DNA from: Paucibacter sediminis
GTDB taxonomy: Bacteria > Pseudomonadota > Gammaproteobacteria > Burkholderiales > Burkholderiaceae_C
Assembly: GCF_030254645.1 (NCBI RefSeq)
Contig: NZ_CP116346.1
Span: forward strand, 1,034,001-1,098,000
Reading direction: 5' to 3'
DNA: 64,000 nucleotides
Numbering within the stretch: the stretch's first letter is position 1; each line of letters opens with the position of its first letter. Made by a program: the position numbers and the translations under genes. The notes under the pieces are model-generated. The model was not told where the DNA came from. It saw only the letters and a program-made list of their open reading frames with translations, and made no database searches. Positions 1 to 64,000 of this stretch are shown here, piece after piece.

Positions 1-23
1 TGGATGGGCTTCTGAATGATGTC

Positions 24-99
24 TGGTGGCCTGGGGCGGAATCGAACCACCGACACGCGGATTTTCAATCCGCTGCTCTACCAACTGAGCTACCAGGCC
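24..99 (-). tRNA. tRNA-Phe (anticodon GAA)
   Basis: The minus strand folds into a complete 76-nt tRNA cloverleaf. The 7-bp acceptor stem pairs GGCCTGG with CCAGGCC, the D-loop region reads AGCTCAGTTGGTAGAGC, and the T-arm carries GGTTCGATTCC. The anticodon loop TTGAAAA gives anticodon GAA, so it decodes Phe. The 3' CCA is encoded in the DNA. A TTGAAA hexamer at 128-133 (minus) could be its -35 element, but no good -10 follows, so I do not claim a promoter. Confidence 0.97.
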
Positions 100-167
100 T
101 TGTCTAGTCACCGCTGCTTGGTGGCTTTTTCAAGCCGCCCAAATCAGCGAAGACCAAGAGTGTAGCA

Positions 168-872
168 CTAAATTCCGCTGTTGCGCTTGTTTCTTGTGAG
201 ATCGACACCCAGCTGCTTGAGCTTGCGGTACAGATGGGTGCGCTCGAGGCCGGTCTTCTCGGCCACGCGGGTCATCGAGCCGTTCTCCTTGGCGAGGTGG
301 AATTCGAAGTAGCTCTTCTCGAAGGCATCGCGCGCCTCGCGCAGCGGCCGGTCCAGCTCGAACACCTGCTCGGAGGCCAGGCCCTGGGGCGGCAGGGCCA
401 CCGCGGGCGCCACGCTCAGGCCGGTGGGCGCATGCGAGATGGGCAGGCCGCCCACCATGTCGTTGCGCTCGAAGCTGGCCATCGTCACCGTGGGCGCGGG
501 GCGCGGCGCGGTCTTCACCAGGGCCTGCTCCACCGCACGCAGCAGCTTCTGCAGGGTGATGGGCTTTTCGAGGAAGGCGATGGCACCGAACTTGGTGGCT
601 TCCACCGCGGTGTCGATGGTGCCGTGGCCGCTCATCATGATCACCGGCATCGAGAGCTGGCCCGAGCTGCCCCACTCCTTCAGCAGCGTGATGCCATCGA
701 CATCGGGCATCCAGATGTCCAGCAGCACCAGGTCCGGGCGCATGCGCTCGCGCACGCTGCGGGCCTGGGCGGCGTTCTCCGCCAGTTCGATGGTGTGCCC
801 CTCGTCGGAGAGGATTTCAGACAAGAGGGCTCGGATGCCCAGTTCGTCGTCGACTACAAGAATGGTTGCCAT
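168..872 (-). CDS. Response regulator, short NtrX-like (receiver plus Fis-type HTH, no AAA+ domain)
   Basis: A 234-residue DNA-binding response regulator. The N-terminal receiver has the acidic pair D8-D9, the phospho-acceptor D52 (LLDIWMPD) and K103 (EKP). The C-terminal 45 residues form a Fis-type helix-turn-helix (SMTRVAEKTGLERTHLYRKL) as in NtrX and NtrC. The roughly 230-residue AAA+ sigma54-activating domain of classical NtrX is absent, so it probably acts as a simple activator or repressor. It starts 13 nt after the stop of the NtrY-like kinase, its evident partner. The role in nitrogen or redox control is inferred from family and context. Confidence 0.88.
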   Translation of the reverse strand: MATILVVDDELGIRALLSEILSDEGHTIELAENAAQARSVRERMRPDLVLLDIWMPDVDGITLLKEWGSSGQLSMPVIMMSGHGTIDTAVEATKFGAIAFLEKPITLQKLLRAVEQALVKTAPRPAPTVTMASFERNDMVGGLPISHAPTGLSVAPAVALPPQGLASEQVFELDRPLREARDAFEKSYFEFHLAKENGSMTRVAEKTGLERTHLYRKLKQLGVDLTRNKRNSGI

Positions 873-885
873 GTATGCCTACTGT

Positions 886-3147
886 TCACGCGGGCCGGCG
901 CGTTTCTGGCGTCTCGGCCGGGCTCGGTGCAGTCGCGAGTTTTGAAAATGATAACGAAACTTGAGCGCCCACTACCGGCAGCGCCTCGTCGCCTTCCTTG
1001 TGCAGATTCACCAGGCGGATGCGGGCGCCATGTTCATCTGCGATTTTCTTCACCACCGCCAGCCCGAGGCCGGTGCCCTTGGACTTGGTCGTCACGTAAG
1101 GCTCGAAGGCCCTCTTGAGCACCTTCTCCGCAAAACCGGGCCCATTGTCCGTCACTTGCAGACGCAGGCCGCGCAGCTCTCCGGCATCGCTGAAAGCCTT
1201 CTGCGTGCGCACGGTCACATGGCCGTCGGGCCGCTCGCTCACGGCGTCGAGCGCGTTCTGCACCAGGTTGTGGATGACCTGGCGCAGCTGGGTGGCGTCG
1301 CCGTTGATGAGGGGCGGCTCGCTCGTCAGCTCGGCATGCAGGCGGCCGGCTTCCTGCGCCGGCGCGTAAAGCATCAGCACCTCGCTCACCAACGCGTTCA
1401 GGTCCAGGCCCTTGAGGCTGGCGGCGGGCAGGCGCGCGTAATCGCGGAACTCGTTCACCAGCTGCTTCATCGCCTGCACCTGGTTGACGATGGTGGCCAC
1501 CGAGCGCACCAGCATGGCCTGGTCGGTACCCTCGAGCTTGGCCTCGAGCTTGTGCTGCAGGCGCTCGGCGGAGAGCTGGATGGGCGTGAGCGGGTTCTTG
1601 ATCTCGTGCGCCAGGCGGCGCGCCACCTCGCTCCACGCCTGGGAGCGCTGGGCTGAGACCACCTCGGAGATATCGTCGAACACCATCAGGCGCGCATCAT
1701 GCGGCAAGGATGCGCCTCGCACCAGCAGGGTTAGCACGTCCTGGCTCTGGTCCAGCTGCAGCTCGAACGCCTCTTGCCAATGGTCGCGCTCGCCCGCGCC
1801 CTCGGTGCCCAGCCGGGTGCCGGCATTCATGTCGTAGCGCTGCCAGACCGCCTTGGCAAAGGCCGCCAGCTCCGGCACCTCGTCCAGCTGCCGGCCGCGG
1901 TAGGCCGCCAGCGGCAGCTTGAGGATGCGGGTGGCGCCGGGGTTGACGGTGTCGATGCGCTGCTGGGCATCGAACACGATCACGCCGGCGGTGAGGTTGT
2001 CCAGAATCGTCTGCAGATTGGTGCGCGCGCTCTCCAGCTGGGCCACGCTCTGCTCCACCAGGCCGCGCGCATCGGCGAGCTGCTGGGTCATGTCGGCGAA
2101 GGAACGCGTCAGGCCGCCCAGCTCGTCGCGCGAGCTCAGCACCGGCTTGCGCGTCAGGTCGCCCTGCGCCACCTGGCGCACGCCATCGGCCAGCAGCAGC
2201 AGCGGGCGCGCCAGCTGGTTGCCCAGCGTCACCGCCAGCAGCAGTGCGGCAAACACCGCCAGCACCAGCACCAGGGTCAGGGTGCCCAGGTACATGCGGC
2301 GCAGGCCATCGCGTTCGAGGCCGCGCTGCAGGTACTCGGCATTCGCCGCCTGCACCGCCAGCGCATTCGCCACCATGCTGGCGGGCAGGGCCTGCACCAC
2401 CATCAGGTAGCGGTCGCCGCCGCCCAGGCTGAGATCGCTGGAGGGCAGCAGGGCCAGCGCGCGCAGGCGCGGCGGGTCTTCCTCCAGGCTGTCGATCTTG
2501 CTCACCAGGCCCCGGGCACGTGCCTGGCGCAGCAGCTCGGGCTGGGGCCGGTCGGGGGTGAGCGAATGGGTGTCACCGCCCACGCCCACCAGGATCTGGC
2601 CGTTGGGCCCCACCAGGGCCACGGTGCGCGCCGAGAGCTGCTCGCGCACGCGCTCCAGCGCCAGCGTCTGCGGCATGCTGTTGAGCTCGGCCAGGCGCTC
2701 GGCGGCGCTGCGCGTCTTCACGCCCAGGTCGTCCACCAGACTGTCCAACGTGCCCTGGCCCAGCTTGAGGCCGGCGTCCAGCGCGCTGGCCAGCTTCACA
2801 TCGAACCAGCTCTCGATGCTGCGGTTCACGAACTGGTAGGAGACGGTGTAGATCAACAGCCCCGGCACCACCCCCACCAGCGCGAAGATGGCCGCCAGCT
2901 TGAGCAGCAGGCGGCTGCCGAACTTGCCGCGCTTCACGCGTATCACCAGGCGCACCGCGGCGATGCCGATCACCAGCACCAGCAGCGCCGCCACCACCAC
3001 GTTGAGCCAGAACAGCCAGACATAGTGGCGCTCGAAGAAGCCGCGCGGCGCGGTGGCGCCGATCGAGAGCAGGAAGGCCAGCACCCCGCAGGCGCCGGTC
3101 ACCGCCACCAGGGAGACCACCCAGGCCCAACGCGCCGCTTTTGTCAT
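886..3147 (-). CDS. NtrY-like sensor histidine kinase
   Basis: A 753-residue membrane histidine kinase of the NtrY type. Two N-terminal hydrophobic segments (about 7-30 and 45-68) and a third near 82-105 precede a periplasmic stretch. A further TM lies near 285-308, then HAMP (LARPLLLLADGVRQVAQGDL), a PAS domain, a HisKA domain with the phospho-accepting His in RRLAHEIKNPLTPIQLSAER, and an HATPase_c domain (NLVQNALDAV, DNGPGF, KGTGLGLAVVKK). Its ATG overlaps the stop of the DUF4390 gene by 4 nt, so the two are translationally coupled. Its likely phosphorylation partner is the short NtrX-like regulator just downstream. Confidence 0.92.
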   Translation of the reverse strand: MTKAARWAWVVSLVAVTGACGVLAFLLSIGATAPRGFFERHYVWLFWLNVVVAALLVLVIGIAAVRLVIRVKRGKFGSRLLLKLAAIFALVGVVPGLLIYTVSYQFVNRSIESWFDVKLASALDAGLKLGQGTLDSLVDDLGVKTRSAAERLAELNSMPQTLALERVREQLSARTVALVGPNGQILVGVGGDTHSLTPDRPQPELLRQARARGLVSKIDSLEEDPPRLRALALLPSSDLSLGGGDRYLMVVQALPASMVANALAVQAANAEYLQRGLERDGLRRMYLGTLTLVLVLAVFAALLLAVTLGNQLARPLLLLADGVRQVAQGDLTRKPVLSSRDELGGLTRSFADMTQQLADARGLVEQSVAQLESARTNLQTILDNLTAGVIVFDAQQRIDTVNPGATRILKLPLAAYRGRQLDEVPELAAFAKAVWQRYDMNAGTRLGTEGAGERDHWQEAFELQLDQSQDVLTLLVRGASLPHDARLMVFDDISEVVSAQRSQAWSEVARRLAHEIKNPLTPIQLSAERLQHKLEAKLEGTDQAMLVRSVATIVNQVQAMKQLVNEFRDYARLPAASLKGLDLNALVSEVLMLYAPAQEAGRLHAELTSEPPLINGDATQLRQVIHNLVQNALDAVSERPDGHVTVRTQKAFSDAGELRGLRLQVTDNGPGFAEKVLKRAFEPYVTTKSKGTGLGLAVVKKIADEHGARIRLVNLHKEGDEALPVVGAQVSLSFSKLATAPSPAETPETRRPA

Positions 3148-3773
3148 GGCGCCAGCTTGGCGCTGAAGTCCGGGTTCAGGTTCAGCGTGCGCTCAACCTT
3201 CAGGTCCCAGCCCTGCGGCGCGCCCAGGCCGATCTGCATCGGCCGCGGCAGCTGGCTGGTGTCGAGCTTGTAGCTGAACTCCAGGTAGTAGCGGCCGTCG
3301 TCCTCCAGCTCCTTGGCCTCGGCGATGCGCCAGCCCGACACGCCGCGCAGCGAGGCCACCGCCTCGGCCAGGCTCTCGTAGCTCTGGTTCAGGCCGCCGG
3401 TGCTGACGCGGTACTGCCGGGTCAGCGGCTGCCAGGCCAGGCGCCAGCTGCGCGAGGCGCGCGCCACGCGGGCATCGCGCCAGTACCAGCGGTTGCGCAG
3501 CACCGCCGCCTCGGCGGAGAAATAGATCGGCACGCCCTTGGCCAGCGCCTCTTCCACCGGCTTGGGCAGCTCGAAACGGGTGCTGAAGTTGAGCGCCAGG
3601 CCATCATCCACGCGCTCGGTGCTGAGCTGGTTCAGCAGCACGCCGTCGGCGCGCGCCAGCCCCAGACCCAGGCCGAGCCACAGCAGCAGCCCGGCCAGCC
3701 ACAGCAGCGCCCGGCCCGGGCGGGCGGCGCTGGCGGGCCTGGAGGTGGACGAGAAGGGCGTGCTGAGGATCAA
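3144..3773 (-). CDS. DUF4390 domain-containing exported protein
   Basis: A 209-residue protein of unknown function. A hydrophobic segment at about 22-41 ending in ALAR-like residues (GLGLARADGV) looks like a signal peptide or membrane anchor, followed by a beta-rich periplasmic domain (LSTERVDDGLALNFSTRFEL). It sits 8 nt after rsmB and overlaps ntrY by 4 nt. The order rsmB, DUF4390, ntrY, ntrX is conserved in Burkholderiales (family knowledge). Its position just ahead of a membrane kinase makes an accessory envelope-sensing role possible, but nothing in the sequence shows this. Confidence 0.85.
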   Translation of the reverse strand: MILSTPFSSTSRPASAARPGRALLWLAGLLLWLGLGLGLARADGVLLNQLSTERVDDGLALNFSTRFELPKPVEEALAKGVPIYFSAEAAVLRNRWYWRDARVARASRSWRLAWQPLTRQYRVSTGGLNQSYESLAEAVASLRGVSGWRIAEAKELEDDGRYYLEFSYKLDTSQLPRPMQIGLGAPQGWDLKVERTLNLNPDFSAKLAP

Positions 3774-3781
3774 GGCGCGGT

Positions 3782-5140
3782 TCAGGCTTGCTTGGTGATG
3801 AGGGCGTAGTAGAAGCCGTCCAAAGCCGCGGCTCCCTCCACATGCGTCTCATTGTCGGCCAGGGGCAGCAGGTGACCCGTGACGCCTTGCACCGCGATGG
3901 ACTTGGCATCGGCATGGCGTTGCAAAAACGCGTCGGTCTGCGCCTGGCCCTCGGCCTTGAACACCGAGCAGGTGGCGTAGACCAGGCGGCCGCCCGGCTT
4001 CAGCGTGGGCCACAAGGCCTCCAGCAGCTCGGCCTGGATGGCCGCCAGCTGGGGGATGTCGCCCGGCCGGCGCAGCCAGCGCACGTCCGGGTGACGGCGC
4101 ACGATGCCCGAGGCGCTGCAGGGCGCATCCAGCAGGATGGCGTCGAAGGGCCGGCCATCCCACCAGGCGGCGGGCTGGCGCGCATCGGCGGCCTTCAGCG
4201 TGGCGCGCTGCCCCAGGCGGTCGAGGTTCTGCTGCACGCGCTGCAGGCGCTTGGGGTCGGCATCCAGGGCCAGCAGCTCGATATCGGGTCGCAGTTCCAG
4301 CAGGTGCGCGGTCTTGCCGCCCGGCGCGGCGCAGGCATCCAGCACCCGGGCGCCCGGGGTCAGGTCTTGCGGCTGCCACTGCAACAGCAGCGGGGCGGCC
4401 AGCTGGGCGGCGGCGTCCTGCACCGACACCTCGCCCGCCTCGAAGCCCGGCAGGGCAGTGACGGGCACGGCCTTGGCCAGCCGCACCGCCTGCGGCGTCA
4501 CGCCGTCCAGGGCCTGGGCGGCAATCCCGGCCGCGGCCAGGCGCTCCAGATAGGCGGCGGCCGTGCCGTGGCGGGCGTTCACGCGCAGGGTCATCGGCGG
4601 GTGCAGATTGTTGGCGGCCAGGATGGCGGGCCATTGCTCCGGCCAATCCTGGCGCAGCTGTGCGATCCACCAGGCCGGGTGGTTGTGGCTGGCCACCGCA
4701 TCGGCCTGCAGCTGCGCCAGCAGGGCGCTGCGCTCGCGCAGAAAGCGGCGCAGCACCGCATTGACGAAATTGGCGCTGCCCTGGGCGCGCTGGCGCACCG
4801 CGCTCACCGCCTGGTCCACCACGGTGTGCTCAGCATAGGGCGGCGCCTCCTCACGCTGCGGGGGCAGCAGCAGGGCCAGCGCGCAGATCAAGAGGTTGTC
4901 CACCTTGGGCGGCGGCGCCTTGGGCGCCAGCAGGGCGCGCAGGGCCTGGGCCGTGCCGAGCCGGCGCAGCACCAGAAAGCTCAGTGCCTGCGTGCCCGGG
5001 CGCAGGGCGGCGGGGCAGCGCCCCAGCAGCTCGGTGAGCGATTGGCCGGCGCGCACGGCCTGCACGGCATCGGCCACCTGCAGGAGCAGGCGTTGCAGGG
5101 TGGCGGACTGAGGCGAAGAGGGGACTGCGGGCTTTGGCAC
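3782..5140 (-). CDS. rsmB: 16S rRNA (cytosine-967-C5)-methyltransferase RsmB
   Basis: Transfers a methyl group from SAM to C5 of C967 in 16S rRNA. The N-terminal NusB-like RNA-binding domain (about 1-130) is followed by a Rossmann methyltransferase domain with the SAM loop DACAAPGGKTAHLLEL, motif IV DAPCSASG and the catalytic TCS motif (YATCSVFKAEGQ). From the GTG at 5140 it is 452 residues, normal for the family. A longer reading from a GTG at 5215 adds 25 residues of low-complexity sequence inside the folE promoter region and is less likely. Neither start has a strong ribosome binding site. First gene of the run ending in the NtrX-like regulator. Confidence 0.92.
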   Translation of the reverse strand: MPKPAVPSSPQSATLQRLLLQVADAVQAVRAGQSLTELLGRCPAALRPGTQALSFLVLRRLGTAQALRALLAPKAPPPKVDNLLICALALLLPPQREEAPPYAEHTVVDQAVSAVRQRAQGSANFVNAVLRRFLRERSALLAQLQADAVASHNHPAWWIAQLRQDWPEQWPAILAANNLHPPMTLRVNARHGTAAAYLERLAAAGIAAQALDGVTPQAVRLAKAVPVTALPGFEAGEVSVQDAAAQLAAPLLLQWQPQDLTPGARVLDACAAPGGKTAHLLELRPDIELLALDADPKRLQRVQQNLDRLGQRATLKAADARQPAAWWDGRPFDAILLDAPCSASGIVRRHPDVRWLRRPGDIPQLAAIQAELLEALWPTLKPGGRLVYATCSVFKAEGQAQTDAFLQRHADAKSIAVQGVTGHLLPLADNETHVEGAAALDGFYYALITKQA

Positions 5141-5256
5141 GGCGGCAGTGTAGAGCCACCCCGGGGGCCACGCCGGGGCCGGGCTCGACCTGCAAGGTTT
5201 TGCCAATCCGGCCACAATCCCGGCAACCGAGCTACCTGCCGAGAGACGAGAAGCCC

Positions 5257-5976
5257 ATGCCCGCCAAGAATCCGCCCCAGCTGGCCGCCGCCGAACTGGC
5301 CGCTCTGCCCGCTTCCGAGCGCATCCGCTACCGCCTCATCAGCGCCAACTGCCGCCACCACGCCAACGACAACATCGCCGCCTTCATCGAGGCGGGCGAG
5401 CTGGACGAGTTGCAGGCCGAGGTGCAGGCCAAGCTGCAGGAGGTGCTGCGCGCCATGGTGATCGACACCGACAGCGACCACAACACCCAGGAAACCGCCA
5501 AGCGCGTGGCCAAGATGTTCGTGCGCGAGATCTACAAGGGCCGCTATGTCGAGGCGCCGCCGGTGACCGAGTTCCCCAACGTCACGCGCCTCAACGAGCT
5601 GATGATCGTCGGGCCCATCAAGGTGCGCAGCGCCTGCTCGCACCACCTCTGCCCGATCATGGGCCGGGTCTGGATCGGCCTGCTGCCCAACGAGCATTCC
5701 AACCTGATCGGTCTCTCCAAGTACGCGCGCCTGACCGACTGGATCATGAGCCGGCCGCAGATCCAGGAAGAGGCCGTCACCATGCTGGCCAACGAGCTGC
5801 AGGAACGCGTGCAGCCCGACGGTCTCGCCATCGTGATGGAAGCCGACCATTTCTGCATGCATTGGCGCGGCGTCAAGGACAGCGAGTCCATGATGACCAA
5901 CAGTGTGATGCGCGGCGCCTTCCTGAAGGATCCCAACCTGCGTCGCGAGTTCCTCTCATTGCTCAGCAAGAAGTGA
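5257..5976 (+). CDS. folE: GTP cyclohydrolase I
   Basis: Converts GTP to 7,8-dihydroneopterin triphosphate, the first step of folate and pterin synthesis. The 239-residue protein carries the zinc and active-site signature (IKVRSACSHHLCPIMG), the QEEAV stretch and the C-terminal MHWRGVKD segment. The start is the ATG at 5257 with a GAGAG-type Shine-Dalgarno at about 5241. An upstream in-frame extension lacks conservation and crosses the opposite rsmB start. Only 10 nt separate it from the BLUF gene, so the two are probably co-transcribed. FolE products also feed the methenyltetrahydrofolate antenna of photolyases, which makes that pairing worth noting. Confidence 0.95.
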   Translation: MPAKNPPQLAAAELAALPASERIRYRLISANCRHHANDNIAAFIEAGELDELQAEVQAKLQEVLRAMVIDTDSDHNTQETAKRVAKMFVREIYKGRYVEAPPVTEFPNVTRLNELMIVGPIKVRSACSHHLCPIMGRVWIGLLPNEHSNLIGLSKYARLTDWIMSRPQIQEEAVTMLANELQERVQPDGLAIVMEADHFCMHWRGVKDSESMMTNSVMRGAFLKDPNLRREFLSLLSKK

Positions 5977-5986
5977 CCCCACCATC

Positions 5987-6409
5987 ATGCTAGTCCGCCT
6001 CCTCTATGCCAGCCGCGCCGTCCAGCCCCTGAGCGACGCCGATCTCGCCACCATCCTGAAGCAGTCGCGCGAGCACAATCCCGCCGAGGGCCTGACCGGC
6101 CTGCTGTGCTACAGCGAGGGCGTGTTCATGCAGGTGCTGGAGGGCGGCCGCGACGCGGTGAACGCGCGCTACAAGCACATCGTCGGCGACACGCGCCACA
6201 AGGACGTGATCCTGCTCAGCTACGAGGAAGTGCCCGAGCGCCAGTTCGCCGGCTGGACCATGGGCCAGGTGAACCTGCACCGCCTCAACCCCGCCCTGGT
6301 GCTGAAGTACTGCGACTCCACCCGGCTCGACCCCTACGCGATGAGCGGCCGCGCGGTGATGGCGCTGTTCCAGGAGCTGGTGAGCTCGGGCGCCATCGTC
6401 TGCAGCTGA
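5987..6409 (+). CDS. Single-domain BLUF blue-light photoreceptor
   Basis: A 140-residue BLUF (FAD-binding blue-light sensor) protein with no attached output domain. All key residues are present at the spacing known for AppA and PixD: Y7 (LLYAS), N31, Q49 in FMQVLEG, and W90 and M92 in FAGWTMG. Other family marks are the GLTGLL and GDTRHKDV segments. After the BLUF core the last 45 residues form a short C-terminal helical cap. Light switching of the FAD hydrogen-bond network should be functional; the partner that receives the signal is unknown. It follows folE by 10 nt and ends 7 nt from the convergent LemA-like gene. Confidence 0.92.
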   Translation: MLVRLLYASRAVQPLSDADLATILKQSREHNPAEGLTGLLCYSEGVFMQVLEGGRDAVNARYKHIVGDTRHKDVILLSYEEVPERQFAGWTMGQVNLHRLNPALVLKYCDSTRLDPYAMSGRAVMALFQELVSSGAIVCS

Positions 6410-6416
6410 GCGCGCA

Positions 6417-6962
6417 TCAGAGCGAACGCGCTTCGGCGAAGCCGAAGAAGCTGCTCAGCACCCGCGTCGGGAACTGCTGCACCGCCTGGTTGTAGGCGCC
6501 CACCGCCTGGTTGAAGACCTGGCGCGCGAAGGCGCGGTGGCGCTCCACCATCTTGAGCTCGTCCGCCAGGGTATAGACCTCGGGGTGCTCGCGCAGCTCG
6601 CCATGGTGCTCGATCAGCGACATCAGGCGCGTCAGCGCGGCCGCATGCACGGCCGCGGCCACCGCCAGATTGGCCAGCGGGTCGGCCGCGAAGGGGCGCG
6701 CGCGCACCGTCTGGGCCGCCGCATGGGCCTCGGCCTGAGCCGTTTCCAGCGCATCGAAGGTGGCCTGCTCGTTGCTGAGCAGCGGGCGCAGCAGGCTCAG
6801 CAGCTTGGCGCACAGCGCGGCGCGCTGGTTCAGCGCCTCGTCCAGCTGGGCATAGGCCGCGACGATGGCATTGCGCAGCCGCATCACGCGGTTGTAGGCG
6901 CCCACGGCCCAGAAGAACAGCGCGGCCAGGCTGACCCAGCCGGCCCAGGACCAGGTGTTCAT
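6417..6962 (-). CDS. LemA family protein
   Basis: A 181-residue LemA-family membrane protein. One N-terminal TM helix (about 5-23) is followed by [28 protein letters not shown], the LemA signature in which the usual second Asn is part of a helical hairpin, and by long amphipathic helices. The C-terminal [23 protein letters not shown] segment is also typical. Function of the family is not settled; it is generally placed in the envelope. Its ATG overlaps the queC stop (ATGA), so it is the distal member of the proA-queC run. Confidence 0.88.
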
Positions 6963-7672
6963 CGCACCCCGGCCCGGTATTCCTCATGGCCGCGCGCGCG
7001 CAGCTCGCAGGCCGGGCAGCTGCCGCAGCCATAACCCCAGGCATGGCGCTGGCTGCGCTCGCCCAGGTAGCAGGTGTGGGTGTGCTCGATGATCAGCTCG
7101 TTGAGCGCCGCGCCGCCGAGCTGCGCGGTGAGCGCCCAGGTCTCGGCCTTGGTGATGAACATCAGCGGCGTCTCCAGCGTCATGGGCGCGTCCAGGCCCA
7201 GGCTCAGCGCCACCTGCAAGGCCTTCAGCGTGTTGTCGCGGCAGTCGGGGTAGCCGGAGAAATCGGTCTCGCACATGCCCCCCACCAGCACCGAGGCGCC
7301 GCGGCGGTAGGCCAGCGTGGCGGCGAAGGTGAGGAACAGCAGATTGCGGCCCGGCACAAAGGTGTTGGGCAGGCCGTTGGCCTGCATCTCGATGGCGCGC
7401 GCCTCGGTCAGCGCGGTGTCCGAGATCTGGCCCAGCAGGCCCAGGTCCAGCAGATGGTCCTCGCCCAGCTTGGCGGCCCAGGCCGGAAAGGCGGCGGCGA
7501 GCTCGCGCCGCACCACCTGCCGGCAGTCCAGCTCGACGCGATGCCGCTGGCCGTAATCGAAGCCGATGGTCTCCACCTCGGCATAGCGCTGCAGCGCCCA
7601 GGCCAGGCAGGCGGTGGAATCCTGGCCGCCGGAGAACAGCACCAGCGCCTTGCGCGTGGCCGCCGCGCTCAT
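6959..7672 (-). CDS. queC: 7-cyano-7-deazaguanine synthase QueC
   Basis: ATP-dependent conversion of 7-carboxy-7-deazaguanine to preQ0 in the queuosine pathway. The PP-loop SGGQDST lies near the N terminus and the zinc-binding cysteines are at the C terminus (CYLGE, then [10 protein letters not shown]). The ATG at 7672 gives 237 residues, a normal length; an 11-residue longer form from 7705 is poorly supported. The start overlaps the proA stop by 4 nt and its own stop overlaps the LemA-like gene by 4 nt. No queD, queE or queF is seen in this window. Confidence 0.95.
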
Positions 7673-8940
7673 TGGCGCACCTCGCCCTGCCCCAGCACCA
7701 GCCACTTCATCGAGGTCAGGCCCTCCAGGCCTACCGGGCCGCGGGCATGGAACTTGTCGGTGGAGATGCCGATCTCGGCGCCCAGGCCGTACTCGAAGCC
7801 ATCGGCAAAGCGCGTGCTGGCGTTCACCATCACGCTGGCCGAATCGACCTCGCGCAGAAAGCGCATCGCGTTCGGGTGGTTAGTGGTGAGGATGGCGTCG
7901 GTGTGGTGCGAGCCGTAGCGGTTGATGTGGGCAATCGCCTCGTCCAGGCTGTCCACCACCTTGACGCTGATGATGGGAGCCAGGTATTCCTCGCTCCAGT
8001 CGGCCTCGGTGGCCGGCTTGGCGCCGGGCAGCAAGGCCAGGGTGCGCAGGCAGCCGCGCATCTCCACGCCCTTGGCCGCGAAGATCGCCGCGATGCGCGG
8101 CAGGAAGGCGCCCGCCTGCTTGCTGTGCACCAGCAGCGACTCGGTGGCATTGCAGGGGCTGTATTTCTGCGTCTTGGCGTTGTCCACCACCTTGAGCGCC
8201 AGCTCCAGATCGACCTCGGCATCCACATAGCTGTGGCAGTTGCCGTCCAGGTGCTTGATCACCGGCACGCGCGCCTCGCGGCTGATGCGCTCGATCAGGC
8301 CCTTGCCGCCGCGCGGGATGATCACATCCACATACTCGGGCATGGCGATCAGCAGGCCTACCGCGGCGCGGTCGGTGGTGTTGACGAGTTGCACGCCGTC
8401 GGCGGGCAGGCCGGCCTCCTGCAGCGCCGCCGCCACCAGGGCGGCCAGCGCCAGATTGGAATGCAGGGCCTCGGAACCACCGCGCAGGATGCAGGCATTG
8501 CCGCTCTTGATCGCCAGCGAGGCGGCCTCGATGGTGACATTGGGCCGGCTCTCGTAAATCATGCCGAACACGCCCAGGGGCACGCGCATCTGGCCCACGC
8601 TGATGCCGCTGGGGCGGCGCTTCACGCCGCTGATCTCGCCGATCGGATCGGGCATGGCGGCGATCTGCTCGCAGCCCTCGGCCACCGTGGCCAGCACCTT
8701 GGGCGCCAGCTTGAGGCGGTCCAGCATCGGCGCATCCAGGCCGCTGGCGGCCTGCAGATCGCGCTCGTTGGCGGCCTGCAGGGCCGGGCCGGCCTCGCGC
8801 AGGCGGCGCGCCAGCGCCAGCAGGGCCTGGTTCTTGGCGGCCGTGGAGGCCGCGGCCATCAGGGTGGCGGCGGCGCGGGCGCGTTCGCCCAGCTGCCGCA
8901 TATAGGGCGCGAGATCGTTGGGGAGGACTGCTGCGTTCAT
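7669..8940 (-). CDS. proA: Glutamate-5-semialdehyde dehydrogenase (gamma-glutamyl phosphate reductase)
   Basis: Second enzyme of proline synthesis: NADPH-dependent reduction of gamma-glutamyl phosphate. The 423-residue aldehyde-dehydrogenase-fold protein has the NADP loop region ([10 protein letters not shown]), [11 protein letters not shown], the catalytic Cys in [12 protein letters not shown], and the C-terminal [13 protein letters not shown] and [12 protein letters not shown] blocks. I chose the ATG at 8940; another ATG three codons upstream (8949) is equally possible. It is coupled to queC by an ATGA overlap. The partner kinase proB is not in the window. Confidence 0.95.
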
Positions 8941-8967
8941 GGCGAGCATTCTCGCCCAAGCCCGGAA

Positions 8968-9000
8968 ATCACGCGCTCATCACGCGCCCATCACGCGCTG
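8968..9000. repeat. Three tandem 11-bp repeats giving stop codons in all three minus-strand frames
   Basis: ATCACGCGCTC, ATCACGCGCCC and ATCACGCGCTG lie head to tail. On the minus strand each unit contains TGATG, so TGA occurs at offsets of 0, 11 and 22 nt, one per reading frame. The first TGA met ends the GNAT gene; the rest lie in the short gap before proA. Each TGA also overlaps an ATG, which could support translational restart. This is seen directly; any function is inference. Confidence 0.75.
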
Positions 9001-9851
9001 AGCGGCCGCCACATCAGCCATTGATGCAGGGGCTGGAGCGCGAAACCGAGTTCGCGCAAGGCGCGCCCGCCCAGGTCCAGGCGCTGCAGCTGCGGCACGC
9101 GCAGGCGGCGCTGTGGGAACTCGGCCGCCAGCGTCTGCAGCAGGGCGCGCGCATCGGCCTGGGCCGGGCCGGTATCGACCAGGCTGACGATCTGCACATG
9201 GGCCTCGTCCGGCAACGAGAACAGCAGCTGGGCCTGGCCATGCCGCCAGGCCTGCAGCGCCGACTGGCCCAGGATGGCGGGCGTCACCTGCAGCGGCAGG
9301 TCGGGCAGCGCCAGCGCGTCCAGCCAGGCCAGCGCCTCGGCCTGCGTGACTTGCTGCACCGCATGGGCCTGCGCCGGCACGCTGCCGGGCTCGGCCAGAT
9401 AGCCATGCAGCTCGTGCAGCAGGGCAAAGCCGCGGCCCTCGTAGAGCCGGCGCGCGCGCTCGTTCTGCGCAAACACCTCCAGCTCCACCGCCGCCATGCC
9501 GGCCTTGCGGGCGCGCGCGATGAAGTCGTCAAGCAGGGCCGGCGCCGCGCCGCTGCCGCGCGCCGCCGGCGTCGCGCCCATGGTGCCGAGGCGCCAGCGG
9601 CCGATGCCGGGGCGCGGCGCGGTGAGGGCAAAGGCCAGGATCTCGCCCTCGCCAACACCCTGCCGAACGGCCACGCGGCTGAGCCCCAGCTCAACCCCCT
9701 GGCGCGCCAGAAAGCCCGGCCATTGCGCCGGGCTGAGCTGGAAGGGCCCGATCAGGTAATCGGCAAAGGCCGCGCCGAAGGCGGCATGCAGGCGCTCGGC
9801 CGGCACGGCATCGGCGGGCCGCACATCGATGGGGGTCAGGTCTTGCGTCAT
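8991..9851 (-). CDS. GNAT family N-acetyltransferase
   Basis: A 286-residue acetyl-CoA-dependent N-acetyltransferase. The GNAT core in the N-terminal half includes the beta4-alpha3 segment LGTMGATPAARGSGAAPALLDDFI (acetyl-CoA pyrophosphate loop) and VELEVFAQNERARRLYEGRGF (motif B). The C-terminal half (about 175-286) is less conserved and may be a second, degenerate GNAT fold. The acceptor is unknown. Its start overlaps the AEC permease stop (ATGA), so it is co-translated with that gene. The stop lies in the 11-bp triple repeat. Confidence 0.85.
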   Translation of the reverse strand: MTQDLTPIDVRPADAVPAERLHAAFGAAFADYLIGPFQLSPAQWPGFLARQGVELGLSRVAVRQGVGEGEILAFALTAPRPGIGRWRLGTMGATPAARGSGAAPALLDDFIARARKAGMAAVELEVFAQNERARRLYEGRGFALLHELHGYLAEPGSVPAQAHAVQQVTQAEALAWLDALALPDLPLQVTPAILGQSALQAWRHGQAQLLFSLPDEAHVQIVSLVDTGPAQADARALLQTLAAEFPQRRLRVPQLQRLDLGGRALRELGFALQPLHQWLMWRPLSA

Positions 9852-10840
9852 AGCTTCAGGTAGGCGAGCAGCGCCAGCCAGAGCGGCGCGCTAAGAACGA
9901 AACAGAGCGTCGAGATCACGATGGCAGCGGTGGTCTCGCCCTCCATGCAGCGGTAGCGCTGCGCGAAGATGAGCGCGTTGGACCCGGCCGGCAGGGCCGC
10001 CATCATCACGATCACGCCCAGCGGCATGCCCGAGAGGCCCAGGCCCCAGTGCGCCAGCAGCAGCACCAGGGCCGGCAGCAGCAGCAGCTTGAGCGCCGCC
10101 AGCCCGAGCGCGCCGCGCCAGGCGCGCGGCCAGCCGTAATAGGCCAGCGACATGCCGATCAGGGTGAGGCACAGCGGCACCACCGCGGTGCCCAGCATCT
10201 GCAGCACCTCGTCCAGCACCGCCGGCAGGGTGAAGCCGGCGGCATTGAAGAGCAGACCGGCCAGCACCGGCAGCACCACCGGATGAATGACGGTGTTGCG
10301 CACCGTGATGGCGAGCGTGCGCAGCAGGCTCTCGGCCTGGTCGCGCGCACGTTCGCGCGCCAGGTCCAGCTCCACCAGCAGGGTCAGCACCGTCAGCAGG
10401 GTCAGCGCGTGCAGGCTCACCACCGTGATGTGGATGGCCAGGCCGGCCTCGCCGAACACGCCGGCGGCCAGCGGCACGCCCACCTGCAAGGTGTTGCCGA
10501 AGCTGGCGGTGATGGCCTGCACACTGGGCACGGCCACCGCCGCGCGGCCGGCGCCGCGCCAGCGCTGCACGCCGTACACGCCCAGCATCAACCCGATCAC
10601 CGGCACGAAGAAGGCCGTCAGCGTGGCCCAGGGCAGCGCCGCGAACTCGACCCGCGCGGTGGTGCGGAACAGCAGCGCCGGCACAAAGATGTAGAAGGCC
10701 GCGCTGGACAGCACGCGCGCGGGGTCGCCCCCGCTGCCGCCCGCCTGGCTGTCACCCAGCCAGCGCATGCGCCCGACAAACCAACCGATGGCCACCGCGA
10801 TGAAGATCGCCAGCAGCTTGTAGAACACCACCACCGTCAT
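9848..10840 (-). CDS. AEC (auxin efflux carrier) family permease
   Basis: A 330-residue integral membrane protein with about ten hydrophobic segments in two halves, as in AEC transporters such as MdcF and YwkB. Recognisable parts are the N-terminal FYKLLAIFIAVAIGWFVGR, PSVQAITASFGNTLQVGVPLAAG (the conserved Asn-containing broken helix) and MMAALPAGSNALIFAQRY near the C terminus. The ATG at 10840 begins the first TM helix; an upstream in-frame extension is not hydrophobic and overlaps the gap to the next gene. The substrate is probably a small organic anion, unknown here. Confidence 0.9.
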   Translation of the reverse strand: MTVVVFYKLLAIFIAVAIGWFVGRMRWLGDSQAGGSGGDPARVLSSAAFYIFVPALLFRTTARVEFAALPWATLTAFFVPVIGLMLGVYGVQRWRGAGRAAVAVPSVQAITASFGNTLQVGVPLAAGVFGEAGLAIHITVVSLHALTLLTVLTLLVELDLARERARDQAESLLRTLAITVRNTVIHPVVLPVLAGLLFNAAGFTLPAVLDEVLQMLGTAVVPLCLTLIGMSLAYYGWPRAWRGALGLAALKLLLLPALVLLLAHWGLGLSGMPLGVIVMMAALPAGSNALIFAQRYRCMEGETTAAIVISTLCFVLSAPLWLALLAYLKL

Positions 10841-10894
10841 GCGGCCAGTATCACCGTCGGCGCGCGCCGGCGCCGTCGGTAATGTCCACATGCG

Positions 10895-11679
10895 TCAAGG
10901 CAGTGCGGCCGCGCGTGCCTCCTCATCGCCCAGGTGCTTGTGCAGGATCTTGCTCAGCACGCCCTCGCGCTTGAGCTGCGCCAGGCTGGCGGCGAGGTGC
11001 TGGCGCAGCGCCGGCGTCATGCGCTGGCGGCTCATCGCCAGGCAGGCCTCCTGCTTGGGCTGCTGGTTGAACCAGGGTTGGGTGAGCAGGGGCGGCGCCT
11101 GCTCGCCGCGCTGCTGCAGCAAGCCCGGCAGCACCGTCGGGATGATGGGCACCGCATCGACGCGGCCGCTGTCCAGCAGGCGCATCAGGGTCGGCAGGTC
11201 GCCGGCGGTCTCGACCCGCCCGCTGTTGCGCAGGCCCTCGATCCAATCGTCCCAGCCCGCCCCATGCTTGTAGCCCAGCACCACGCCCAGGTGCAGCGCC
11301 GGCATGGCCTCGAACTCGGCCGGCGAGTTCAGCCCCTTCAGCTCGGCGCGCATCAGGATCACATTGCGGGTCTGCATATAGGGCAGGAACTCCGCGTAGC
11401 GCTGGCGCTCCGGCGTGGCCAGGCCGGAGACGGTCATGTCGAGCTGGCCGCTCGCCAGGCGCCGCCAGATCAGCACGCGCGAGAGGTAGAGCGGCCGGAA
11501 GCTGCAGCCGCTGCGCTCGCCCAGCGCCCGCACCAGATCGGTATCGATGCCCTCGCCGTTGCGCGCGTCGTAATGCGCGCCGAAGTCGTAGAAGCCGACG
11601 TCGATCGGCTTGGGGCACAGCGGATGCGCACCGGCGCCGGCCATCGCCAGCGTCAGCAGCAGCGGCCAGGCCCAGCTCC

Positions 11680-11683
<4 letters not shown>
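10895..11683 (-). CDS. Periplasmic solute-binding protein, SBP_bac_3 type
   Basis: A 262-residue type-3 extracellular solute-binding protein. The signal peptide (about 1-19, ending LAMAGAGAHP) is followed by IDVGFYDFGAHYDARNGEGIDTDLVRAL, a ligand-binding opening typical of polar amino acid binding proteins, then two alpha/beta lobes. There is no ABC permease or ATPase nearby. Instead it starts 4 nt inside the end of the sensor kinase gene (ATGA), which suggests that it presents a ligand to that kinase's periplasmic domain. The sensory role is inference. Confidence 0.85.
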
Positions 11684-13548
<1,865 letters not shown>

Positions 13549-13612
13549 GCTCCTCTCCTGTACGCTGCCGCACCGGCAGCTTTGGGCCGGAGTGTCGCCC
13601 AAAAAAACGCGC

Positions 13613-14524
13613 TCAGGGGCGGAATTGCGGCGCCGGCTCGGCCTCGCTCCAGCACCAGGGCAGCACGGCGGGGCGCCACCGCCCGCCCAGCACCGCCAGG
13701 CGCAGATCATGCCCCTCGAGTTGGGCGCGCACGCGCAGGTGCAGCAGGCCGCCGTCGCGGTAGTCCACCAGCAGCAGGCCGGCCTGCGGATGCACGGCCA
13801 GATTGCCCAGGGTGTTGAAGAACAGATTGCCCGGGTAATCGTCCAGCTCCAGCCAGAGCTGGCCGCCCTGCTCGCGGCGGCGCAGAAAGCCCGGCGGCCC
13901 GCCGCGGTGCGAGACATCCAGGCCCTCGCTGCGGCCCGGGCTGTGCGCCCGCGCCGAGGCGCTCGCGATGAAGGCGGTGTCGCTGCGGGCGATCAGCGCC
14001 AGCGCCGTTGCGTCCAGGCCGGGGCCGAGCGTCTGGCTGGCCGGCGCCGGGCCGGGCGGGCGCGGCAGCGGCTGCCGCGCCTGGATGTACTTGGGGCAGT
14101 TGCCGAAGCTCTGCAGCACCTCGATGCGCAGCCGGCCCTCGGCATGCGCCAGCACGCGGCCATTCATGCGATTGCGCCGGCGCGTGTGCGGCTCCAGGCC
14201 CAGCACGCCCACCGGTGCGCCGGGGGCCAGCAGCGCCAGCACCGGATCGTCCGGCGCGGGCCCCAGCGCCACCGCCAGCTCGCGCTCATGCGGGGTGCTC
14301 ACAAAGCCCGGCGCGCCCGCCACCATGGTGGCCCAGGGCTGGCCCTCGGCGTCCAGCGCCGCCAGCAGCAGCGTGGGCAGCTTGCCGAACAGCTCGCGGT
14401 GCTGCTCGGGCATGTGCTCGCGTACCAGCTTGGGGCCGATCTCCGCCATCCGCGCGCGCACGCCGGCCTCGGCCTGCAGGGCCTGCTCGCCGGCGTGGAA
14501 GGGGTCCTGCAGCACGCCCGTCAT
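13613..14524 (-). CDS. Pyridoxamine 5'-phosphate oxidase-like flavin-binding protein
   Basis: A 303-residue protein with the split-barrel flavin-binding fold in two parts: PTLLLAALDAEGQPWATMVAG near residue 50 and RSDTAFIASASARAHSPGRSEGLDVSHRGG near residue 190, followed by LDDYPGNLFFNTLGNLAVHPQAGLLLVDY. Proteins of this type often occur alone or fused to a ferredoxin reductase; here no fusion is present. The substrate is unknown. Its ATG overlaps the GST stop by 4 nt, so the two form a pair likely controlled by the divergent LysR regulator. Confidence 0.85.
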   Translation of the reverse strand: MTGVLQDPFHAGEQALQAEAGVRARMAEIGPKLVREHMPEQHRELFGKLPTLLLAALDAEGQPWATMVAGAPGFVSTPHERELAVALGPAPDDPVLALLAPGAPVGVLGLEPHTRRRNRMNGRVLAHAEGRLRIEVLQSFGNCPKYIQARQPLPRPPGPAPASQTLGPGLDATALALIARSDTAFIASASARAHSPGRSEGLDVSHRGGPPGFLRRREQGGQLWLELDDYPGNLFFNTLGNLAVHPQAGLLLVDYRDGGLLHLRVRAQLEGHDLRLAVLGGRWRPAVLPWCWSEAEPAPQFRP

Positions 14525-15120
14525 GCCGCCACCATCGGCACAAAGCCCGGCAAGGCCTCGACGCGCGCCAGCCAGGCACGCAGGCGCGGATAGGGCGCGA
14601 GCTCGATGCCGCCCTCGGGCGCATGCGCCGTGTAGGTGTAGAGCGCCACATCGGCCAGGCTGGGGGCGGCGCCCAGCAGCCAGTCGGCGCGCTGCAGCTC
14701 CTGCTCCATATGGCCGAACAGCCGCTCGGCCAGCTGGACCGCCTGGGCCGGCACCTCGCGGCCGCTCAGCCTGGCGAAGCGCGCCGTCGCCGGGCCCTCG
14801 TCCAGCCAGCTGGCGGCCAGGCTGAACCAGCGCTGCAGCCGCGCCCAGCCCAGCGCATCCTGGGGCAGCCAGGCCTGGCCGCCCGGGTAGCGCATCGCCA
14901 GATAGAGCAGGATGGCATTGCTGTCGCTCAAGACCTGACCCTCATCGTCCAGCACCGGCACCTGGCCGAGCGGGTTCAGCGCCAGAAAGCCGGGCTCACG
15001 CTGGGCGCGCTTGAACAGGTCCACCTCCACGCGCTCGTAAGGCAGGCCCAGCAGCGCAAGCATCAGGGCGACACGGTGGCAATGGCCGGAGATGGCGAAC
15101 TGGTAGAGGCGGCGGGACAT
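14521..15120 (-). CDS. Glutathione S-transferase family protein
   Basis: A 199-residue GST. The N-terminal thioredoxin-fold domain (YQFAISGHCHRVALMLALLGLPYERVEVDL) has the cis-Pro glutathione-binding motif GQVPVLDDEG and the DSNAIL segment. The C-terminal helical domain includes PSLADVALYTYTAHA. It lies divergent from a LysR gene with a 108-bp spacer, the classical arrangement for a LysR target, and it is the first gene of the long minus-strand run to 6417. The substrate is unknown. Confidence 0.92.
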   Translation of the reverse strand: MSRRLYQFAISGHCHRVALMLALLGLPYERVEVDLFKRAQREPGFLALNPLGQVPVLDDEGQVLSDSNAILLYLAMRYPGGQAWLPQDALGWARLQRWFSLAASWLDEGPATARFARLSGREVPAQAVQLAERLFGHMEQELQRADWLLGAAPSLADVALYTYTAHAPEGGIELAPYPRLRAWLARVEALPGFVPMVAA

Positions 15121-15211
15121 GGGCGCTCCTGTGCGGAAGGGAGAAGGAGAGATGCCCGCAGCGTAGGCAATCCGGCCGCCCGAGGGAACGGCGCTATAAA
15201 GCCATACAGAA

Positions 15212-15226
15212 TTTCAGGGCCTGAAA
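15212..15226. promoter_or_regulatory. Candidate LysR operator, T-N11-A dyad
   Basis: TTTCAGGGCCTGAAA is a 15-bp palindrome with 7-bp arms and one central base; T15214 and A15226 satisfy the T-N11-A rule for LysR sites. It sits in the lysR-GST intergenic region only 2 bp before the lysR ATG at 15229, downstream of a TATAAA hexamer at 15195-15200. That position suits autorepression. Binding is inferred. Confidence 0.5.
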
Positions 15227-15228
15227 GA

Positions 15229-16146
15229 ATGGACCATCTCGACTCGCTGCGCTGTTTTGTCGCCGTGGCCGAACTCGGCAGCCTGGCCGCCGGGGCACGG
15301 CGCCTGGGGCTTTCGGCCCCCACGGCCACGCGCGCGCTGGCGGCGCTGGAGGCGCGCCTGGGCAGCCTGCTGCTGCAACGCAGCACCCGCAGCCTGCGCC
15401 TCACCGAGGTGGGCGAGCGCTTTCTGCAGGACTGCCGCCGCATCCTGGCCGATCTGGACGAGGCCGAGGGCCAGGTGGCGGGGCTGCAGCACGAGGCCAG
15501 CGGCGTGCTGGCGGTGACGGCCTCGGCGATGTTCGGCCGCCTGCATGTGGTGCCCATCCTGATGGAGTTTCTGCAGGCCCAGCCGCGGGTGCAGCTGCGC
15601 AGCCTGTTCGTCGACCGCATCGTGCATCTGCAGGACGAGGGCATGGACGTGGCGATACGCATCGCCCGGCTGCCCGACTCGGGCCTCACCGCGCTGCGCG
15701 TGGGCAGCCTGCGGCGCCTGGTGGTGGCCTCGCCGGACTATCTGGCGCGCCATGGCGAACCGCGCAGCCCGCAAGACCTGACCCTGCACCGGGCGGTGGG
15801 TTTTTCCTTCGACGGCCTGGTGCCCGAGCCCTGGGCCTTCGGGCCCGACGCGGCGCGCGTGCAGGTGCAGCCGCGCATGGACTGGGTGGCCAACACCAGC
15901 GAGATCGGCATTGCCGCGGCCCTGGCCGGCCATGGCCTGACGCGCGGCCTGGCCTACCAAGTGGCCGAGCATGTGCAGAGCGGCGCGCTGCGCATCGTGC
16001 TGGCCGAGTTCGAGCGCCCGCCGGTGCCGGTGCACATCGTCTACCCGGCCGGGCGGCGCGCCCCCGCCAAGGTGCGCGCCTTCATCGAACTGGCCGGCCA
16101 GCGCCTGCGCGCCGAGCCGATCCTGCAGGGCGGCGGCCTGGGCTAG
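15229..16146 (+). CDS. LysR family transcriptional regulator
   Basis: A 305-residue LysR regulator: an N-terminal winged HTH (LRCFVAVAELGSLAAGARRLGLSAPTATRAL) followed by a LysR substrate-binding domain of the CrgA/PgrR type (SAMFGRLHVVPIL, VDVAIRIA-like VAIRIARLPDSGL). The ATG at 15229 is at the usual family start; the open frame upstream is antisense to GST. It is divergent from the GST-flavoprotein pair, its likely target, and its last 4 nt overlap the convergent topB end. The inducer is unknown. Confidence 0.93.
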   Translation: MDHLDSLRCFVAVAELGSLAAGARRLGLSAPTATRALAALEARLGSLLLQRSTRSLRLTEVGERFLQDCRRILADLDEAEGQVAGLQHEASGVLAVTASAMFGRLHVVPILMEFLQAQPRVQLRSLFVDRIVHLQDEGMDVAIRIARLPDSGLTALRVGSLRRLVVASPDYLARHGEPRSPQDLTLHRAVGFSFDGLVPEPWAFGPDAARVQVQPRMDWVANTSEIGIAAALAGHGLTRGLAYQVAEHVQSGALRIVLAEFERPPVPVHIVYPAGRRAPAKVRAFIELAGQRLRAEPILQGGGLG

Positions 16147-18758
16147 GCTTTCTTGGCAGCTGCCTTCTTGGCCGGCGCCTTGCCCGGCACCTTGGCGGCA
16201 CGCGGCTCGAACTCGAACATCACCTTGCCCTCCTTCTTGTCGAAAGCGAGGAAGGCCTTGAACTTGCGGCGCGTCTTGTTGGAGACGAAGTTCTCCAGCA
16301 GATCGGTCTTGCCGGTTTCCAGCAGCTTCCTCATCTGGCCCAGCTCCACCGGCTGCTGCAGGATGATCTTGCCGCTCTTGAAGTCGCAGGCGGCCTTGGC
16401 GCCGACCGCGTTCTGGCAGATGTAGTTCGTGCCATGCTCGTAGACGCCGCCTCCGCACTTGGGGCAATGGCCCAGCGATTCCTGGGCGCTGAAGTCCACC
16501 GGCTCGCCCTCTTCCTCGGCCTTCTTGGCGTCCTCGCCGAAGTCGAACTCGAGCTTCCAGTTGGCCAGCTCCTCGTCGTAGACCAGGGCCAGCTCGGCGG
16601 TGAAGGGCCAGCCCGCCTTGGAGCGGAAGCCTTCCAGCGGCCCGATCTTCTTGTGCGCCAGGAACTGCTCCACCTCGGCCAGCTCGAAACTGCGGCCACC
16701 GGGGATCTTGCCGATCGAGAAGCCGCAACCCTCGGCATCCCCTGACTTGCCGGTGCAGGTGAAGCGCCGGTAGTTCTCCTTCACCACGCCACCGCATTTC
16801 GGGCACGGCGTCTTCAGGGTCGCGTAGTCACCCGGAATGGTGTCGCGGTCGTATTCCTTGGCCTTCTGCACCACGCGCTGGGTCATGGCGGCGATCTCGG
16901 CCATGAAGGCGTCGCGGTTCAGGCGGCCCTTCTCCATCTCGGCGAGCTGGAATTCCCAGTTGCCGGTGAGCTCGGGCTTGGTGAGGTCCTCCACGCCCAG
17001 GCCGCGCAGCAGCGTCATCAGCTGGAAGGCCTTGGCGGTGGGGATCAGCTCGCGGCCCTCGCGCAGCATGTACTTCTCGGTGATCAGGCCTTCGATGGTG
17101 GCGGCGCGCGTGGCTGGCGTGCCCAGGCCCTTCTCGGCCATGGCCTCGCGCAGCTCGTCGTCGTCCACCAGCTTGCCCGCGCCTTCCATCGCCGAGAGCA
17201 GCGTGGCTTCGGTGTAGCGCGCCGGCGGCTTGGTCTGCAGCGCCTTCACGTCGGTGCCCTCGGTGCGCACCAGTTCGCCGGCGGCCACCGGCACCAGGTT
17301 GGCGCCCGTGCCATCGGCGGCGTCGTCGACCTGGCTGTCCTTGCCATAGATGGCCAGCCAGCCCGGCTTCACCAGCACCTTGCCATTGGTCTGGAAGGCG
17401 TATTCCTTGCCAGCGTTCTTGACGGTGGAGATGCGCGTGGTGACCTGGAACTCGGCCGCCGGGAAGAACACCGCCAGGAAGCGCTTGACCACCATGTCGT
17501 AGAGCTTCGCCTCGGCCTCGGTGAGGCTCTTGGGCGCCTGCAGCGTCGGGATGATGGCGAAGTGATCCGAGACCTTGGCGTTGTCGAACACCTTCTTGGT
17601 CGGCTTGATATAGCCGTTCTTCAGCGCCGTGCTGGCATGCTGGGCCAGCGCCATCAGCGGGCCGGGCAGGTCCTCCGAGGCGATCATCTCGGCGGTCTGC
17701 TTGGCCACCGCCAGATAGTCCTCGGGCAGGTAGCGCGAGTCGGTACGCGGGTAGGTCAGCACCTTGTGCTTCTCGTACAGGGCCTGGGCCAGGCCCAGCG
17801 TGGTCTTGGCCGAGAAGCCGAAGCGCGAGTTGGCCTCGCGCTGCAGCGTGGTCAGGTCATACAGGCCCGGGCTGGCCTGGGTGCTGGGCTTGCTTTCCTC
17901 GCTGACGCTGGCGGGCTGGCCCTTGGCCGCGGCGGCGATCGCGTCGGCCTCGGCACGGCTCCAGACGCGGTCGGCGCGCTGCTCGGCATCCTCGGGGTTC
18001 TTCTTCCACTTGGGGTCGAACCACTTGCCCTCGTACTGGCCGGCCTGCGCGTCGAAGCTGCCACGCACCTCCCAGTAGTCGCGGTAGATGTGCTTGCGGA
18101 TCTTTTCCTCGCGCTCCACCACGATCGAGAGCGTGGGCGTCTGCACCCGGCCGACGGTGGTGAGGAAGAAGCCGCCGTCGCGCGAGTTGAAGGCCGTCAT
18201 GGCGCGCGTGCCGTTGATGCCCACCAGCCAGTCGGCCTCGGAGCGGCAACGCGCCGCGTCGGCCAGGGGCAGCATCTGGGCATCGCTGCGCAGCTTGTCG
18301 AAGCCGTCGCGAATCGCCTGCGGCGTCATCGACTGCAGCCACAGCCGCGACACCGGCTTGCTGATGGCGGCCTTGGCGGTGCCGGCGTACTGCACGATCA
18401 GGCGGAAGATCAGCTCACCCTCGCGGCCCGCGTCACAGGCGTTGATGAGGCTGGTCACGTCCTTGCGGCGGATCAGCTTCACCAGCGCGTTGAGGCGGCC
18501 CTTGCTCTTGTCGATCGGGTTCAGATCGAAATGCGGGGGGATCACTGGCAGGTTGTTGAAGCTCCACTTGCCGCGCTTGACGTCGAACTCCTCCGGCGCC
18601 TTGATCTCGACCAGGTGGCCGACGGCCGAACTGACCACGTAGTCGTCGTTCTCGAAATACTCGTCGTGCTTCTCGAACTTGCCCGAAGCGGGCGTGAGCG
18701 CTCGCACGATGTCCTGGGCCACGCTGGGCTTCTCGGCAATGATCAGTGACTTGCTCAT
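16143..18758 (-). CDS. topB: DNA topoisomerase III
   Basis: An 871-residue type IA topoisomerase that decatenates and relaxes DNA through single-strand passage. The TOPRIM domain opens the protein (SLIIAEKPSVAQDI, then ACDAGREGELIFR), and the catalytic Tyr lies in the VLTYPRTDSRYLP block. The C-terminal region has two zinc-ribbon-like segments (PCPKCGG with CTGKSGDAEGC, and HCPKCGG with CQNAVGAKAAC) and a Lys/Ala-rich tail (KVPGKAPAKKAAAKKA) for DNA binding. An AAGGAA ribosome binding site precedes the ATG. The gene is divergent from the SET-domain gene. Confidence 0.95.
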   Translation of the reverse strand: MSKSLIIAEKPSVAQDIVRALTPASGKFEKHDEYFENDDYVVSSAVGHLVEIKAPEEFDVKRGKWSFNNLPVIPPHFDLNPIDKSKGRLNALVKLIRRKDVTSLINACDAGREGELIFRLIVQYAGTAKAAISKPVSRLWLQSMTPQAIRDGFDKLRSDAQMLPLADAARCRSEADWLVGINGTRAMTAFNSRDGGFFLTTVGRVQTPTLSIVVEREEKIRKHIYRDYWEVRGSFDAQAGQYEGKWFDPKWKKNPEDAEQRADRVWSRAEADAIAAAAKGQPASVSEESKPSTQASPGLYDLTTLQREANSRFGFSAKTTLGLAQALYEKHKVLTYPRTDSRYLPEDYLAVAKQTAEMIASEDLPGPLMALAQHASTALKNGYIKPTKKVFDNAKVSDHFAIIPTLQAPKSLTEAEAKLYDMVVKRFLAVFFPAAEFQVTTRISTVKNAGKEYAFQTNGKVLVKPGWLAIYGKDSQVDDAADGTGANLVPVAAGELVRTEGTDVKALQTKPPARYTEATLLSAMEGAGKLVDDDELREAMAEKGLGTPATRAATIEGLITEKYMLREGRELIPTAKAFQLMTLLRGLGVEDLTKPELTGNWEFQLAEMEKGRLNRDAFMAEIAAMTQRVVQKAKEYDRDTIPGDYATLKTPCPKCGGVVKENYRRFTCTGKSGDAEGCGFSIGKIPGGRSFELAEVEQFLAHKKIGPLEGFRSKAGWPFTAELALVYDEELANWKLEFDFGEDAKKAEEEGEPVDFSAQESLGHCPKCGGGVYEHGTNYICQNAVGAKAACDFKSGKIILQQPVELGQMRKLLETGKTDLLENFVSNKTRRKFKAFLAFDKKEGKVMFEFEPRAAKVPGKAPAKKAAAKKA

Positions 18759-18832
18759 GGTTCCTTCGTTGTTCTGTTCGCCAAACTGCGGCCTGATACG
18801 GGGTGCTCGAAGCCATGCCTACAATGCGGCCT

Positions 18833-18857
18833 CGCGCGCACACGCACACGCGCGCAC
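18833..18857. other. 25-bp alternating pyrimidine-purine tract (Z-DNA prone)
   Basis: Every base from 18833 to 18857 alternates pyrimidine and purine (CG and CA steps only), starting CGCGCGCACACG. It lies in the divergent promoter region between topB and the SET gene, just downstream of a TACAAT hexamer at 18820-18825. Such tracts flip to Z-DNA under negative supercoiling. A role in sensing supercoiling for the topoisomerase gene is speculation. Confidence 0.6.
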
Positions 18858-18886
18858 CCATGATTTCAATGTAACCAACTCGAGCC

Positions 18887-19399
18887 ATGCCGCAAGCCAA
18901 GCCGAATGCCAAGCCCTTTGCCGCGCGCCATGCTGCCCACGTCATCAAGACGAGCGGCAGGCGCATCCAGGTGCGGCGTTCGGGCGTGCATGGCCGCGGC
19001 GTCTACGCGATGGCCCATATCGAGGCCGGCGAAACCCTGATCGAGTACACCGGCGAACGCATCAGCTGGGACGAGGCGATGGACCGCCACCCCCACGACC
19101 CGAGCGACCCGAACCATACCTTCTATTTCCAGCTCGACACCGGCGAGGTGATCGACGCGCTGTACGGCGGCAACAGCGCGCGCTGGATCAACCACAGCTG
19201 CGAGCCCAACTGCGAGGCCGACGAGATCAACGGCCGCGTCTTCATCAAGGCGCTGCGCGACCTCTTCCCCGGCGAGGAGCTGTTCTACGACTACGGCCTG
19301 GTGATCGACGAGCGCTACACCCCCAAGCTGAAAAAAGAATATGCCTGTCGTTGCGGCTCGGCCGACTGCCGTGGCACGATGTTGGCGCCCAAACGCTAG
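18887..19399 (+). CDS. SET domain-containing protein lysine methyltransferase
   Basis: A 170-residue bacterial SET protein consisting almost only of the catalytic domain. It shows the N-terminal SET opening (SGVHGRGVYAMAHIEAGETLIEYTGE), the SAM and knot motif WINHSCEPNC, the GEELFYDYG motif with the catalytic Tyr, and a complete post-SET zinc motif (ACRCGSADCRGTM). Eukaryotic relatives methylate histones; the bacterial substrate is unknown. A basic N terminus (PQAKPNAKPFAARH) could aid nucleic-acid proximity. It is followed 23 nt later by birA and divergent from topB. Confidence 0.9.
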   Translation: MPQAKPNAKPFAARHAAHVIKTSGRRIQVRRSGVHGRGVYAMAHIEAGETLIEYTGERISWDEAMDRHPHDPSDPNHTFYFQLDTGEVIDALYGGNSARWINHSCEPNCEADEINGRVFIKALRDLFPGEELFYDYGLVIDERYTPKLKKEYACRCGSADCRGTMLAPKR

Positions 19400-19422
19400 A
19401 CCGACAGACAAGGACCGCACGC

Positions 19423-20286
19423 GTGCCCAACTCCGCGCTTACGCACCAGCACTGGGGGGTTGAAGCCCTCTGGCAAGACCTGGAACCGGTGCTGCCAGGC
19501 CTCTCCATCGAGGTGCTGGCACGGGTGGACTCCACCAACACCGCCCTGCTGGAGCGCGTGCGCAGCGATACGCGCCACCCCGGCGAGCGCGGCGGCGAGC
19601 ATGGCACCTACGGCCGGCGCGCCCACGACATGAACCCCTGCCTGCTGGTGGCCGAGCACCAGACCCATGGCCGCGGCCGCATGGGCCGCAGCTGGCATGC
19701 CCAGCCCGGCGCCTCGCTGACCTTCTCGCTGGCGGTGCCGATGGACCTGGCCGACTGGTCGGGCCTCTCGCTGGCGGTGGGCTGCGCCATCGCCCAGGGC
19801 CTGGAGCCGCAGCCGGCCGCGCAGCCGCGCCTGCAGCTCAAGTGGCCCAACGACATCTGGCTGGACGGGCGCAAGCTCGGTGGCATCCTGATCGAGACCG
19901 TGCCGGCCGGCAGCCAGCGCATGGCCATCATCGGCATCGGCCTGAACGTCGCCCGGCAAGACCTGACCCCGCAGGCCCTGGAGGGCCAGTTCAGCACCGG
20001 CTTCGCCAGCCTGGACGAATTCGAACCCGGGCTGGATGCCCCGGCCGTGCTGGCGCGCGTGGCGCGCCCCCTGGTGCTGGCGCTGAAACGCTTTGCCGAG
20101 GCCGGTTTTGCGCCCTGGCAGGCCGAATACGCCAGCCGCGACCTGCTGCGCGGCCACGAGGTGGTGGCCGGCAACCTGGAAGGCGTGGCCCAGGGCGTGA
20201 GCGCCCAAGGCGAGCTGCTGGTTCAGACGGCCGATGGCCTGCTGCCGGTGAGCGGCGGTGAAGTCAGCGTGCGGCTGGGTAGCTGA
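19423..20286 (+). CDS. birA: Biotin--[acetyl-CoA-carboxylase] ligase
   Basis: Activates biotin with ATP and attaches it to the BCCP subunit of acetyl-CoA carboxylase. The 287-residue protein has the biotinyl-AMP loop HGRGRMGRSWHAQPGASL, KWPNDIWLDGRKLGGILIE, and a C-terminal SH3-like domain (GHEVVAGNLEGVAQGVSAQGELL). The DNA-binding N-terminal domain of E. coli BirA is missing, so it is a ligase only. An insertion of about 25 residues (GERGGEHGTYGRRAH) follows the first motif. It starts at a GTG with AAGGA upstream, and its TGA overlaps the next ATG. Confidence 0.92.
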   Translation: MPNSALTHQHWGVEALWQDLEPVLPGLSIEVLARVDSTNTALLERVRSDTRHPGERGGEHGTYGRRAHDMNPCLLVAEHQTHGRGRMGRSWHAQPGASLTFSLAVPMDLADWSGLSLAVGCAIAQGLEPQPAAQPRLQLKWPNDIWLDGRKLGGILIETVPAGSQRMAIIGIGLNVARQDLTPQALEGQFSTGFASLDEFEPGLDAPAVLARVARPLVLALKRFAEAGFAPWQAEYASRDLLRGHEVVAGNLEGVAQGVSAQGELLVQTADGLLPVSGGEVSVRLGS

Positions 20287-21002
20287 TGCTACGCGCCCTG
20301 CTGGTCCTGCTGCTTGCCGCCAACGTGGCCTTCTTCGCCTGGACCCAGGGCTGGCTGGACGCCGTCACGGGCCTGCGCGCCCAGGGCGACCGCGAACCCG
20401 AACGCCTGCAGCAGCAGCAACACCCCGAGCGCCTCACCCTGGTCTCGCCGCAAACCGCCAAGGCCTTGCAGACGCGTGCCTGCCTGGAGCTGGGCCCGGT
20501 GGAGGGCGCGGAGGCCCTGCACGGCCTGCAGGCCCAGCTCGACAAGGCCGGCGTGGCCGCCGGCGAGTGGCAGGACATCGCCAGCGAGGTGGCGGGCGTC
20601 TGGGCGGTGGCCACCATCAAATTCCCCAACAAGGAATTCCAGACGCGCAAGGAAGAGACCTACAAGCGCCTCAAGATCAGTTATGAATACCTTGACGGCC
20701 CGGCCGACGAGATGCCCAGCATGGTGCTCTCGCGCCACGCCAGCGAGAAGGCCGCCACGGACCAGGTCGAGGCGCTCTCGCAGCGCGCCCTGAAGGGCCT
20801 GCGCGTGCTGCCCCTGCAGGCACCCAAGGCCCTGCACCTGCTGCGTTTTGCCCAGGCCGATGGCGGCCTGCAGGCACGGCTTGCCGCCATCAAGAACGGC
20901 GGCAGCCTGAACCTCAAGCCCTGTGCCGCCGAGGTGGCCGCGGCGGCGGCCAGTGCGGCCGCATCATCCGCCCAGGCGCCGGCGAGCGGCGCCTCGCGCT
21001 GA
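20286..21002 (+). CDS. SPOR-like domain membrane protein
   Basis: A 238-residue protein with an N-terminal TM helix (MLRALLVLLLAANVAFFAW), a middle region whose CLELGPVEGAEALHGLQAQL segment resembles the start of a SPOR peptidoglycan-binding fold, and an Ala/Ser-rich tail. In Burkholderiales a SPOR-like protein is usually found close to birA, often with a coaX pantothenate kinase between them; here coaX is absent and the ATG shares one base with the birA stop (TGATG). Its stop abuts the convergent protease gene with no spacer. Confidence 0.75.
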   Translation: MLRALLVLLLAANVAFFAWTQGWLDAVTGLRAQGDREPERLQQQQHPERLTLVSPQTAKALQTRACLELGPVEGAEALHGLQAQLDKAGVAAGEWQDIASEVAGVWAVATIKFPNKEFQTRKEETYKRLKISYEYLDGPADEMPSMVLSRHASEKAATDQVEALSQRALKGLRVLPLQAPKALHLLRFAQADGGLQARLAAIKNGGSLNLKPCAAEVAAAAASAAASSAQAPASGASR

Positions 21003-22964
21003 TCAGCGGCGCGCCCGCCGCAGCAGCGGCACGCAGGCCAGCAGGGCCAGCAGCCAGGCGCCCTGCATGGCACCGCCGCCGCCACTGCTGCTGCTCACCG
21101 GTGCCGCCGCCACGCTGATGCTGGTGCTGGCACTGTAGACAAAGCCCAGGTCATCGGTGAGCGTCAGCTTGACGCTGAAACTGCCGGCCGCGCTGGGCGT
21201 GACGCTGGCGCTGAGGCCGCTCTGGCTGGCAAAGCCGCTGACGATGCCGCCGCCGTCGACGATGCTCCACACCGAGCTCGCCACCGTGCGCCCGGCGGCC
21301 AGACCCAGGGCCGCGCCGCTGAGCGAGAGCGTCTGGCCGGCCACCGCGGCGGCGCCGGCGGTGATCTGCACCGAGGCGGTGTTGGCGGCCGCCACCGCCT
21401 GCACGGCCGCGGCCGCGTCCAGCATGCCGGCGCCGCAGGTGCTGGTGGTGCAGTAGCACTCCAGCTGTTCGGTACTGTCGGGCGCGCGGCATTGCGTCAC
21501 CGTGCTGGCGGCGCCACTGGTCGGGAAGCGCCGGGTGGTGCTCTTGAGCACGTTCACCAGCTCGGCCACGCTGAGGCTGGGCCGCGTCGACAGCAGCAGG
21601 GCCGCCGTGCCCGACACCAGGGGCGCCGAGAAGCTCGTGCCCACATTGGCATTGCTGTTGGTGTAGCCGCTGGCACCCGGCGCCTGCGCGCCCAGGTTGG
21701 TGGTGGTGAGGAGGGAGTAGAGGCAGGCGCCGGTCTCGTTGACGCAATTGCCGCCCGGCGCGCTCAAGCCGACCTCGGGCCCCACGGCCGAGAAGCCCAC
21801 CTTGCTGCCGATATGGCGCAGCGCCCCCACCGCCAGCACGCCCGGGCAGTTGGCCGGGATGCCGACCGCCTGGCCGGCATTGTTGCCGGCAGCGGCGACC
21901 ACCAGCGCGCCCTTGGCGCCCACATCCGCGATGGTCTCGCGGTAGAGCTGGCCGGTCGCGTCGCTGGCGGCGCAGGAGCCGCCGCTGCCCAGGCTCATGT
22001 TCAGCACGCGCGCCACATTGGCGTTGAGCGGCAGGCCGGGCACACTGACGCCGGCGGCCCAGCGCATGCCGGCCATGATGTCAGAGTCGTAGCCGCCGCA
22101 ACGGCCCAGCACCCGCACCGGCAGGATCTTGCTGCCCCAGCTGACGCCGGCGATGCCCACGCCGTTGTCGGTGGCCGCGCCGATCAGGCCGGACACCCGC
22201 GTGCCATGCCAGGAGCTGCCGCCCACATCGCTGCTGCTGCAGATGTCCTTCAGCGGGCCGTCCACATCGGCCTGGGTGACGCCATCGCCGGGGTCGCTGG
22301 CATCGCTGTCGCGCACATTGCCATCGTTGGCGACCAGGGTCTCGCTGATCAGGTCATAGCCCGGCAGCAGCTTGGCAGCCAGGTCGGGGTGTTCGTAGCG
22401 CACGCCGGTGTCCAGCACCGCCACCACGGCGCTGCCGGTGCTGCTGTCCCAGGCCTTCACCGCGTTGATGCTGGAGATCACCGTGCTGTCCGGGGCGCGC
22501 AGATACCACTGGCCCGCCGCGAGGGCGCTGTTGCCCTCGGCAAACAGCGGATCGTTGGGCAGCGCGGTGGCGCGGCGGCGCTGGTCCACCGCCACCAGCT
22601 CCACCTCGGCATCGGCCGCCAGGCGCTTGGCCAGCGTGGCCGCGTCGATACCGGCCGCCGTATAGACATGGGTGCGCGCGTCCAGGCTGCGGCCCGCATG
22701 GGTCAGCGCGAGGCCCATGCGCAGGCCCAGCGCCGTACCGCGCGTCTGCGCCACCTGGATGGCCTGGCTGGGCAGCGCATCGGCGGCCAGGATCTTGGCG
22801 CGCACGCTCTGGGCCGCGGCCTTGAAGCGCACGATCACGCGCGCCTGGCTGCTCGCGCTCACGCTGCTGGCGGCCGCGCTCGCCGGCAGCGGCGAAAAAA
22901 CGGCGGCGAGGCTCAGGCCGGCCAGCAAGGCGCTGGCGGCAAGGATTCGACGAAAGGTCTTCAC
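21003..22964 (-). CDS. Secreted S8 (subtilisin) serine protease with GlyGly-CTERM tail
   Basis: A 653-residue secreted protease from a GTG at 22964 with GGAG eight nt upstream. A signal peptide (about 1-30, ending LPASAAA) and a propeptide with an inhibitor_I9-like region come first. The subtilase domain carries Asp (VVAVLDTGVRYEHPDL), His (SSWHGTRVSGLIG), the oxyanion Asn (AAAGNNAG) and Ser (NVGTSFSAPLVSGTAALL). An Ig-like domain follows. The C terminus is SSSSGGGGAM, a hydrophobic helix (QGAWLLALLACVPLL) and RRARR: a GlyGly-CTERM sorting signal cleaved by rhombosortases. A rhombosortase gene is at 44852-45427. Confidence 0.92.
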   Translation of the reverse strand: MKTFRRILAASALLAGLSLAAVFSPLPASAAASSVSASSQARVIVRFKAAAQSVRAKILAADALPSQAIQVAQTRGTALGLRMGLALTHAGRSLDARTHVYTAAGIDAATLAKRLAADAEVELVAVDQRRRATALPNDPLFAEGNSALAAGQWYLRAPDSTVISSINAVKAWDSSTGSAVVAVLDTGVRYEHPDLAAKLLPGYDLISETLVANDGNVRDSDASDPGDGVTQADVDGPLKDICSSSDVGGSSWHGTRVSGLIGAATDNGVGIAGVSWGSKILPVRVLGRCGGYDSDIMAGMRWAAGVSVPGLPLNANVARVLNMSLGSGGSCAASDATGQLYRETIADVGAKGALVVAAAGNNAGQAVGIPANCPGVLAVGALRHIGSKVGFSAVGPEVGLSAPGGNCVNETGACLYSLLTTTNLGAQAPGASGYTNSNANVGTSFSAPLVSGTAALLLSTRPSLSVAELVNVLKSTTRRFPTSGAASTVTQCRAPDSTEQLECYCTTSTCGAGMLDAAAAVQAVAAANTASVQITAGAAAVAGQTLSLSGAALGLAAGRTVASSVWSIVDGGGIVSGFASQSGLSASVTPSAAGSFSVKLTLTDDLGFVYSASTSISVAAAPVSSSSGGGGAMQGAWLLALLACVPLLRRARR

Positions 22965-23069
22965 GGCAGGATCTCCAGACGCATGGCTATCCGGCCCAGT
23001 GTAGGCGTCGGGCCCATTTCCGCAGCCGTAAAGAAACGCAAAAAAAACAAGCCAGTCGCGGACACGAAA

Positions 23070-23091
23070 AAGGCCCCGCAAGCGGGGCCTT
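23070..23091 (-). terminator. Intrinsic terminator of gap
   Basis: Downstream of gap on the minus strand, AAGGCCCCGC and GCGGGGCCTT form a 10-bp stem (in practice 8-9 bp with a small loop), followed by TTT to give a run of five T. It ends the tkt-gap transcript before the protease promoter region. Confidence 0.9.
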
Positions 23092-23112
23092 CTCATCGCG
23101 ATGGCAGCGCGA

Positions 23113-24183
<1,071 letters not shown>

Positions 24184-24188
24184 TCATA

Positions 24189-26243
24189 TCACTTGCTCTT
24201 CTTGACCTTCAGCTTGGCCACGCCCAGCGCCACCTTGACGGTGTCCACCACGTTTTCCGCGCTGAACCCGAAGTGCTTGAACAGCACCGGCGCCGGCGCC
24301 GATTCGCCGTAGGTGTCGATGCCCACCACGGCGGCACAGCCGTACTTCCACCAGCCGTCGGTGACGCCCATTTCCACCGCGATGCGCGGCAGACCGGCGG
24401 GCAGCACGGCCTTCTTGTAGGCGGCGTCCTGGCGGTCGAACACATTCGTCGAGGGCATCGAGACCACGCGCACGCCGATGCCGTCCAGCGCCAGCAGCTC
24501 CTGCGCACGCAGGGCCAGCTGCACCTCGGAGCCGGTGGCGATGATGACGGCGCGGGCCTTGCCCTTCACGCCCACTTCCTTGGGCTCGGCCAGCACATAG
24601 CCGCCCTTGGCGATGTCGTCCACCGCGGTCTTGGGCGCATAGGGCAGGTTCTGACGCGACAGCGCCAGCACGCTGGGGCGCTGGGCATTGCCGATCGCCA
24701 TGGTCCAGGCCACCACGGTCTCGGTGGTGTCGGCGGGGCGCCAGACGTCCAGGCCCGGGATCAGGCGCAGCGAGGCCACATGCTCGATCGACTGGTGGGT
24801 CGGGCCGTCTTCGCCCAGACCGATGGAGTCGTGCGTGAACACATGGATGACGCGCTGCTTCATCAGCGCGGCCATGCGGATGGCATTGCGGCTGTAGTCG
24901 CTGAAGGTCAGGAAGGTGCCGCCGTAGGGGATGTAGCCGCCATGCAGGGCCACGCCGTTCATGATGGCGGCCATGCCGAACTCGCGCACGCCGTAGTTGA
25001 TGTGGCGGCCGCCGTTCGAGGAACCATCGGCCTCCAGGCGGAAGGCCGGGGTGCTCTTGGTGTTGGTGAGGTTGGAGCCGGTCAGGTCGGCCGAGCCGCC
25101 CAGCAGCTCGGGCACGGCGGCGGTGAAGGCCTCCAGCGCCAGCTGGCTGGCCTTGCGGCTGGCCACGGTCTCGGCCTTGCCATGGGCGGCGATCACCGCA
25201 TCCACCGCGGTCTGCGCGAAGTTGGCGGGCAGCACGCCGGCCATGCGGCGCTGGAACTCGGCGGCCAGCTCGGGGTGGGCCGTGGCATAGGCGTCGAAAC
25301 GCTCGTCCCAGGCGGCCTCCAGCGTGGCGCCGGTGGCCTTGGCATCCCAGTCGGCATACACCTCCTGCGGGATCACGAAGGGCTCATGGGCCCAGCCCAG
25401 CGCCTCGCGGGTGAGCTTGATCTCCTCGCCACCCAGGGCCTCGCCGTGCGCCTTGGCGGTGCCGGCGCGGTTCGGGGAGCCCTTGCCGATGGTGGTCTTG
25501 GCGATGATCAGCGTCGGCATGTCCGTGCTCATCTTGGCCAGGCTGATGGCGGTGTCGACCGACTCCACATCGTGGCCGTCCACCGGGCCGATCACGTTCC
25601 AGCCATAGGCCTCGAAACGCTGGGCGGTGTTGTCGATGAACCAGGGCGCGACCTGGCCATCGATCGAGATGCCGTTGTCGTCGTAGATCGCGATCAGCTT
25701 GTTGAGCTTCCAGGCGCCGGCCAGGGCGCAGGCCTCGTGGCTGATACCCTCCATCAGGCAGCCGTCGCCCAGGAAGGCGTAGGTGTGGTGGCCGACGATG
25801 TCGTGGCCTTCACGGTTGAATTCCTTGGCCAGCATCTTCTCGGCCAGGGCCAGACCCACGGCATTGGTGATGCCCTGGCCCAGCGGGCCGGTGGTGGTCT
25901 CGACGCCGGGGGTGATGCCCACCTCGGGGTGGCCCGGGGTCTTGCTGTGCAGCTGGCGGAAGGCCTTCAGCTCCTCGATCGGCAGCGCGTAGCCGGTCAG
26001 GTGCAGCAGCGCATAGATCAGCATCGAGCCATGGCCGTTGGAGAGCACGAAGCGGTCGCGGTCGGCCCATTGCGGATTGGCCGGGTTGTGGCGCAGGTGG
26101 CGGTTCCACAGCGCCACCGCGATCTCGGCCATGCCCATGGGGGCGCCCGGGTGGCCGGAATTGGCCTGCTGCACGGCGTCCATGGCCAATGCGCGAATGG
26201 CGTTGGCCATCAGGGTGGTGTTGCGGGCAGCGGTATCGGCCAT
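24189..26243 (-). CDS. tkt: Transketolase
   Basis: Thiamine-diphosphate enzyme of the pentose phosphate pathway. The 684-residue protein shows the transketolase N-terminal signature ([21 protein letters not shown]), the ThDP/Mg motif [13 protein letters not shown] ending IYDDNGIS, the pyrimidine domain ([16 protein letters not shown]) and the C-terminal domain ([11 protein letters not shown]). The ATG at 26243 begins MADTAARN; the 27-residue upstream extension is unlikely. No strong Shine-Dalgarno is visible. It precedes gap in the same direction. Confidence 0.96.
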
Positions 26244-26376
26244 GGTGTGTGCGGGATGGAGTTGCGGGGGAAAACCCGGCATTTTACGTGCGTCCGCGGC
26301 GGCGCCAATCTTGATCCAGAGCAATGCGTCACGGCCCGCTAGGCTTCAACCTCTGGCATAGAACGGAGACAAGACC

Positions 26377-26961
26377 ATGCAAGCCCTGACCCTCACCGTG
26401 ATCCGCGACGAGCACCGCGCCCTCGCCGCGATGCTGCGCTCCATCCCGCTGCTGCTGGCCGAGCACCGCCGCCACAACAGCCTGCCGGACTTCCACGCCC
26501 TGCGCGCGATGCTGTTCTATGTGGACGAATTCCCCGAGCGCCTGCACCACCCCAAGGAGAGCGAGCTGCTGTTTCCCAAGCTGCGCGCACGCGCCCCGGA
26601 AATCCGCGAGGTGCTGGACCAGCTGGACCAGGACCATGGCCGCGGCGAGCGCGCCATCCGCGAGCTCGAGCATGCGCTGCTGGCCTTCGAGATGATGGGC
26701 GAGGCGCGCCGCGACGCCTTCGAGGAGATGGCGCAGCGCTATGTGACGGCCTATCTCAGGCATATGGAAACCGAGGAGCGCGAGATCCTGCCGCTGGCGG
26801 TCAAGATGCTCAGCCCGGCCGACTGGGCCGACCTCGACGAGGCCTTCGCCGCCAACCAGGACCCGCTCACCGGCCATGCCGCGGCCGAGGAATACCAGGC
26901 CCTGTTCCAGAAGGTGCTGGCGGCCGTGCCGGCGCCGATCGGGCTGGGGCCGGCGCTCTAG
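26377..26961 (+). CDS. Hemerythrin domain-containing protein
   Basis: A 194-residue four-helix hemerythrin-like protein. Candidate iron ligands are His in RDEHRALAAML, His-His plus Glu in RLHHPKESELLFP, His in QDHGRGERAI, and His and Glu in YLRHMETEEREILP. Such proteins bind a non-haem di-iron centre and act in oxygen, nitric oxide or iron handling. A GGAG Shine-Dalgarno precedes the ATG. The nearest downstream gene (murU-like) begins 29 nt later; I see no functional link. Confidence 0.9.
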   Translation: MQALTLTVIRDEHRALAAMLRSIPLLLAEHRRHNSLPDFHALRAMLFYVDEFPERLHHPKESELLFPKLRARAPEIREVLDQLDQDHGRGERAIRELEHALLAFEMMGEARRDAFEEMAQRYVTAYLRHMETEEREILPLAVKMLSPADWADLDEAFAANQDPLTGHAAAEEYQALFQKVLAAVPAPIGLGPAL

Positions 26962-26990
26962 CGAGCCGCATCTCACTACACTCCCGGCCC

Positions 26991-27707
26991 ATGCGAGCCA
27001 TCATCCTCGCGGCCGGGCGCGGCGAGCGCATGCGGCCGCTCACCGACCACCAACCCAAGCCACTCCTGCAGGTCGCCGGCAAGCTGCTGATCGTCTGGCA
27101 TATCGAGGCCCTGGCGGCCGCCGGCGTGCGCGACATCGTCATCAACACCGCCTGGCTGGCCGAGCAGTTCCCGCAGCAGCTGGGCGACGGCAGCCGCTGG
27201 GGCCTGCGCCTGCATTACAGCAACGAGGCGCGCGACCATGGTGGTGCGCTCGAGACCGCCGGCGGCATTGCCAAGGCCCTGCCGCTGCTGTGCGCCGATG
27301 GCGACGAGAGCTTCTGGGTCGCCTCGGCCGATGTGCACCTGCCGGACTTCCGCGCCTCGGCGGCGCGCGCCGAGGCGTTTGCGCGCAGCGACATGCTGGC
27401 CCATCTGTGGATGGTGCCGAACCGGCCGCACAAGCCCGGCGGCGATTTCGGCATCGACGCCGAGGGCCTGGCCACCAGCGCGGCCAGCACGCCCAACGCC
27501 AGCGGGCCGCGCTACACCTGGTCCTGCGTGGGCCTGTTCAAGCGTGCCCTGTTCGAGGGCGTGCGCGTCGGCGAACATGCCGCGCTGCGCCCCTGCCTGG
27601 AAATGGGCATCGCCGCACGCCGCATCAGCGCCGAGCTCTACACCCAGGCCTGGGAGGACGTGGGCACGCCCGAGCGCCTCGCGTCACTGAATGCAGTGAC
27701 GCGCTAG
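26991..27707 (+). CDS. murU: Nucleotidyltransferase, MurU-like (MurNAc-1-phosphate uridylyltransferase)
   Basis: A 238-residue sugar-1-phosphate nucleotidyltransferase. It opens with MRAIILAAGRGERMRPLTD, followed by KPLLQVAGKLLIVWHIEAL and the metal-binding VASADVHL segment. Best family match is MurU, which makes UDP-MurNAc in the peptidoglycan salvage route around MurA. The usual partner kinase amgK is not adjacent, so the assignment could also be a mannose-1-phosphate guanylyltransferase-like enzyme. Preceded by a hemerythrin gene and followed by a diguanylate cyclase. Confidence 0.78.
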   Translation: MRAIILAAGRGERMRPLTDHQPKPLLQVAGKLLIVWHIEALAAAGVRDIVINTAWLAEQFPQQLGDGSRWGLRLHYSNEARDHGGALETAGGIAKALPLLCADGDESFWVASADVHLPDFRASAARAEAFARSDMLAHLWMVPNRPHKPGGDFGIDAEGLATSAASTPNASGPRYTWSCVGLFKRALFEGVRVGEHAALRPCLEMGIAARRISAELYTQAWEDVGTPERLASLNAVTR

Positions 27708-27750
27708 GGTCTAGCCCGGGGCCGGGCCGGCGGGGCGAGGGCGAGAATCG

Positions 27751-27765
27751 GTGCGCACTGCGCAC
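27751..27765. promoter_or_regulatory. 15-bp palindrome before the PAS-GGDEF gene
   Basis: GTGCGCACTGCGCAC has 7-bp arms and a single central base, and ends 5 nt before the ATG at 27771, where a ribosome binding site would be expected. It could be an operator or an mRNA hairpin that limits translation. No known family box is recognised. Confidence 0.35.
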
Positions 27766-27770
27766 CCGCC

Positions 27771-29240
27771 ATGACGCCCGCCGTAACCCCCGCCGACCTG
27801 CCCGCCAGCCTGGCCTGGGGGCTGCTGCTGGCGCTGCTGCTGGCGCTGGGCTGGCTGGCCCATGGCTGGCGGCGCGCCCGCGATGCCCAGCGTCAATGCG
27901 AGGCGCTCGCACGCACCGCCCGGGCCGAGCGCGCCGAGCTGATCGAAGGCATCGAGACGCTCAGCGAGGCCTACTCGATGTTCGACGCCGACGACCGCCT
28001 GCTGATCTACAACCAGGCCTTTGCGCGCCTCTACCCGGCCAGCGCGCCGCATTGGCGGCCCGGCATGCGCTACGAGGACTTGCTGCGCGGCATCATCGCC
28101 GCCGGCGAGGTGACGCCGGCGATCGGCCAGGAGGAAGCCTGGCTGGCCGAGCGCATGCAGATGCACCGCGCGCCGGGCGAGCCCTGGCTGCAGGAGCTGC
28201 CCGGCAATCGCTGGGTGCGCATCTACGAACGCAAGACCGCCTCGGGCGGCACCATCGGCATACGCGCCGACGTCACCGAGCTGGTGCGCACCCAGCAGGC
28301 CCTGCAGACCAGCCAGGCCCAGCTGCGGGCCATCATCAGCACCGCCGGCGTGGCCATCGTCACCACCGATGCCGAGGGGCGCATGCGCAGCGCCAACCCG
28401 GCGGCGCTGCGCCTGTTCGGCTACGAGCTGGACGAGATGCTGGGCCAGGACGTGGCGATGCTGATGGACGAACCCGAGCGCAGCACCCATGGCCACTACC
28501 TGCTGCGCTTCCGCCAGGGCCAGGGCGGCCAGTTGATGGGCCGCGCGCGCGAGTTCAACGCCCTGCACAAGAGCGGCCGGCCGCTCACGGTGCAGCTCTC
28601 GGTCTCCGAGGTGCGCAGCGAGGCCGAGCAGCTGTTCGTGGCGGTGATCAGCGACCTCACCGAGCGCAAGCGCTTCGAGATCGAGCTGCAGCATGCCAAC
28701 GAGCAGCTGCTGCGCCTGTCCACCACCGATGCCCTCACCGAGCTGGCGAACCGCCGCCTGCTGATGCAGCGCCTGGAGGACGAATGGCGGCGCGGCCTGC
28801 GCACCGGCGCGCCGCTGTCGCTGCTGCTGGTCGACGTGGACTACTTCAAGCTCTACAACGACCATTACGGCCACCAGGCCGGCGACGATGCGCTGGTGGC
28901 GGTGGCCTCGGTGCTGCGCAACAGCGCCAATCGCCCGGCCGATCTGGTGGCGCGTTATGGCGGCGAGGAATTCGTGCTGCTGCTGGCGCAGACCGATACC
29001 GAGGGCGCGCGGGCGGTGGCCACGCGCTGCCGCGAGCTGCTGGCCGGCCTGGCCCTGGCGCATGAACTCTCGCCGCTAGGCGGTGGCCTGCTGACGCTCT
29101 CGATCGGCATGGTCAGCGGCGTGCCCTACCGCGGCAGCTCGGCCTCGCAATGGCTGGCCCAGGCCGACCTGGCGCTCTACCAGGCCAAGTCGCAGGGGCG
29201 CGACCGCGCCGTGGTGGCGCCAGTTTTCTCGGAAGCCTAG
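27771..29240 (+). CDS. Membrane-anchored PAS-PAS diguanylate cyclase
   Basis: Makes cyclic di-GMP from two GTP. The 489-residue protein has one N-terminal TM helix (about 14-32), a PAS-like domain (IEGIETLSEAYSMFDADDRLLIYNQAF, about 60-170), a second PAS (ISTAGVAIVTTDAEGRMRSANPAALRLFGY, about 185-300), then GGDEF with an intact GGEEF active site near residue 398. An RxxD inhibitory site (RPAD) lies five residues before it, so product inhibition is expected. No EAL domain. The last 4 nt overlap the convergent 29237-32407 cyclase gene. Confidence 0.94.
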   Translation: MTPAVTPADLPASLAWGLLLALLLALGWLAHGWRRARDAQRQCEALARTARAERAELIEGIETLSEAYSMFDADDRLLIYNQAFARLYPASAPHWRPGMRYEDLLRGIIAAGEVTPAIGQEEAWLAERMQMHRAPGEPWLQELPGNRWVRIYERKTASGGTIGIRADVTELVRTQQALQTSQAQLRAIISTAGVAIVTTDAEGRMRSANPAALRLFGYELDEMLGQDVAMLMDEPERSTHGHYLLRFRQGQGGQLMGRAREFNALHKSGRPLTVQLSVSEVRSEAEQLFVAVISDLTERKRFEIELQHANEQLLRLSTTDALTELANRRLLMQRLEDEWRRGLRTGAPLSLLLVDVDYFKLYNDHYGHQAGDDALVAVASVLRNSANRPADLVARYGGEEFVLLLAQTDTEGARAVATRCRELLAGLALAHELSPLGGGLLTLSIGMVSGVPYRGSSASQWLAQADLALYQAKSQGRDRAVVAPVFSEA

Positions 29241-32200
29241 TTCACCGGCCGCTCGCGCGAGCCCGCCATCTGCAGCGCGCCGGTGGCCAGCCATTCGGCC
29301 AGCGGGCGCTGGCGCCAGGCGCGCAGCTCCTCGTCCGACGCGGCGCTGGCGCTCACCACCCCCAGCCAGCCGTTGCGGCCGGCGCGCTTGACGGCATAGA
29401 GCGCCGCATCGGCCACGTCGATGACGCTGGACCAGTCGAGCGCGCGCGCATGCGCCGGCGCCAGCGGGAAGCAGGCAAAGCCCACCGAGCAGGTCTTGTG
29501 CAGCAGGCTGCCGTCGTCCAGCACAAAGGGGCGGTCCGCCACCATGGCGCGGGCGCGCTCGGCCAGCTCGGCGGCATGGTGGCGCGAGGTGGCGCGCGCC
29601 ACGATCAGGAACTCCTCGCCGCCCCAGCGCACCAGGTAGTCGGCATCGCGGAACACCGACAACAGACGGCCGCGCATCTGCTGCAGCACCGCGTCGCCGG
29701 CGGAATGGCCATGCTGGTCGTTGACCTGCTTGAAGTGATCCACGTCGACCAGGAAGAACAGCAGGTCGGCGTCGTCGTGCAGGGGCGCGCCATGCTGCTG
29801 ATGGCCCTCGTGGCGGCGGATCGCCAGCGCCACGTCGGCCTCGATGTGCTGGGCCAGGAAGCGGCGGTTGCGCAGGCCGGTGAGCGGATCGGTGAGGCTG
29901 GATTCGCGCATCGCCTGCGAGAGGTTTTCCAGCGCCAGGGTGCGCTCGCGCACCTTGGCCTCCAGCGCCAGCTGCTGGCGCTGCAGATAGCCGGTGCGCC
30001 ATTGCACCAGCGCATAGACCAGCCCGCCCAGCAGCAGCACCGCCAGGGCGCGCGCCCACCAGGTCTGCCACCAGGTGGGCCGCACATGCACCGGCAGGCT
30101 CAGCTCCTGCGCGCTCCAGTCGCCCACGCGGTTGCTGCCGCGCACCTTGAGCAGGTAGTCGCCGGGGCTCAGATTGCTGTAGCTGGCGACGCGGAAATCG
30201 GCATCGGTGTCGACCCAGTCGGCGTCCAGCCCCTGCAGCTGGTAGCGGTAGCGGTTGCGTGCCGGGTTGCTGTAGTCCAGCGCCGCGAACTCCAGGCTGA
30301 AGCCGCGCTCGCCGGGCGCCAGGGTCAGGCCTTGCGCCACGGTGGCCAGGGGGCGGCGCTCGCCATCCACGCGCAGCTCGGTGGGCACCACCGGCGGCGC
30401 ATAGGCCCAGCGCTTGAAGCGCCCGGGCTCCACCACCAGCAGCCCCTTGTTGCCGCCATAGGCCAGCCGCCCGTCGGCCAGCTGGGCATAGGCGCGGAAC
30501 CAGCCGGTGCCGATGTCGGCACCATCCGCCGGGCTGAGCTCGTAATAGCGGCCATCGGCCGGATCGAAGACGGCGCGATGCGTCCAGATGCGGCCATCGG
30601 CATCGGCCAGCAGATTGGCGCCGAAGCCGCGCCCGCCAAAGCCATGGCGCTCGGCCACGCGCTCGAAGCTCGCCAGCCGGCCGTCCCAGGCCTGCAGCCG
30701 GTGCAGGCCCGCGGCCGTATCGATCCAGAGCCGCTGCTGCGCGTCCACCAGCAGGCCCAGCACCGATTTGCTGGCCAGGCCCGCCTCCGGCTTGGCGACG
30801 ATGGGCTGCAGCTCGCGCGCGCCCGCCGCCACCCGGTAGAGGCCGCTCTCGCCGCCCACCCAGAGGCTGGCATCGGGCATCTCCACCAGCGCGTTGACAT
30901 CGCCGCTGAGGGTCTGGCCGCCGGCCAGCTGCACGCGCTCGAGCCCGCGCGCACCCGGATCGTGCCGGTACAGGCCGTCCTGCGTGCCGATCCAGATCGC
31001 GCCGTCGCGGCTGGCGCGCAGACAGCGCGCCCGGCCCTTGCCGGCGCTGTGCACGCTCAGCAGCTCGCGCCGCGGGCTGAATTCATAGACGGCGGTATCG
31101 GTGCCCACCCAGACCCCGCCATCCAGCGCCTGCGCCAGGCCGCCCACGCGCCCGCCCTGGAAGCGCCCGGCCACGCCATGCTGCGGCCGGATCGCGCCGA
31201 TCACGCGCAGCTGCGCATCCATCACCGCCACGCCGCGCTCGTTGGTGCCGACCCAGATCTCGCCCTCGCGGGTCTGCAGCAGGCTGCGCACATCGGCCTC
31301 GCCGAACACGCTCGCGGCGTCGGCATCGGCGCGTCGCACCCAGAGCCCGGTGGCCGCCGGGTTGTGGCGCTGCAGGCCACCGCCATAGCTGCCCACCCAG
31401 ATCCAGCCGGCGGCGTCGCGCAGCAGCACGCGCACATCGTTGGCGGCCAGGCCCCAGGGGCGTGCGTCGTCGTGGCGCAGCTGCTTGAGCAGGGCGCCGT
31501 CCTGCACCGCGCGCAGCTCCAGGCCGGTGGCGCTGGCCACCCAGACCTCGGTGTCGTTGAGCGCCGCCAGCGCATAGACCGAGCTGGACTTGCTGCCGCC
31601 CTGGCCGGCGGGCGCACGCGCCAGCCAGCGGCCGGCGCCGCTGACGGGATCCACGATGGCCAGTTCGCCCTGCTGGGTGCCGACCCAGAGGCGGCCGTCG
31701 GGCGCCTCGGCCAGCATCGAGATGATCTTGCCCGCCAGCTGCTGCGGCTGCGCCGCATCGGAGAACACCGGCTCGAAGCGCTGCCCGCCCGGGCTCAGCC
31801 GCGCCAGCCCGTTCCAGGTGCCGGCCCAGAGCTGGCCGCGCCGGTCCAGGTAGAGGCTCTGGATGCGGTCGTCGGGAATGCCGCCGCCGGCGCGGTTGAA
31901 ATGCTGGAACACCGCCTTGGCGGGATCGACGCGGTCCAGCCCGCCGCCGATGGTGCCGACCCAGATGCTGCCATCGCGGTCCTGCGCCAGCGCCCGCACC
32001 GTGCCGGGGGCGAGCGACTTGGGATCGGCGGCATTGCTGCGGTAGAAGGTCCAGCGATCGGCCGCGGGGTCGTAGAGGCCCAGGCCATCGCTTTCGGTGC
32101 CCACCCACAGCCGGCCATCGCGCGCCGCCAGGATGGAGCGGACGAAGCTGGTGCCGAGCTGGCGGCGCTGCTCGTTGTGCATGGCCACCGACTTGACTTG

Positions 32201-32407
32201 ATAGCCATCAAAGCGCACCAGGCCGACGCTGGTGCCGACCCAGATGAAGCCGCTGCCGTCCTGGGCGATCGCCGACACCACGCCGTCGGCGATCGAGCCG
32301 GCATCGCCCACCGAATCGAAGCGCGGCTCCGCCAGCAGCGGCTGCTGCGCCGCCGCCGGGCCGCACAGCAGGCACAGAAACCACAGGATCAAGGCGCGCC
32401 CGAGCAT
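29237..32407 (-). CDS. Beta-propeller (Reg_prop) sensor diguanylate cyclase
   Basis: A 1056-residue membrane cyclase. A signal peptide (LILWFLCLLCGPAAAQQ) leads to about 700 residues of repeated two-component-regulator propeller blades (recurring xxGxxWVGT and GRLWVGT motifs), then a Y_Y_Y domain (RYRYQLQGLDADWVDT), one TM helix (WARALAVLLLGGLVYALVQW, about 775), a coiled linker and a GGDEF domain with GGEEF near 930. RDAD, five residues before it, is an intact RxxD I-site. The periplasmic propeller should bind a ligand, possibly a carbohydrate. It converges on another cyclase gene with a 4-nt overlap. Confidence 0.93.
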   Translation of the reverse strand: MLGRALILWFLCLLCGPAAAQQPLLAEPRFDSVGDAGSIADGVVSAIAQDGSGFIWVGTSVGLVRFDGYQVKSVAMHNEQRRQLGTSFVRSILAARDGRLWVGTESDGLGLYDPAADRWTFYRSNAADPKSLAPGTVRALAQDRDGSIWVGTIGGGLDRVDPAKAVFQHFNRAGGGIPDDRIQSLYLDRRGQLWAGTWNGLARLSPGGQRFEPVFSDAAQPQQLAGKIISMLAEAPDGRLWVGTQQGELAIVDPVSGAGRWLARAPAGQGGSKSSSVYALAALNDTEVWVASATGLELRAVQDGALLKQLRHDDARPWGLAANDVRVLLRDAAGWIWVGSYGGGLQRHNPAATGLWVRRADADAASVFGEADVRSLLQTREGEIWVGTNERGVAVMDAQLRVIGAIRPQHGVAGRFQGGRVGGLAQALDGGVWVGTDTAVYEFSPRRELLSVHSAGKGRARCLRASRDGAIWIGTQDGLYRHDPGARGLERVQLAGGQTLSGDVNALVEMPDASLWVGGESGLYRVAAGARELQPIVAKPEAGLASKSVLGLLVDAQQRLWIDTAAGLHRLQAWDGRLASFERVAERHGFGGRGFGANLLADADGRIWTHRAVFDPADGRYYELSPADGADIGTGWFRAYAQLADGRLAYGGNKGLLVVEPGRFKRWAYAPPVVPTELRVDGERRPLATVAQGLTLAPGERGFSLEFAALDYSNPARNRYRYQLQGLDADWVDTDADFRVASYSNLSPGDYLLKVRGSNRVGDWSAQELSLPVHVRPTWWQTWWARALAVLLLGGLVYALVQWRTGYLQRQQLALEAKVRERTLALENLSQAMRESSLTDPLTGLRNRRFLAQHIEADVALAIRRHEGHQQHGAPLHDDADLLFFLVDVDHFKQVNDQHGHSAGDAVLQQMRGRLLSVFRDADYLVRWGGEEFLIVARATSRHHAAELAERARAMVADRPFVLDDGSLLHKTCSVGFACFPLAPAHARALDWSSVIDVADAALYAVKRAGRNGWLGVVSASAASDEELRAWRQRPLAEWLATGALQMAGSRERPVN

Positions 32408-32472
32408 GCCGCGATATTAGCGGCCCGCGGCGCCACCCAGGCAGTGCAACGCGGCCGGGGTCAGTTCTTGCC

Positions 32473-33453
32473 TTACTTGGCCAGAGGCTTGGTGATGGCG
32501 TCGATGCGTTCCAGCACTTCCGGCGTCAGCTTGGGCGCCAGCGCCAGGGCGGCCAGGTTGTCCTGCAGCTGGCTGAGCTTGCTGGCGCCCAGGATCACGG
32601 TGGAGACATGCGGGTTGTGGTTGGCCCAGGCGATCGCCAGCTGCGCCACATTGCCGCCCAGCTCGGCGGCCAGCTTCTCCAGCTCGGCCACCGCGGCGTT
32701 CTTGGCGGCGTCCTGCAGCTGCTCGCGCATCCAGGCCATGTTCTCCAGCGAACCACGGCTGCCCTCCGGAATGCCGGCCTTGTACTTGCCGGTCAGCAGG
32801 CCCGAGGCCAGCGGGCTCCAGGTGGTGAGGCCCAGGCCCAGGTCCTCGTACAGGCGCGCGTACTCCTGCTCGACGCGCTGGCGGTGGAACAGGTGGTACT
32901 GCGGCTGCTCCATCACCGGCTTGTGCAGGTGGTGGCGCTCGGCGATCTCCCAGGCGGCGCGGATGTCGGCGGCCGACCATTCGCTGGTGCCCCAGTAGAG
33001 CGCCTTGCCCTGGGTGATCATGTCGCTCATCGCGCGCACCGTCTCCTCGATCGGCGTGTGCGGATCGGGGCGGTGGCAGTAGACCAGGTCGATGAAGTCC
33101 AGGCCCAGGCGCGCGAGCGAGCCGTCGATCGCCTGCATCAGGTACTTGCGGTTGAGCGTGTCCTTGGCATTGACGGTATTGGCCTCGCGGCTGATGCCCC
33201 AGAAGAACTTGGTCGAGACGATGTAGGACAGGCGCGGCCATTTCAGCGCCTTGAAGGCCTCGCCCATCACCACCTCGCTCTTGCCCATGGCATAGACCTC
33301 GGCGTTGTCGAAGAAGTTCACACCGGCGTCGAAGGCGGCCGCCAGCATCTCGGTGGCGGCCTTGGTGTCGACCTGGTTGTGATAAGTGACCCAGGAGCCC
33401 AGCGAGAGCTCGGAGACTTTGAGGCCGCTGCGGCCCAGGCGACGGTATTGCAT
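32473..33453 (-). CDS. Aldo/keto reductase, Kv-beta-like
   Basis: A 326-residue NADPH-dependent aldo/keto reductase of the group related to voltage-gated potassium channel beta subunits and YghZ. The catalytic tetrad is visible as D49, Y54, K82 and H127, with the C-terminal cofactor-binding block [15 protein letters not shown]. The start [16 protein letters not shown] is typical. The substrate is unknown. It is divergent from the UbiH-family gene with a 102-bp spacer. Confidence 0.93.
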
Positions 33454-33555
33454 ATGTTGGACTCCTATCGGGAAGGGCCAGAGCGTAGCGGACTCCCGCC
33501 GCTATAGTGGGCGGCGCACGGCAAAGCCCGCCGGCGTACTCCGAATTCATACGCT

Positions 33556-34803
33556 ATGCGCACCATGCCCACCGAAGCCAGCACGCCGACCCGCATGTCA
33601 CTCGCCGTGGTGGGCGCCGGGCCGGCCGGCCTGAGCCTGGCCCTGCTGGCCGCCCAGCTGCTGCCGGAGGCGGCCATCAGCCTGTTCGACGCACGGCCGC
33701 TGGAGCGCGATGTCTCGGGCGACCCGCGCACCCTCGCGCTCTCGCTGGGCAGCGTGCAGCTGCTGCAGCGCCTGGGCACCTGGCAGGCGGGCCAGGCCGC
33801 GCAGGCGCAGGCGATCCTGCAGGTGCAGGTGAGCCAGGCCCCACCCACGCTCAGCCACCCCTGGCTGTTCGGTGCCGGCGGCCAGCCCGAGGTCAGAATC
33901 AGCGCGCGCGAGCAGGGCGTGGAGCAGCTCGGCGCGGTGCTCAGCTACGGCCAGCTGGTGGCGCCGCTGCAGGCCGCCTGGCTGCAAGCCTGCGCGCGCG
34001 CGCCGCAGCGCCTGTCCGCGCGCTTCGGCCAGGGCGTGTCGGCCATCAAGCCTGAGGGATCGGGCGTGGAGATCGACGCCGGCGATGCCCATCTGGCCGA
34101 GCGCTTCGACCTTGCCGTGGTGGCCGAGGGCGGCGTGTTTGCCGAGCAGGCCCGCAAGGCGGTGGCGCGCGACTATGCGCAGAACGCCTGGGTCGGCACG
34201 GTGGAGCTGGACCCGGCCGCGCCGCCGGGCGTGGCCTACGAGCGCTTCACCCGCAACGGCCCGCTGGCCCTGCTGCCCCTGCCCGAGCGCGCCGGCCAGC
34301 GCCGCGCGGCCCTGGTCTGGTGCCTGCCGCAGGCCGAGGACGAGATCGGCACGCTCAGCGACGCGCAGCGCCTGGCGGTGCTCAACACCCTGCTGCCGCC
34401 GGGCCTGCCGCCGCTGCGCGGCATCGGCGCGCTGAAGTGCTTCCCGCTCGGCCTGAACGCCGAGCGCACCCTGGTGGAGGGCCGCGTGATCCGCATCGGC
34501 AATGCCGCCCAGACCCTGCACCCGGTGGCCGGCCAGGGGCTCAACCTGGGCCTGCGCGACGCCTATGCGCTGGTGCAGGCACTGCGCACGGAGGGCGCGA
34601 TCGACAGCGCGCTGCGCCGCGTGGAATGGCAGCGTGCGCCCGACCGCTGGAGCATGATCGCCGCCACCGATTTCCTGGCGCGCAGCTTCGCCTGGCGCTG
34701 GCCCGGCCTGCCGGGCGCACGCGGCCTGGCGCTGGCCGCGCTGCAGGCCGCCCCGCCGCTGAAGCGCGCGCTGGCGCGGCAGATGATGTTCGGAAGGCGC
34801 TGA
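33556..34803 (+). CDS. UbiH/UbiF-family FAD-dependent monooxygenase
   Basis: A 415-residue flavoprotein hydroxylase of the UbiH/Coq6 family, acting on ubiquinone precursors. It contains the FAD-binding GxGxxG (VVGAGPAGLSLALLA), the family motif DPRTLALSLGS and the second FAD motif IGNAAQTLHPVAGQGLNLGLRD. Which ring position it hydroxylates (UbiH, UbiF or UbiI role) cannot be told from sequence alone. An ATG four codons in (MPTEAS) is an alternative start. It ends just before the glycine riboswitch region. Confidence 0.9.
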   Translation: MRTMPTEASTPTRMSLAVVGAGPAGLSLALLAAQLLPEAAISLFDARPLERDVSGDPRTLALSLGSVQLLQRLGTWQAGQAAQAQAILQVQVSQAPPTLSHPWLFGAGGQPEVRISAREQGVEQLGAVLSYGQLVAPLQAAWLQACARAPQRLSARFGQGVSAIKPEGSGVEIDAGDAHLAERFDLAVVAEGGVFAEQARKAVARDYAQNAWVGTVELDPAAPPGVAYERFTRNGPLALLPLPERAGQRRAALVWCLPQAEDEIGTLSDAQRLAVLNTLLPPGLPPLRGIGALKCFPLGLNAERTLVEGRVIRIGNAAQTLHPVAGQGLNLGLRDAYALVQALRTEGAIDSALRRVEWQRAPDRWSMIAATDFLARSFAWRWPGLPGARGLALAALQAAPPLKRALARQMMFGRR

Positions 34804-34814
34804 GGCGGCCAAAA

Positions 34815-34830
34815 CAAGGGTTAACCCTTG
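34815..34830. promoter_or_regulatory. 16-bp perfect palindrome upstream of the glycine riboswitch
   Basis: CAAGGGTTAACCCTTG is a perfect 16-bp dyad 74 bp before the riboswitch. A TATAGT hexamer at 34838-34843 could be a -10 element, but no good -35 is seen at 16-18 bp. The palindrome would then overlap the promoter spacer, as an operator does. No T-run follows, so it is not a normal terminator of the upstream gene. Confidence 0.4.
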
Positions 34831-34903
34831 CCTCAGGTATAGTCATCAACTTCACCGCAAGACCGAGGTCGCCTGTCGACCGTCTTGCCGGCCACGAGCC
34901 CGA

Positions 34904-35100
34904 GCGACGTCGGGAGAGTCCGCGTGCCACCCGCGCGGCGCCGAAGGAGCAACCGCCCCGGAAACTCTCAGGCAAACGGACCGATGTCGCGGATGAACTC
35001 TGCAGAGTTGCCGGCTGCCTGACGTCCGCCGGTACGCCGAAGGAGCAAGTCTGGCCCCCGGGGGGCCGCACGAATCTCTCAGGTGTCAGCAACAGAGGGG
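34904..35100 (+). promoter_or_regulatory. Tandem glycine riboswitch
   Basis: Two glycine aptamers in tandem. Aptamer 1 (34904-34990) is closed by a 10-bp P1 (GCGACGTCGG with CCGATGTCGC, one wobble) and has the conserved CCGAAGGAGCAA and GAAACTCTCAGGCAAA segments. Aptamer 2 (34998-35097) is closed by CTCTG with CAGAG and repeats GCCGAAGGAGCAAG and GAATCTCTCAGGT. The linker is 7 nt. A strong bulged hairpin (35103-35128, CCACCG with CGGTGG plus GACG with CGTC) follows without a T-run, so control is more likely translational. It precedes the Liv-type binding protein gene by 61 nt. Confidence 0.93.
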
Positions 35101-35161
35101 GCGACGACCACCGCGGTCCGGTGGCGTCACTTGACCCACCGACGTCGACAAAAGAGATTTC

Positions 35162-36304
35162 ATGAAACCTACCCCATCACGCCTCGGCGGCATCGCCCTG
35201 GCCTGCCTCGCCATGTCCGCGCACGCAGCGGAGCCCCTCGTGGTCAAGATCGGCCATGTCGCCGCACTCAGCGGCCCCGCCTCACACCTCGGGCGTGACA
35301 ACGAAAGCGGTGTCCGCATGGCGATCGAGGAATTGAACGCCAAGGGTCTGCAGATCGGCGGCCGCCCGGCCCGCTTCGTGCTCCTGGCCGAGGACGACGC
35401 CGGCGACCCCAAGCAAGGCACTGCCGCGGCGCAGAAGCTCGTGGACAACAAGGTCAACGGCGTCGTCGGCCACCTGAATTCGGGCACCGCAATCCCTGCC
35501 GCGCGCATCTACGCCGACGCCGGCATCCCGCAGATTGCGCCGTCGGTGACGAACCCGCGCTACACCCGCCAGGGCTTCAAGACGACCTTCCGGATGGTCG
35601 CCGACGACGCCCAGCTCGGTGGCACGCTGGGCCGCTACGCTGCACAGACGCTGAAGGCGAAGACCGTTGCGGTCATCGACGACCGCACCGCCTATGGCCA
35701 GGGCGTTGCCAGCGAGTTCGAGAAGGCCGCGAAGGCCGCCGGCGCGACGATCGCCAAACGTGAGTTCACCAACGACAAGGCGACCGACTTCACGGGCATC
35801 CTCACCGGCATCAAGGCGGCCAAGCCCGACGTGATCTTCTACGGCGGCATGGACGCGGTGGCCGGCCCGATGCTGCGGCAGATGAAGCAGCTGGGCATCC
35901 AGTCGAAGTTCATGGGCGGCGACGGCATCTGCACCGCCGAGTTGCCCAAGCTGGCTTCGGGCCAGGTGCCCGACGGCCAAGTGGTCTGCGCGATCGCTGG
36001 TGGCGTTGACGCGGCACAGCGGCCGGCGCTCGACAAGTTCAAGGCCGACTTCAAGAAGAAGTTCGGCATCGAGGTCCAGATCTACTCGCCCTACACCTAC
36101 GATGCCACGAAGGTGATGGCCGAGGCGATGGTCAAGGCGGGATCGGCCGAACCGGCCAAGTACCTGCCGGTGCTACAGAAGATCAGCTACCCCGGCGTCA
36201 TCGGCACCGTCGCTTTCGACGAGAAGGGCGATATCAAGAACGGTGCACTGACGCTCTACACCTTCAACCGCGGACAGCGCGAGGAGCTCGGCGTCGTGCG
36301 CTGA
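35162..36304 (+). CDS. Branched-chain amino acid (Liv)-type ABC transporter substrate-binding protein
   Basis: A 380-residue periplasmic binding protein of the LivJ/LivK family. The signal peptide ends at about residue 23 (AMSAHAAEPL). The mature part starts VVKIGHVAALSGPASHLGRD, followed by GVVGHLNSGTAIPAARIYADAGIPQIAPSVTNP, typical of peripheral-binding type I proteins. No permease or ATPase gene is adjacent, so it must work with components encoded elsewhere. The glycine riboswitch upstream suggests that the ligand is glycine or a related small amino acid, not leucine. Codon choice (more GTC, TCG, ACG) seems slightly unlike the neighbours. Confidence 0.92.
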   Translation: MKPTPSRLGGIALACLAMSAHAAEPLVVKIGHVAALSGPASHLGRDNESGVRMAIEELNAKGLQIGGRPARFVLLAEDDAGDPKQGTAAAQKLVDNKVNGVVGHLNSGTAIPAARIYADAGIPQIAPSVTNPRYTRQGFKTTFRMVADDAQLGGTLGRYAAQTLKAKTVAVIDDRTAYGQGVASEFEKAAKAAGATIAKREFTNDKATDFTGILTGIKAAKPDVIFYGGMDAVAGPMLRQMKQLGIQSKFMGGDGICTAELPKLASGQVPDGQVVCAIAGGVDAAQRPALDKFKADFKKKFGIEVQIYSPYTYDATKVMAEAMVKAGSAEPAKYLPVLQKISYPGVIGTVAFDEKGDIKNGALTLYTFNRGQREELGVVR

Positions 36305-36316
36305 GCAGATGCGGGC

Positions 36317-36338
36317 GGCACGGTGGCCAGACCGTGCC
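36317..36338 (+). terminator. Hairpin after the solute-binding protein gene, no T-run
   Basis: GGCACGGT and ACCGTGCC pair over 8 bp with a 6-nt loop, 12 nt after the stop codon. No T-tract follows, so it may only be an mRNA 3'-end stabiliser or a weak terminator. The rest of 36339-36515 has no supported gene. Confidence 0.4.
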
Positions 36339-36515
36339 GGGCGAGCGCCTGCCCCCCCCGGCTCAGGCGCCCCGCCCTGCACGGCCTTCAACGGCCTGTC
36401 ATCAAGCGCCCCGACACTGGGGCCATGAACAATATTCAGGCCCAAACTCTCCATCAACTCCTGCAGACCACGCGGCAAGCCTGGCTGGGCCAGCCGCAGC
36501 CGGCGCAGGCGCGTC

Positions 36516-37070
36516 TCAGTAGCGCAGCTCCAGCAGCTCCCGCAGCGCGGCATTGATGTTCTTGCGCAGCGCGCCCTCGTTGGCCAGGCGCAGGCGCTCG
36601 TTCTGGTCCAGCATGGCGTCGCCGAACTCGGCCACATGCACGCTGCGCAGCTCGCGCTGGTAGAGCTTGTTGCCGCTGGCCTTGTCCAGCAGTTCATAGG
36701 CCATCGTCAGCGCCACGCGGGCGTCGCCCACCGCCACCGCGGGTTGCTCCAGCGCCAGCAGCGCGGCGCGCAGCTCGTAGCGGCCGCCCTGGGGCTGCGG
36801 CGCCAGCATGCCGGCGGCCTTGAGCGATTCCTGCAGCGCCACGCGCAGCGCCTCGTCGCCGATCTTGGAGCCCCACAGGCGGCCGGTCGGCTGGCCGCCC
36901 AGCACCTGGCCCAGCTGCACCTGCTGCTTGAGCGCCTCGGGCACCCAGCCGCGCAGCTGCAGGCCGTCGGCCACGCTCAGGCGCATGCCCTCGGGGTCGG
37001 CGGGCGTGCCGCAGCCGGCGAGCGCAAGACCTGCCCCCAGCAGGGCCAAGAGTGATGTGCGGCGTTGCAT
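36516..37070 (-). CDS. Hypothetical lipoprotein
   Basis: A 184-residue lipoprotein of unknown function. The signal peptide has a clear lipobox (LALAGCG) with the lipidated Cys near residue 20. The mature part is an alpha/beta domain including LWGSKIGDEALRVALQESLKAAGML and RYELRAALLALEQP, a layout reminiscent of small outer-membrane accessory lipoproteins, but no family is certain. The ATG at 37070 has a GAGGAG Shine-Dalgarno. It is 14 nt downstream of the nitrilase-family gene and so probably belongs to the yhdP transcript. Confidence 0.8.
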   Translation of the reverse strand: MQRRTSLLALLGAGLALAGCGTPADPEGMRLSVADGLQLRGWVPEALKQQVQLGQVLGGQPTGRLWGSKIGDEALRVALQESLKAAGMLAPQPQGGRYELRAALLALEQPAVAVGDARVALTMAYELLDKASGNKLYQRELRSVHVAEFGDAMLDQNERLRLANEGALRKNINAALRELLELRY

Positions 37071-37084
37071 GGCGTGCTCCTCGA

Positions 37085-37888
37085 TCAAAGTCGGCGGTGT
37101 TGCAGGGCCGGCAGCTGGGCGCGCAGGGCGGCCATGCGCGGCGCGTCCAGCTCAGCGATGGCCAGGCCCTCGCCCTCAGGCAGGCAGGCGAGCACCTCGC
37201 CCCAGGGATCGACGATCATGCTGTGGCCCCAGGTGCGGCGGCCGTTGGGATGCGTGCCGCCCTGGGCCGGCGCGATCACATAGGCGAGGTTCTCCACCGC
37301 GCGAGCGCGCAAGAGCAGCTCCCAATGCTTCTGGCCGGTGGTGTAGGTGAAGGCCGCGGGCACGGCCAGCAGGTCGCAGGGGCCACCCACGCCCATGGCA
37401 CGGTAAAGCTCGGGAAAGCGCAGGTCGTAGCAGACCGAGAGCCCGAGCTTGAGCGGCCCGGCCTGCAGCGTCACCGGCGCGTCGCCAGGCTCGAGCACGC
37501 GGCCCTCGTCATAGCGCTCGCGGCCATTGTCGAAACAGAACAGGTGCAGCTTGTCGTAGCGCGCCGCGCGACGGCCGTCCGGGGCATAGACGCAGCAGGC
37601 ATTGCGCACCTTGTCGGCCCGCGCGCTGCGTATCGGCAGGGTGCCGCCGATCACCCACAGGCCCAGCTCGTGCGCCGCCTGGCTCAGCATGGCCTGGATC
37701 GGGCCCTCGCCATCGGCCTCGGCGATGGCTAACTTGTCGGCGTCGGCCGTGCCCATCAGGCAGAAATACTCGGGCAGGGCCACCAGCTCGGCGCCCTGGG
37801 CGCGGGCGGCCTCCATCCAATGGCGCGCACGCGCCAGATTGGCCGCCACCTCGGGGCCCGAGACCATCTGTATCGCTGCCAGCTTCAT
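37085..37888 (-). CDS. Carbon-nitrogen hydrolase (Nit1/deaminated glutathione amidase type)
   Basis: A 267-residue nitrilase-superfamily amidase. The Glu-Lys-Cys triad is visible: Glu in LVALPEYFCLMG, Lys in RYDKLHLFCFD and Cys in LSVCYDLRFPELYRAM. The length and sequence fit the Nit1/YbeM branch that repairs deaminated glutathione. The ATG at 37888 overlaps the yhdP stop (ATGA), so the two are coupled; yhdP and a nit gene next to glnE is a common arrangement in Burkholderiales (family knowledge). Confidence 0.92.
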   Translation of the reverse strand: MKLAAIQMVSGPEVAANLARARHWMEAARAQGAELVALPEYFCLMGTADADKLAIAEADGEGPIQAMLSQAAHELGLWVIGGTLPIRSARADKVRNACCVYAPDGRRAARYDKLHLFCFDNGRERYDEGRVLEPGDAPVTLQAGPLKLGLSVCYDLRFPELYRAMGVGGPCDLLAVPAAFTYTTGQKHWELLLRARAVENLAYVIAPAQGGTHPNGRRTWGHSMIVDPWGEVLACLPEGEGLAIAELDAPRMAALRAQLPALQHRRL

Positions 37889-40800
37889 GGTGCTGCTCCT
37901 GATGCCGCCTCCTCGGGCGGCTTGCGCTCGGACTTCTCGATGCGATCGACCTTGGGCGCATCCCACATGCCGGTGACATGGAATTCCTCCGTGCCGGCCG
38001 CTGCCATGGGCTTGCGCAACAGCCATTGGGCCAGGAAGGTGCCCAGGCCGATCGCCGGATTAATGGCCGCATAAGCCAGCGAAGCGCCGCCCACGTTGAG
38101 CTCGGGCACCACCAGCACGCGCAGATCCTGGGTCTCGGCGGCCAGATCGGCCTGGCCCTCCATCAGCACCGCCGCCTGCAGGCCCACCATGCGCAGATTG
38201 CTGGTATGGGCCACGCCCTTCTCGATGCGCAGGTCGCCGGTGAAGCTGTCGAAGGCAAAGCCCTGCGAGAACACATCGCGGAAGTCCAGCAGCAGGCGGC
38301 GCGGCAGCGATTGCAGGCTCAGCACGCCCAGCAGCCGGCCCACGCCGGGCTCGGCCTGCAGGAACTGGCCGGCGTCCAGCGCCACATGCAGCTGGCCGCC
38401 CATGCTGGGGTAGTCGGGGCTCAGCGGCGAGCCCTGCCAGCCGAGCTGGCCGTTCAGGCGGCCCTTGCCGCCGCGCAGGATCTGCCCCTGGCCCAGCGCC
38501 TGCAGGAGCTTGCCGCCGTCGCTGACGTCCAGCTGCCAGTCCAGCAGGGTGCGGCGCTGACTCTGCCCAGGCTCGGCCACCCATTGCCCGGTGGCGTTGA
38601 GCAACGCGTCGGGGTGCTTGATCTGCAGCCGGGCGAGCTTCCATTCGCGCGTCGGCCCCACCAGCTGGGCATCGATCTCCAGGCGGCCCAGCTTCTTGCC
38701 GCGCAGCTCGAAGTCCTCCACCACGATGTCCAGCGCCGGCACGCTGCTGGGCTGCTTCTCCAGCAGCTGCAGCACCGAATCGGCCTCGCTCTTGGGCAGG
38801 GCCAGGCGGCCCAGGCGGGCGTAGACGCGGCCGGGCTGGCCGGCGCGCGCCTGGCGCAGCTCCAGATAGCCGCTCAGCTGTTCGGCGTCGATGGTGGCGC
38901 GCCAGCCGTTCTGCTCGGGCGCGCGGCTCAGGCCCGCCACCAGGCGCGAGACCTGGCGGCCCGCGGCCTTGAAGCTCTGCGCGCGCAGGGCCAGTTGGCT
39001 GGGCGCGTAGCCGCTGTCCATGTTCTCCAGGCTCACCGGGCCGAGCAGGCGCTGCGCGGTGGCGAGCCAGGCGTCGGCATCGAAGCTGGCCAGATTGGCC
39101 TGCAGCTGCACGCCGCTGGGCGGCAGCGGCGGCAGGTTGTCCAGCACGCTCAGCGCGCCGCGCAGCACCTGCGCGCTCTCGCCGCCGAGCTCGCGCTGGT
39201 AATGCGCTTGCAGCTGGTTGCCCAGCTCCAGGCGCAGCTCGTCGCGCGTGGCGCTTTCATTCCCATTCACCGGCAAGAGCCGCGATTGCAGGCGCAGGTT
39301 GAGCGTGCTGTCGGCCTCCTTGCGCAGCGGCGCCGGCAGATCCAGCGCCAGGCCCTGCAGCGAGCTGCCGAGGTTGAACTCGGTCTGCCCCTTGACGAAA
39401 CCCAGCTCCAGCTTGTAGCCGGTCGAGCCACTCATGAACTGGGCCAGACGGCTGGGCAGGCCCAGCTCGCTGGCGCGCCGCAGCGCCTCCGCACTCAGCT
39501 GCCCCTGGGCACTGAAGCGCAGGCTGCCATCGGCCTGGCTGCCGCCCTCGAACAGGGCCTCGCCGCCCAGCACGCGTGCGCCGGCGGCCTGCAGCTGCAC
39601 GCCCTTGCGGTCGAAATCGATGCGCGCGCGTGTGTTGGAAAACAGCGGCACATCGGGCCGCAGGCGCAGCTCGTTGCCGGCCAGCAAGACCTGACCCTTG
39701 ACGCTGGACTTGCTGGCATCCAGCAGCGGGATCTTCAGGCCCAGCTTGAGGCTGGCGTTGCCGCTGGCGCTGGCGGCGTCCAGGCCATGCGAGGTCCATT
39801 CCGAGAGCGGCGAGCTGCGCATGAAGCGCAAGAGCTCGGCCATGGGGCCGCGGCCCTGGCCGTCCATCTCCAGCTGGGCCTGGTGCGCCAGATCCGGGAT
39901 GCCGCCGTTCACGTTGAAGAGCTCGTAGCCCAGCACCTTGGCGCGGCCCTTGCGGATCTGCATGCTGCCGCGCTCGAAGATCAGCTCGGCATTGAGCTGC
40001 TCCATCACCGGCCAGGGCGAGTTGTAGGCGGGGCTGGTCTCGGTGGCGGCGTGGCTGGGCACATAGGCCAGCTCCACGTCCTTCACCTGGCTGCTGATGC
40101 GGAAGATGCCTGCGCCAGCACCTCCCACACCATGAGGGCCGTCGAAGGGGAAATCGGCCAGGTCGCCGCGCACGCGCGCCTGCACCTGGTGCGCCTCGCC
40201 GCCGCGGATGGCATCGCGCACATAGGCGCGCGCGGTCTCGCCCACCACCAGCGGCAGGTAGCGCACCACGCGCCTGGCGGGGGCCTGGTCGATGCGGCCG
40301 CTGAGGTCCAGGCTGCCGGGCAGGCGCGCGCCGCGGCCGCTGCCGGGCTTGGCGCCGGTGCGCCAGGTGGCCTCGAATTCGGCCTTCACATCCTCGTTCT
40401 GCAGGCGCAGCTCGCTGACGCGCAGCTCCACCTGGGGCGGGCCGCCGTCCTTGCGCGCCTCGATGCGCCAGTCCAGCCCGGCGCTGAGCGTCTGCAGGGG
40501 GATGCGCGGCTCCTCGAACACGCCGGGAAAGTCCAGCATGCCGTCGCGTATCGCCAGCCGCGCCGTGCCGCCCTTCTCGGTGGCATCGAACTGCAGCTGC
40601 GCCCCGGCCAGGCCCGGGCGGGCCGCGCCGTGCGCGTCGGCCGGCACGCCGGCGGCCAGGCTCAACTGGTCCAGCGCACCCTTGATGCGGTAGCTCTGCG
40701 GCGCCTCGGGCGCGCCCTCCCAGCGCGCGCTGAAGGCGCTGACGCGGCCGCTGGGCGCCATCTCCTGCGCCAGCTGGTGCGCGGCCGCCGGCACCGGCAG

Positions 40801-41973
40801 GCGCGCCATGATGCGCGCGGCCAGGCCCAGGTCCATCTGCTGGGCCGTCAGCTCGCCGCCCAGCAGCTCGCCCAGCTCGGCGCCCAGCACCTGGGAGGCC
40901 TGGCGCGTGCGCAGCGAGAGCGACCAGTCCGAGCGCGGCCACACCAGGCCCTCGCCATCCTCGAAGCCGAGCTGGCGCGCGGTAAAGCTGAGGCCTTGCG
41001 CATTGCGCTGCATCGAGAGCCGGCCGGCGATCTGCGCCAGCTCCAGCGCCTCGATGCGCTTGCCCAGCTTGAGCTTGACGGCGCGCAGCCCCAGATCGAG
41101 GGTGGCGGCCTGGCTCTGGCCCTGCTTGATCTCCAGCCAGGCGCGCAGCGCGCCATCGCCCTCGCTGAGCTCGAAGGGCAGGTCCAGGTAGCGGCGCAGC
41201 TCGCGCACGTCGGCGCGCGGCAGGTCGGCGAACAGCGAGCCGCTCCAATGCTGCAGATCGCCGGGACGCTTGAGCAGCGACTGGGTGAACTGGCCGCGCA
41301 GCGAGAGCCGCTCGCCCCAGGCGGGCGGGGGCGTGGCGTCGAGGCGCAGCTCGTGGCGGCGCAGGCCGTTGCGCAGCACCAGGTCCACGCGCGAGAGCTC
41401 CAGCGGCGGCGCCTGGCGCGCCTCGTCGATCCAGCGCACGCGGCCGTTCAGGATCACGAACTCATGCTGGACGAAGAACCAGTCGGCCAGATCGCCGCCG
41501 GCCTCGGCGCGCTCGGCCTCGTCCACGCTCAGGCCGGCCACGAAGATGCGGCCCTGGGCGTCGCGCCGCACCACCATCTCGGGGGCATCGATCAGCAACT
41601 GCTCGAAGCGCAGCTCCAGCGCCAGCAGCGAGCGCGCCGAGAGCGCCGCCGCCACCCGCGGCAGGCGCAGGGCCTCGCGGCCATGCTGGTCGATGAGGCG
41701 CACATCGCGCATTTCCAGCGCCGGTATCCAGCCCCCCGAGCGCACATCTATCTGGCCGATCTGCAGATTCAACCCCAGCGATTTGGAGGCTTGTCGCGCC
41801 AGCGCAGGGCGCCATTCATCGATGTGCGGCAGAATCGCCCAGTGCAAAACCAGCCAGGCCAGCAGCATCAGGCTCCATGCCAGCAGCACCAGGGCCACGG
41901 CCCATCTGGCGCAGCGGCGGGCCCAGCGGGCGGGGCGGTTGGCGGCGGCGAAGACGGTGGCTAGCAAGGACAT
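37885..41973 (-). CDS. YhdP family AsmA-like envelope protein
   Basis: A very large (1362-residue) inner-membrane protein of the AsmA/TamB superfamily. One N-terminal TM helix (about 27-50, VALVLLAWSLMLLAWLVLHWAI) anchors a long periplasmic beta-rich body made of DUF3971-like and AsmA_2-like regions. The C-terminal segment (LLFRDVFSQGFAFDSF-like, then DLRVLVVPELNVGGASLAYA) is typical of YhdP. Homologues carry phospholipids between the inner and outer membranes. I chose the ATG at 41973, just before the TM helix. Divergent from glnE. Confidence 0.93.
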   Translation of the reverse strand: MSLLATVFAAANRPARWARRCARWAVALVLLAWSLMLLAWLVLHWAILPHIDEWRPALARQASKSLGLNLQIGQIDVRSGGWIPALEMRDVRLIDQHGREALRLPRVAAALSARSLLALELRFEQLLIDAPEMVVRRDAQGRIFVAGLSVDEAERAEAGGDLADWFFVQHEFVILNGRVRWIDEARQAPPLELSRVDLVLRNGLRRHELRLDATPPPAWGERLSLRGQFTQSLLKRPGDLQHWSGSLFADLPRADVRELRRYLDLPFELSEGDGALRAWLEIKQGQSQAATLDLGLRAVKLKLGKRIEALELAQIAGRLSMQRNAQGLSFTARQLGFEDGEGLVWPRSDWSLSLRTRQASQVLGAELGELLGGELTAQQMDLGLAARIMARLPVPAAAHQLAQEMAPSGRVSAFSARWEGAPEAPQSYRIKGALDQLSLAAGVPADAHGAARPGLAGAQLQFDATEKGGTARLAIRDGMLDFPGVFEEPRIPLQTLSAGLDWRIEARKDGGPPQVELRVSELRLQNEDVKAEFEATWRTGAKPGSGRGARLPGSLDLSGRIDQAPARRVVRYLPLVVGETARAYVRDAIRGGEAHQVQARVRGDLADFPFDGPHGVGGAGAGIFRISSQVKDVELAYVPSHAATETSPAYNSPWPVMEQLNAELIFERGSMQIRKGRAKVLGYELFNVNGGIPDLAHQAQLEMDGQGRGPMAELLRFMRSSPLSEWTSHGLDAASASGNASLKLGLKIPLLDASKSSVKGQVLLAGNELRLRPDVPLFSNTRARIDFDRKGVQLQAAGARVLGGEALFEGGSQADGSLRFSAQGQLSAEALRRASELGLPSRLAQFMSGSTGYKLELGFVKGQTEFNLGSSLQGLALDLPAPLRKEADSTLNLRLQSRLLPVNGNESATRDELRLELGNQLQAHYQRELGGESAQVLRGALSVLDNLPPLPPSGVQLQANLASFDADAWLATAQRLLGPVSLENMDSGYAPSQLALRAQSFKAAGRQVSRLVAGLSRAPEQNGWRATIDAEQLSGYLELRQARAGQPGRVYARLGRLALPKSEADSVLQLLEKQPSSVPALDIVVEDFELRGKKLGRLEIDAQLVGPTREWKLARLQIKHPDALLNATGQWVAEPGQSQRRTLLDWQLDVSDGGKLLQALGQGQILRGGKGRLNGQLGWQGSPLSPDYPSMGGQLHVALDAGQFLQAEPGVGRLLGVLSLQSLPRRLLLDFRDVFSQGFAFDSFTGDLRIEKGVAHTSNLRMVGLQAAVLMEGQADLAAETQDLRVLVVPELNVGGASLAYAAINPAIGLGTFLAQWLLRKPMAAAGTEEFHVTGMWDAPKVDRIEKSERKPPEEAASGAAP

Positions 41974-42095
41974 GTAGAAGGCACGCGCTCTCGAGCGCGG
42001 CACACAGGATGAGAAACGATGACACTCGCAAAGCCTTGGGGGGCGCCCCATCGCTCTCAGGATCGCAGCGAATCTAGCACAGGCCACCCTGCCCC

Positions 42096-44852
42096 ATGAG
42101 CGTCGACGAGCATTCTTTACCCTCTGCAACCAAGGCGGCGCTGGCCGCGCACAGCCGCTTCGTGCAGCGCATCCGGCGCCGCTACGACCAGGAGCTGCCC
42201 CTGCTGGCCGCCGGCCTGCCCGACCGGGCCGCCATGCAGGCGCTGATCGCGCAGCTGCAGGCCGAGGGCCGCAACCTCGCCAGCGCGCTGCGCGTGACCC
42301 GCCATCTGGTGCTGGAGCGCCTGGCGGTGCACGACGTCGAGCTGGCCGCGCCGATGAAGGCCATCACCGAGGCGATGACCACGCTGGCCGAGGTGACGCT
42401 GTGCGCGGCGCTGACGCAGGCACGCATCGAGCAGGACGCCATCCACGGCCAGCCGCGCAACAGCGTCGGCGAGGTGATCGAGTTCTGGGTCGTGGGCATG
42501 GGCAAGCTGGGCGGGCGCGAGCTCAATGTCAGCTCCGACATTGACCTGATCTATGTCTACGACGACGAGGGCGAGACCGATGGCGCCAAGCCGGTCTCGG
42601 CGCACGAATACTTCACCCAGGTGGCCAAGAAGCTCTATGCGCTGATCGGCGACGTCACCGAGGACGGCCAGGTGTTCCGTGTCGACCTGGCGCTGCGCCC
42701 CAATGGCAACTCGGGCCCGCCGGTGGTGAGCCTGTCGATGCTGGAGGAGTACTTCCTCGTGCAGGGGCGCGAATGGGAGCGCTTCGCCTGGCTGAAGAGC
42801 CGGGTGGTGGCGCCGCGCCAGCCCGAGGCCGGCGCAGCGCCCTCGCGTGCGGTGGCGCTGCGCTCGCTGGTCACGCCCTTCGTCTACCGCCGTTACCTGG
42901 ACTACGGCGTGTTCGAGGGCCTGCGGCAGCTGCACCGCAAGATCCGCGACGAGGCGCAGAAGCGCGCCGCCGGCCGGCCCGAGCGCTCCAACGACGTGAA
43001 GCTCTCGCGCGGTGGCATCCGCGAGATCGAGTTCACCGTGCAGCTGCTGCAGGTGGTGCGCGGCGGCCAGTTCCCCGAGATCCGCACGCGCTCCACCGTC
43101 AAGGCGCTCTCCCGGCTGGCGGCGCGCGGGCTGATGAAGCCGGCCACCGCCGCCAAGCTGGCCGAGGCCTACGACTTCCTGCGCCGCGTCGAGCACCGCA
43201 TCCAGTTCCTCGACGACCAGCAGACCCATTGCCTGCCGGGGTCCGACGATGACCTGAAGTGGATCGCGCGCTCCATGGGCATGGTCTGCAGCGCCGAAGC
43301 CTGCCAGCTGCTGGACCGCCTGTGCGAGGTACGCGAGCTGGTGGCCACCGAATTCGACGCCTTGCTGCACGACGGCCAGGCGCCCAAGCCTGGCGCCTGC
43401 AAGAACGGCCAATGCGGCGGCCCGGCCCTGCCGGTGGATGCCGACGAGTTCCTTGAGAAGCTGCCGCCCGAGCTGGCCGCCGCGGTGCGCCGCTGGGCCC
43501 AGCAGCCGCGCGTGCAGAACCTGCGCGAGGAATCGCGCCTGCGCCTGGCCAAGCTGGTGGGCCGTGCCGCCATCGGCGTGAAGGAGGGCGCATGCTCGCT
43601 GGACGCCGCGCTGCGCTTCGTCGACTGGGTCGAGCCGCTGCTGCGCCGCGAGAGCTATCTGGCCCTGCTGGTGGAGCGCCCCGCGGTGCAGACGCGGCTG
43701 TTGCGCCTGCTGGGCCTGGCGCGCTGGCCGATGCGCTATCTGATGCAGCATCCCGGCGTGATCGACGAACTGGCCGACAGCCGGCTGATGCACGAACGCT
43801 TCGACGGCGCCACCTTCATCGCCGACCTGCAGGCCCGCCACGATGCCTGGGCCCAGCATGGCGAGGCCGATGAGGAGGCCTTGCTGGACAGCGTGCGCCG
43901 CGCCCACCATGCCGAAGTGTTCCGCACCCTGGTGCGCGACGTCGAGGGCCATATCACGGTGGAGCAGGTGGCCGACGATCTCTCGGCCCTGGCCGATGCC
44001 ACCCTGCAATGCGTGATCAGCTGGTCCTGGGCGCGCCTCAAGCAGGCGCACCGCCCGGCCCCGAGCTTTGCGGTGATCGCCTACGGCAAGCTGGGCGGCA
44101 AGGAGCTGGGCTACGGCGGCGACCTGGACGTGGTGTTCCTGTTCGACGACGCGGACGAGAACTCGCCCGAGATCTACGGCGCCTTCGTGCGCAAGCTGAT
44201 CACCTGGCTGACCCTGCGCACCGCCGCTGGCGAGCTGTTCGACATCGACACCGCGCTGCGCCCGAACGGCAACTCCGGCCTGCTGGTGACCTCGCTGGCC
44301 AGTTTCGAGCACTACCAGACCGGCCGCGGCAGCAACACTGCCTGGACCTGGGAGCACCAGGCCATCACGCGCGCGCGCTTCTGCGCCGGCGCACCCGAGC
44401 TGGCCGCGCGCTTCGAGGGCGTGCGCCGCGCCGTGCTGACGGCCGAGCGCGACATCCAGGCGCTGCGCCAGGAGGTGCAGGCGATGCGCGAGAAGGTGCG
44501 CCAGGCCCGCCCGGTGCGCGCCGGCCTGTTCGATGTGAAGCACAGCCCGGGCGGCATGATGGACGCGGAGTTCGCGCTGCAGTTCCTGATCCTGGCGCAT
44601 GCGCGCCAGCATGCCGAGCTGCTGGACAACGCCGGCAATATCGCCCTGCTGCAGCGCGCCGAGGCCGCCGGCCTGCTGCCCGCCGGCGTGGGCAAGGCCG
44701 CCGCCGATGCCTACCGCGAGCTGCGCCGCGTGCAACACCGGGCACGCCTGGACGAACAGTCCACCGCGCTGGACGAGGCGGCGCAGGCGGCGCAGGGCAT
44801 CGCCACGCACCGCGACGCGGTGCTGGCGCTCTGGCGGGCCGTGTTCGGCTGA
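42096..44852 (+). CDS. glnE: Bifunctional glutamine synthetase adenylyltransferase/deadenylase
   Basis: Adds AMP to, and removes it from, glutamine synthetase in response to PII and glutamine. The 918-residue protein has two nucleotidyltransferase domains: the N-terminal deadenylase (GMGKLGGRELNVSSDIDLIYVY, about 130) and the C-terminal adenylyltransferase (AYGKLGGKELGYGGDLDVVFLF, about 660), each followed by a helical PII-uridylyl-like domain (GGIREIEFTVQLLQ, and PGGMMDAEFALQFL). An insertion containing KPGACKNGQCGGP lies near 430. Its stop overlaps the ATG of the rhombosortase. Confidence 0.96.
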   Translation: MSVDEHSLPSATKAALAAHSRFVQRIRRRYDQELPLLAAGLPDRAAMQALIAQLQAEGRNLASALRVTRHLVLERLAVHDVELAAPMKAITEAMTTLAEVTLCAALTQARIEQDAIHGQPRNSVGEVIEFWVVGMGKLGGRELNVSSDIDLIYVYDDEGETDGAKPVSAHEYFTQVAKKLYALIGDVTEDGQVFRVDLALRPNGNSGPPVVSLSMLEEYFLVQGREWERFAWLKSRVVAPRQPEAGAAPSRAVALRSLVTPFVYRRYLDYGVFEGLRQLHRKIRDEAQKRAAGRPERSNDVKLSRGGIREIEFTVQLLQVVRGGQFPEIRTRSTVKALSRLAARGLMKPATAAKLAEAYDFLRRVEHRIQFLDDQQTHCLPGSDDDLKWIARSMGMVCSAEACQLLDRLCEVRELVATEFDALLHDGQAPKPGACKNGQCGGPALPVDADEFLEKLPPELAAAVRRWAQQPRVQNLREESRLRLAKLVGRAAIGVKEGACSLDAALRFVDWVEPLLRRESYLALLVERPAVQTRLLRLLGLARWPMRYLMQHPGVIDELADSRLMHERFDGATFIADLQARHDAWAQHGEADEEALLDSVRRAHHAEVFRTLVRDVEGHITVEQVADDLSALADATLQCVISWSWARLKQAHRPAPSFAVIAYGKLGGKELGYGGDLDVVFLFDDADENSPEIYGAFVRKLITWLTLRTAAGELFDIDTALRPNGNSGLLVTSLASFEHYQTGRGSNTAWTWEHQAITRARFCAGAPELAARFEGVRRAVLTAERDIQALRQEVQAMREKVRQARPVRAGLFDVKHSPGGMMDAEFALQFLILAHARQHAELLDNAGNIALLQRAEAAGLLPAGVGKAAADAYRELRRVQHRARLDEQSTALDEAAQAAQGIATHRDAVLALWRAVFG

Positions 44853-45427
44853 TGTCCTGGGCGGCCCTCAGCGCCGGCCTGGCCACGCTGGCCGGCCTGG
44901 CCTGGTGGCTGCCGCGCGCGTGGCTGGACTGGCAGCCCGCCCTGTGGGCACAGGAACCCTGGCGCGTCCTCAGCGCCGCCCTGGTGCATTGGAGCGCCCA
45001 GCATCTGCTTGCCAATCTGGCCGGCTGTGCCGTGCTGGCCCTGCTGGGCCGGGCCGGCCGGCTGCGCGCCACCCCCGCCTGGCTGGCCGCCTGGCCGCTC
45101 ACCCAGCTGGGCCTGCTGCTGCAACCCGCGCTGCTGCATTACGGCGGGCTCTCGGGCCTGCTGCACGCGGGCGTGGCGGTGGCGGTGGTGGAGCTGCTGG
45201 CACGGCGCGGGCGGGATCGGCTGGTGGGGGCGGCCATCGCGGCCGGCCTGCTGGTCAAGCTGTGGCTGGAACAGCCGCTGGGGCCTGCGCTGCGCACCCT
45301 GCCCGGCTGGGACATCGCGATCGCGCCCTTTGCCCATCTCAGCGGCACGCTGGCAGGTGCGCTCAGCGCCCTGGCGTGGCTGGCCTGGCGGCGGCTGCGG
45401 GCATCATCGCGCCATGCTGAAGTCTGA
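44852..45427 (+). CDS. rrtA: Rhombosortase (rhomboid-family intramembrane protease)
   Basis: A 191-residue integral membrane protein with about six hydrophobic segments. It has the rhomboid and rhombosortase features: H46, H51 and N55 in HWSAQHLLANLAG, the catalytic Ser S101 in HYGGLSGLLHAG, and the catalytic His H162 in APFAHLSGTLAG. Rhombosortases cleave proteins with GlyGly-CTERM tails; one such protein is the S8 protease at 21003-22964. The ATG overlaps the glnE stop and the gene overlaps the EamA start by 14 nt. Confidence 0.85.
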   Translation: MSWAALSAGLATLAGLAWWLPRAWLDWQPALWAQEPWRVLSAALVHWSAQHLLANLAGCAVLALLGRAGRLRATPAWLAAWPLTQLGLLLQPALLHYGGLSGLLHAGVAVAVVELLARRGRDRLVGAAIAAGLLVKLWLEQPLGPALRTLPGWDIAIAPFAHLSGTLAGALSALAWLAWRRLRASSRHAEV

Positions 45428-46307
45428 TCGCAAGCCCCATCTCGACGCCTTTGCCGTCGCCTCCGTGCTGTTCTGCTGCGCCCTCTGGGGCCTGGGCCAG
45501 GTGGCCATCAAGGCGGCGCTGAGCGAGATCACCCCGTTCTGGCAGGCGGGGCTGCGCTCGCTGATCGCCGGCGCGCTGGTGTGGCTCTGGGCACGGGCGC
45601 GCGGCATCGCGCTGTTCGACCGCGACGGCAGCCTGGGTGGCGGCCTGCTGGCCGGCGGCCTGTTCGCGGCCGAGTTCGCGGCCATCTTCTGGGGCATGCA
45701 GTACACCAGCGCCTCGCGCATGGTGGTGTTCATCTACCTCGCGCCCTTTGTGGTGGCGCTGGGCATGCCCTTCATCTCGCGGCACGAGAAGCTCACGCCG
45801 CGCCAGGGCCTGGGCCTGCTGCTGGCATTCGGCGCGGTGGCGTTCGCCTTTGCCGAAGGTTTCAGCGCGGGCGGGCAGCCGCAGCAATGGCTGGGCGATG
45901 CGCTGGGCCTGCTGGCCGCGCTGCTATGGGGCGGCACCACACTGGCGATACGCGGCAGCCGGCTCGCCAGCGCCAGCGCCGAGAAGACGCTGTTCTACCA
46001 ATTGGCGGTCTCGGGCCTGGCGCTGAGCCTGGCGGCCCTGGCCCTGCACGAGCCGCTGCCGCTGGCCTGGTCGGCCCGGCTGCTGGGCTGGTTCGGCTTC
46101 CAGGCGGTGATCGTCTCCTTTGCCAGCTACCTGCTGTGGTTCTGGCTGGTGCGCCATTACCCGGCCACGCGCCTGGCCAGCTTCACGCTCAGCACGCCGC
46201 TGTTCGGCCTGCTGGCCGGGGTGCTGGTGCTGGGCGAGGCGATCACGCTGCGCCTGGTCATCGCCCTGATCGGGCTGGCGCTGGGCATCCTGCTGGTGAA
46301 CAAATAG
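45414..46307 (+). CDS. EamA/DMT family transporter
   Basis: A 297-residue drug/metabolite transporter with ten predicted TM helices in two EamA repeats. The first starts FAVASVLFCCALWGLGQVAIKAAL and includes GLFAAEFAAIFWGMQYTSASRMVVFIYLAP; the second starts GLLAALLWGGTTLAIRGSRL and ends RLVIALIGLALGILLVNK. The substrate cannot be told. The start overlaps the rhombosortase gene by 14 nt, so it belongs to the glnE transcript. Confidence 0.92.
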   Translation: MLKSDRKPHLDAFAVASVLFCCALWGLGQVAIKAALSEITPFWQAGLRSLIAGALVWLWARARGIALFDRDGSLGGGLLAGGLFAAEFAAIFWGMQYTSASRMVVFIYLAPFVVALGMPFISRHEKLTPRQGLGLLLAFGAVAFAFAEGFSAGGQPQQWLGDALGLLAALLWGGTTLAIRGSRLASASAEKTLFYQLAVSGLALSLAALALHEPLPLAWSARLLGWFGFQAVIVSFASYLLWFWLVRHYPATRLASFTLSTPLFGLLAGVLVLGEAITLRLVIALIGLALGILLVNK

Positions 46308-46383
46308 CGGCATGTCTCCTGGGTGGCAAAGGCGTGCCCCGCCTCGGCATAGACTGCGCCCACCCCACAAGGAGACACTCACC

Positions 46384-47037
46384 ATGACGATCACACTCTG
46401 CGGCTTCTCGCTCTCGAACTACTACAACAAGGTCAAGCTGGCCCTGCTGGAAAAAGGCATCCCCTTCCAGGAGGAGGTGGTGATGACGCATTCCAAGGAC
46501 GAGGCCGTGCTGGCCGCCTCGCCGCTGGGCAAGGTGCCCTTCATCCGCACCGAGCAGGGCACGCTGTGCGAGAGCCAGGTGATCCTGGACTATCTGGAAT
46601 CTGCCTACCCCGCCCACCCGCTGCTGCCGGCCGAGCCCTTCGCACAGGCCAAGGTGCATGAGCTGATCACCTTTGTGGAGCTGCATCTGGAGCTGGTGGC
46701 GCGCGAACTCTACGGCCAGGCCTTCTTCGGCGGCACGTGCAGCGACGCCAACAAGGAGCGCGTGAAGAAGCTGCTGGACAAGAACATCCCCGCCTTCAAG
46801 CGCCTGGCCAAATTCGGCCCCTATCTGGCCGGCGATACCTTCACCCAGGCCGATTGCGCCGGCTGGGTCAGCCTGCCCCTGGTGGCGATGGCCACCAAGT
46901 CGGTGCTGGGCGAGGACCTACTGGCCGCCCATGGCGTCGAGTGGAAGTCCTACGCCAAGCTGATCGGCGAGCGCCCCGCCGCCCAGAAGGTGACGGCCGA
47001 CCGCAAGGCCGACCAGGACCGCTTCGCCGCCAAGTAG
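46384..47037 (+). CDS. Glutathione S-transferase family protein
   Basis: A 217-residue GST. The N-terminal thioredoxin fold (LCGFSLSNYYNKVKLALLEKGIPFQEEVV) has the cis-Pro loop GKVPFIRTEQG and the ESQVILDYLE segment; the C-terminal helical domain contains DTFTQADCAGWVSLPL. It starts at the ATG at 46384 with an AAGGAG Shine-Dalgarno seven nt upstream; an upstream in-frame extension is not supported. Separated from the EamA gene by 76 nt. The substrate is unknown. Confidence 0.93.
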   Translation: MTITLCGFSLSNYYNKVKLALLEKGIPFQEEVVMTHSKDEAVLAASPLGKVPFIRTEQGTLCESQVILDYLESAYPAHPLLPAEPFAQAKVHELITFVELHLELVARELYGQAFFGGTCSDANKERVKKLLDKNIPAFKRLAKFGPYLAGDTFTQADCAGWVSLPLVAMATKSVLGEDLLAAHGVEWKSYAKLIGERPAAQKVTADRKADQDRFAAK

Positions 47038-47283
47038 GCGCAGGCGCTCCGCCAGCGGGAGACTTCTGGCAAGGGCCTTCGAGCGGCTCGCTAAGCACGC
47101 GCCAGACCGCCAGGCGCGGTCCGATGACGTCGCGCCCGGCGCGGGCAAGGCAGTCAGCAGGCACAGCGCCGCCTCGACGGGCACGCTAACGTCCAGCGGA
47201 CTGGCCTCGAAGTTGCCCAGCTCCGTATCCCATTACCACTTCATCCCATAGGCGGCCGGCAGGCGCTGGGCGCGCCAAGGAGC

Positions 47284-48474
47284 CTATAGGCCCGGCTGGA
47301 TGATCTGCGCCACCGTTCGTGCGATCACGCGCGCGTTGGCGTGCCGTTCGTCCAGATTGGTCATGACGATGACCGTCAGCTGATCGTCCGGATAGCGAAT
47401 GAAGTCGACCACATGGCCAGGCATGCCTCCTGAGTGATAAACCCAGCGATGCCCCTGCTGGGTGCGCAGCTGCCAGCCCAGGCCGTACCAGATGTCGGGC
47501 GTCGTCGCGTTCGCGGCCTGCATCAGGCTGTTGGGCGTCCACATCAGGTCCAGCGTGGCGCGCTTCAGAATGCGCTCGGTGTACAGCGCCGCGTCCCACT
47601 TCGCCATGTCAAGTGCGTTGATCTGCAGGCCGCTGGCCGCCAGCGCCAAGTAGTTGCGCTCGGCGCTGTTGTAGGCATGGGGACGGCGTTGCTCGGCCAC
47701 GATCTCGTAGCCGATCGCGTTGCCTGCTGCCGACTCGTTCGGCGCCATCAGGCGCGCGCTGTCCATGCCTAGCGGCTGGAACACGCGCCGGCGCAGGAAC
47801 TCGCCGTAGTGCTGGCCGCTGACCTTCTGGATGATCAGGCCGATCAGGTCGTAGCCTGTATTGCTGTAGAGGAAGGACGAGCCGGGCGGGAAGGCCAGGC
47901 CATGGGTTTTGAAGCGCGCCAGCAGCTCGGCGGTGGAGAAGCCCTGATCACGTTCGAGCGCGGCGAAGAAGGCATCGTCCGGGTATTCGGGCAGGCCCGA
48001 ACTATGGTTGAGCAGATGCCGGATCGTGATGCCGTTCCAGGCCGCGGGCGTGGCGCCAAGATACGGCTCAAGCCTGTCATCGAGCGTGAGGAGGCCGTCT
48101 TCGACCAGCAGCATGATGGCGCTCGCGGCAAAGGACTTGGTGACCGAACCGATCTCAAAGCGCTGTTCGACCTGTATTGGCGTGGCAGCCTCGAGATCGG
48201 CATAGCCATAGCCCTTGGCATAGACGATTCGGCCGGACCTGGCCACCACCAAGCTGGCCCCCGGAATGCGCTGTGCGAGCAACTGCTGCTGGACCATATC
48301 GTCGACCGCGGGTATCGCCCCCTGGCTCGAACCAGCAGGCTGCGTGCTGACCTGGGGCAGCACGCGCTCGGACGCCAGCGCCCCCTCGCCGCCCCCGCCT
48401 CCTCCGCCACAGCCAGCCAAAGGCAGAGCCAAAATAGATTGCAGGAGCAGGCGGCGCTGGGTCAACTGGGACAT
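47284..48474 (-). CDS. Serine hydrolase lipoprotein (class C beta-lactamase/PBP4* fold)
   Basis: A 396-residue lipoprotein. The signal peptide ends in a lipobox (LPLAGCGG) with a Gly-rich linker of eight Gly after the Cys. The beta-lactamase-like domain shows SVTK (SxxK nucleophile block), YSN (LYSNTGYDLIG) and HSGG (third motif). Relatives are esterases and D-aminopeptidases as well as beta-lactamases, so resistance should not be assumed. Start at the ATG at 48474. Divergent from an OmpR-type two-component system with 124 bp between them, which suggests regulation by it. Confidence 0.9.
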   Translation of the reverse strand: MSQLTQRRLLLQSILALPLAGCGGGGGGGEGALASERVLPQVSTQPAGSSQGAIPAVDDMVQQQLLAQRIPGASLVVARSGRIVYAKGYGYADLEAATPIQVEQRFEIGSVTKSFAASAIMLLVEDGLLTLDDRLEPYLGATPAAWNGITIRHLLNHSSGLPEYPDDAFFAALERDQGFSTAELLARFKTHGLAFPPGSSFLYSNTGYDLIGLIIQKVSGQHYGEFLRRRVFQPLGMDSARLMAPNESAAGNAIGYEIVAEQRRPHAYNSAERNYLALAASGLQINALDMAKWDAALYTERILKRATLDLMWTPNSLMQAANATTPDIWYGLGWQLRTQQGHRWVYHSGGMPGHVVDFIRYPDDQLTVIVMTNLDERHANARVIARTVAQIIQPGL

Positions 48475-48598
48475 GATATTGGGGTGTCGTGGAAGCAGCG
48501 CGAGTCTGCCAGCGCGCGCCCGACTTCGGGGTAGGCCGCGGCAGTGCGCTTTGGCTGGCCTTTGGCCGCGCGCCTCCCGACCGCACCGATACTGCGCC

Positions 48599-49255
48599 AT
48601 GCACATTCTGTTAATCGAGGACGATCTCGACCTTGGCAAGGCCCTGCAGGCCGCGCTGCGCCAGGGCGGCTTCAGCAGCCGATGGCTGCGCCGCGGCGCC
48701 GATGCGCCCGAACGCTTGGACCCTGTCCAGCAGGACGCGGTGTTGCTCGATCTCGGTTTGCCCGATGGTTGCGGCTTGCAATTGCTCAAGCGCTGGCGCG
48801 CTCAAGGGGCCGCCACGCCGCTGCTGGTCATGACCGCACGGGTCGGTCTTGCCGATCGATTGGAGGGTCTGGACGGCGGCGCCGACGACTACCTCAGCAA
48901 GCCCTTCGAGATACCCGAGTTGATGGCCCGCTTGCGGGCCCTGCTGCGTCGCAGCGCGGGCCAGGCCAGCGAGAACTGGCGCATCGGCGACCTGACGATC
49001 CGGCCGCGCGAGCGCGAAGTGCGGGTGTGTGGGCGTGCTGTCGAGCTGAGCCCGCGCGAGTTCGATCTGCTGAATCTGCTGGCCGGCGAAGCTGGCACCG
49101 TCGTTCCCAAGGGCAAGCTGGCGCAAAAGCTGGCGCCCTTGGGCGAGGCGCTGGATTTCGCCAACCTCGAGATGTACCTGTCGAACCTGCGCCGCAAGAT
49201 CGGCGCCGAGCGCATTGGCACCGTGCGCGGCATAGGCTATCGCCTGCTGACATGA
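48599..49255 (+). CDS. OmpR-family response regulator
   Basis: A 218-residue regulator: receiver with D8-D9, phospho-acceptor D51 (VLLDLGLPDG) and the KPF motif (YLSKPFEIPELMARL), then an OmpR/PhoB winged helix (LSPREFDLLNLLAGEAG, YLSNLRRKIG, TVRGIGYRL). The type is QseB/PmrA-like. The ATG at 48599 is the standard start. Its stop overlaps the kinase start (ATGA). Its codons include TTA, CTT and ATT, more than the surrounding genes use. Confidence 0.94.
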   Translation: MHILLIEDDLDLGKALQAALRQGGFSSRWLRRGADAPERLDPVQQDAVLLDLGLPDGCGLQLLKRWRAQGAATPLLVMTARVGLADRLEGLDGGADDYLSKPFEIPELMARLRALLRRSAGQASENWRIGDLTIRPREREVRVCGRAVELSPREFDLLNLLAGEAGTVVPKGKLAQKLAPLGEALDFANLEMYLSNLRRKIGAERIGTVRGIGYRLLT

Positions 49256-50643
49256 GCCGCCGCATCGCGTGGCGCCGGATGCTCGGTCCCTCACTAAGTC
49301 GCCGCATTGGCCTGGCGCTGCTTGCTACCTTGATGTTGGTCGGGCTGGAGATTCTGGCCTGGAATTACCTCGAATACCGGCGCGATATGGCGGTGGATCC
49401 CGGCGTCCGGGAGATCGTCGTCAACATCACCGCACATTTGCAAAGGACGCCCGCGATGAATCGCGCGGTTTCACTGCGCGTCCTGATCGACGACGCCAAC
49501 CAATGGCGCCGCGCCCAGCCCGATCGTTGGAAGGGCGAGCTGGCGGTGCTATGGCTGGCACCTGATGGTCAGGTCCTGTACGAATCGCACCCCCATTGGC
49601 GTGCCGCCTTGCTGGCCCAGACCCCAGGTCGGGATGACCACATGATCGAAGGGCGCCCACATTGGGCCTATCGGCAAGACAGCGCCGTGGGCTCGGTGCG
49701 CGTCGCCGAGCCAGTCCGCGGCCCCGAGGCGATGCTGCGCAAGGTGGCGCATCAGCTGGGGTTCTACCTGCCGATCGCATTCCCGGTCGTGCTGCTGCCC
49801 CTGTGGTTGGCTTTGCATCGCGGCCTGCGCCCGCTGCGCGAACTGGTGCAGCGCCTGTCGCAGCGCGATGCCCAGGACCTGGGCCCGCTGGACGTACACC
49901 TGCCGCAATCGGAGTTGCAGCCCCTGGGCCAGGCCTTCGACGCGATGCTCGGTCGTCTGCGCCTGCAGCGCGAGCGCGAACGCCGGTTCGTGCAGGAAGC
50001 CGCGCACGAGTTGCGCACGCCGCTGGCCGTCATCGCTGCACAGGCCCATGTGTTGCGCCAGGCCGAGACCGAAGCCGAACGTGAGCAGGCCGCGCGAGCC
50101 CTGGAGGGCGCGGTCACGCGCGCCGCGCATCTGAGCCAGCAACTGCTGACTCTGGCCAGCGTTGAGTCTGTCCACACTACATCCGACCGGAACACCGATC
50201 TGGCCGAGCAGACGCGCGCCCAGCTGGCTGAACTGTTGCCGCTGGCCGAGGCGCGCCGCATCAGCCTGGCGCTCGAAGCGCCAGACCAATTGCCCAGCCG
50301 GATATCGCCTACGCTGTGGGGCTCACTGCTCGGCAATCTGGTCGGCAATGCCTTGCGCTATTGCCCCGAAGGCAGTCGCATCGAAGTCCGCTTGAGCGAG
50401 CAGGCCGAAGGCCTGTGCCTGCAAGTCGCCGACGATGGCCCTGGCATTGCCGAAGCCGACCGGCAACGCGTGTTCGAACGCTTTTGGCGCAGCGACCAAA
50501 CCGGAGCCAGCGGCAGCGGCCTGGGCCTGGCGATCGTGCGCCAGGTGGTGCACAGTCTGGGCGGCACCGTCGCCATCGGTTCCGGTCTGGACGGGCGCGG
50601 CGTCGCCTTCAGCGTCAGCGGGCTTGCGCCGCAAGGGGATTGA
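49252..50643 (+). CDS. Sensor histidine kinase, QseC/PmrB-like
   Basis: A 463-residue kinase with TM1 (about 18-38), a roughly 120-residue periplasmic domain, TM2 (about 168-188, FYLPIAFPVVLLPLWLAL), a HAMP-like linker, HisKA with His in EAAHELRTPLAVIAAQ, and HATPase_c (NLVGNALRYCPEGS, DDGPGI, GSGLGLAIVRQ). It pairs with the regulator just upstream by a 4-nt overlap. The signal is unknown; the divergent serine hydrolase suggests cell-wall or envelope stress. Confidence 0.94.
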   Translation: MSRRIAWRRMLGPSLSRRIGLALLATLMLVGLEILAWNYLEYRRDMAVDPGVREIVVNITAHLQRTPAMNRAVSLRVLIDDANQWRRAQPDRWKGELAVLWLAPDGQVLYESHPHWRAALLAQTPGRDDHMIEGRPHWAYRQDSAVGSVRVAEPVRGPEAMLRKVAHQLGFYLPIAFPVVLLPLWLALHRGLRPLRELVQRLSQRDAQDLGPLDVHLPQSELQPLGQAFDAMLGRLRLQRERERRFVQEAAHELRTPLAVIAAQAHVLRQAETEAEREQAARALEGAVTRAAHLSQQLLTLASVESVHTTSDRNTDLAEQTRAQLAELLPLAEARRISLALEAPDQLPSRISPTLWGSLLGNLVGNALRYCPEGSRIEVRLSEQAEGLCLQVADDGPGIAEADRQRVFERFWRSDQTGASGSGLGLAIVRQVVHSLGGTVAIGSGLDGRGVAFSVSGLAPQGD

Positions 50644-50648
50644 GCGCG

Positions 50649-50667
50649 ATACCGCCCCGAGCGGTAT
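50649..50667 (+). terminator. Possible weak terminator after the two-component system
   Basis: ATACCGC and GCGGTAT pair over 7 bp around a 5-nt loop, 5 nt after the kinase stop. The T-run (TTTTT at about 50684) is too far away for a canonical intrinsic terminator, so this is low confidence. Confidence 0.3.
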
Positions 50668-50736
50668 TCGACGTTTCATCCGTCTTTTTGAGCAGCCTGT
50701 CGCCACGGCCTGGGTCGCCCGGGGGAGTCTTGTTAT

Positions 50737-50760
50737 GGTGTGCTACATCAGCAACACACC
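50737..50760. promoter_or_regulatory. Candidate YtrA-type operator before the GntR gene
   Basis: GGTGTG (50737-50742) and CACACC (50755-50760) are inverted repeats with a 12-nt spacer, 24 nt before the GntR start. A TGTTATGGT extended -10 (50731-50739) overlaps the left arm. YtrA-type regulators repress their own operon from inverted repeats over the promoter; the match here is positional, not a proven motif. Confidence 0.5.
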
Positions 50761-50784
50761 GCGGGGTCCCGCCCCGACAAGGAC

Positions 50785-51135
50785 ATGCAAAGCTGGAACG
50801 ACAACGCGCCGATCTACCAGCAGCTGGCCGACCAATTGGCCGCGCAGCTGCTGGACGGCACCCCTCCCGAGGGCGAAGTCCTGCCCTCGGTCCGCAGCCT
50901 CGCAAGCCGCTACCTGATCAATCCGCTCACCGTCAGCCGGGCCCTGCAGGCCCTGGTGGACAACGGCCTGGTCGAGAGCCGCCGCGGCGTGGGCATGTAT
51001 GTGCGCCAGGGGGCGCGCGAGCGCCTGCTGCAAAGCGAGCGCCAGCAGTTCCTGCAAAAGGAATGGCCGCAGCTGCGCGCCAAGCTGCAACGCCTGGGCC
51101 TGTCGGCCTCGGATCTGAACTGGGGACAACAATGA
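50785..51135 (+). CDS. YtrA-subfamily GntR transcriptional regulator
   Basis: A 116-residue GntR regulator: a winged helix (LPSVRSLASRYLINPLTVSRALQALVDNGLVESRRGVGMYV) followed by only about 35 residues, which is diagnostic of the YtrA group that lacks a ligand-binding domain. The ATG at 50785 has AAGGA just upstream. Its stop overlaps the ABC ATPase start by 4 nt. Such regulators usually repress their own ABC transporter operon and respond to envelope-active compounds. Confidence 0.93.
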   Translation: MQSWNDNAPIYQQLADQLAAQLLDGTPPEGEVLPSVRSLASRYLINPLTVSRALQALVDNGLVESRRGVGMYVRQGARERLLQSERQQFLQKEWPQLRAKLQRLGLSASDLNWGQQ

Positions 51136-52019
51136 ACAACACGGACCACTCCAACCTCGTCGAAGCCAGCGGCTTCAGCCTGCGCTACGGCCGCAAGACC
51201 GCCGTCGACGACATCAGCTTCAAGATCCCCAAGGGTCGCGTGGTGGGCCTGCTGGGTCACAACGGCGCCGGCAAGACCTCGCTGATGAAGGCCATGGTGG
51301 GCCTGATCGGTGGCTCGGGCCAACTCAGCGTGCTGGGCCTGGACCCGCGCGCCCAGCGCAACGAGCTGCTGACCTCGCTCTCCTACATCCCCGACGTGGC
51401 GGTACTGCCGCGCTGGGCCAAGGTGGAAGAGCTGCTGACCCTGATGAGCGGGCTGCAGCCGCGCTTCTCGGCCGAACGCGCCCGCACCCTGCTCAAGCGC
51501 ACCAGCGTGGCCAGCGGCGACAAGGTGAAGAACCTCTCCAAGGGCATGGTGACGCAGCTGCACCTGGCGCTGATCGCCGCCATCGACACGCGGCTGATGA
51601 TCCTGGACGAGCCCACCCTGGGCCTGGATGTGATGTCGCGCAAGAGCTTCTACGAGATGCTGATCGACGAATGGTGCGATGGCGAGCGCACCGTCATCAT
51701 CTCCACCCACCAGGTGGAGGAGATCGAGACCCTCTTGTCCGACGTGATGATGCTGGACGAGGGCAAGCTGGTGCTCAACATCAGCCTGGAGGAGATGGAC
51801 TCGCGCTTCGTGGCCCTCTCGCACGATGCCGCCGCCGCCGATGCGGTGGCCTCGGCCCATCCGCTGCTGCGCTACCGCCTGCAGGGCAAGCCCGCGGCGC
51901 TGTTCGACGGCGAGCCGCCGGTGCACTTGCAGGCCCTGGGCCAGCGCTTCCGCCCCAGCCTGGTGGACCTGTTCATGGCCCTGACCCGCAAGCCCGAAAT
52001 GCAAAGCCGCCAGGCCTGA
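51132..52019 (+). CDS. ABC transporter ATP-binding protein
   Basis: A 295-residue ABC ATPase with Walker A GHNGAGKTS, a slightly unusual signature NLSKGM (in place of LSGGQ), Walker B LMILDEPTLGLD and the switch His in STHQVEE. The C-terminal 80 residues are a non-conserved extension. It is translationally coupled to the GntR regulator and followed by one permease gene, a complete YtrA-type exporter module. The substrate is unknown. Confidence 0.94.
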   Translation: MNNTDHSNLVEASGFSLRYGRKTAVDDISFKIPKGRVVGLLGHNGAGKTSLMKAMVGLIGGSGQLSVLGLDPRAQRNELLTSLSYIPDVAVLPRWAKVEELLTLMSGLQPRFSAERARTLLKRTSVASGDKVKNLSKGMVTQLHLALIAAIDTRLMILDEPTLGLDVMSRKSFYEMLIDEWCDGERTVIISTHQVEEIETLLSDVMMLDEGKLVLNISLEEMDSRFVALSHDAAAADAVASAHPLLRYRLQGKPAALFDGEPPVHLQALGQRFRPSLVDLFMALTRKPEMQSRQA

Positions 52020-52042
52020 GCAGAACAAACGAGGAGAAAACC

Positions 52043-52933
52043 ATGTCCACACGTTTCATGACCCTGCTGCAGCGCGAATGGATGCAGCACCACCGCGGCT
52101 GGCTGCTGCTGATCCTGATCCCGCCGCTGCTGGTGCTGCTGGCCATGCCCTTCGGCCGCGTCGAAACCGATGCCAGCAGCGCCCCCACCATGGCGGTGGC
52201 CGCGGTGGCCCTGGGCGCCACCGCGCTGGGCGGCTTCGGCATCAGCTGGCTGGTGTCGATGTTCCAGATTCCGGGCCTGGCGCGCCGCGACCAGCAGGAT
52301 CGCTCGATCGAGTTCTGGCTCTCGCTGCCCGGCACGCACACCGAGAGCATCGCCGCCACCGTGCTGATGCATGTGGTGTTCGTGCCCCTGCTGGCCCTGG
52401 CGATCAGCGCCGGGTTGGGCCTGGTGATGGCCGCGGCGGTGGTGATCAAGGTCAGCGGCCTGGCGGCCCTCACCGAGGTGTCCTGGCTGGGCCTGCTGAT
52501 CGCCGGCGTGGTGGGCGTGCTGCGCCTGGGCTTCGGCGTGCTGCTGATGAGCTTGTGGCTGGCGCCCATCTACCTGGGCCTGATGGCCGCCTCGGCCTGG
52601 CTGAAGCGTTGGGGCGCACCGCTGCTGATCGTGGCCACGCTGATCGCCGGCAATGTGCTGAACAAGGTCTACGACAACCCGATCGTCTGGAAGCTGCTGC
52701 AAGCCCAGGCGGACGGCGCCGGCCGCGCCCTGATGGATGCCAAGAAGGAGCTGGAGCGCACCGTGGACGGCCCGGCCAGCCTGCCGCAGTTCATCGGCGA
52801 GATCTCCAGCTGGGCGCTGCACGACGCGCTGGCCGCCCTGGGTCAGCTGGCCTCGCCGCACCTGATCGGCGGGCTCGCCATCGCCGCCGCCTGCTTCGGC
52901 CTGCTGATCCTGCATCGCCGCAACGCCCACTGA
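52043..52933 (+). CDS. ABC transporter permease
   Basis: A 296-residue membrane protein with about six TM helices (for example WLLLILIPPLLVLLAMPFG, then LLIAGVVGVLRLGFGVLLMSLWLAPIYLGL, and a last helix ending LILHRRNAH) and a soluble loop of about 65 residues before the last helix. A GAGGAG Shine-Dalgarno lies eight nt before the ATG. It forms the membrane part of the exporter with the upstream ATPase and ends 22 nt before a strong terminator. Confidence 0.9.
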   Translation: MSTRFMTLLQREWMQHHRGWLLLILIPPLLVLLAMPFGRVETDASSAPTMAVAAVALGATALGGFGISWLVSMFQIPGLARRDQQDRSIEFWLSLPGTHTESIAATVLMHVVFVPLLALAISAGLGLVMAAAVVIKVSGLAALTEVSWLGLLIAGVVGVLRLGFGVLLMSLWLAPIYLGLMAASAWLKRWGAPLLIVATLIAGNVLNKVYDNPIVWKLLQAQADGAGRALMDAKKELERTVDGPASLPQFIGEISSWALHDALAALGQLASPHLIGGLAIAAACFGLLILHRRNAH

Positions 52934-52955
52934 GCACGGCACCAGGCCGAATGCC

Positions 52956-52982
52956 AAGAGCCCGCGTCAGCGGGCTCTTTTC
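52956..52982 (+). terminator. Intrinsic terminator of the GntR-ABC operon
   Basis: AAGAGCCCGC and GCGGGCTCTT form a perfect 10-bp stem with a GTCA loop, followed by TT to give TTTT. It lies between convergent genes and may also serve the ferritin-like gene on the minus strand, though the T-run there is short. Confidence 0.9.
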
Positions 52983-53004
52983 ATTGGGGGCAGGGGCCGG
53001 CGCT

Positions 53005-53874
53005 TCAGCTTGATGCGAGCGGCACCACCACCCCGGTGGCCGCGGCGACGCGCGCCGCCATCTCCTTGCGGAAGCGGTTCAGCTCCTGCACGCTCGCGAA
53101 GCTGCGATCCATCAGCAGGCTCATGTTGTGGAGGATGCGCTCCACCACCTTGTTCTCCCACACCGCGTCGAACTGGATCTGCGTGTCCAACCACTTCTCA
53201 AGCCACTCGGGGTCGGGCAGGCGGCTCTGGATGGTGTCGCGCGGGAACAGCTTGGCGTTCACATGCAGATTGGTGGGATGCAGGGCCTGGGCGGTGCGGC
53301 GCGCGCTGGCCATCAGCACCCCCACCTTGGCAAAGGCCGCCTTGGCCTCGTCGCCGAACTTCTGCATGGCGCGCTTCATGTAGCGCAGATAGGCGCCGCC
53401 GTGGCGCGCCTCATCGCGCGCCAGGGTCTCGTAGATCGCCTTGATGACGGGTTCGGTATGCCATTCCGACGCGCGCCGATACCAGTGGTTCAGGCGGATC
53501 TCGCCGCAGAAATGCAGCATCAGCGTTTCCAGCGCCGGCGCGGGATCGAAATCGAAGCGCACCTCGTGCAGCTCCTGCTCGGTGGGCACGAGGTCGGGGC
53601 GGAAGCGGCGCAGGTATTCCATCAGCACCAGCGAATGCTTCTGCTCCTCGAAGAACCACACGCTCATGAAGGCCGAGAAGTCGCTGTCGTCGCGGTTGTC
53701 GCGCAGAAACATCTCGGTGGCCGGCAGCGCCGACCACTCGGTGATGGCGTTCATCTTGATGGTGCGGGCCTGGTCCTCGGTGAGGCGGCTGGCATCGAAC
53801 TTGTCCCAGGGGATGTCCGTGTCCATGTTCCAGCGCACGGCTTCGAGTTGCTTGAAGAGTTCGGGGTAAAGCAT
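53005..53874 (-). CDS. Ferritin-like di-iron protein (possible acyl desaturase-like enzyme)
   Basis: A 289-residue ferritin-fold protein with two EXXH-type di-iron half-sites, FFEEQKHS (about 75-82) and LARDEARHGG (about 153-162), plus further Glu residues (TEWSALPATEMF, FCGEIRLNHW) at the spacing of soluble acyl-ACP desaturases and related oxygenases. The substrate is unknown. It lies 82 nt downstream of the carH-like gene on the same strand and could be co-transcribed with it, placing a di-iron oxidase in the light-response locus. Confidence 0.82.
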   Translation of the reverse strand: MLYPELFKQLEAVRWNMDTDIPWDKFDASRLTEDQARTIKMNAITEWSALPATEMFLRDNRDDSDFSAFMSVWFFEEQKHSLVLMEYLRRFRPDLVPTEQELHEVRFDFDPAPALETLMLHFCGEIRLNHWYRRASEWHTEPVIKAIYETLARDEARHGGAYLRYMKRAMQKFGDEAKAAFAKVGVLMASARRTAQALHPTNLHVNAKLFPRDTIQSRLPDPEWLEKWLDTQIQFDAVWENKVVERILHNMSLLMDRSFASVQELNRFRKEMAARVAAATGVVVPLASS

Positions 53875-53955
53875 GACGAGTCCTCGCTAAGGCAGCAAAT
53901 TCTATGCGTCTGCCGTGACAACGCACGCGTGGTCGGACGGCCGGCAGGGCCTCGC

Positions 53956-54894
53956 TCAGGCGGGGTCGGCGCGCCAGCGCTGCACCGCGGCGGCCACCTC
54001 GCCCAGCTGCGCGACGCGCTGCACGCCGCCGACCGCGCTGCGCTGCAGGGCACTGCCACTGCCGCCGGCCCATAGTGCCACTGCGGGCGGCAGCAGGGCG
54101 CGCAACTGCTGCAGGCCCTCGTGCACCGCGCCGGCGGGCAGCACATTGCTGAAGCTCAGCGCCACGATGTCGGCGGCATGGGCGCGCGCCGCCAGCGGGA
54201 TGTCGGCCAGCGGCGTCTGCACGCCCAGCGAGAGGCATTGGCAGCCCTCGATCGTCAGCATCGCCTCGGCCATCAACAGGCCCAGGCCATGGGCCTCGCC
54301 GGGCAGGGTGCTGAGCAGCACGCGCGGCCGCTCACTCAAGGCCTGGCGCGGCACCGCATGGATGGCCTGGCGCAGCACCTGCTGCAGGCATTCCGAGTAG
54401 ATGTGCTCTTCGAACACCGCCAGCTCGCCCTGCATCCAGAGCTCGCCCACCTGCGTCGTCAAGGGGGCGATCAACTCCAGCACCGCCGCGCCCAGGCCCA
54501 TGCGCACGATGGCCTGGGCCAGCAGGCGGCGCAAGTCTTCCACCCGATGCGACTGCAGCAAGTCCAGATATGGCGCGAGCGTCTCGGCAGGCAGGTAGCC
54601 CTGCTTGGCCTGCAAGCTGCTGCGCCGCTGCATCGCCTCCGCCAGCAAGGCCTGCAACACCTCCCGATCGGCGGGCACGACGCGCCCGGGCCGATGACCT
54701 GCATCGAGCAGGCGCTTCAGCAGGCGCAGCTTCTCGACCTGCTCGGGTGGATAGATGCGCTCGTCCTGCGCATCGCGCAGCGGCGCCGGAAAGCCATAGC
54801 GGCGCTCCCAGATGCGCAAGGTGTCCTTGCTGAGCCCGGTCTCGCGCTCGACGGCGGCAATGCCCGGCATCCCGGCGGACGCGGATTCAGCCAC
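53956..54894 (-). CDS. litR: CarH/LitR-type MerR regulator with B12-binding photosensor domain
   Basis: A 312-residue light-sensing repressor candidate. A MerR winged helix (GIAAVERETGLSKDTLRIWERRYGFP) is followed by a helical cap with the adenosylcobalamin signature Wx9EH (W153, E163, H164) and a B12-binding Rossmann domain with ExHxxG (EAHGLG, H202 as lower axial ligand). In CarH and LitR the dark tetramer binds DNA and light breaks it up. I chose the GTG at 54894; a TTG at 54942 lies inside an operator-like box, and an ATG at 54870 is the shortest option. Divergent from the lipid operon. Confidence 0.9.
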   Translation of the reverse strand: MAESASAGMPGIAAVERETGLSKDTLRIWERRYGFPAPLRDAQDERIYPPEQVEKLRLLKRLLDAGHRPGRVVPADREVLQALLAEAMQRRSSLQAKQGYLPAETLAPYLDLLQSHRVEDLRRLLAQAIVRMGLGAAVLELIAPLTTQVGELWMQGELAVFEEHIYSECLQQVLRQAIHAVPRQALSERPRVLLSTLPGEAHGLGLLMAEAMLTIEGCQCLSLGVQTPLADIPLAARAHAADIVALSFSNVLPAGAVHEGLQQLRALLPPAVALWAGGSGSALQRSAVGGVQRVAQLGEVAAAVQRWRADPA

Positions 54895-54928
54895 GGCGCG
54901 TTCCGTCCAGCAGCCATTTATTTGCAAT

Positions 54929-54944
54929 TTTGTCCTGGACAAAC
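54929..54944. promoter_or_regulatory. Operator-like box 1 (CarH/LitR candidate)
   Basis: TTTGTCCTGGACAAAC: the first 15 bases are a perfect palindrome (TTTGTCC, T, GGACAAA). It lies 35 bp before the chosen start of the regulator gene and directly next to the -35 of the rightward promoter. It matches box 2 at 13 of 16 positions. The assignment to CarH/LitR rests on position and repetition, not on a known consensus. Confidence 0.6.
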
Positions 54945-54946
54945 AT

Positions 54947-54975
54947 ATGACATTCCGTTTGATATGCCCTAATAT
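54947..54975 (+). promoter_or_regulatory. Rightward sigma70-type promoter between the two boxes
   Basis: ATGACA (54947-54952, five of six matches to TTGACA) and TAATAT (54970-54975, four of six matches to TATAAT) are separated by 17 bp. Transcription would start near 54982 and run right into the structured region and the lipid operon. Box 1 abuts its upstream edge, and box 2 covers about +11 to +26. Confidence 0.6.
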
Positions 54976-54991
54976 AGCGACGCGACATCGA

Positions 54992-55007
54992 TTTGACTAG
55001 GACAAAC
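54992..55007. promoter_or_regulatory. Operator-like box 2 (CarH/LitR candidate)
   Basis: TTTGACTAGGACAAAC differs from box 1 only at positions 5, 7 and 8 and keeps the GGACAAAC half intact. Its start is exactly 63 bp from that of box 1, six turns of B-DNA, so both face the same side of the helix. A further GGGACAA/TTGTCCC inverted repeat with an 8-bp spacer is at 55119-55140. Confidence 0.6.
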
Positions 55008-55381
55008 AATGTTCAAAGCCGGCCCAATACCAGCGCACCCATGCCGACTCACCGGGCGGCAAGCCGCGTCAGCCAGGCGTTAACTTCATGACCCATACTG
55101 TTGCTCATCTGCTGACCATTGTCCCCGCTAGCTGGGACAAATCCGGCCCGGCCAGCGCCAAGCGTGGGCGGACGCAGTACACAGTGGTCAAGCCCTTGAG
55201 TGCGGCTGCCGATACCGTGGCAGCCGTCTCGGCTTTGAGCACAAGCCCGCAACAAACAGGTAAAGTTTCCACCAACTTTCAGTCGCAAGATCTCCCCGTC
55301 AATGGGGCTGTAATCCCGGAGCCTTTCTCCTCCTCCTCCCTCCCTCCCTCGTTAGCTCCGGGGCGTCTTGCGGCTACTTTT

Positions 55382-56824
55382 ATGTCCAGGGCTTCCGCCT
55401 CGTGCGGAAGCCCTTTGCTTTTGCGCCAGGCCTCGGGCGCCGCCGATCATGCACGCGGGCTGAGCGAGTTCCTGGCCGGCCTGCATGCGCTTCCCCCCGG
55501 TGGTGGCGCCGGCCCTGGCGGCCCGCGCGTGGCGGTGGTCGGTTCCGGCATTGCGGGTCTTTCGGCCGCCTGGGCGCTCAGCCGCCACGCCGATGTCACG
55601 CTGTTCGAGGCCGGGGACTATTTCGGTGGCCACACGCACACCGTCGACATCACGCTGCAGGGTCAGCGGCACGGCGTCGACACCGGCTTCCTGGTCTTCA
55701 ACGAGCGCACCTACCCGCTGCTGATCCAGTTGTTCGCGCAGCTGGGGGTGGAGGTCGCGGCCAGCGACATGTCCTTCTCGGTCCAGCTGCCCGAGCTGGC
55801 CCTCGAATGGAGCGGCTCCAACCTCAACAGCGTGTTCGCCCAGCGTCGCAATCTGCTGCGCCCCGCGTTCTGGGGCATGTTGCAGGATCTGCTGCGCTTC
55901 AACCGCCTCTGCACCGCACTGGCCGAGCGCGGCAGCGAAGCCGCACTGTCGCAATCGATCGGCGACTTCCTCGGCGAGCAGCGCTTTGGCGAGGCCTTCC
56001 GGCGCTGGTATCTGCTGCCCATGGTGGCCTGCATCTGGTCATGCCCGACCGCGCAGATGCTGCAGTTCCCAATCCGCACGCTGATCCGCTTCTGCCACAA
56101 CCATGGGCTGCTGCAGGTGACGCAGCGGCCGCAGTGGTTCACGGTGCGCGGTGGCGCACGCCACTATGTGGACAAGCTGCTGCCGCAGATCCGGCACAAG
56201 CGCCTGAACTGCGCCGTCCATGCGGTGGAGCGTTGCGGCACGCAGCTCAGGGTGCACAGCGGCGCCGGCACCGAGCTGTTCGATGAGGTGGTGCTGGCCG
56301 GCCACAGCGACCAGTCGCTGGCCCTGCTCGGCAACGCCAGCCTGCAGGAGCGCCAGATCCTCGGCAGCATCGGCTACCACCGCAACCGCGCCGTGCTGCA
56401 TACCGACGCGGGCCTGCTGCCGCAGCGCCGGCGCGCCTGGGCGGCCTGGAACTACGAACATGGCGGCAGCGCCGGCCAGCTCCGGCGCGGGCGCGAAGAC
56501 CAGGCGGTCTGCCTGCATTACCTGCTCAACCGGCTGCAGCCCCTGCCCTGGCAGCAGCCGGTGCTGGTGTCGCTGAACCCGGTGCGCGAGCCGGCTGCCG
56601 CGCAGGTGCTGGGCGAGTTCGACTACGCGCATCCGGTGTTCGACCTGCCCGCCGTGCGTGCCCAGGAGCGCCTGCACGAGATCCAGGGCCGCGATCATCT
56701 CTGGTACTGCGGCGCCTGGACCCGCTATGGCTTTCACGAGGATGGCCTGCTGTCGGGCCTGGGCGTGGCCAAGCGCATGCTGGAACATTGGGCCGCGCGT
56801 GCCCCGGCCGGAGCCACACCGTGA
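55382..56824 (+). CDS. FAD-dependent amine-oxidase-type oxidoreductase
   Basis: A flavoprotein of about 430-480 residues whose conserved part begins at VAVVGSGIAGLSAAWALSRHADVTLFEAGDYFGGHTHTVD (GTG at 55529), the FAD-binding motif of the amine-oxidase and phytoene-desaturase superfamily. It continues DTGFLVFNERTYP and ends WYCGAWTRYGFHEDGLLSGLGVAKRML. The start is uncertain: the ATG at 55382 lies immediately before a terminator hairpin, so a TTG (55415 or 55421) or the GTG at 55529 may be used. It overlaps the DUF1365 gene by 4 nt (GTGA). Relatives sit beside cfa-like genes in light and singlet-oxygen regulons; a role in acyl-chain oxidation is inferred. Confidence 0.85.
   Translation: MSRASASCGSPLLLRQASGAADHARGLSEFLAGLHALPPGGGAGPGGPRVAVVGSGIAGLSAAWALSRHADVTLFEAGDYFGGHTHTVDITLQGQRHGVDTGFLVFNERTYPLLIQLFAQLGVEVAASDMSFSVQLPELALEWSGSNLNSVFAQRRNLLRPAFWGMLQDLLRFNRLCTALAERGSEAALSQSIGDFLGEQRFGEAFRRWYLLPMVACIWSCPTAQMLQFPIRTLIRFCHNHGLLQVTQRPQWFTVRGGARHYVDKLLPQIRHKRLNCAVHAVERCGTQLRVHSGAGTELFDEVVLAGHSDQSLALLGNASLQERQILGSIGYHRNRAVLHTDAGLLPQRRRAWAAWNYEHGGSAGQLRRGREDQAVCLHYLLNRLQPLPWQQPVLVSLNPVREPAAAQVLGEFDYAHPVFDLPAVRAQERLHEIQGRDHLWYCGAWTRYGFHEDGLLSGLGVAKRMLEHWAARAPAGATP
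55388..55422 (+). terminator. Intrinsic terminator in front of the lipid operon
   Basis: AGGGCTTCCGC (55388-55398) and GCGGAAGCCCT (55404-55414) form a perfect 11-bp stem with a CTCGT loop, followed by TTGCTTTT. It overlaps the first codons after the ATG at 55382, so transcription from the upstream promoter would be ended or attenuated here before the operon. Confidence 0.8.
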
Positions 56825-57594
56825 GCAGCAGCGCCTGGCCGCAGCAGGCGCTGCTGGGCATGGGCCGGGTGCGCCACACGCGCCTGCGCCCGGCCCGGCA
56901 CCATTTCAGCTATGCCAGCTACTTCCTGATGCTGCCGCTGCGGCGCCTGCGCGAACAGCCCTGCGCGGCCCTGCATCGCAACGGCTTCGGCTGGCTGAGC
57001 TTTCACGACGCCGACCATGGCGACGGCGGGCCCGACTGCCTGCACTGGCTGGATGCGCTGCTGGCGCGCGAGGGCATCGACGACGCCACCGGCGAGGTCT
57101 GGCTGCACTGCCTGCCGCGCGTGCTGGGCTATGCCTTCAAGCCGGTGAGCTTCTGGTACTGCGAGCGCGCCGACGGCGCGCTGGCCGCCATCGTGGTGGA
57201 GGTTAACAACACCTTCGGTGAACGCCACTGCTATCTGCTGCAGGGCGCGCAGCTGGGGCGCGAGCTGCGTGCCCACAAGGTCTTCCATGTCTCGCCCTTC
57301 TGCCGCGTCGGCGGGCATTACCGCTTCCGCTTCATGCATGCCTGGCAGGCCGGGCGCGCGCGCACCGTGGCGCGTATCGATCACCACGACGAGGCCGGCG
57401 CGCTGCTGGAGACCAGCGTCAGCGGCGAGCTGCAGCCGCTCAGCGAGCGCAGCGCCCGCGCGGCCTTTCTTGCCATGCCCTGGCTGAGCGCCGCCGTGAT
57501 GGCGCGCATTCACTGGCAGGCGCTCAGGCTCTGGCTCAAGCGTGTGCCCTTCTTCCGCAAGCCGGCCGAGCCGCCCCGATTCCTGACCCGCTGA
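56821..57594 (+). CDS. DUF1365 domain-containing protein
   Basis: A 257-residue DUF1365 protein. Family marks are GMGRVRHTRLRPARHHFSYASYFLMLPL, LHCLPRVLGYAFKPVSFWYC, VVEVNNTFGERHCYLL and KVFHVSPFCRVGGHYRFRF. The function is unknown; the family almost always lies between an FAD oxidoreductase and a Cfa-like methyltransferase, as here, suggesting a shared lipid-modifying pathway. The GTG start at 56821 overlaps the preceding stop, and the cfa-like gene follows after 26 nt. Confidence 0.92.
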   Translation: MSSSAWPQQALLGMGRVRHTRLRPARHHFSYASYFLMLPLRRLREQPCAALHRNGFGWLSFHDADHGDGGPDCLHWLDALLAREGIDDATGEVWLHCLPRVLGYAFKPVSFWYCERADGALAAIVVEVNNTFGERHCYLLQGAQLGRELRAHKVFHVSPFCRVGGHYRFRFMHAWQAGRARTVARIDHHDEAGALLETSVSGELQPLSERSARAAFLAMPWLSAAVMARIHWQALRLWLKRVPFFRKPAEPPRFLTR

Positions 57595-57620
57595 CGGCCT
57601 CGCCAGAAACCGCCACCACG

Positions 57621-58841
57621 ATGAACTCGACCACCTGCACCAACCGCTTCGGCCTGCCGGAGAGCGCCCCCGGCGCCGCGCGCCGGGTATTCCGCCTGCT
57701 CAGCCTGCTCCAGCATGGCAGCCTGGACGTGCAGCTGCCCGACGGCAGCCAGCTGCATTTCGGCCGGCATGAGGGGCCGCGGGCGGCGCTGCGCATCAAG
57801 TCCTGGGAGGTCTGCGCCGCCGCCCTGCGCGCCGGCGACATCGGCTTTGCGGAAAGCTATGTGGCGGGCGACTGGAGCACGCCCGACCTCTGCGCCCTGC
57901 TGGAGCTGCTGGTGCGCAACCGCGAGGCGCTGGAGCGCGTGGTCTACGGCCGCTGGTGGGGCGCGCTGGCCTACCGCATCAGGCATTGGCTCAACCGCAA
58001 CAGCCGCGAGGGCAGCCGCAAGAACATCCACGCGCACTACGACCTCGGCAACAATTTCTACAAGCTCTGGCTGGACCCGAGCATGAACTACTCGAGCGCC
58101 TGGTTTGACGGCGACCGCCGCCAGCCCCTGGCGCAGGCGCAACAGGCCAAGATGCGGCGTGCCCTGCGCGAATGCGAGCTGCAGCCGGGCCAGCGCGTGC
58201 TCGAGATCGGCTGCGGCTGGGGCGCCGTGGCCGAGACCGCCACGCGCGACTTCGGCGCGCGGCTCACCGGGGTGACGCTGTCGAGCGAGCAACTTGCCTG
58301 GGCCCAGCAGCGCCTGCAAGGCGCCGGCCTGGCCGAGCGCGCCGAGCTGCGCTTCCAGGACTACCGCGACATCGCTGACGCCCCCTTCGACGCCATCGTC
58401 TCGATCGAGATGTTCGAAGCGGTGGGCCGGCAGTACTGGGATGGCTACTTCCAGACCCTGCGCGACAAGCTCAAGCCCGGCGGTCGCGCCTGCATCCAGA
58501 GCATCACCATCCGCGACGATCTGTTCGAGCGCTACACGCGCTCCAGCGACTTCATCCAGCAATACATCTTCCCCGGCGGCATGCTGCCCAGCCCCAGCCA
58601 GTTCCGCGCCCATGCGGCCAGGGCCGGCCTGCGCGTGGTCAACGAGCTGGCCTTCGGGCTCGACTATGCCGAGACGCTGAAGCGCTGGCGCGAGGCCTTC
58701 CTGGCCCAGGAGGCGACGGTGCGCGAGCAGGGCTTCGACACCCGCTTCATGCGGCTGTGGGAGTTCTACCTGGCCTATTGCGAAGCCGCCTTCGCGGCCG
58801 GCAATACCGATGTCATGCAGTTCACGCTGCGGCGGGATTGA
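57621..58841 (+). CDS. cfa: Cyclopropane-fatty-acyl-phospholipid synthase family methyltransferase
   Basis: A 406-residue SAM-dependent enzyme acting on unsaturated acyl chains in membrane phospholipids. The N-terminal lipid-interacting domain includes IKSWEVCAAALRAGDIGFAESYVAGDW; then comes the catalytic domain with the signature HYDLGNNFYKLWLDPSMNYSSAWF, the SAM loop VLEIGCGWGAVAE, SIEMFEAVG and the bicarbonate-site region (RDDLFERYTRSSDFIQQYIFPGG). It may form cyclopropane rings or, as Cfa-like enzymes of furan fatty acid pathways do, methylate the chain. The sequence does not decide between these. Confidence 0.93.
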   Translation: MNSTTCTNRFGLPESAPGAARRVFRLLSLLQHGSLDVQLPDGSQLHFGRHEGPRAALRIKSWEVCAAALRAGDIGFAESYVAGDWSTPDLCALLELLVRNREALERVVYGRWWGALAYRIRHWLNRNSREGSRKNIHAHYDLGNNFYKLWLDPSMNYSSAWFDGDRRQPLAQAQQAKMRRALRECELQPGQRVLEIGCGWGAVAETATRDFGARLTGVTLSSEQLAWAQQRLQGAGLAERAELRFQDYRDIADAPFDAIVSIEMFEAVGRQYWDGYFQTLRDKLKPGGRACIQSITIRDDLFERYTRSSDFIQQYIFPGGMLPSPSQFRAHAARAGLRVVNELAFGLDYAETLKRWREAFLAQEATVREQGFDTRFMRLWEFYLAYCEAAFAAGNTDVMQFTLRRD

Positions 58842-58848
58842 GGCCGCG

Positions 58849-59385
58849 ATGCCGCGGCGCCGCGTCCTGCTGAGCCTGGCCGCCGCGCTGTGCTGGCCGG
58901 CCGCCCGCGCACGCCCCGCCCCGCCGGAGCTGGCGGGCCTGCATTTGCAGGGCCAGGCGCGCATGCGTTTCTTCGGCCTGGCCATCTACGACATCCGGCT
59001 GTGGGTCAGGGAGCGCGTCGATGCGCGCAACTGGCCCGAGCAGCCGCTGGCGCTGGAGCTGGAATACGCGCGCAGCCTGCGCGGCGCCGAGATTGCCAAG
59101 CGCTCGCTGCAGGAGATGCGCCGCCAGGCCGAGATCGCCGACGCCGCGGCGCAGCGCTGGCTGGCCGAGATGCAGCAGAGTTTTCCGGATGTGCAGGCGG
59201 GCGACCGCCTCAGCGGGCAGCTGCTGCCGGCGCAGGGAGCCCAGTTCTTCGTCAACGGCCGGCGCGGCCGGCTGATCGCCGAGCCCGAGTTCGCGCGGCT
59301 GTTCTTCGGCATCTGGCTGTCGGAGCGCAGCTCCGAGCCCGGCCTGCGCAACACCCTGCTGGAGGGCCGGCATGACGGCGGCTGA
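58849..59385 (+). CDS. Chalcone isomerase-like exported protein
   Basis: A 178-residue protein with a short signal peptide (PRRRVLLSLAAALCWPAARARP) and a chalcone-isomerase-like domain (LAGLHLQGQARMRFFGLAIYDIRLWV, and GAQFFVNGRRGRLIAEPEFARLFFGIWLSE). Bacterial members are not flavonoid enzymes; fatty-acid binding is known for the fold in plants. The ATG at 58849 is 7 nt after the cfa-like stop, and its end overlaps the MFS gene by 14 nt, so it is firmly part of the operon. Confidence 0.88.
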   Translation: MPRRRVLLSLAAALCWPAARARPAPPELAGLHLQGQARMRFFGLAIYDIRLWVRERVDARNWPEQPLALELEYARSLRGAEIAKRSLQEMRRQAEIADAAAQRWLAEMQQSFPDVQAGDRLSGQLLPAQGAQFFVNGRRGRLIAEPEFARLFFGIWLSERSSEPGLRNTLLEGRHDGG

Positions 59386-60649
59386 ACTCGGCGCGCTGGC
59401 CGGCCTGCGCTATGGCGCGCTGGGCTTTCCGCTCGCCTTCGTGGCGCTGCCGCTGTATGTGAACCTGCCGGCGCACTATGCGCAGCAGTACGGCGTGCCG
59501 CTGGCGACGCTGGGGCTGCTGCTGCTGGTGTCGCGCGCGCTCGATGCCCTGGCCGACCCCTTCATCGGCCTGGCCTGCGATCGCTGGCTGCGGCGCGGCC
59601 CGCGCCCGCTGTTCGCGCTGCTGAGCCTGGCCGCGCTGCTGCTGGCCGCGGCCTTTGCCGCCCTGTTCCACCCGCCCGCCTGGGGCCCGACGGGCCTGCT
59701 GGCCTGGTGCGCGCTGATGCTGATGGCGGCCTACCTGGCCTACAGCCTGCTCAGCGTGATGCACCAGGCCTGGGGCGCCAGCCTGGGCGGCAGCGCCGTG
59801 CAGCAGACGCGCATCGCGGCCTGGCGCGAAGGGCTGGCCCTGGCCGGCGTGATCTGCGCCTCGGTGCTGCCCGGCCTGGCTGGCATCGGCGCCACCAGCC
59901 TGCTGCTGCCCCTGGCGCTGGCCCTGGCGCTGCTGGGTCTGTGGGGCGCACCCCGGGGGCGGCCCGGGCAGGCCACCGCGCCGCGCCCGGACCCCTGGCT
60001 GGCCTGGCGCGTGCCGGGCTTTCGGCGCCTGCTGCCGGTGTTCCTGCTGAACGGCGTGGCCGCCGCCATCCCGGCCACGCTGCTGCTGTTCTTCGTGCGC
60101 GACCGCCTGCAGACGCCGCAGGCCGAGGGCCTCTACCTGGGCAGCTATTTCGCCGCCGCGGCACTGTCGATGCCGCTCTGGCTGCGCGCCGTGGCGCGCT
60201 TCGGCCAGGCGCGCAGCTGGCTGATGGCGATGCTGCTGGCGCTGGCCTGCTTTGCCTGGGCGGCCAGCCTGCCGAGCGGCGCGGTGGCGGGTTTCACCCT
60301 GGTCTGCCTGGGGTCAGGTCTTGCCTTGGGCGCCGACCTGAGCATCCCCGCCGCCATGCTCGCACGCGTGCTGCAGGCGGCCGGGCTGAGCGGCCGGGCC
60401 GAGGGTGTCTTCTTCGGCTGGTGGAACCTCTGCAACAAGCTCAATCTGGCGCTGGCCGCCGGGCTGGCGCTGCCGCTGCTCGGCGCGCTGGGCTATGCGC
60501 CGGGGCAGCGCGAACCCCAGGCATTGCAAGCCCTGACCCTGGCCTATGGCGCCCTGCCCTGCCTGCTGAAGGCCGCTGCCGCGGCCTTGCTCTATCTGCT
60601 GTGGATACGCCGCGAGCCAGGTGCGCTGCGGCTGAAGGAAGCCCGATGA
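59372..60649 (+). CDS. MFS transporter (GPH sodium:galactoside symporter-like)
   Basis: A 425-residue membrane protein with about twelve TM helices. The N-terminal half has the conserved DxxxDPxxG-type loop (SRALDALADPFIGLACDRW), typical of the GPH branch of the major facilitator superfamily. The second half includes GLYLGSYFAAAALSMPLWLRAVARFG. Despite the family name, the context (lipid modification) makes a lysophospholipid- or lipid-related substrate more plausible than a sugar; this is inference. Overlaps both neighbours. Confidence 0.9.
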   Translation: MTAAELGALAGLRYGALGFPLAFVALPLYVNLPAHYAQQYGVPLATLGLLLLVSRALDALADPFIGLACDRWLRRGPRPLFALLSLAALLLAAAFAALFHPPAWGPTGLLAWCALMLMAAYLAYSLLSVMHQAWGASLGGSAVQQTRIAAWREGLALAGVICASVLPGLAGIGATSLLLPLALALALLGLWGAPRGRPGQATAPRPDPWLAWRVPGFRRLLPVFLLNGVAAAIPATLLLFFVRDRLQTPQAEGLYLGSYFAAAALSMPLWLRAVARFGQARSWLMAMLLALACFAWAASLPSGAVAGFTLVCLGSGLALGADLSIPAAMLARVLQAAGLSGRAEGVFFGWWNLCNKLNLALAAGLALPLLGALGYAPGQREPQALQALTLAYGALPCLLKAAAAALLYLLWIRREPGALRLKEAR

Positions 60650-61182
60650 CAGCTCTCACCCGCCGCCGCACCCTGCTGCTGAGCACCCTGGCCCTGGCGG
60701 GCTGTGCCACTGCCCCCGAGCCGGCCGACTACGCGCGCGAGGCGCCGGCACTGGACCTGCGCAGCTATTTCAACGGCCCCTTGATCGCGCATGGCATCTT
60801 CACCGATCGCGCCGGCAAGGTGCAGCGCCGTTTCATCGTCCGGCTGCTGGGGCGCTGGCAGGGCGACGAGGGCGTGCTGGAAGAGGACTTCGAGTACAGC
60901 GATGGCGCCAGGGAGCGCCGCGTCTGGCAGCTCAAGCGCCTGGGTGACGGCCGCTGGAGCGGCCGCGCCGCTGACGTGCTGGGCGAGGCGCAGGGCATGT
61001 CGGCGGGCAATGCGCTGCGCTGGAGCTACACGCTGAAGCTGCCGGTGGACGGCAAGGTCGTCGAGGTGGACTTCGACGACTGGATGTACCTGCTGGACGA
61101 CAAGGTCATGCTCAACAAGGCGCAGATGAGCAAGTTCGGCATCCGCCTGGGCGAGGTCACGCTGTCGTTCCGGAAGCTCTGA
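60646..61182 (+). CDS. DUF3833 family lipoprotein
   Basis: A 178-residue lipoprotein: signal peptide with lipobox LALAGCA, then a lipocalin-like beta domain (LDLRSYFNGPLIAHGIFTDRAGKVQRRFIV, EGVLEEDFEYSDGARERRVWQLK, and DDWMYLLDDKVMLNKAQMSKFGIRLGEVTLSF). The family's function is unknown; its recurring place beside cfa-like and SDR genes suggests a periplasmic lipid-binding role. The ATG overlaps the MFS stop (ATGA). Confidence 0.9.
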   Translation: MTALTRRRTLLLSTLALAGCATAPEPADYAREAPALDLRSYFNGPLIAHGIFTDRAGKVQRRFIVRLLGRWQGDEGVLEEDFEYSDGARERRVWQLKRLGDGRWSGRAADVLGEAQGMSAGNALRWSYTLKLPVDGKVVEVDFDDWMYLLDDKVMLNKAQMSKFGIRLGEVTLSFRKL

Positions 61183-61184
61183 AC

Positions 61185-61979
61185 ATGGCGCTCAACCCCA
61201 AGCTGCAGGACTGGGAGGGCAAGGTGGTCTGGCTGGTCGGCGCGTCCAGCGGCATCGGCCAGGCGCTCGCCACCGCGCTGCATGCGCGCGGCGCGCGCGT
61301 CTGCGTGTCGGCGCGCCAGGCGGCGCGCCTGCAGGACTTCGCGCGCGCGCATCCCGGCAGCCTGGCCCTGCCGCTGGATGTGCTGGACCCCGGCGCCCTG
61401 CCGCAGGCGCTGCGCCAGATCCTGCGCCAGCACGGGCGCATCGACCTGTGCGTCTACTGCGCCGGCCATTACCAGGCCATGGGCGCGGCGCAGTTCTCAC
61501 TGGCCGAGGCCCAGCGTCACCTCGACATCAACTACGTCGGCGCGCTGAATCTGCTGGCGGTGCTGCTGCCGCAGCTGGCCCTGCAATCGCACCAGGGCCG
61601 GGGCGGGCACCTCAGCCTGGTGTCGAGCGTGGCCGGCTACCGCGGCCTGCCGAGGTCGATGGCCTACGGGCCCAGCAAGGCCGCGCTGACCCATCTGGCC
61701 GAGGTGCTCTACCTGGATCTGCAGCCGCTGCGGCTGGGGGTGTCGGTGGTGCATCCAGGCTTTGTGGCCACGCCGTTGACGGCGCGCAACGACTTCCACA
61801 TGCCAGCGCTGCTCAGCCCCGAGCAGGCCGCCCAGGCGATGCTGCGCGGCTGGGCGCGCGGCGCCTTCGAGATCCATTTCCCCAAGCGTTTCACGCTCTG
61901 GCTCAAGCTCATGCGCATGCTGCCCTATGGCCTGTACTTCCGGCTCGTGCGGCGCGCGACCTCGCCTTCCCAGTCATGA
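61185..61979 (+). CDS. SDR family oxidoreductase
   Basis: A 264-residue short-chain dehydrogenase/reductase. The NAD(P) site is VVWLVGASSGIGQALATAL, the NAG-like motif appears as YCAGHYQAM, and the active site has Ser in LVSSVAGYRG with YGPSK as the YxxxK pair. A hydrophobic C terminus (LWLKLMRMLPYGLYFRLV) suggests membrane association. It starts 2 nt after DUF3833 and overlaps the next gene by 4 nt. The substrate is unknown, presumably a lipid intermediate. Confidence 0.93.
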   Translation: MALNPKLQDWEGKVVWLVGASSGIGQALATALHARGARVCVSARQAARLQDFARAHPGSLALPLDVLDPGALPQALRQILRQHGRIDLCVYCAGHYQAMGAAQFSLAEAQRHLDINYVGALNLLAVLLPQLALQSHQGRGGHLSLVSSVAGYRGLPRSMAYGPSKAALTHLAEVLYLDLQPLRLGVSVVHPGFVATPLTARNDFHMPALLSPEQAAQAMLRGWARGAFEIHFPKRFTLWLKLMRMLPYGLYFRLVRRATSPSQS

Positions 61980-62419
61980 CCACAGCCCCACGACACCCCG
62001 ACAAGCGCATGGCGGCATTGATCGCCTATTTCGAGCAGCTCGGCACCGCCGATCTGGCGCGCCTGGACGAGCGCTACACGGAGCAGGCCTTCTTCAAGGA
62101 TCCGTTCAACGAGGTGCAGGGTCTGGCCGGCATCGAGCGCGTATTCGCCCATATGTTCGAGACCCTGGCCTCGCCCCGCTTCGTGGTGCTGGATGCGATC
62201 ACGCAGGGCTCCCAGGGCTTCATCAGCTGGGACTTCCTGTTCCGGCTCAAGGGCGAGACCCAGGAGCGCCGCATCCATGGCAGCAGCCATCTGCGCTTCG
62301 CTCCCGACGGCCGCGTGGCCTACCACCGCGATTACTGGGACGCCGCCGAGCAGTTTTATGAGCAAGTGCCGCTGCTGGGCACGCTGCTACGCCTGATCAA
62401 GCGCCGGCTGCGCGCCTGA
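61976..62419 (+). CDS. NTF2-like (SnoaL-type) protein
   Basis: A 147-residue protein of the nuclear transport factor 2-like fold: helix LIAYFEQLGTADLARLDERYTEQAFFKDPFNEVQGLAGIERVFAHMFETL, then the beta sheet with SWDFLFRLKGE and GSSHLRFAPDGRVAYHRDYWDAAEQFYEQVPLLG. Such proteins can be small enzymes or binding proteins; role unknown. It is the last gene of the operon; its stop abuts the convergent corA stop with no spacer and no terminator. Confidence 0.88.
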   Translation: MTTAPRHPDKRMAALIAYFEQLGTADLARLDERYTEQAFFKDPFNEVQGLAGIERVFAHMFETLASPRFVVLDAITQGSQGFISWDFLFRLKGETQERRIHGSSHLRFAPDGRVAYHRDYWDAAEQFYEQVPLLGTLLRLIKRRLRA

Positions 62420-63394
62420 TCAGCGCAGCCAGCCCTTGCGGCGGAAGTACACAAAGGGCGCGGCCACCGTCGCGACCATCAGCAACAGCGCGAAGGGATA
62501 GCCCCACTCCCAATCCAGCTCGGGCATGTGCTTGAAGTTCATGCCGTAGATGCTGGCGATCAGCGTCGGCGGCAGCAGCGCCACGCTGGCCACCGAGAAG
62601 ATCTTGATGATCTTGTTCTGGTTGATGTTGATGAAACCGACGGTCGCATCCATCAGGAAGTTGATCTTGTCGAACAGGAAGGCGGTGTGCGAGTCCAGCG
62701 AGTCGATGTCGCGCAGGATCTGGCGCGACTCCTCGAACTGCTCGGCATTGAGCATGCGGCTGCGCATCATGAAGCTGACCGCGCGGCGCGTGTCCATCAC
62801 ATTGCGGCGGATACGGCCGTTCAAGTCTTCCTCGCGCGCGATCGCCGCCAGCACCTCGCCGGCCTCGGTGTCGTTGACGTCCTTCTTCAGCACGCGCGCA
62901 CTGACCTTCTCGAGGTTGTCGTAGATGCCTTCCAGCACATCGGCCGAGTACTCGGCGTCGGCGTCGTAGAGCTTGAGCAGCACATCCTTGGCATCCTCGA
63001 TCAGGGCCGGGATGCGGCGCGCCCGCAGGCGCAAGAGGCGGAACACCGGCAGGTCCTCGTTGTGCACCGAGAACAGCACGTTGTTGTAGAGGATGAAGGC
63101 CACGCGCACATTGCGCGCCGACTCGTCGTCGTCGATCAGGAAGTCGGAGCGGATGTGCAGCTCACCGTTGTCTTCCTCGTAGAAGCGCGCCGACTCCTCC
63201 AGGTCTTCGTCGACGATGTCCTCGGGGATGGTGAGCCCGAAGCGATCGCGTATCCAGCCCTTTTCTTCCTGGGTCGGGCTTTCCAGGTCGACCCAGATCG
63301 GCCGGCTCAGGGCCAGGTCTTCGGCGGTTTCGATTTCTTCCTGGAACAGCCCGCCCTTGAGGCGGCCGTTGTCCAGCGTGAACACGTTCAGCAT
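62420..63394 (-). CDS. corA: Magnesium/cobalt transport protein CorA
   Basis: A 324-residue CorA-type divalent cation channel. The N-terminal cytoplasmic domain is alpha/beta, followed by a long helix and two C-terminal TM helices. TM1 ends in the diagnostic YGMNF pore motif (IYGMNFKHMPELDW) and TM2 is YPFALLLMVATVAAPFVYF, ending in the basic RRKGWLR. It is convergent with the lipid operon and divergent from hpf. Cobalt is a conceivable substrate, which is of interest next to a B12-dependent regulator, but Mg is the usual cargo. Confidence 0.94.
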   Translation of the reverse strand: MLNVFTLDNGRLKGGLFQEEIETAEDLALSRPIWVDLESPTQEEKGWIRDRFGLTIPEDIVDEDLEESARFYEEDNGELHIRSDFLIDDDESARNVRVAFILYNNVLFSVHNEDLPVFRLLRLRARRIPALIEDAKDVLLKLYDADAEYSADVLEGIYDNLEKVSARVLKKDVNDTEAGEVLAAIAREEDLNGRIRRNVMDTRRAVSFMMRSRMLNAEQFEESRQILRDIDSLDSHTAFLFDKINFLMDATVGFININQNKIIKIFSVASVALLPPTLIASIYGMNFKHMPELDWEWGYPFALLLMVATVAAPFVYFRRKGWLR

Positions 63395-63937
63395 GCAGTC
63401 TCCAGCGTATGGCGCTGATGGCGCCTGGCGCAGGGGGACGGGCCTGGTGTTGATGCGGGCGCAGGGCGCCCGAGGCTCGTCCGGATGAGGGTCAAAAGTT
63501 CGGAACCCGTCTCACTCCGGACAAGCGGCGCGGCCCGCATTCAGATGCGCAGGCCGCTGCGTTTGGCACTGGAGTGGACGGTCACCGAGGGTGGTCGCTG
63601 TCCAAGTAAGGCTCCAGAGATGGGAAGCGCGCATTATCACATCGCGGCAGGAGCCTCCAAGCAAAAACGCCGCAGGGCTTGAAACCCGCATCAACAGGCG
63701 CATCTGAGGCCTGTGCGCATTTCGTCACAAGTCGGGGAAGGCGCGGAATTGGACTTTCAAATGACCACAAACCCTGGTTTAAAACGCTTGTCACGATCAG
63801 GCTTCAGGAGCACACTGAATTCGACAAGTTCCCCACTCCCTCCTTATCCGCTACCCGACATCCTCCCCCCTATCCCCTGCTCTTTGATTGATCCGCTTTC
63901 CCGTCTTTCCGACCAAGCCCTTGTGAAAGGAGGCTTT
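63395..63937. other. Non-coding region between corA and hpf
   Basis: 543 bp with no convincing gene: the short open frames here lack the codon bias of the window and known motifs. It should hold the divergent promoters of corA and hpf. The part nearest hpf is richer in A/T (from about 63740). A small palindrome AAACCCTGGTTT lies at 63769-63780. A strong GAAAGGAGG ribosome binding site (63924-63932) precedes hpf. I see no clear sigma54 site. Confidence 0.6.
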
Positions 63938-64000
63938 ATGAACCTGACTATCAGCGGCCACCATCTTGAAGTGACACCAGCTTTGCGTGAGTACGTGCTC
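63938..64000 (+). CDS. hpf: Ribosome hibernation promoting factor HPF, N-terminal fragment (runs off the window)
   Basis: Only the first 21 codons are present: MNLTISGHHLEVTPALREYV, then L. This is the typical start of HPF/RaiA-family proteins (beta strand NLTISGHHLEVTPALREYV), which dimerise or inactivate 70S ribosomes in stationary phase. An excellent Shine-Dalgarno (GAAAGGAGG) lies six nt upstream of the ATG. The gene continues beyond 64000. Confidence 0.85.
   Translation, partial: MNLTISGHHLEVTPALREYVL

Follow-up and report, generated by a model that had tools for sequence, protein, structure and literature searches.

A conserved structured RNA with an anti-Shine-Dalgarno pyrimidine loop between a light-sensor gene and a lipid operon in Paucibacter sediminis, found also in many of its relatives

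The DNA between a light-sensor gene and a lipid operon in Paucibacter sediminis raises the question of whether it specifies a small RNA of its own, a leader of the operon downstream, or something else. The window analysed here is a stretch of 64,000 nucleotides (contig NZ_CP116346.1, positions 1,034,001 to 1,098,000), and the element that occupies this position, called the anti-SD RNA hereafter for the complementarity of its loop to Shine-Dalgarno (SD) sequences, is laid out with its neighbours in Table 1. A preliminary description had proposed a structured RNA of about 440 bp at 54982-55422. Its claim of structure stands, with folding z-scores of -3.94 for 55290-55422 and -4.79 for 55000-55422 and no shuffled sequence folding as well, but conservation confines the RNA to the last ~147 nt, and the ~290 nt before 55277 comprise the promoter, the operator-like boxes and a leader. 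The perfect 11-bp stem with a T-run that had been noted at 55388-55422 was found again (55388-55398 with 55404-55414), the T-run that follows, TTGCTTTTGC, being imperfect, and the C/T-only stretch proved to be 29 nt long (55322-55350), the sole C/T or A/G run of at least 25 in the 64 kb; neither such a stem nor a C/T run of this length was reached in any of 1000 dinucleotide shuffles of 54982-55422. On the left, the litR product matches Pfam MerR_1 (44.5 bits) and B12-binding_2 (40.3 bits), and scores 121 bits against NCBIfam CarH, under the cut-off of 400; on the right, the FAD gene matches Amino_oxidase over 55526-56824 (57.5 bits), and the TTG at 55421 is in frame with it.

Table 1. Features of the locus in window coordinates
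Feature	Position	Strand	Basis or remark
Conserved structured RNA (anti-SD sRNA / 5'UTR element; "anti-SD RNA")	55277..55423	+	A1 covariation; model R1 164.2 bits
LitR/CarH-type MerR regulator (litR)	53956..54942	-	divergent from anti-SD RNA; MerR HTH and B12-binding domains
Operator-like box 1, TTTGTCCTGGACAAA	54929..54943	n/a	paired module also in 5 relatives
Sigma-70-like promoter, ATGACA-17-TAATAT	54947..54975	+	between boxes 1 and 2
Operator-like box 2, TTTGACTAGGACAAA	54992..55006	n/a	ATG next in all six sequences
Third inverted repeat, TTGTCCC...GGGACAA	55119..55140	n/a	partly kept 5' of anti-SD RNA in related loci
Outer stem	55281-55291 with 55365-55375	+	helix 1 of A1
Small hairpin	55295-55298 with 55303-55306	+	helix 2 of A1
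Inner stem	55314-55323 with 55354-55363	+	helix 3 of A1
Anti-Shine-Dalgarno pyrimidine loop, core TCCTCCTCCTCCCTCCCTCCCTCGTT	55324..55353	+	A1 columns near-invariant; predicted unpaired
U-rich single-stranded linker	55376..55387	+	A1
Intrinsic terminator	55388..55424	+	perfect stem; helix 4 of A1
FAD-dependent amine oxidase-like gene, lipid operon gene 1	55421..56824	+	candidate TTG start 55421

Read from 5' to 3', the RNA consists of an outer stem, a small hairpin, an inner stem carrying a 30-nt loop of nearly pure C/U, a U-rich linker and the terminator. On an alignment of 30 sequences (A1), RNAalifold predicted 30 pairs, 19 of which show changes on both sides: 7 of 10 in the outer stem, 4 of 4 in the small hairpin, 4 of 9 in the inner stem and 4 of 7 in the terminator. 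The covariation score of 0.411 was equalled by none of 500 shuffles (0.218 +/- 0.011) and by no slid structure (at most 0.144). Paired cells amounted to 95.8%, compared with 86.4% for the shuffles, of which 6 of 500 matched the further pair types. These controls favour the structure, as it was predicted from the very alignment on which it was scored and the sequences are related. A second alignment (A2) comprised 76 more distant sequences, none of them in A1, which remained from 80 diverse sequences out of 132 when four already in A1 were removed. Its structure, predicted independently, recovered both long stems, with changes on both sides in 21 of 23 pairs; the small hairpin is its weakest part, up to 20 of the 76 sequences breaking one of its three pairs, and four rows have a shorter loop. 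Lack of covarying stems among orthologous regions had been named at the outset as an outcome that would speak against a structured RNA, and the stems covary in both alignments.

Nearly every column of the 30-nt loop in A1 is invariant, with few exceptions, while the stems vary. Loci matching the loop motif numbered 236, of which 221 were gathered, leaving 172 unique sequences once identical cores had been removed and 169 after three (L105, L125 and L217, the last probably genuine) were dropped for an inner stem of less than 6 bp; at least two of those kept probably match by chance, namely a second site in L033 and L131 from a Myxococcales MAG. These 169 sequences are not independent samples, as they share ancestry and the motif itself served to collect them. 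Across them, the 18-nt core of the loop has a median predicted probability of 0.996 of being unpaired, and the median folding z-score is -3.17, with 80% of sequences below -2 (30 shuffles each). Core accessibility falls below 0.8 in 17 of the 169, which counts against the explanation favoured below. The observation in the preliminary description is confirmed, and it proved larger than had been supposed.

The distribution of the RNA was followed by several searches. BLAST with 55180-55430 as the query returned matches at E <= 0.01 in 88 of 399 genomes from the same family, which cover the loop and stems in 79 (query 73-251, window 55252-55430) and are short and elsewhere in the query in the other nine. 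The loop pattern with at most two mismatches occurs in 132 of the 399 family genomes and 55 of 141 genera, with one match each, and the reversed pattern in none of the 399; across the class it was found in 2 of 369 genomes, both of this family. Under fuller scoring, model R1 was run on 24 family genomes, each from a different genus and the window's own among them, and detected the RNA once in each of 17; it detected none in 16 genomes from other families of the order, which makes 17 of 40 in total. A first covariance-model scan, in which seven candidates were scored per genome, had found 11 of 399 genomes of the order, a figure set aside for prevalence because known positives such as G012 were missed. 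The window genome holds a single copy, the next candidate after it scoring 24.9 bits, and no match to the region was found in the plasmid collection. Among the 80 matches listed out of at least 119, the genera carrying the motif include Variovorax, Ramlibacter, Rubrivivax, Roseateles, Paucibacter, Caldimonas, Hydrogenophaga, Polaromonas, Azohydromonas and Leptothrix. A few of the listed matches are labelled otherwise, as Myxococcales, Gammaproteobacteria, Methylotenera or Proteobacteria MAGs.

Two kinds of promoter sequence precede the RNA. A sigma-E-type motif, GGAAC-N16-20-TC, lies upstream in 132 of the 169 unique sequences, compared with a mean of 6.3 and a maximum of 16 in 200 mononucleotide shuffles and 4 in the reverse complement, and in 7 of 9 members found later. 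The spacing from GGAAC to TC is mostly 18 or 19 nt, and in those 130 cases the TC precedes the loop core by a median of 97 nt. Of 133 matches, 115 fall within the customary interval of -150 to -111 relative to the core; as the rest lie elsewhere, some of the 132 may be due to chance. In sequence, the motif fits RpoE promoters (GAACTT-16/17-TC) but not the ChrR-linked RpoE2 type (TGATCC...CGTAAT), as these are given in part of a published account (PMC4336711). It is absent from the window copy and 36 other sequences of the 169, and 23 of the 29 A1 sequences kept after de-duplication lack it, which counts against the favoured explanation; the promoter type of a sigma-E-dependent sRNA is present in most of the sequences gathered but not in the window copy.

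For the window copy, the best candidate for control is likely a LitR-type operator-promoter-operator module. The promoter between operator-like boxes that had been pointed out earlier is indeed present, and the pair of boxes, 63 nt apart from start to start, recurs in five relatives (L012, L015, L016, L018 and L029; 6 of 169 with the window, and 0 in a scrambled control), in all five of which litR adjoins the anti-SD RNA. The -10 element is TAATAT in four of the five and TAGTAT in L018, and the ATG after box 2 in L016 and L018 is, by position, the start of a glutathione peroxidase gene that is absent from the window. LitR may bind both boxes. Single TTTGTCC/GGACAAA sites show no enrichment relative to a control word (9 vs 7 of 37; 18 vs 13 of 132), and because of this the case for LitR control rests on the paired module; moreover, the window boxes, TTTGTCC-GGACAAA, differ from the PplR1/PmlR2 operator, TGTACA-N12-TGTACA, in the portion of the report available (PMC9758184), which counts against it. 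The earlier suggestion of a small RNA with an anti-SD loop under light or B12 control is thus borne out as regards its sRNA-like form, accessible loop, terminator and LitR/CarH-type neighbour with a conserved module, but light control fails as a general reading, given the sigma-E-type motif in 132 of 169 sequences and litR in 11 of 40 loci.

Those 40 loci, each of 12 kb, comprise 39 of 40 fetched (L197 was missed by the motif expression) and the window; protein families were checked for the window proteins and one peroxidase, and CorA elsewhere was assigned by resemblance. A gene for a di-iron protein occurs in 28 of them, the FAD gene in 25, a CFA-type gene in 24, a glutathione peroxidase gene (gpx) in 17, a CorA-like gene in 13 and litR in 11, with gpx upstream of the RNA on the same strand in 17 of 17. 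The recurring order, whole or in part, runs from the di-iron gene and litR, both directed away from the RNA, to gpx, the RNA, FAD, DUF1365 and CFA, all directed the other way; in L006, L007 and L033, litR is divergent from the anti-SD RNA and the locus of ~3 kb holds no FAD gene. The window lacks gpx. About 110 nt separate its two-box module from a repeat which, in L012, stands some 700 nt more distant. Of the DNA flanking the gap, the left side gives a good alignment to L012 (E 1e-7) and the right side a weak one (E 0.002); a search for a gpx remnant in the window gave no convincing protein match (best E 0.006).

We consider it probable that 55277-55423 represents a new family of structured sRNA, controlled by stress or light and acting in trans as an occluder of SD sequences, which is often made within the leader of the lipid operon. 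Computation supports the structure and its conservation, the predicted openness of the loop, the promoter motif, the pattern of terminators and the occurrence without the DUF1365 operon; the course of expression, light or sigma-E control, target pairing and processing given next is inferred. Two nested, covarying stems would hold open the 30-nt C/U loop; under stress the RNA would be made, and its loop, by analogy with NfeR1, would pair with the ribosome-binding sites of its targets and block their translation. In most of the relatives gathered, transcription would start from the RNA's own sigma-E-type promoter; for the window copy, the LitR-type promoter at 54947-54975 is the likeliest start. 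Ahead of the FAD/DUF1365/CFA operon the RNA would double as a 5'UTR, from which it may be released by termination, as in the window, or presumably by processing, and the U-rich linker is a possible Hfq or RNase E site. The pattern GGAGGAG-N3-10-ATG has 65 matches in the genome and 13 when read backwards; no coherent target set emerged among 30 of these loci inspected, which counts against this explanation. A broader version, to which we give rather little weight, would make the RNA a single-copy, family-wide mimic of the ribosome's tail under sigma-E or light control, whose loop competes with the 3' end of 16S rRNA for SD sequences and so retunes translation broadly under photo-oxidative or envelope stress; the RNA would at the same time form the 5'UTR of a lipid operon that repairs the same damage.

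The pattern of terminators bears on whether the RNA is instead chiefly a cis leader of the FAD/lipid operon, that is, an attenuator or 5'UTR stabiliser that sets read-through or mRNA lifetime. Classification was possible at 160 of the 169 loci, nine being too short, and the same search 400-510 nt downstream, as a control, returned terminators in 10 of 160 stretches. Where a FAD gene lies downstream (n=89), 24 loci have a terminator, although two of these (L039 and L063) overlap the start codon and are doubtful, and none was found in 65, so that at the latter the RNA may be a leader only. The FAD frame follows close behind in this unterminated class, its start lying some 20-50 nt past the outer stem in many of the examples listed, which are every second FAD-adjacent locus. 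In the Roseateles class, an N-terminal extension of the FAD protein (residues read by eye) places the start at or near the terminator, and in the window the terminator stands between the RNA and the FAD gene. Set against such a leader role, 71 of the 160 classified loci lack a downstream FAD gene; a terminator follows the RNA in 55 of the 71 and was not found in the other 16. Among 23 genomes in which the RNA lies away from FAD, a close DUF1365 (61-64% identity) is encoded elsewhere in 7, each still with one RNA pattern match, only a distant one (37-44%) in 10, and none matching at E <= 1e-10 in 6, in a search whose positive controls were three genomes with the FAD operon beside the RNA; the RNA is consequently not tied to the lipid operon. 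Nor does the loop pair with the FAD start (duplex energy -10.8 vs -10.0 kcal/mol in the control), and it stays open when 100 nt of FAD mRNA are added, with 0 of 91 FAD-adjacent loci below 0.5. Minimum-energy folds contained no competing structure that makes or breaks the terminator. The attenuator leader proposed earlier is only partly possible, with no terminator in 65 of 89 FAD-adjacent loci and no loop pairing at the FAD start, and a chiefly cis-acting role appears unlikely.

The trans-acting sRNA takes the loop to be an mRNA seed, but the pyrimidines could instead form a platform or sponge for a protein such as ribosomal protein S1, Hfq, ProQ or a cold-shock protein. At ~30 nt and hardly changing, the loop exceeds what a seed for SD pairing needs, and no convincing targets were found; yet it is complementary to SD sequences throughout, and the CCUCCUCCC loops of alpha-r14 are reported, in the part of the study available, to pair at a ribosome-binding site (PMC10746234). 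We regard the protein platform as a minority reading and doubtful.

A diverged member of a known Rfam family is a far weaker proposition. At gathering thresholds, the whole window yielded only a glycine riboswitch, elsewhere, and nothing in the RNA region, and 54950-55450 gave no match to a cobalamin or other riboswitch aptamer at E <= 1, in keeping with the earlier remark that no known riboswitch and no B12 box could be recognized; a search of 20 further homologous loci as wholes produced no match at E <= 0.1. Weak matches of 18-26 bits arise when short stretches of the window or L032 are searched alone, mainly on the C/U run or the terminator hairpin and all far under gathering. In the window these are ctRNA_p42d (RF00489; 25.7 bits, E 0.0022, gathering 50, terminator hairpin only) and alpha-r14 (RF02344; 18.0 bits, E 0.38, gathering 58.8). 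In L032 they are alpha-r14 (23.4 bits, E 0.0097), suhB/mmgR (RF00519; 22.2 bits, E 0.01, gathering 41), Betaproteobacteria toxic sRNA (RF02278; 22.0 bits, E 0.016, gathering 50, with none in the window at E <= 1) and anti-hemB (RF02837; 18.2 bits, E 0.036, gathering 49.5). Membership in any of these families is very improbable. The only CcsR match (RF02791), CcsR1 at 20 bits, lies outside the RNA at 2169-2262 of L005, and in place of the three or more hairpins, each with a CCUCCUCCC loop, of alpha-r14, NfeR1 and cuckoo RNAs there is one pyrimidine loop. That the anti-SD RNA codes for a conserved peptide is scarcely credible, because although the frame from 55088 (ORF 55088-56824, 578 aa) is uninterrupted across it, codon-position bias is absent over 55088-55420, as had been observed before (GC by codon position 0.56/0.60/0.63, vs 0.72/0.46/0.89 in the FAD gene proper), the stems carry indels, and the loop is conserved at all three codon positions.

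The RNA family lies beyond the reach of every Rfam 15 model, was detected in 17 of the 24 genera that were searched within a large bacterial family, and has an exceptionally conserved anti-SD loop. One RNA links an envelope-stress-type promoter, a B12 light sensor, a glutathione peroxidase and a lipid-modification operon, and since terminated sRNA and 5'UTR forms both occur among relatives, the origin of 5'UTR-derived sRNAs becomes testable by comparison. No title or abstract opening describing the RNA was found in the literature covered, in which subscription journals are thinly represented, and the accessible parts of the ncS35 and Herbaspirillum papers contain nothing that fits it.

Among known systems, the enteric sigma-E-dependent sRNAs MicA and RybB are single genes with a GGAAC(TT)-N-TC promoter and an intrinsic terminator, features also seen in the anti-SD RNA family; unlike them, the anti-SD RNA has an unrelated structure and an anti-SD loop in place of a 5' seed, and is often joined to a lipid operon. 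The LitR/CarH operons of PplR1/PmlR2, as far as the available account describes them (PMC9758184), resemble the window in having a MerR-type light-response regulator and a pair of operator sites, the first at the promoter and the second between the transcription start and the gene, whereas the output of the window module includes an RNA. The Betaproteobacteria toxic small RNA is likewise betaproteobacterial, with a CUCCUCC stretch and a terminator, but its model spans 64 nt, and four members are reported from one B. cenocepacia genome (PMC4603805, in part). The nearest kind is that of the alphaproteobacterial alpha-r14/NfeR1 and CcsR sRNAs, of which the anti-SD RNA is no member. CcsR1-4 of Rhodobacter sphaeroides are sRNAs named for a CCUCCUCCC motif (Rfam description) and are described, in the portions of the reports at hand, as having a role in photo-oxidative stress (PMC7074977, PMC10253847); they number four and share a transcript with a DUF1127 gene, made from an RpoHI/RpoHII promoter, whereas the anti-SD RNA is single-copy and has another neighbourhood. 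In alpha-r14/NfeR1 of Sinorhizobium and the cuckoo RNAs, an ultraconserved CCUCCUCCC is held single-stranded on variable stems, the RNAs are stress-induced, and the NfeR1 loops silence an mRNA at its ribosome-binding site, according to the sections available of these studies (PMC10746234, PMC3927594). The anti-SD RNA likewise presents an anti-SD sequence single-stranded above variable stems and, as in the Rfam consensus of alpha-r14, ends in a 3' hairpin followed by U's. In contrast to the three or more hairpins, each with the 9-nt motif, of these Alphaproteobacteria, it carries one 30-nt loop on a two-level stem, belongs to one Burkholderiales family, and is preceded by a sigma-E-type or LitR-type promoter.

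In several relatives, a glutathione peroxidase gene lies between box 2, an operator-like box upstream of the conserved structured RNA, and a third inverted repeat; this gene is missing from the window, and the fact that about 110 nt are left in its place suggests its loss by deletion. The repeat itself (TTGTCCC...GGGACA), followed about 40 nt on by TACAC/TACAT, is found in the window and also at L006, L007, L012 and L016, other loci carrying the RNA motif, and in the window's lineage the RNA may have in these two elements an additional operator and promoter.

Inspection by eye revealed an N-terminal extension on the FAD oxidoreductase encoded after the RNA, both in the window and at L015, L018, L029, L034 and L101, with a recurring HA..L..FL-like pattern. 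The start codon of the extended protein appears to overlap or come after the RNA's terminator. Also by eye, a subgroup of the RNA with a shorter loop (TTCTCCTCCCTCCCTCTCTT) was recognized at L267, L268, L269, L272, L043, L044, L046 and L047, with an outer stem near GUUGCGAAGC/GCUUCGCAAC and a terminator-like hairpin 3' of it.

The di-iron protein shares 83-96% identity (longer matches) with relatives encoded beside the RNA in other genera, a conservation that is unusually high for an unnamed protein. A glycine riboswitch aptamer was also detected in the window.

Coordinates of the features in the window
Feature	Position	Strand	Remark
Glycine riboswitch aptamer	34901-34993	+	68.8 bits (gathering threshold 32)
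Di-iron protein	53005-53874	-	weak AurF / fatty-acid-desaturase similarity
Glutathione peroxidase gap	55007-55118		
Third inverted repeat	55119-55140		
TACAC/TACAT	55178-55184		
FAD oxidoreductase N-terminal extension	55421-55525	+
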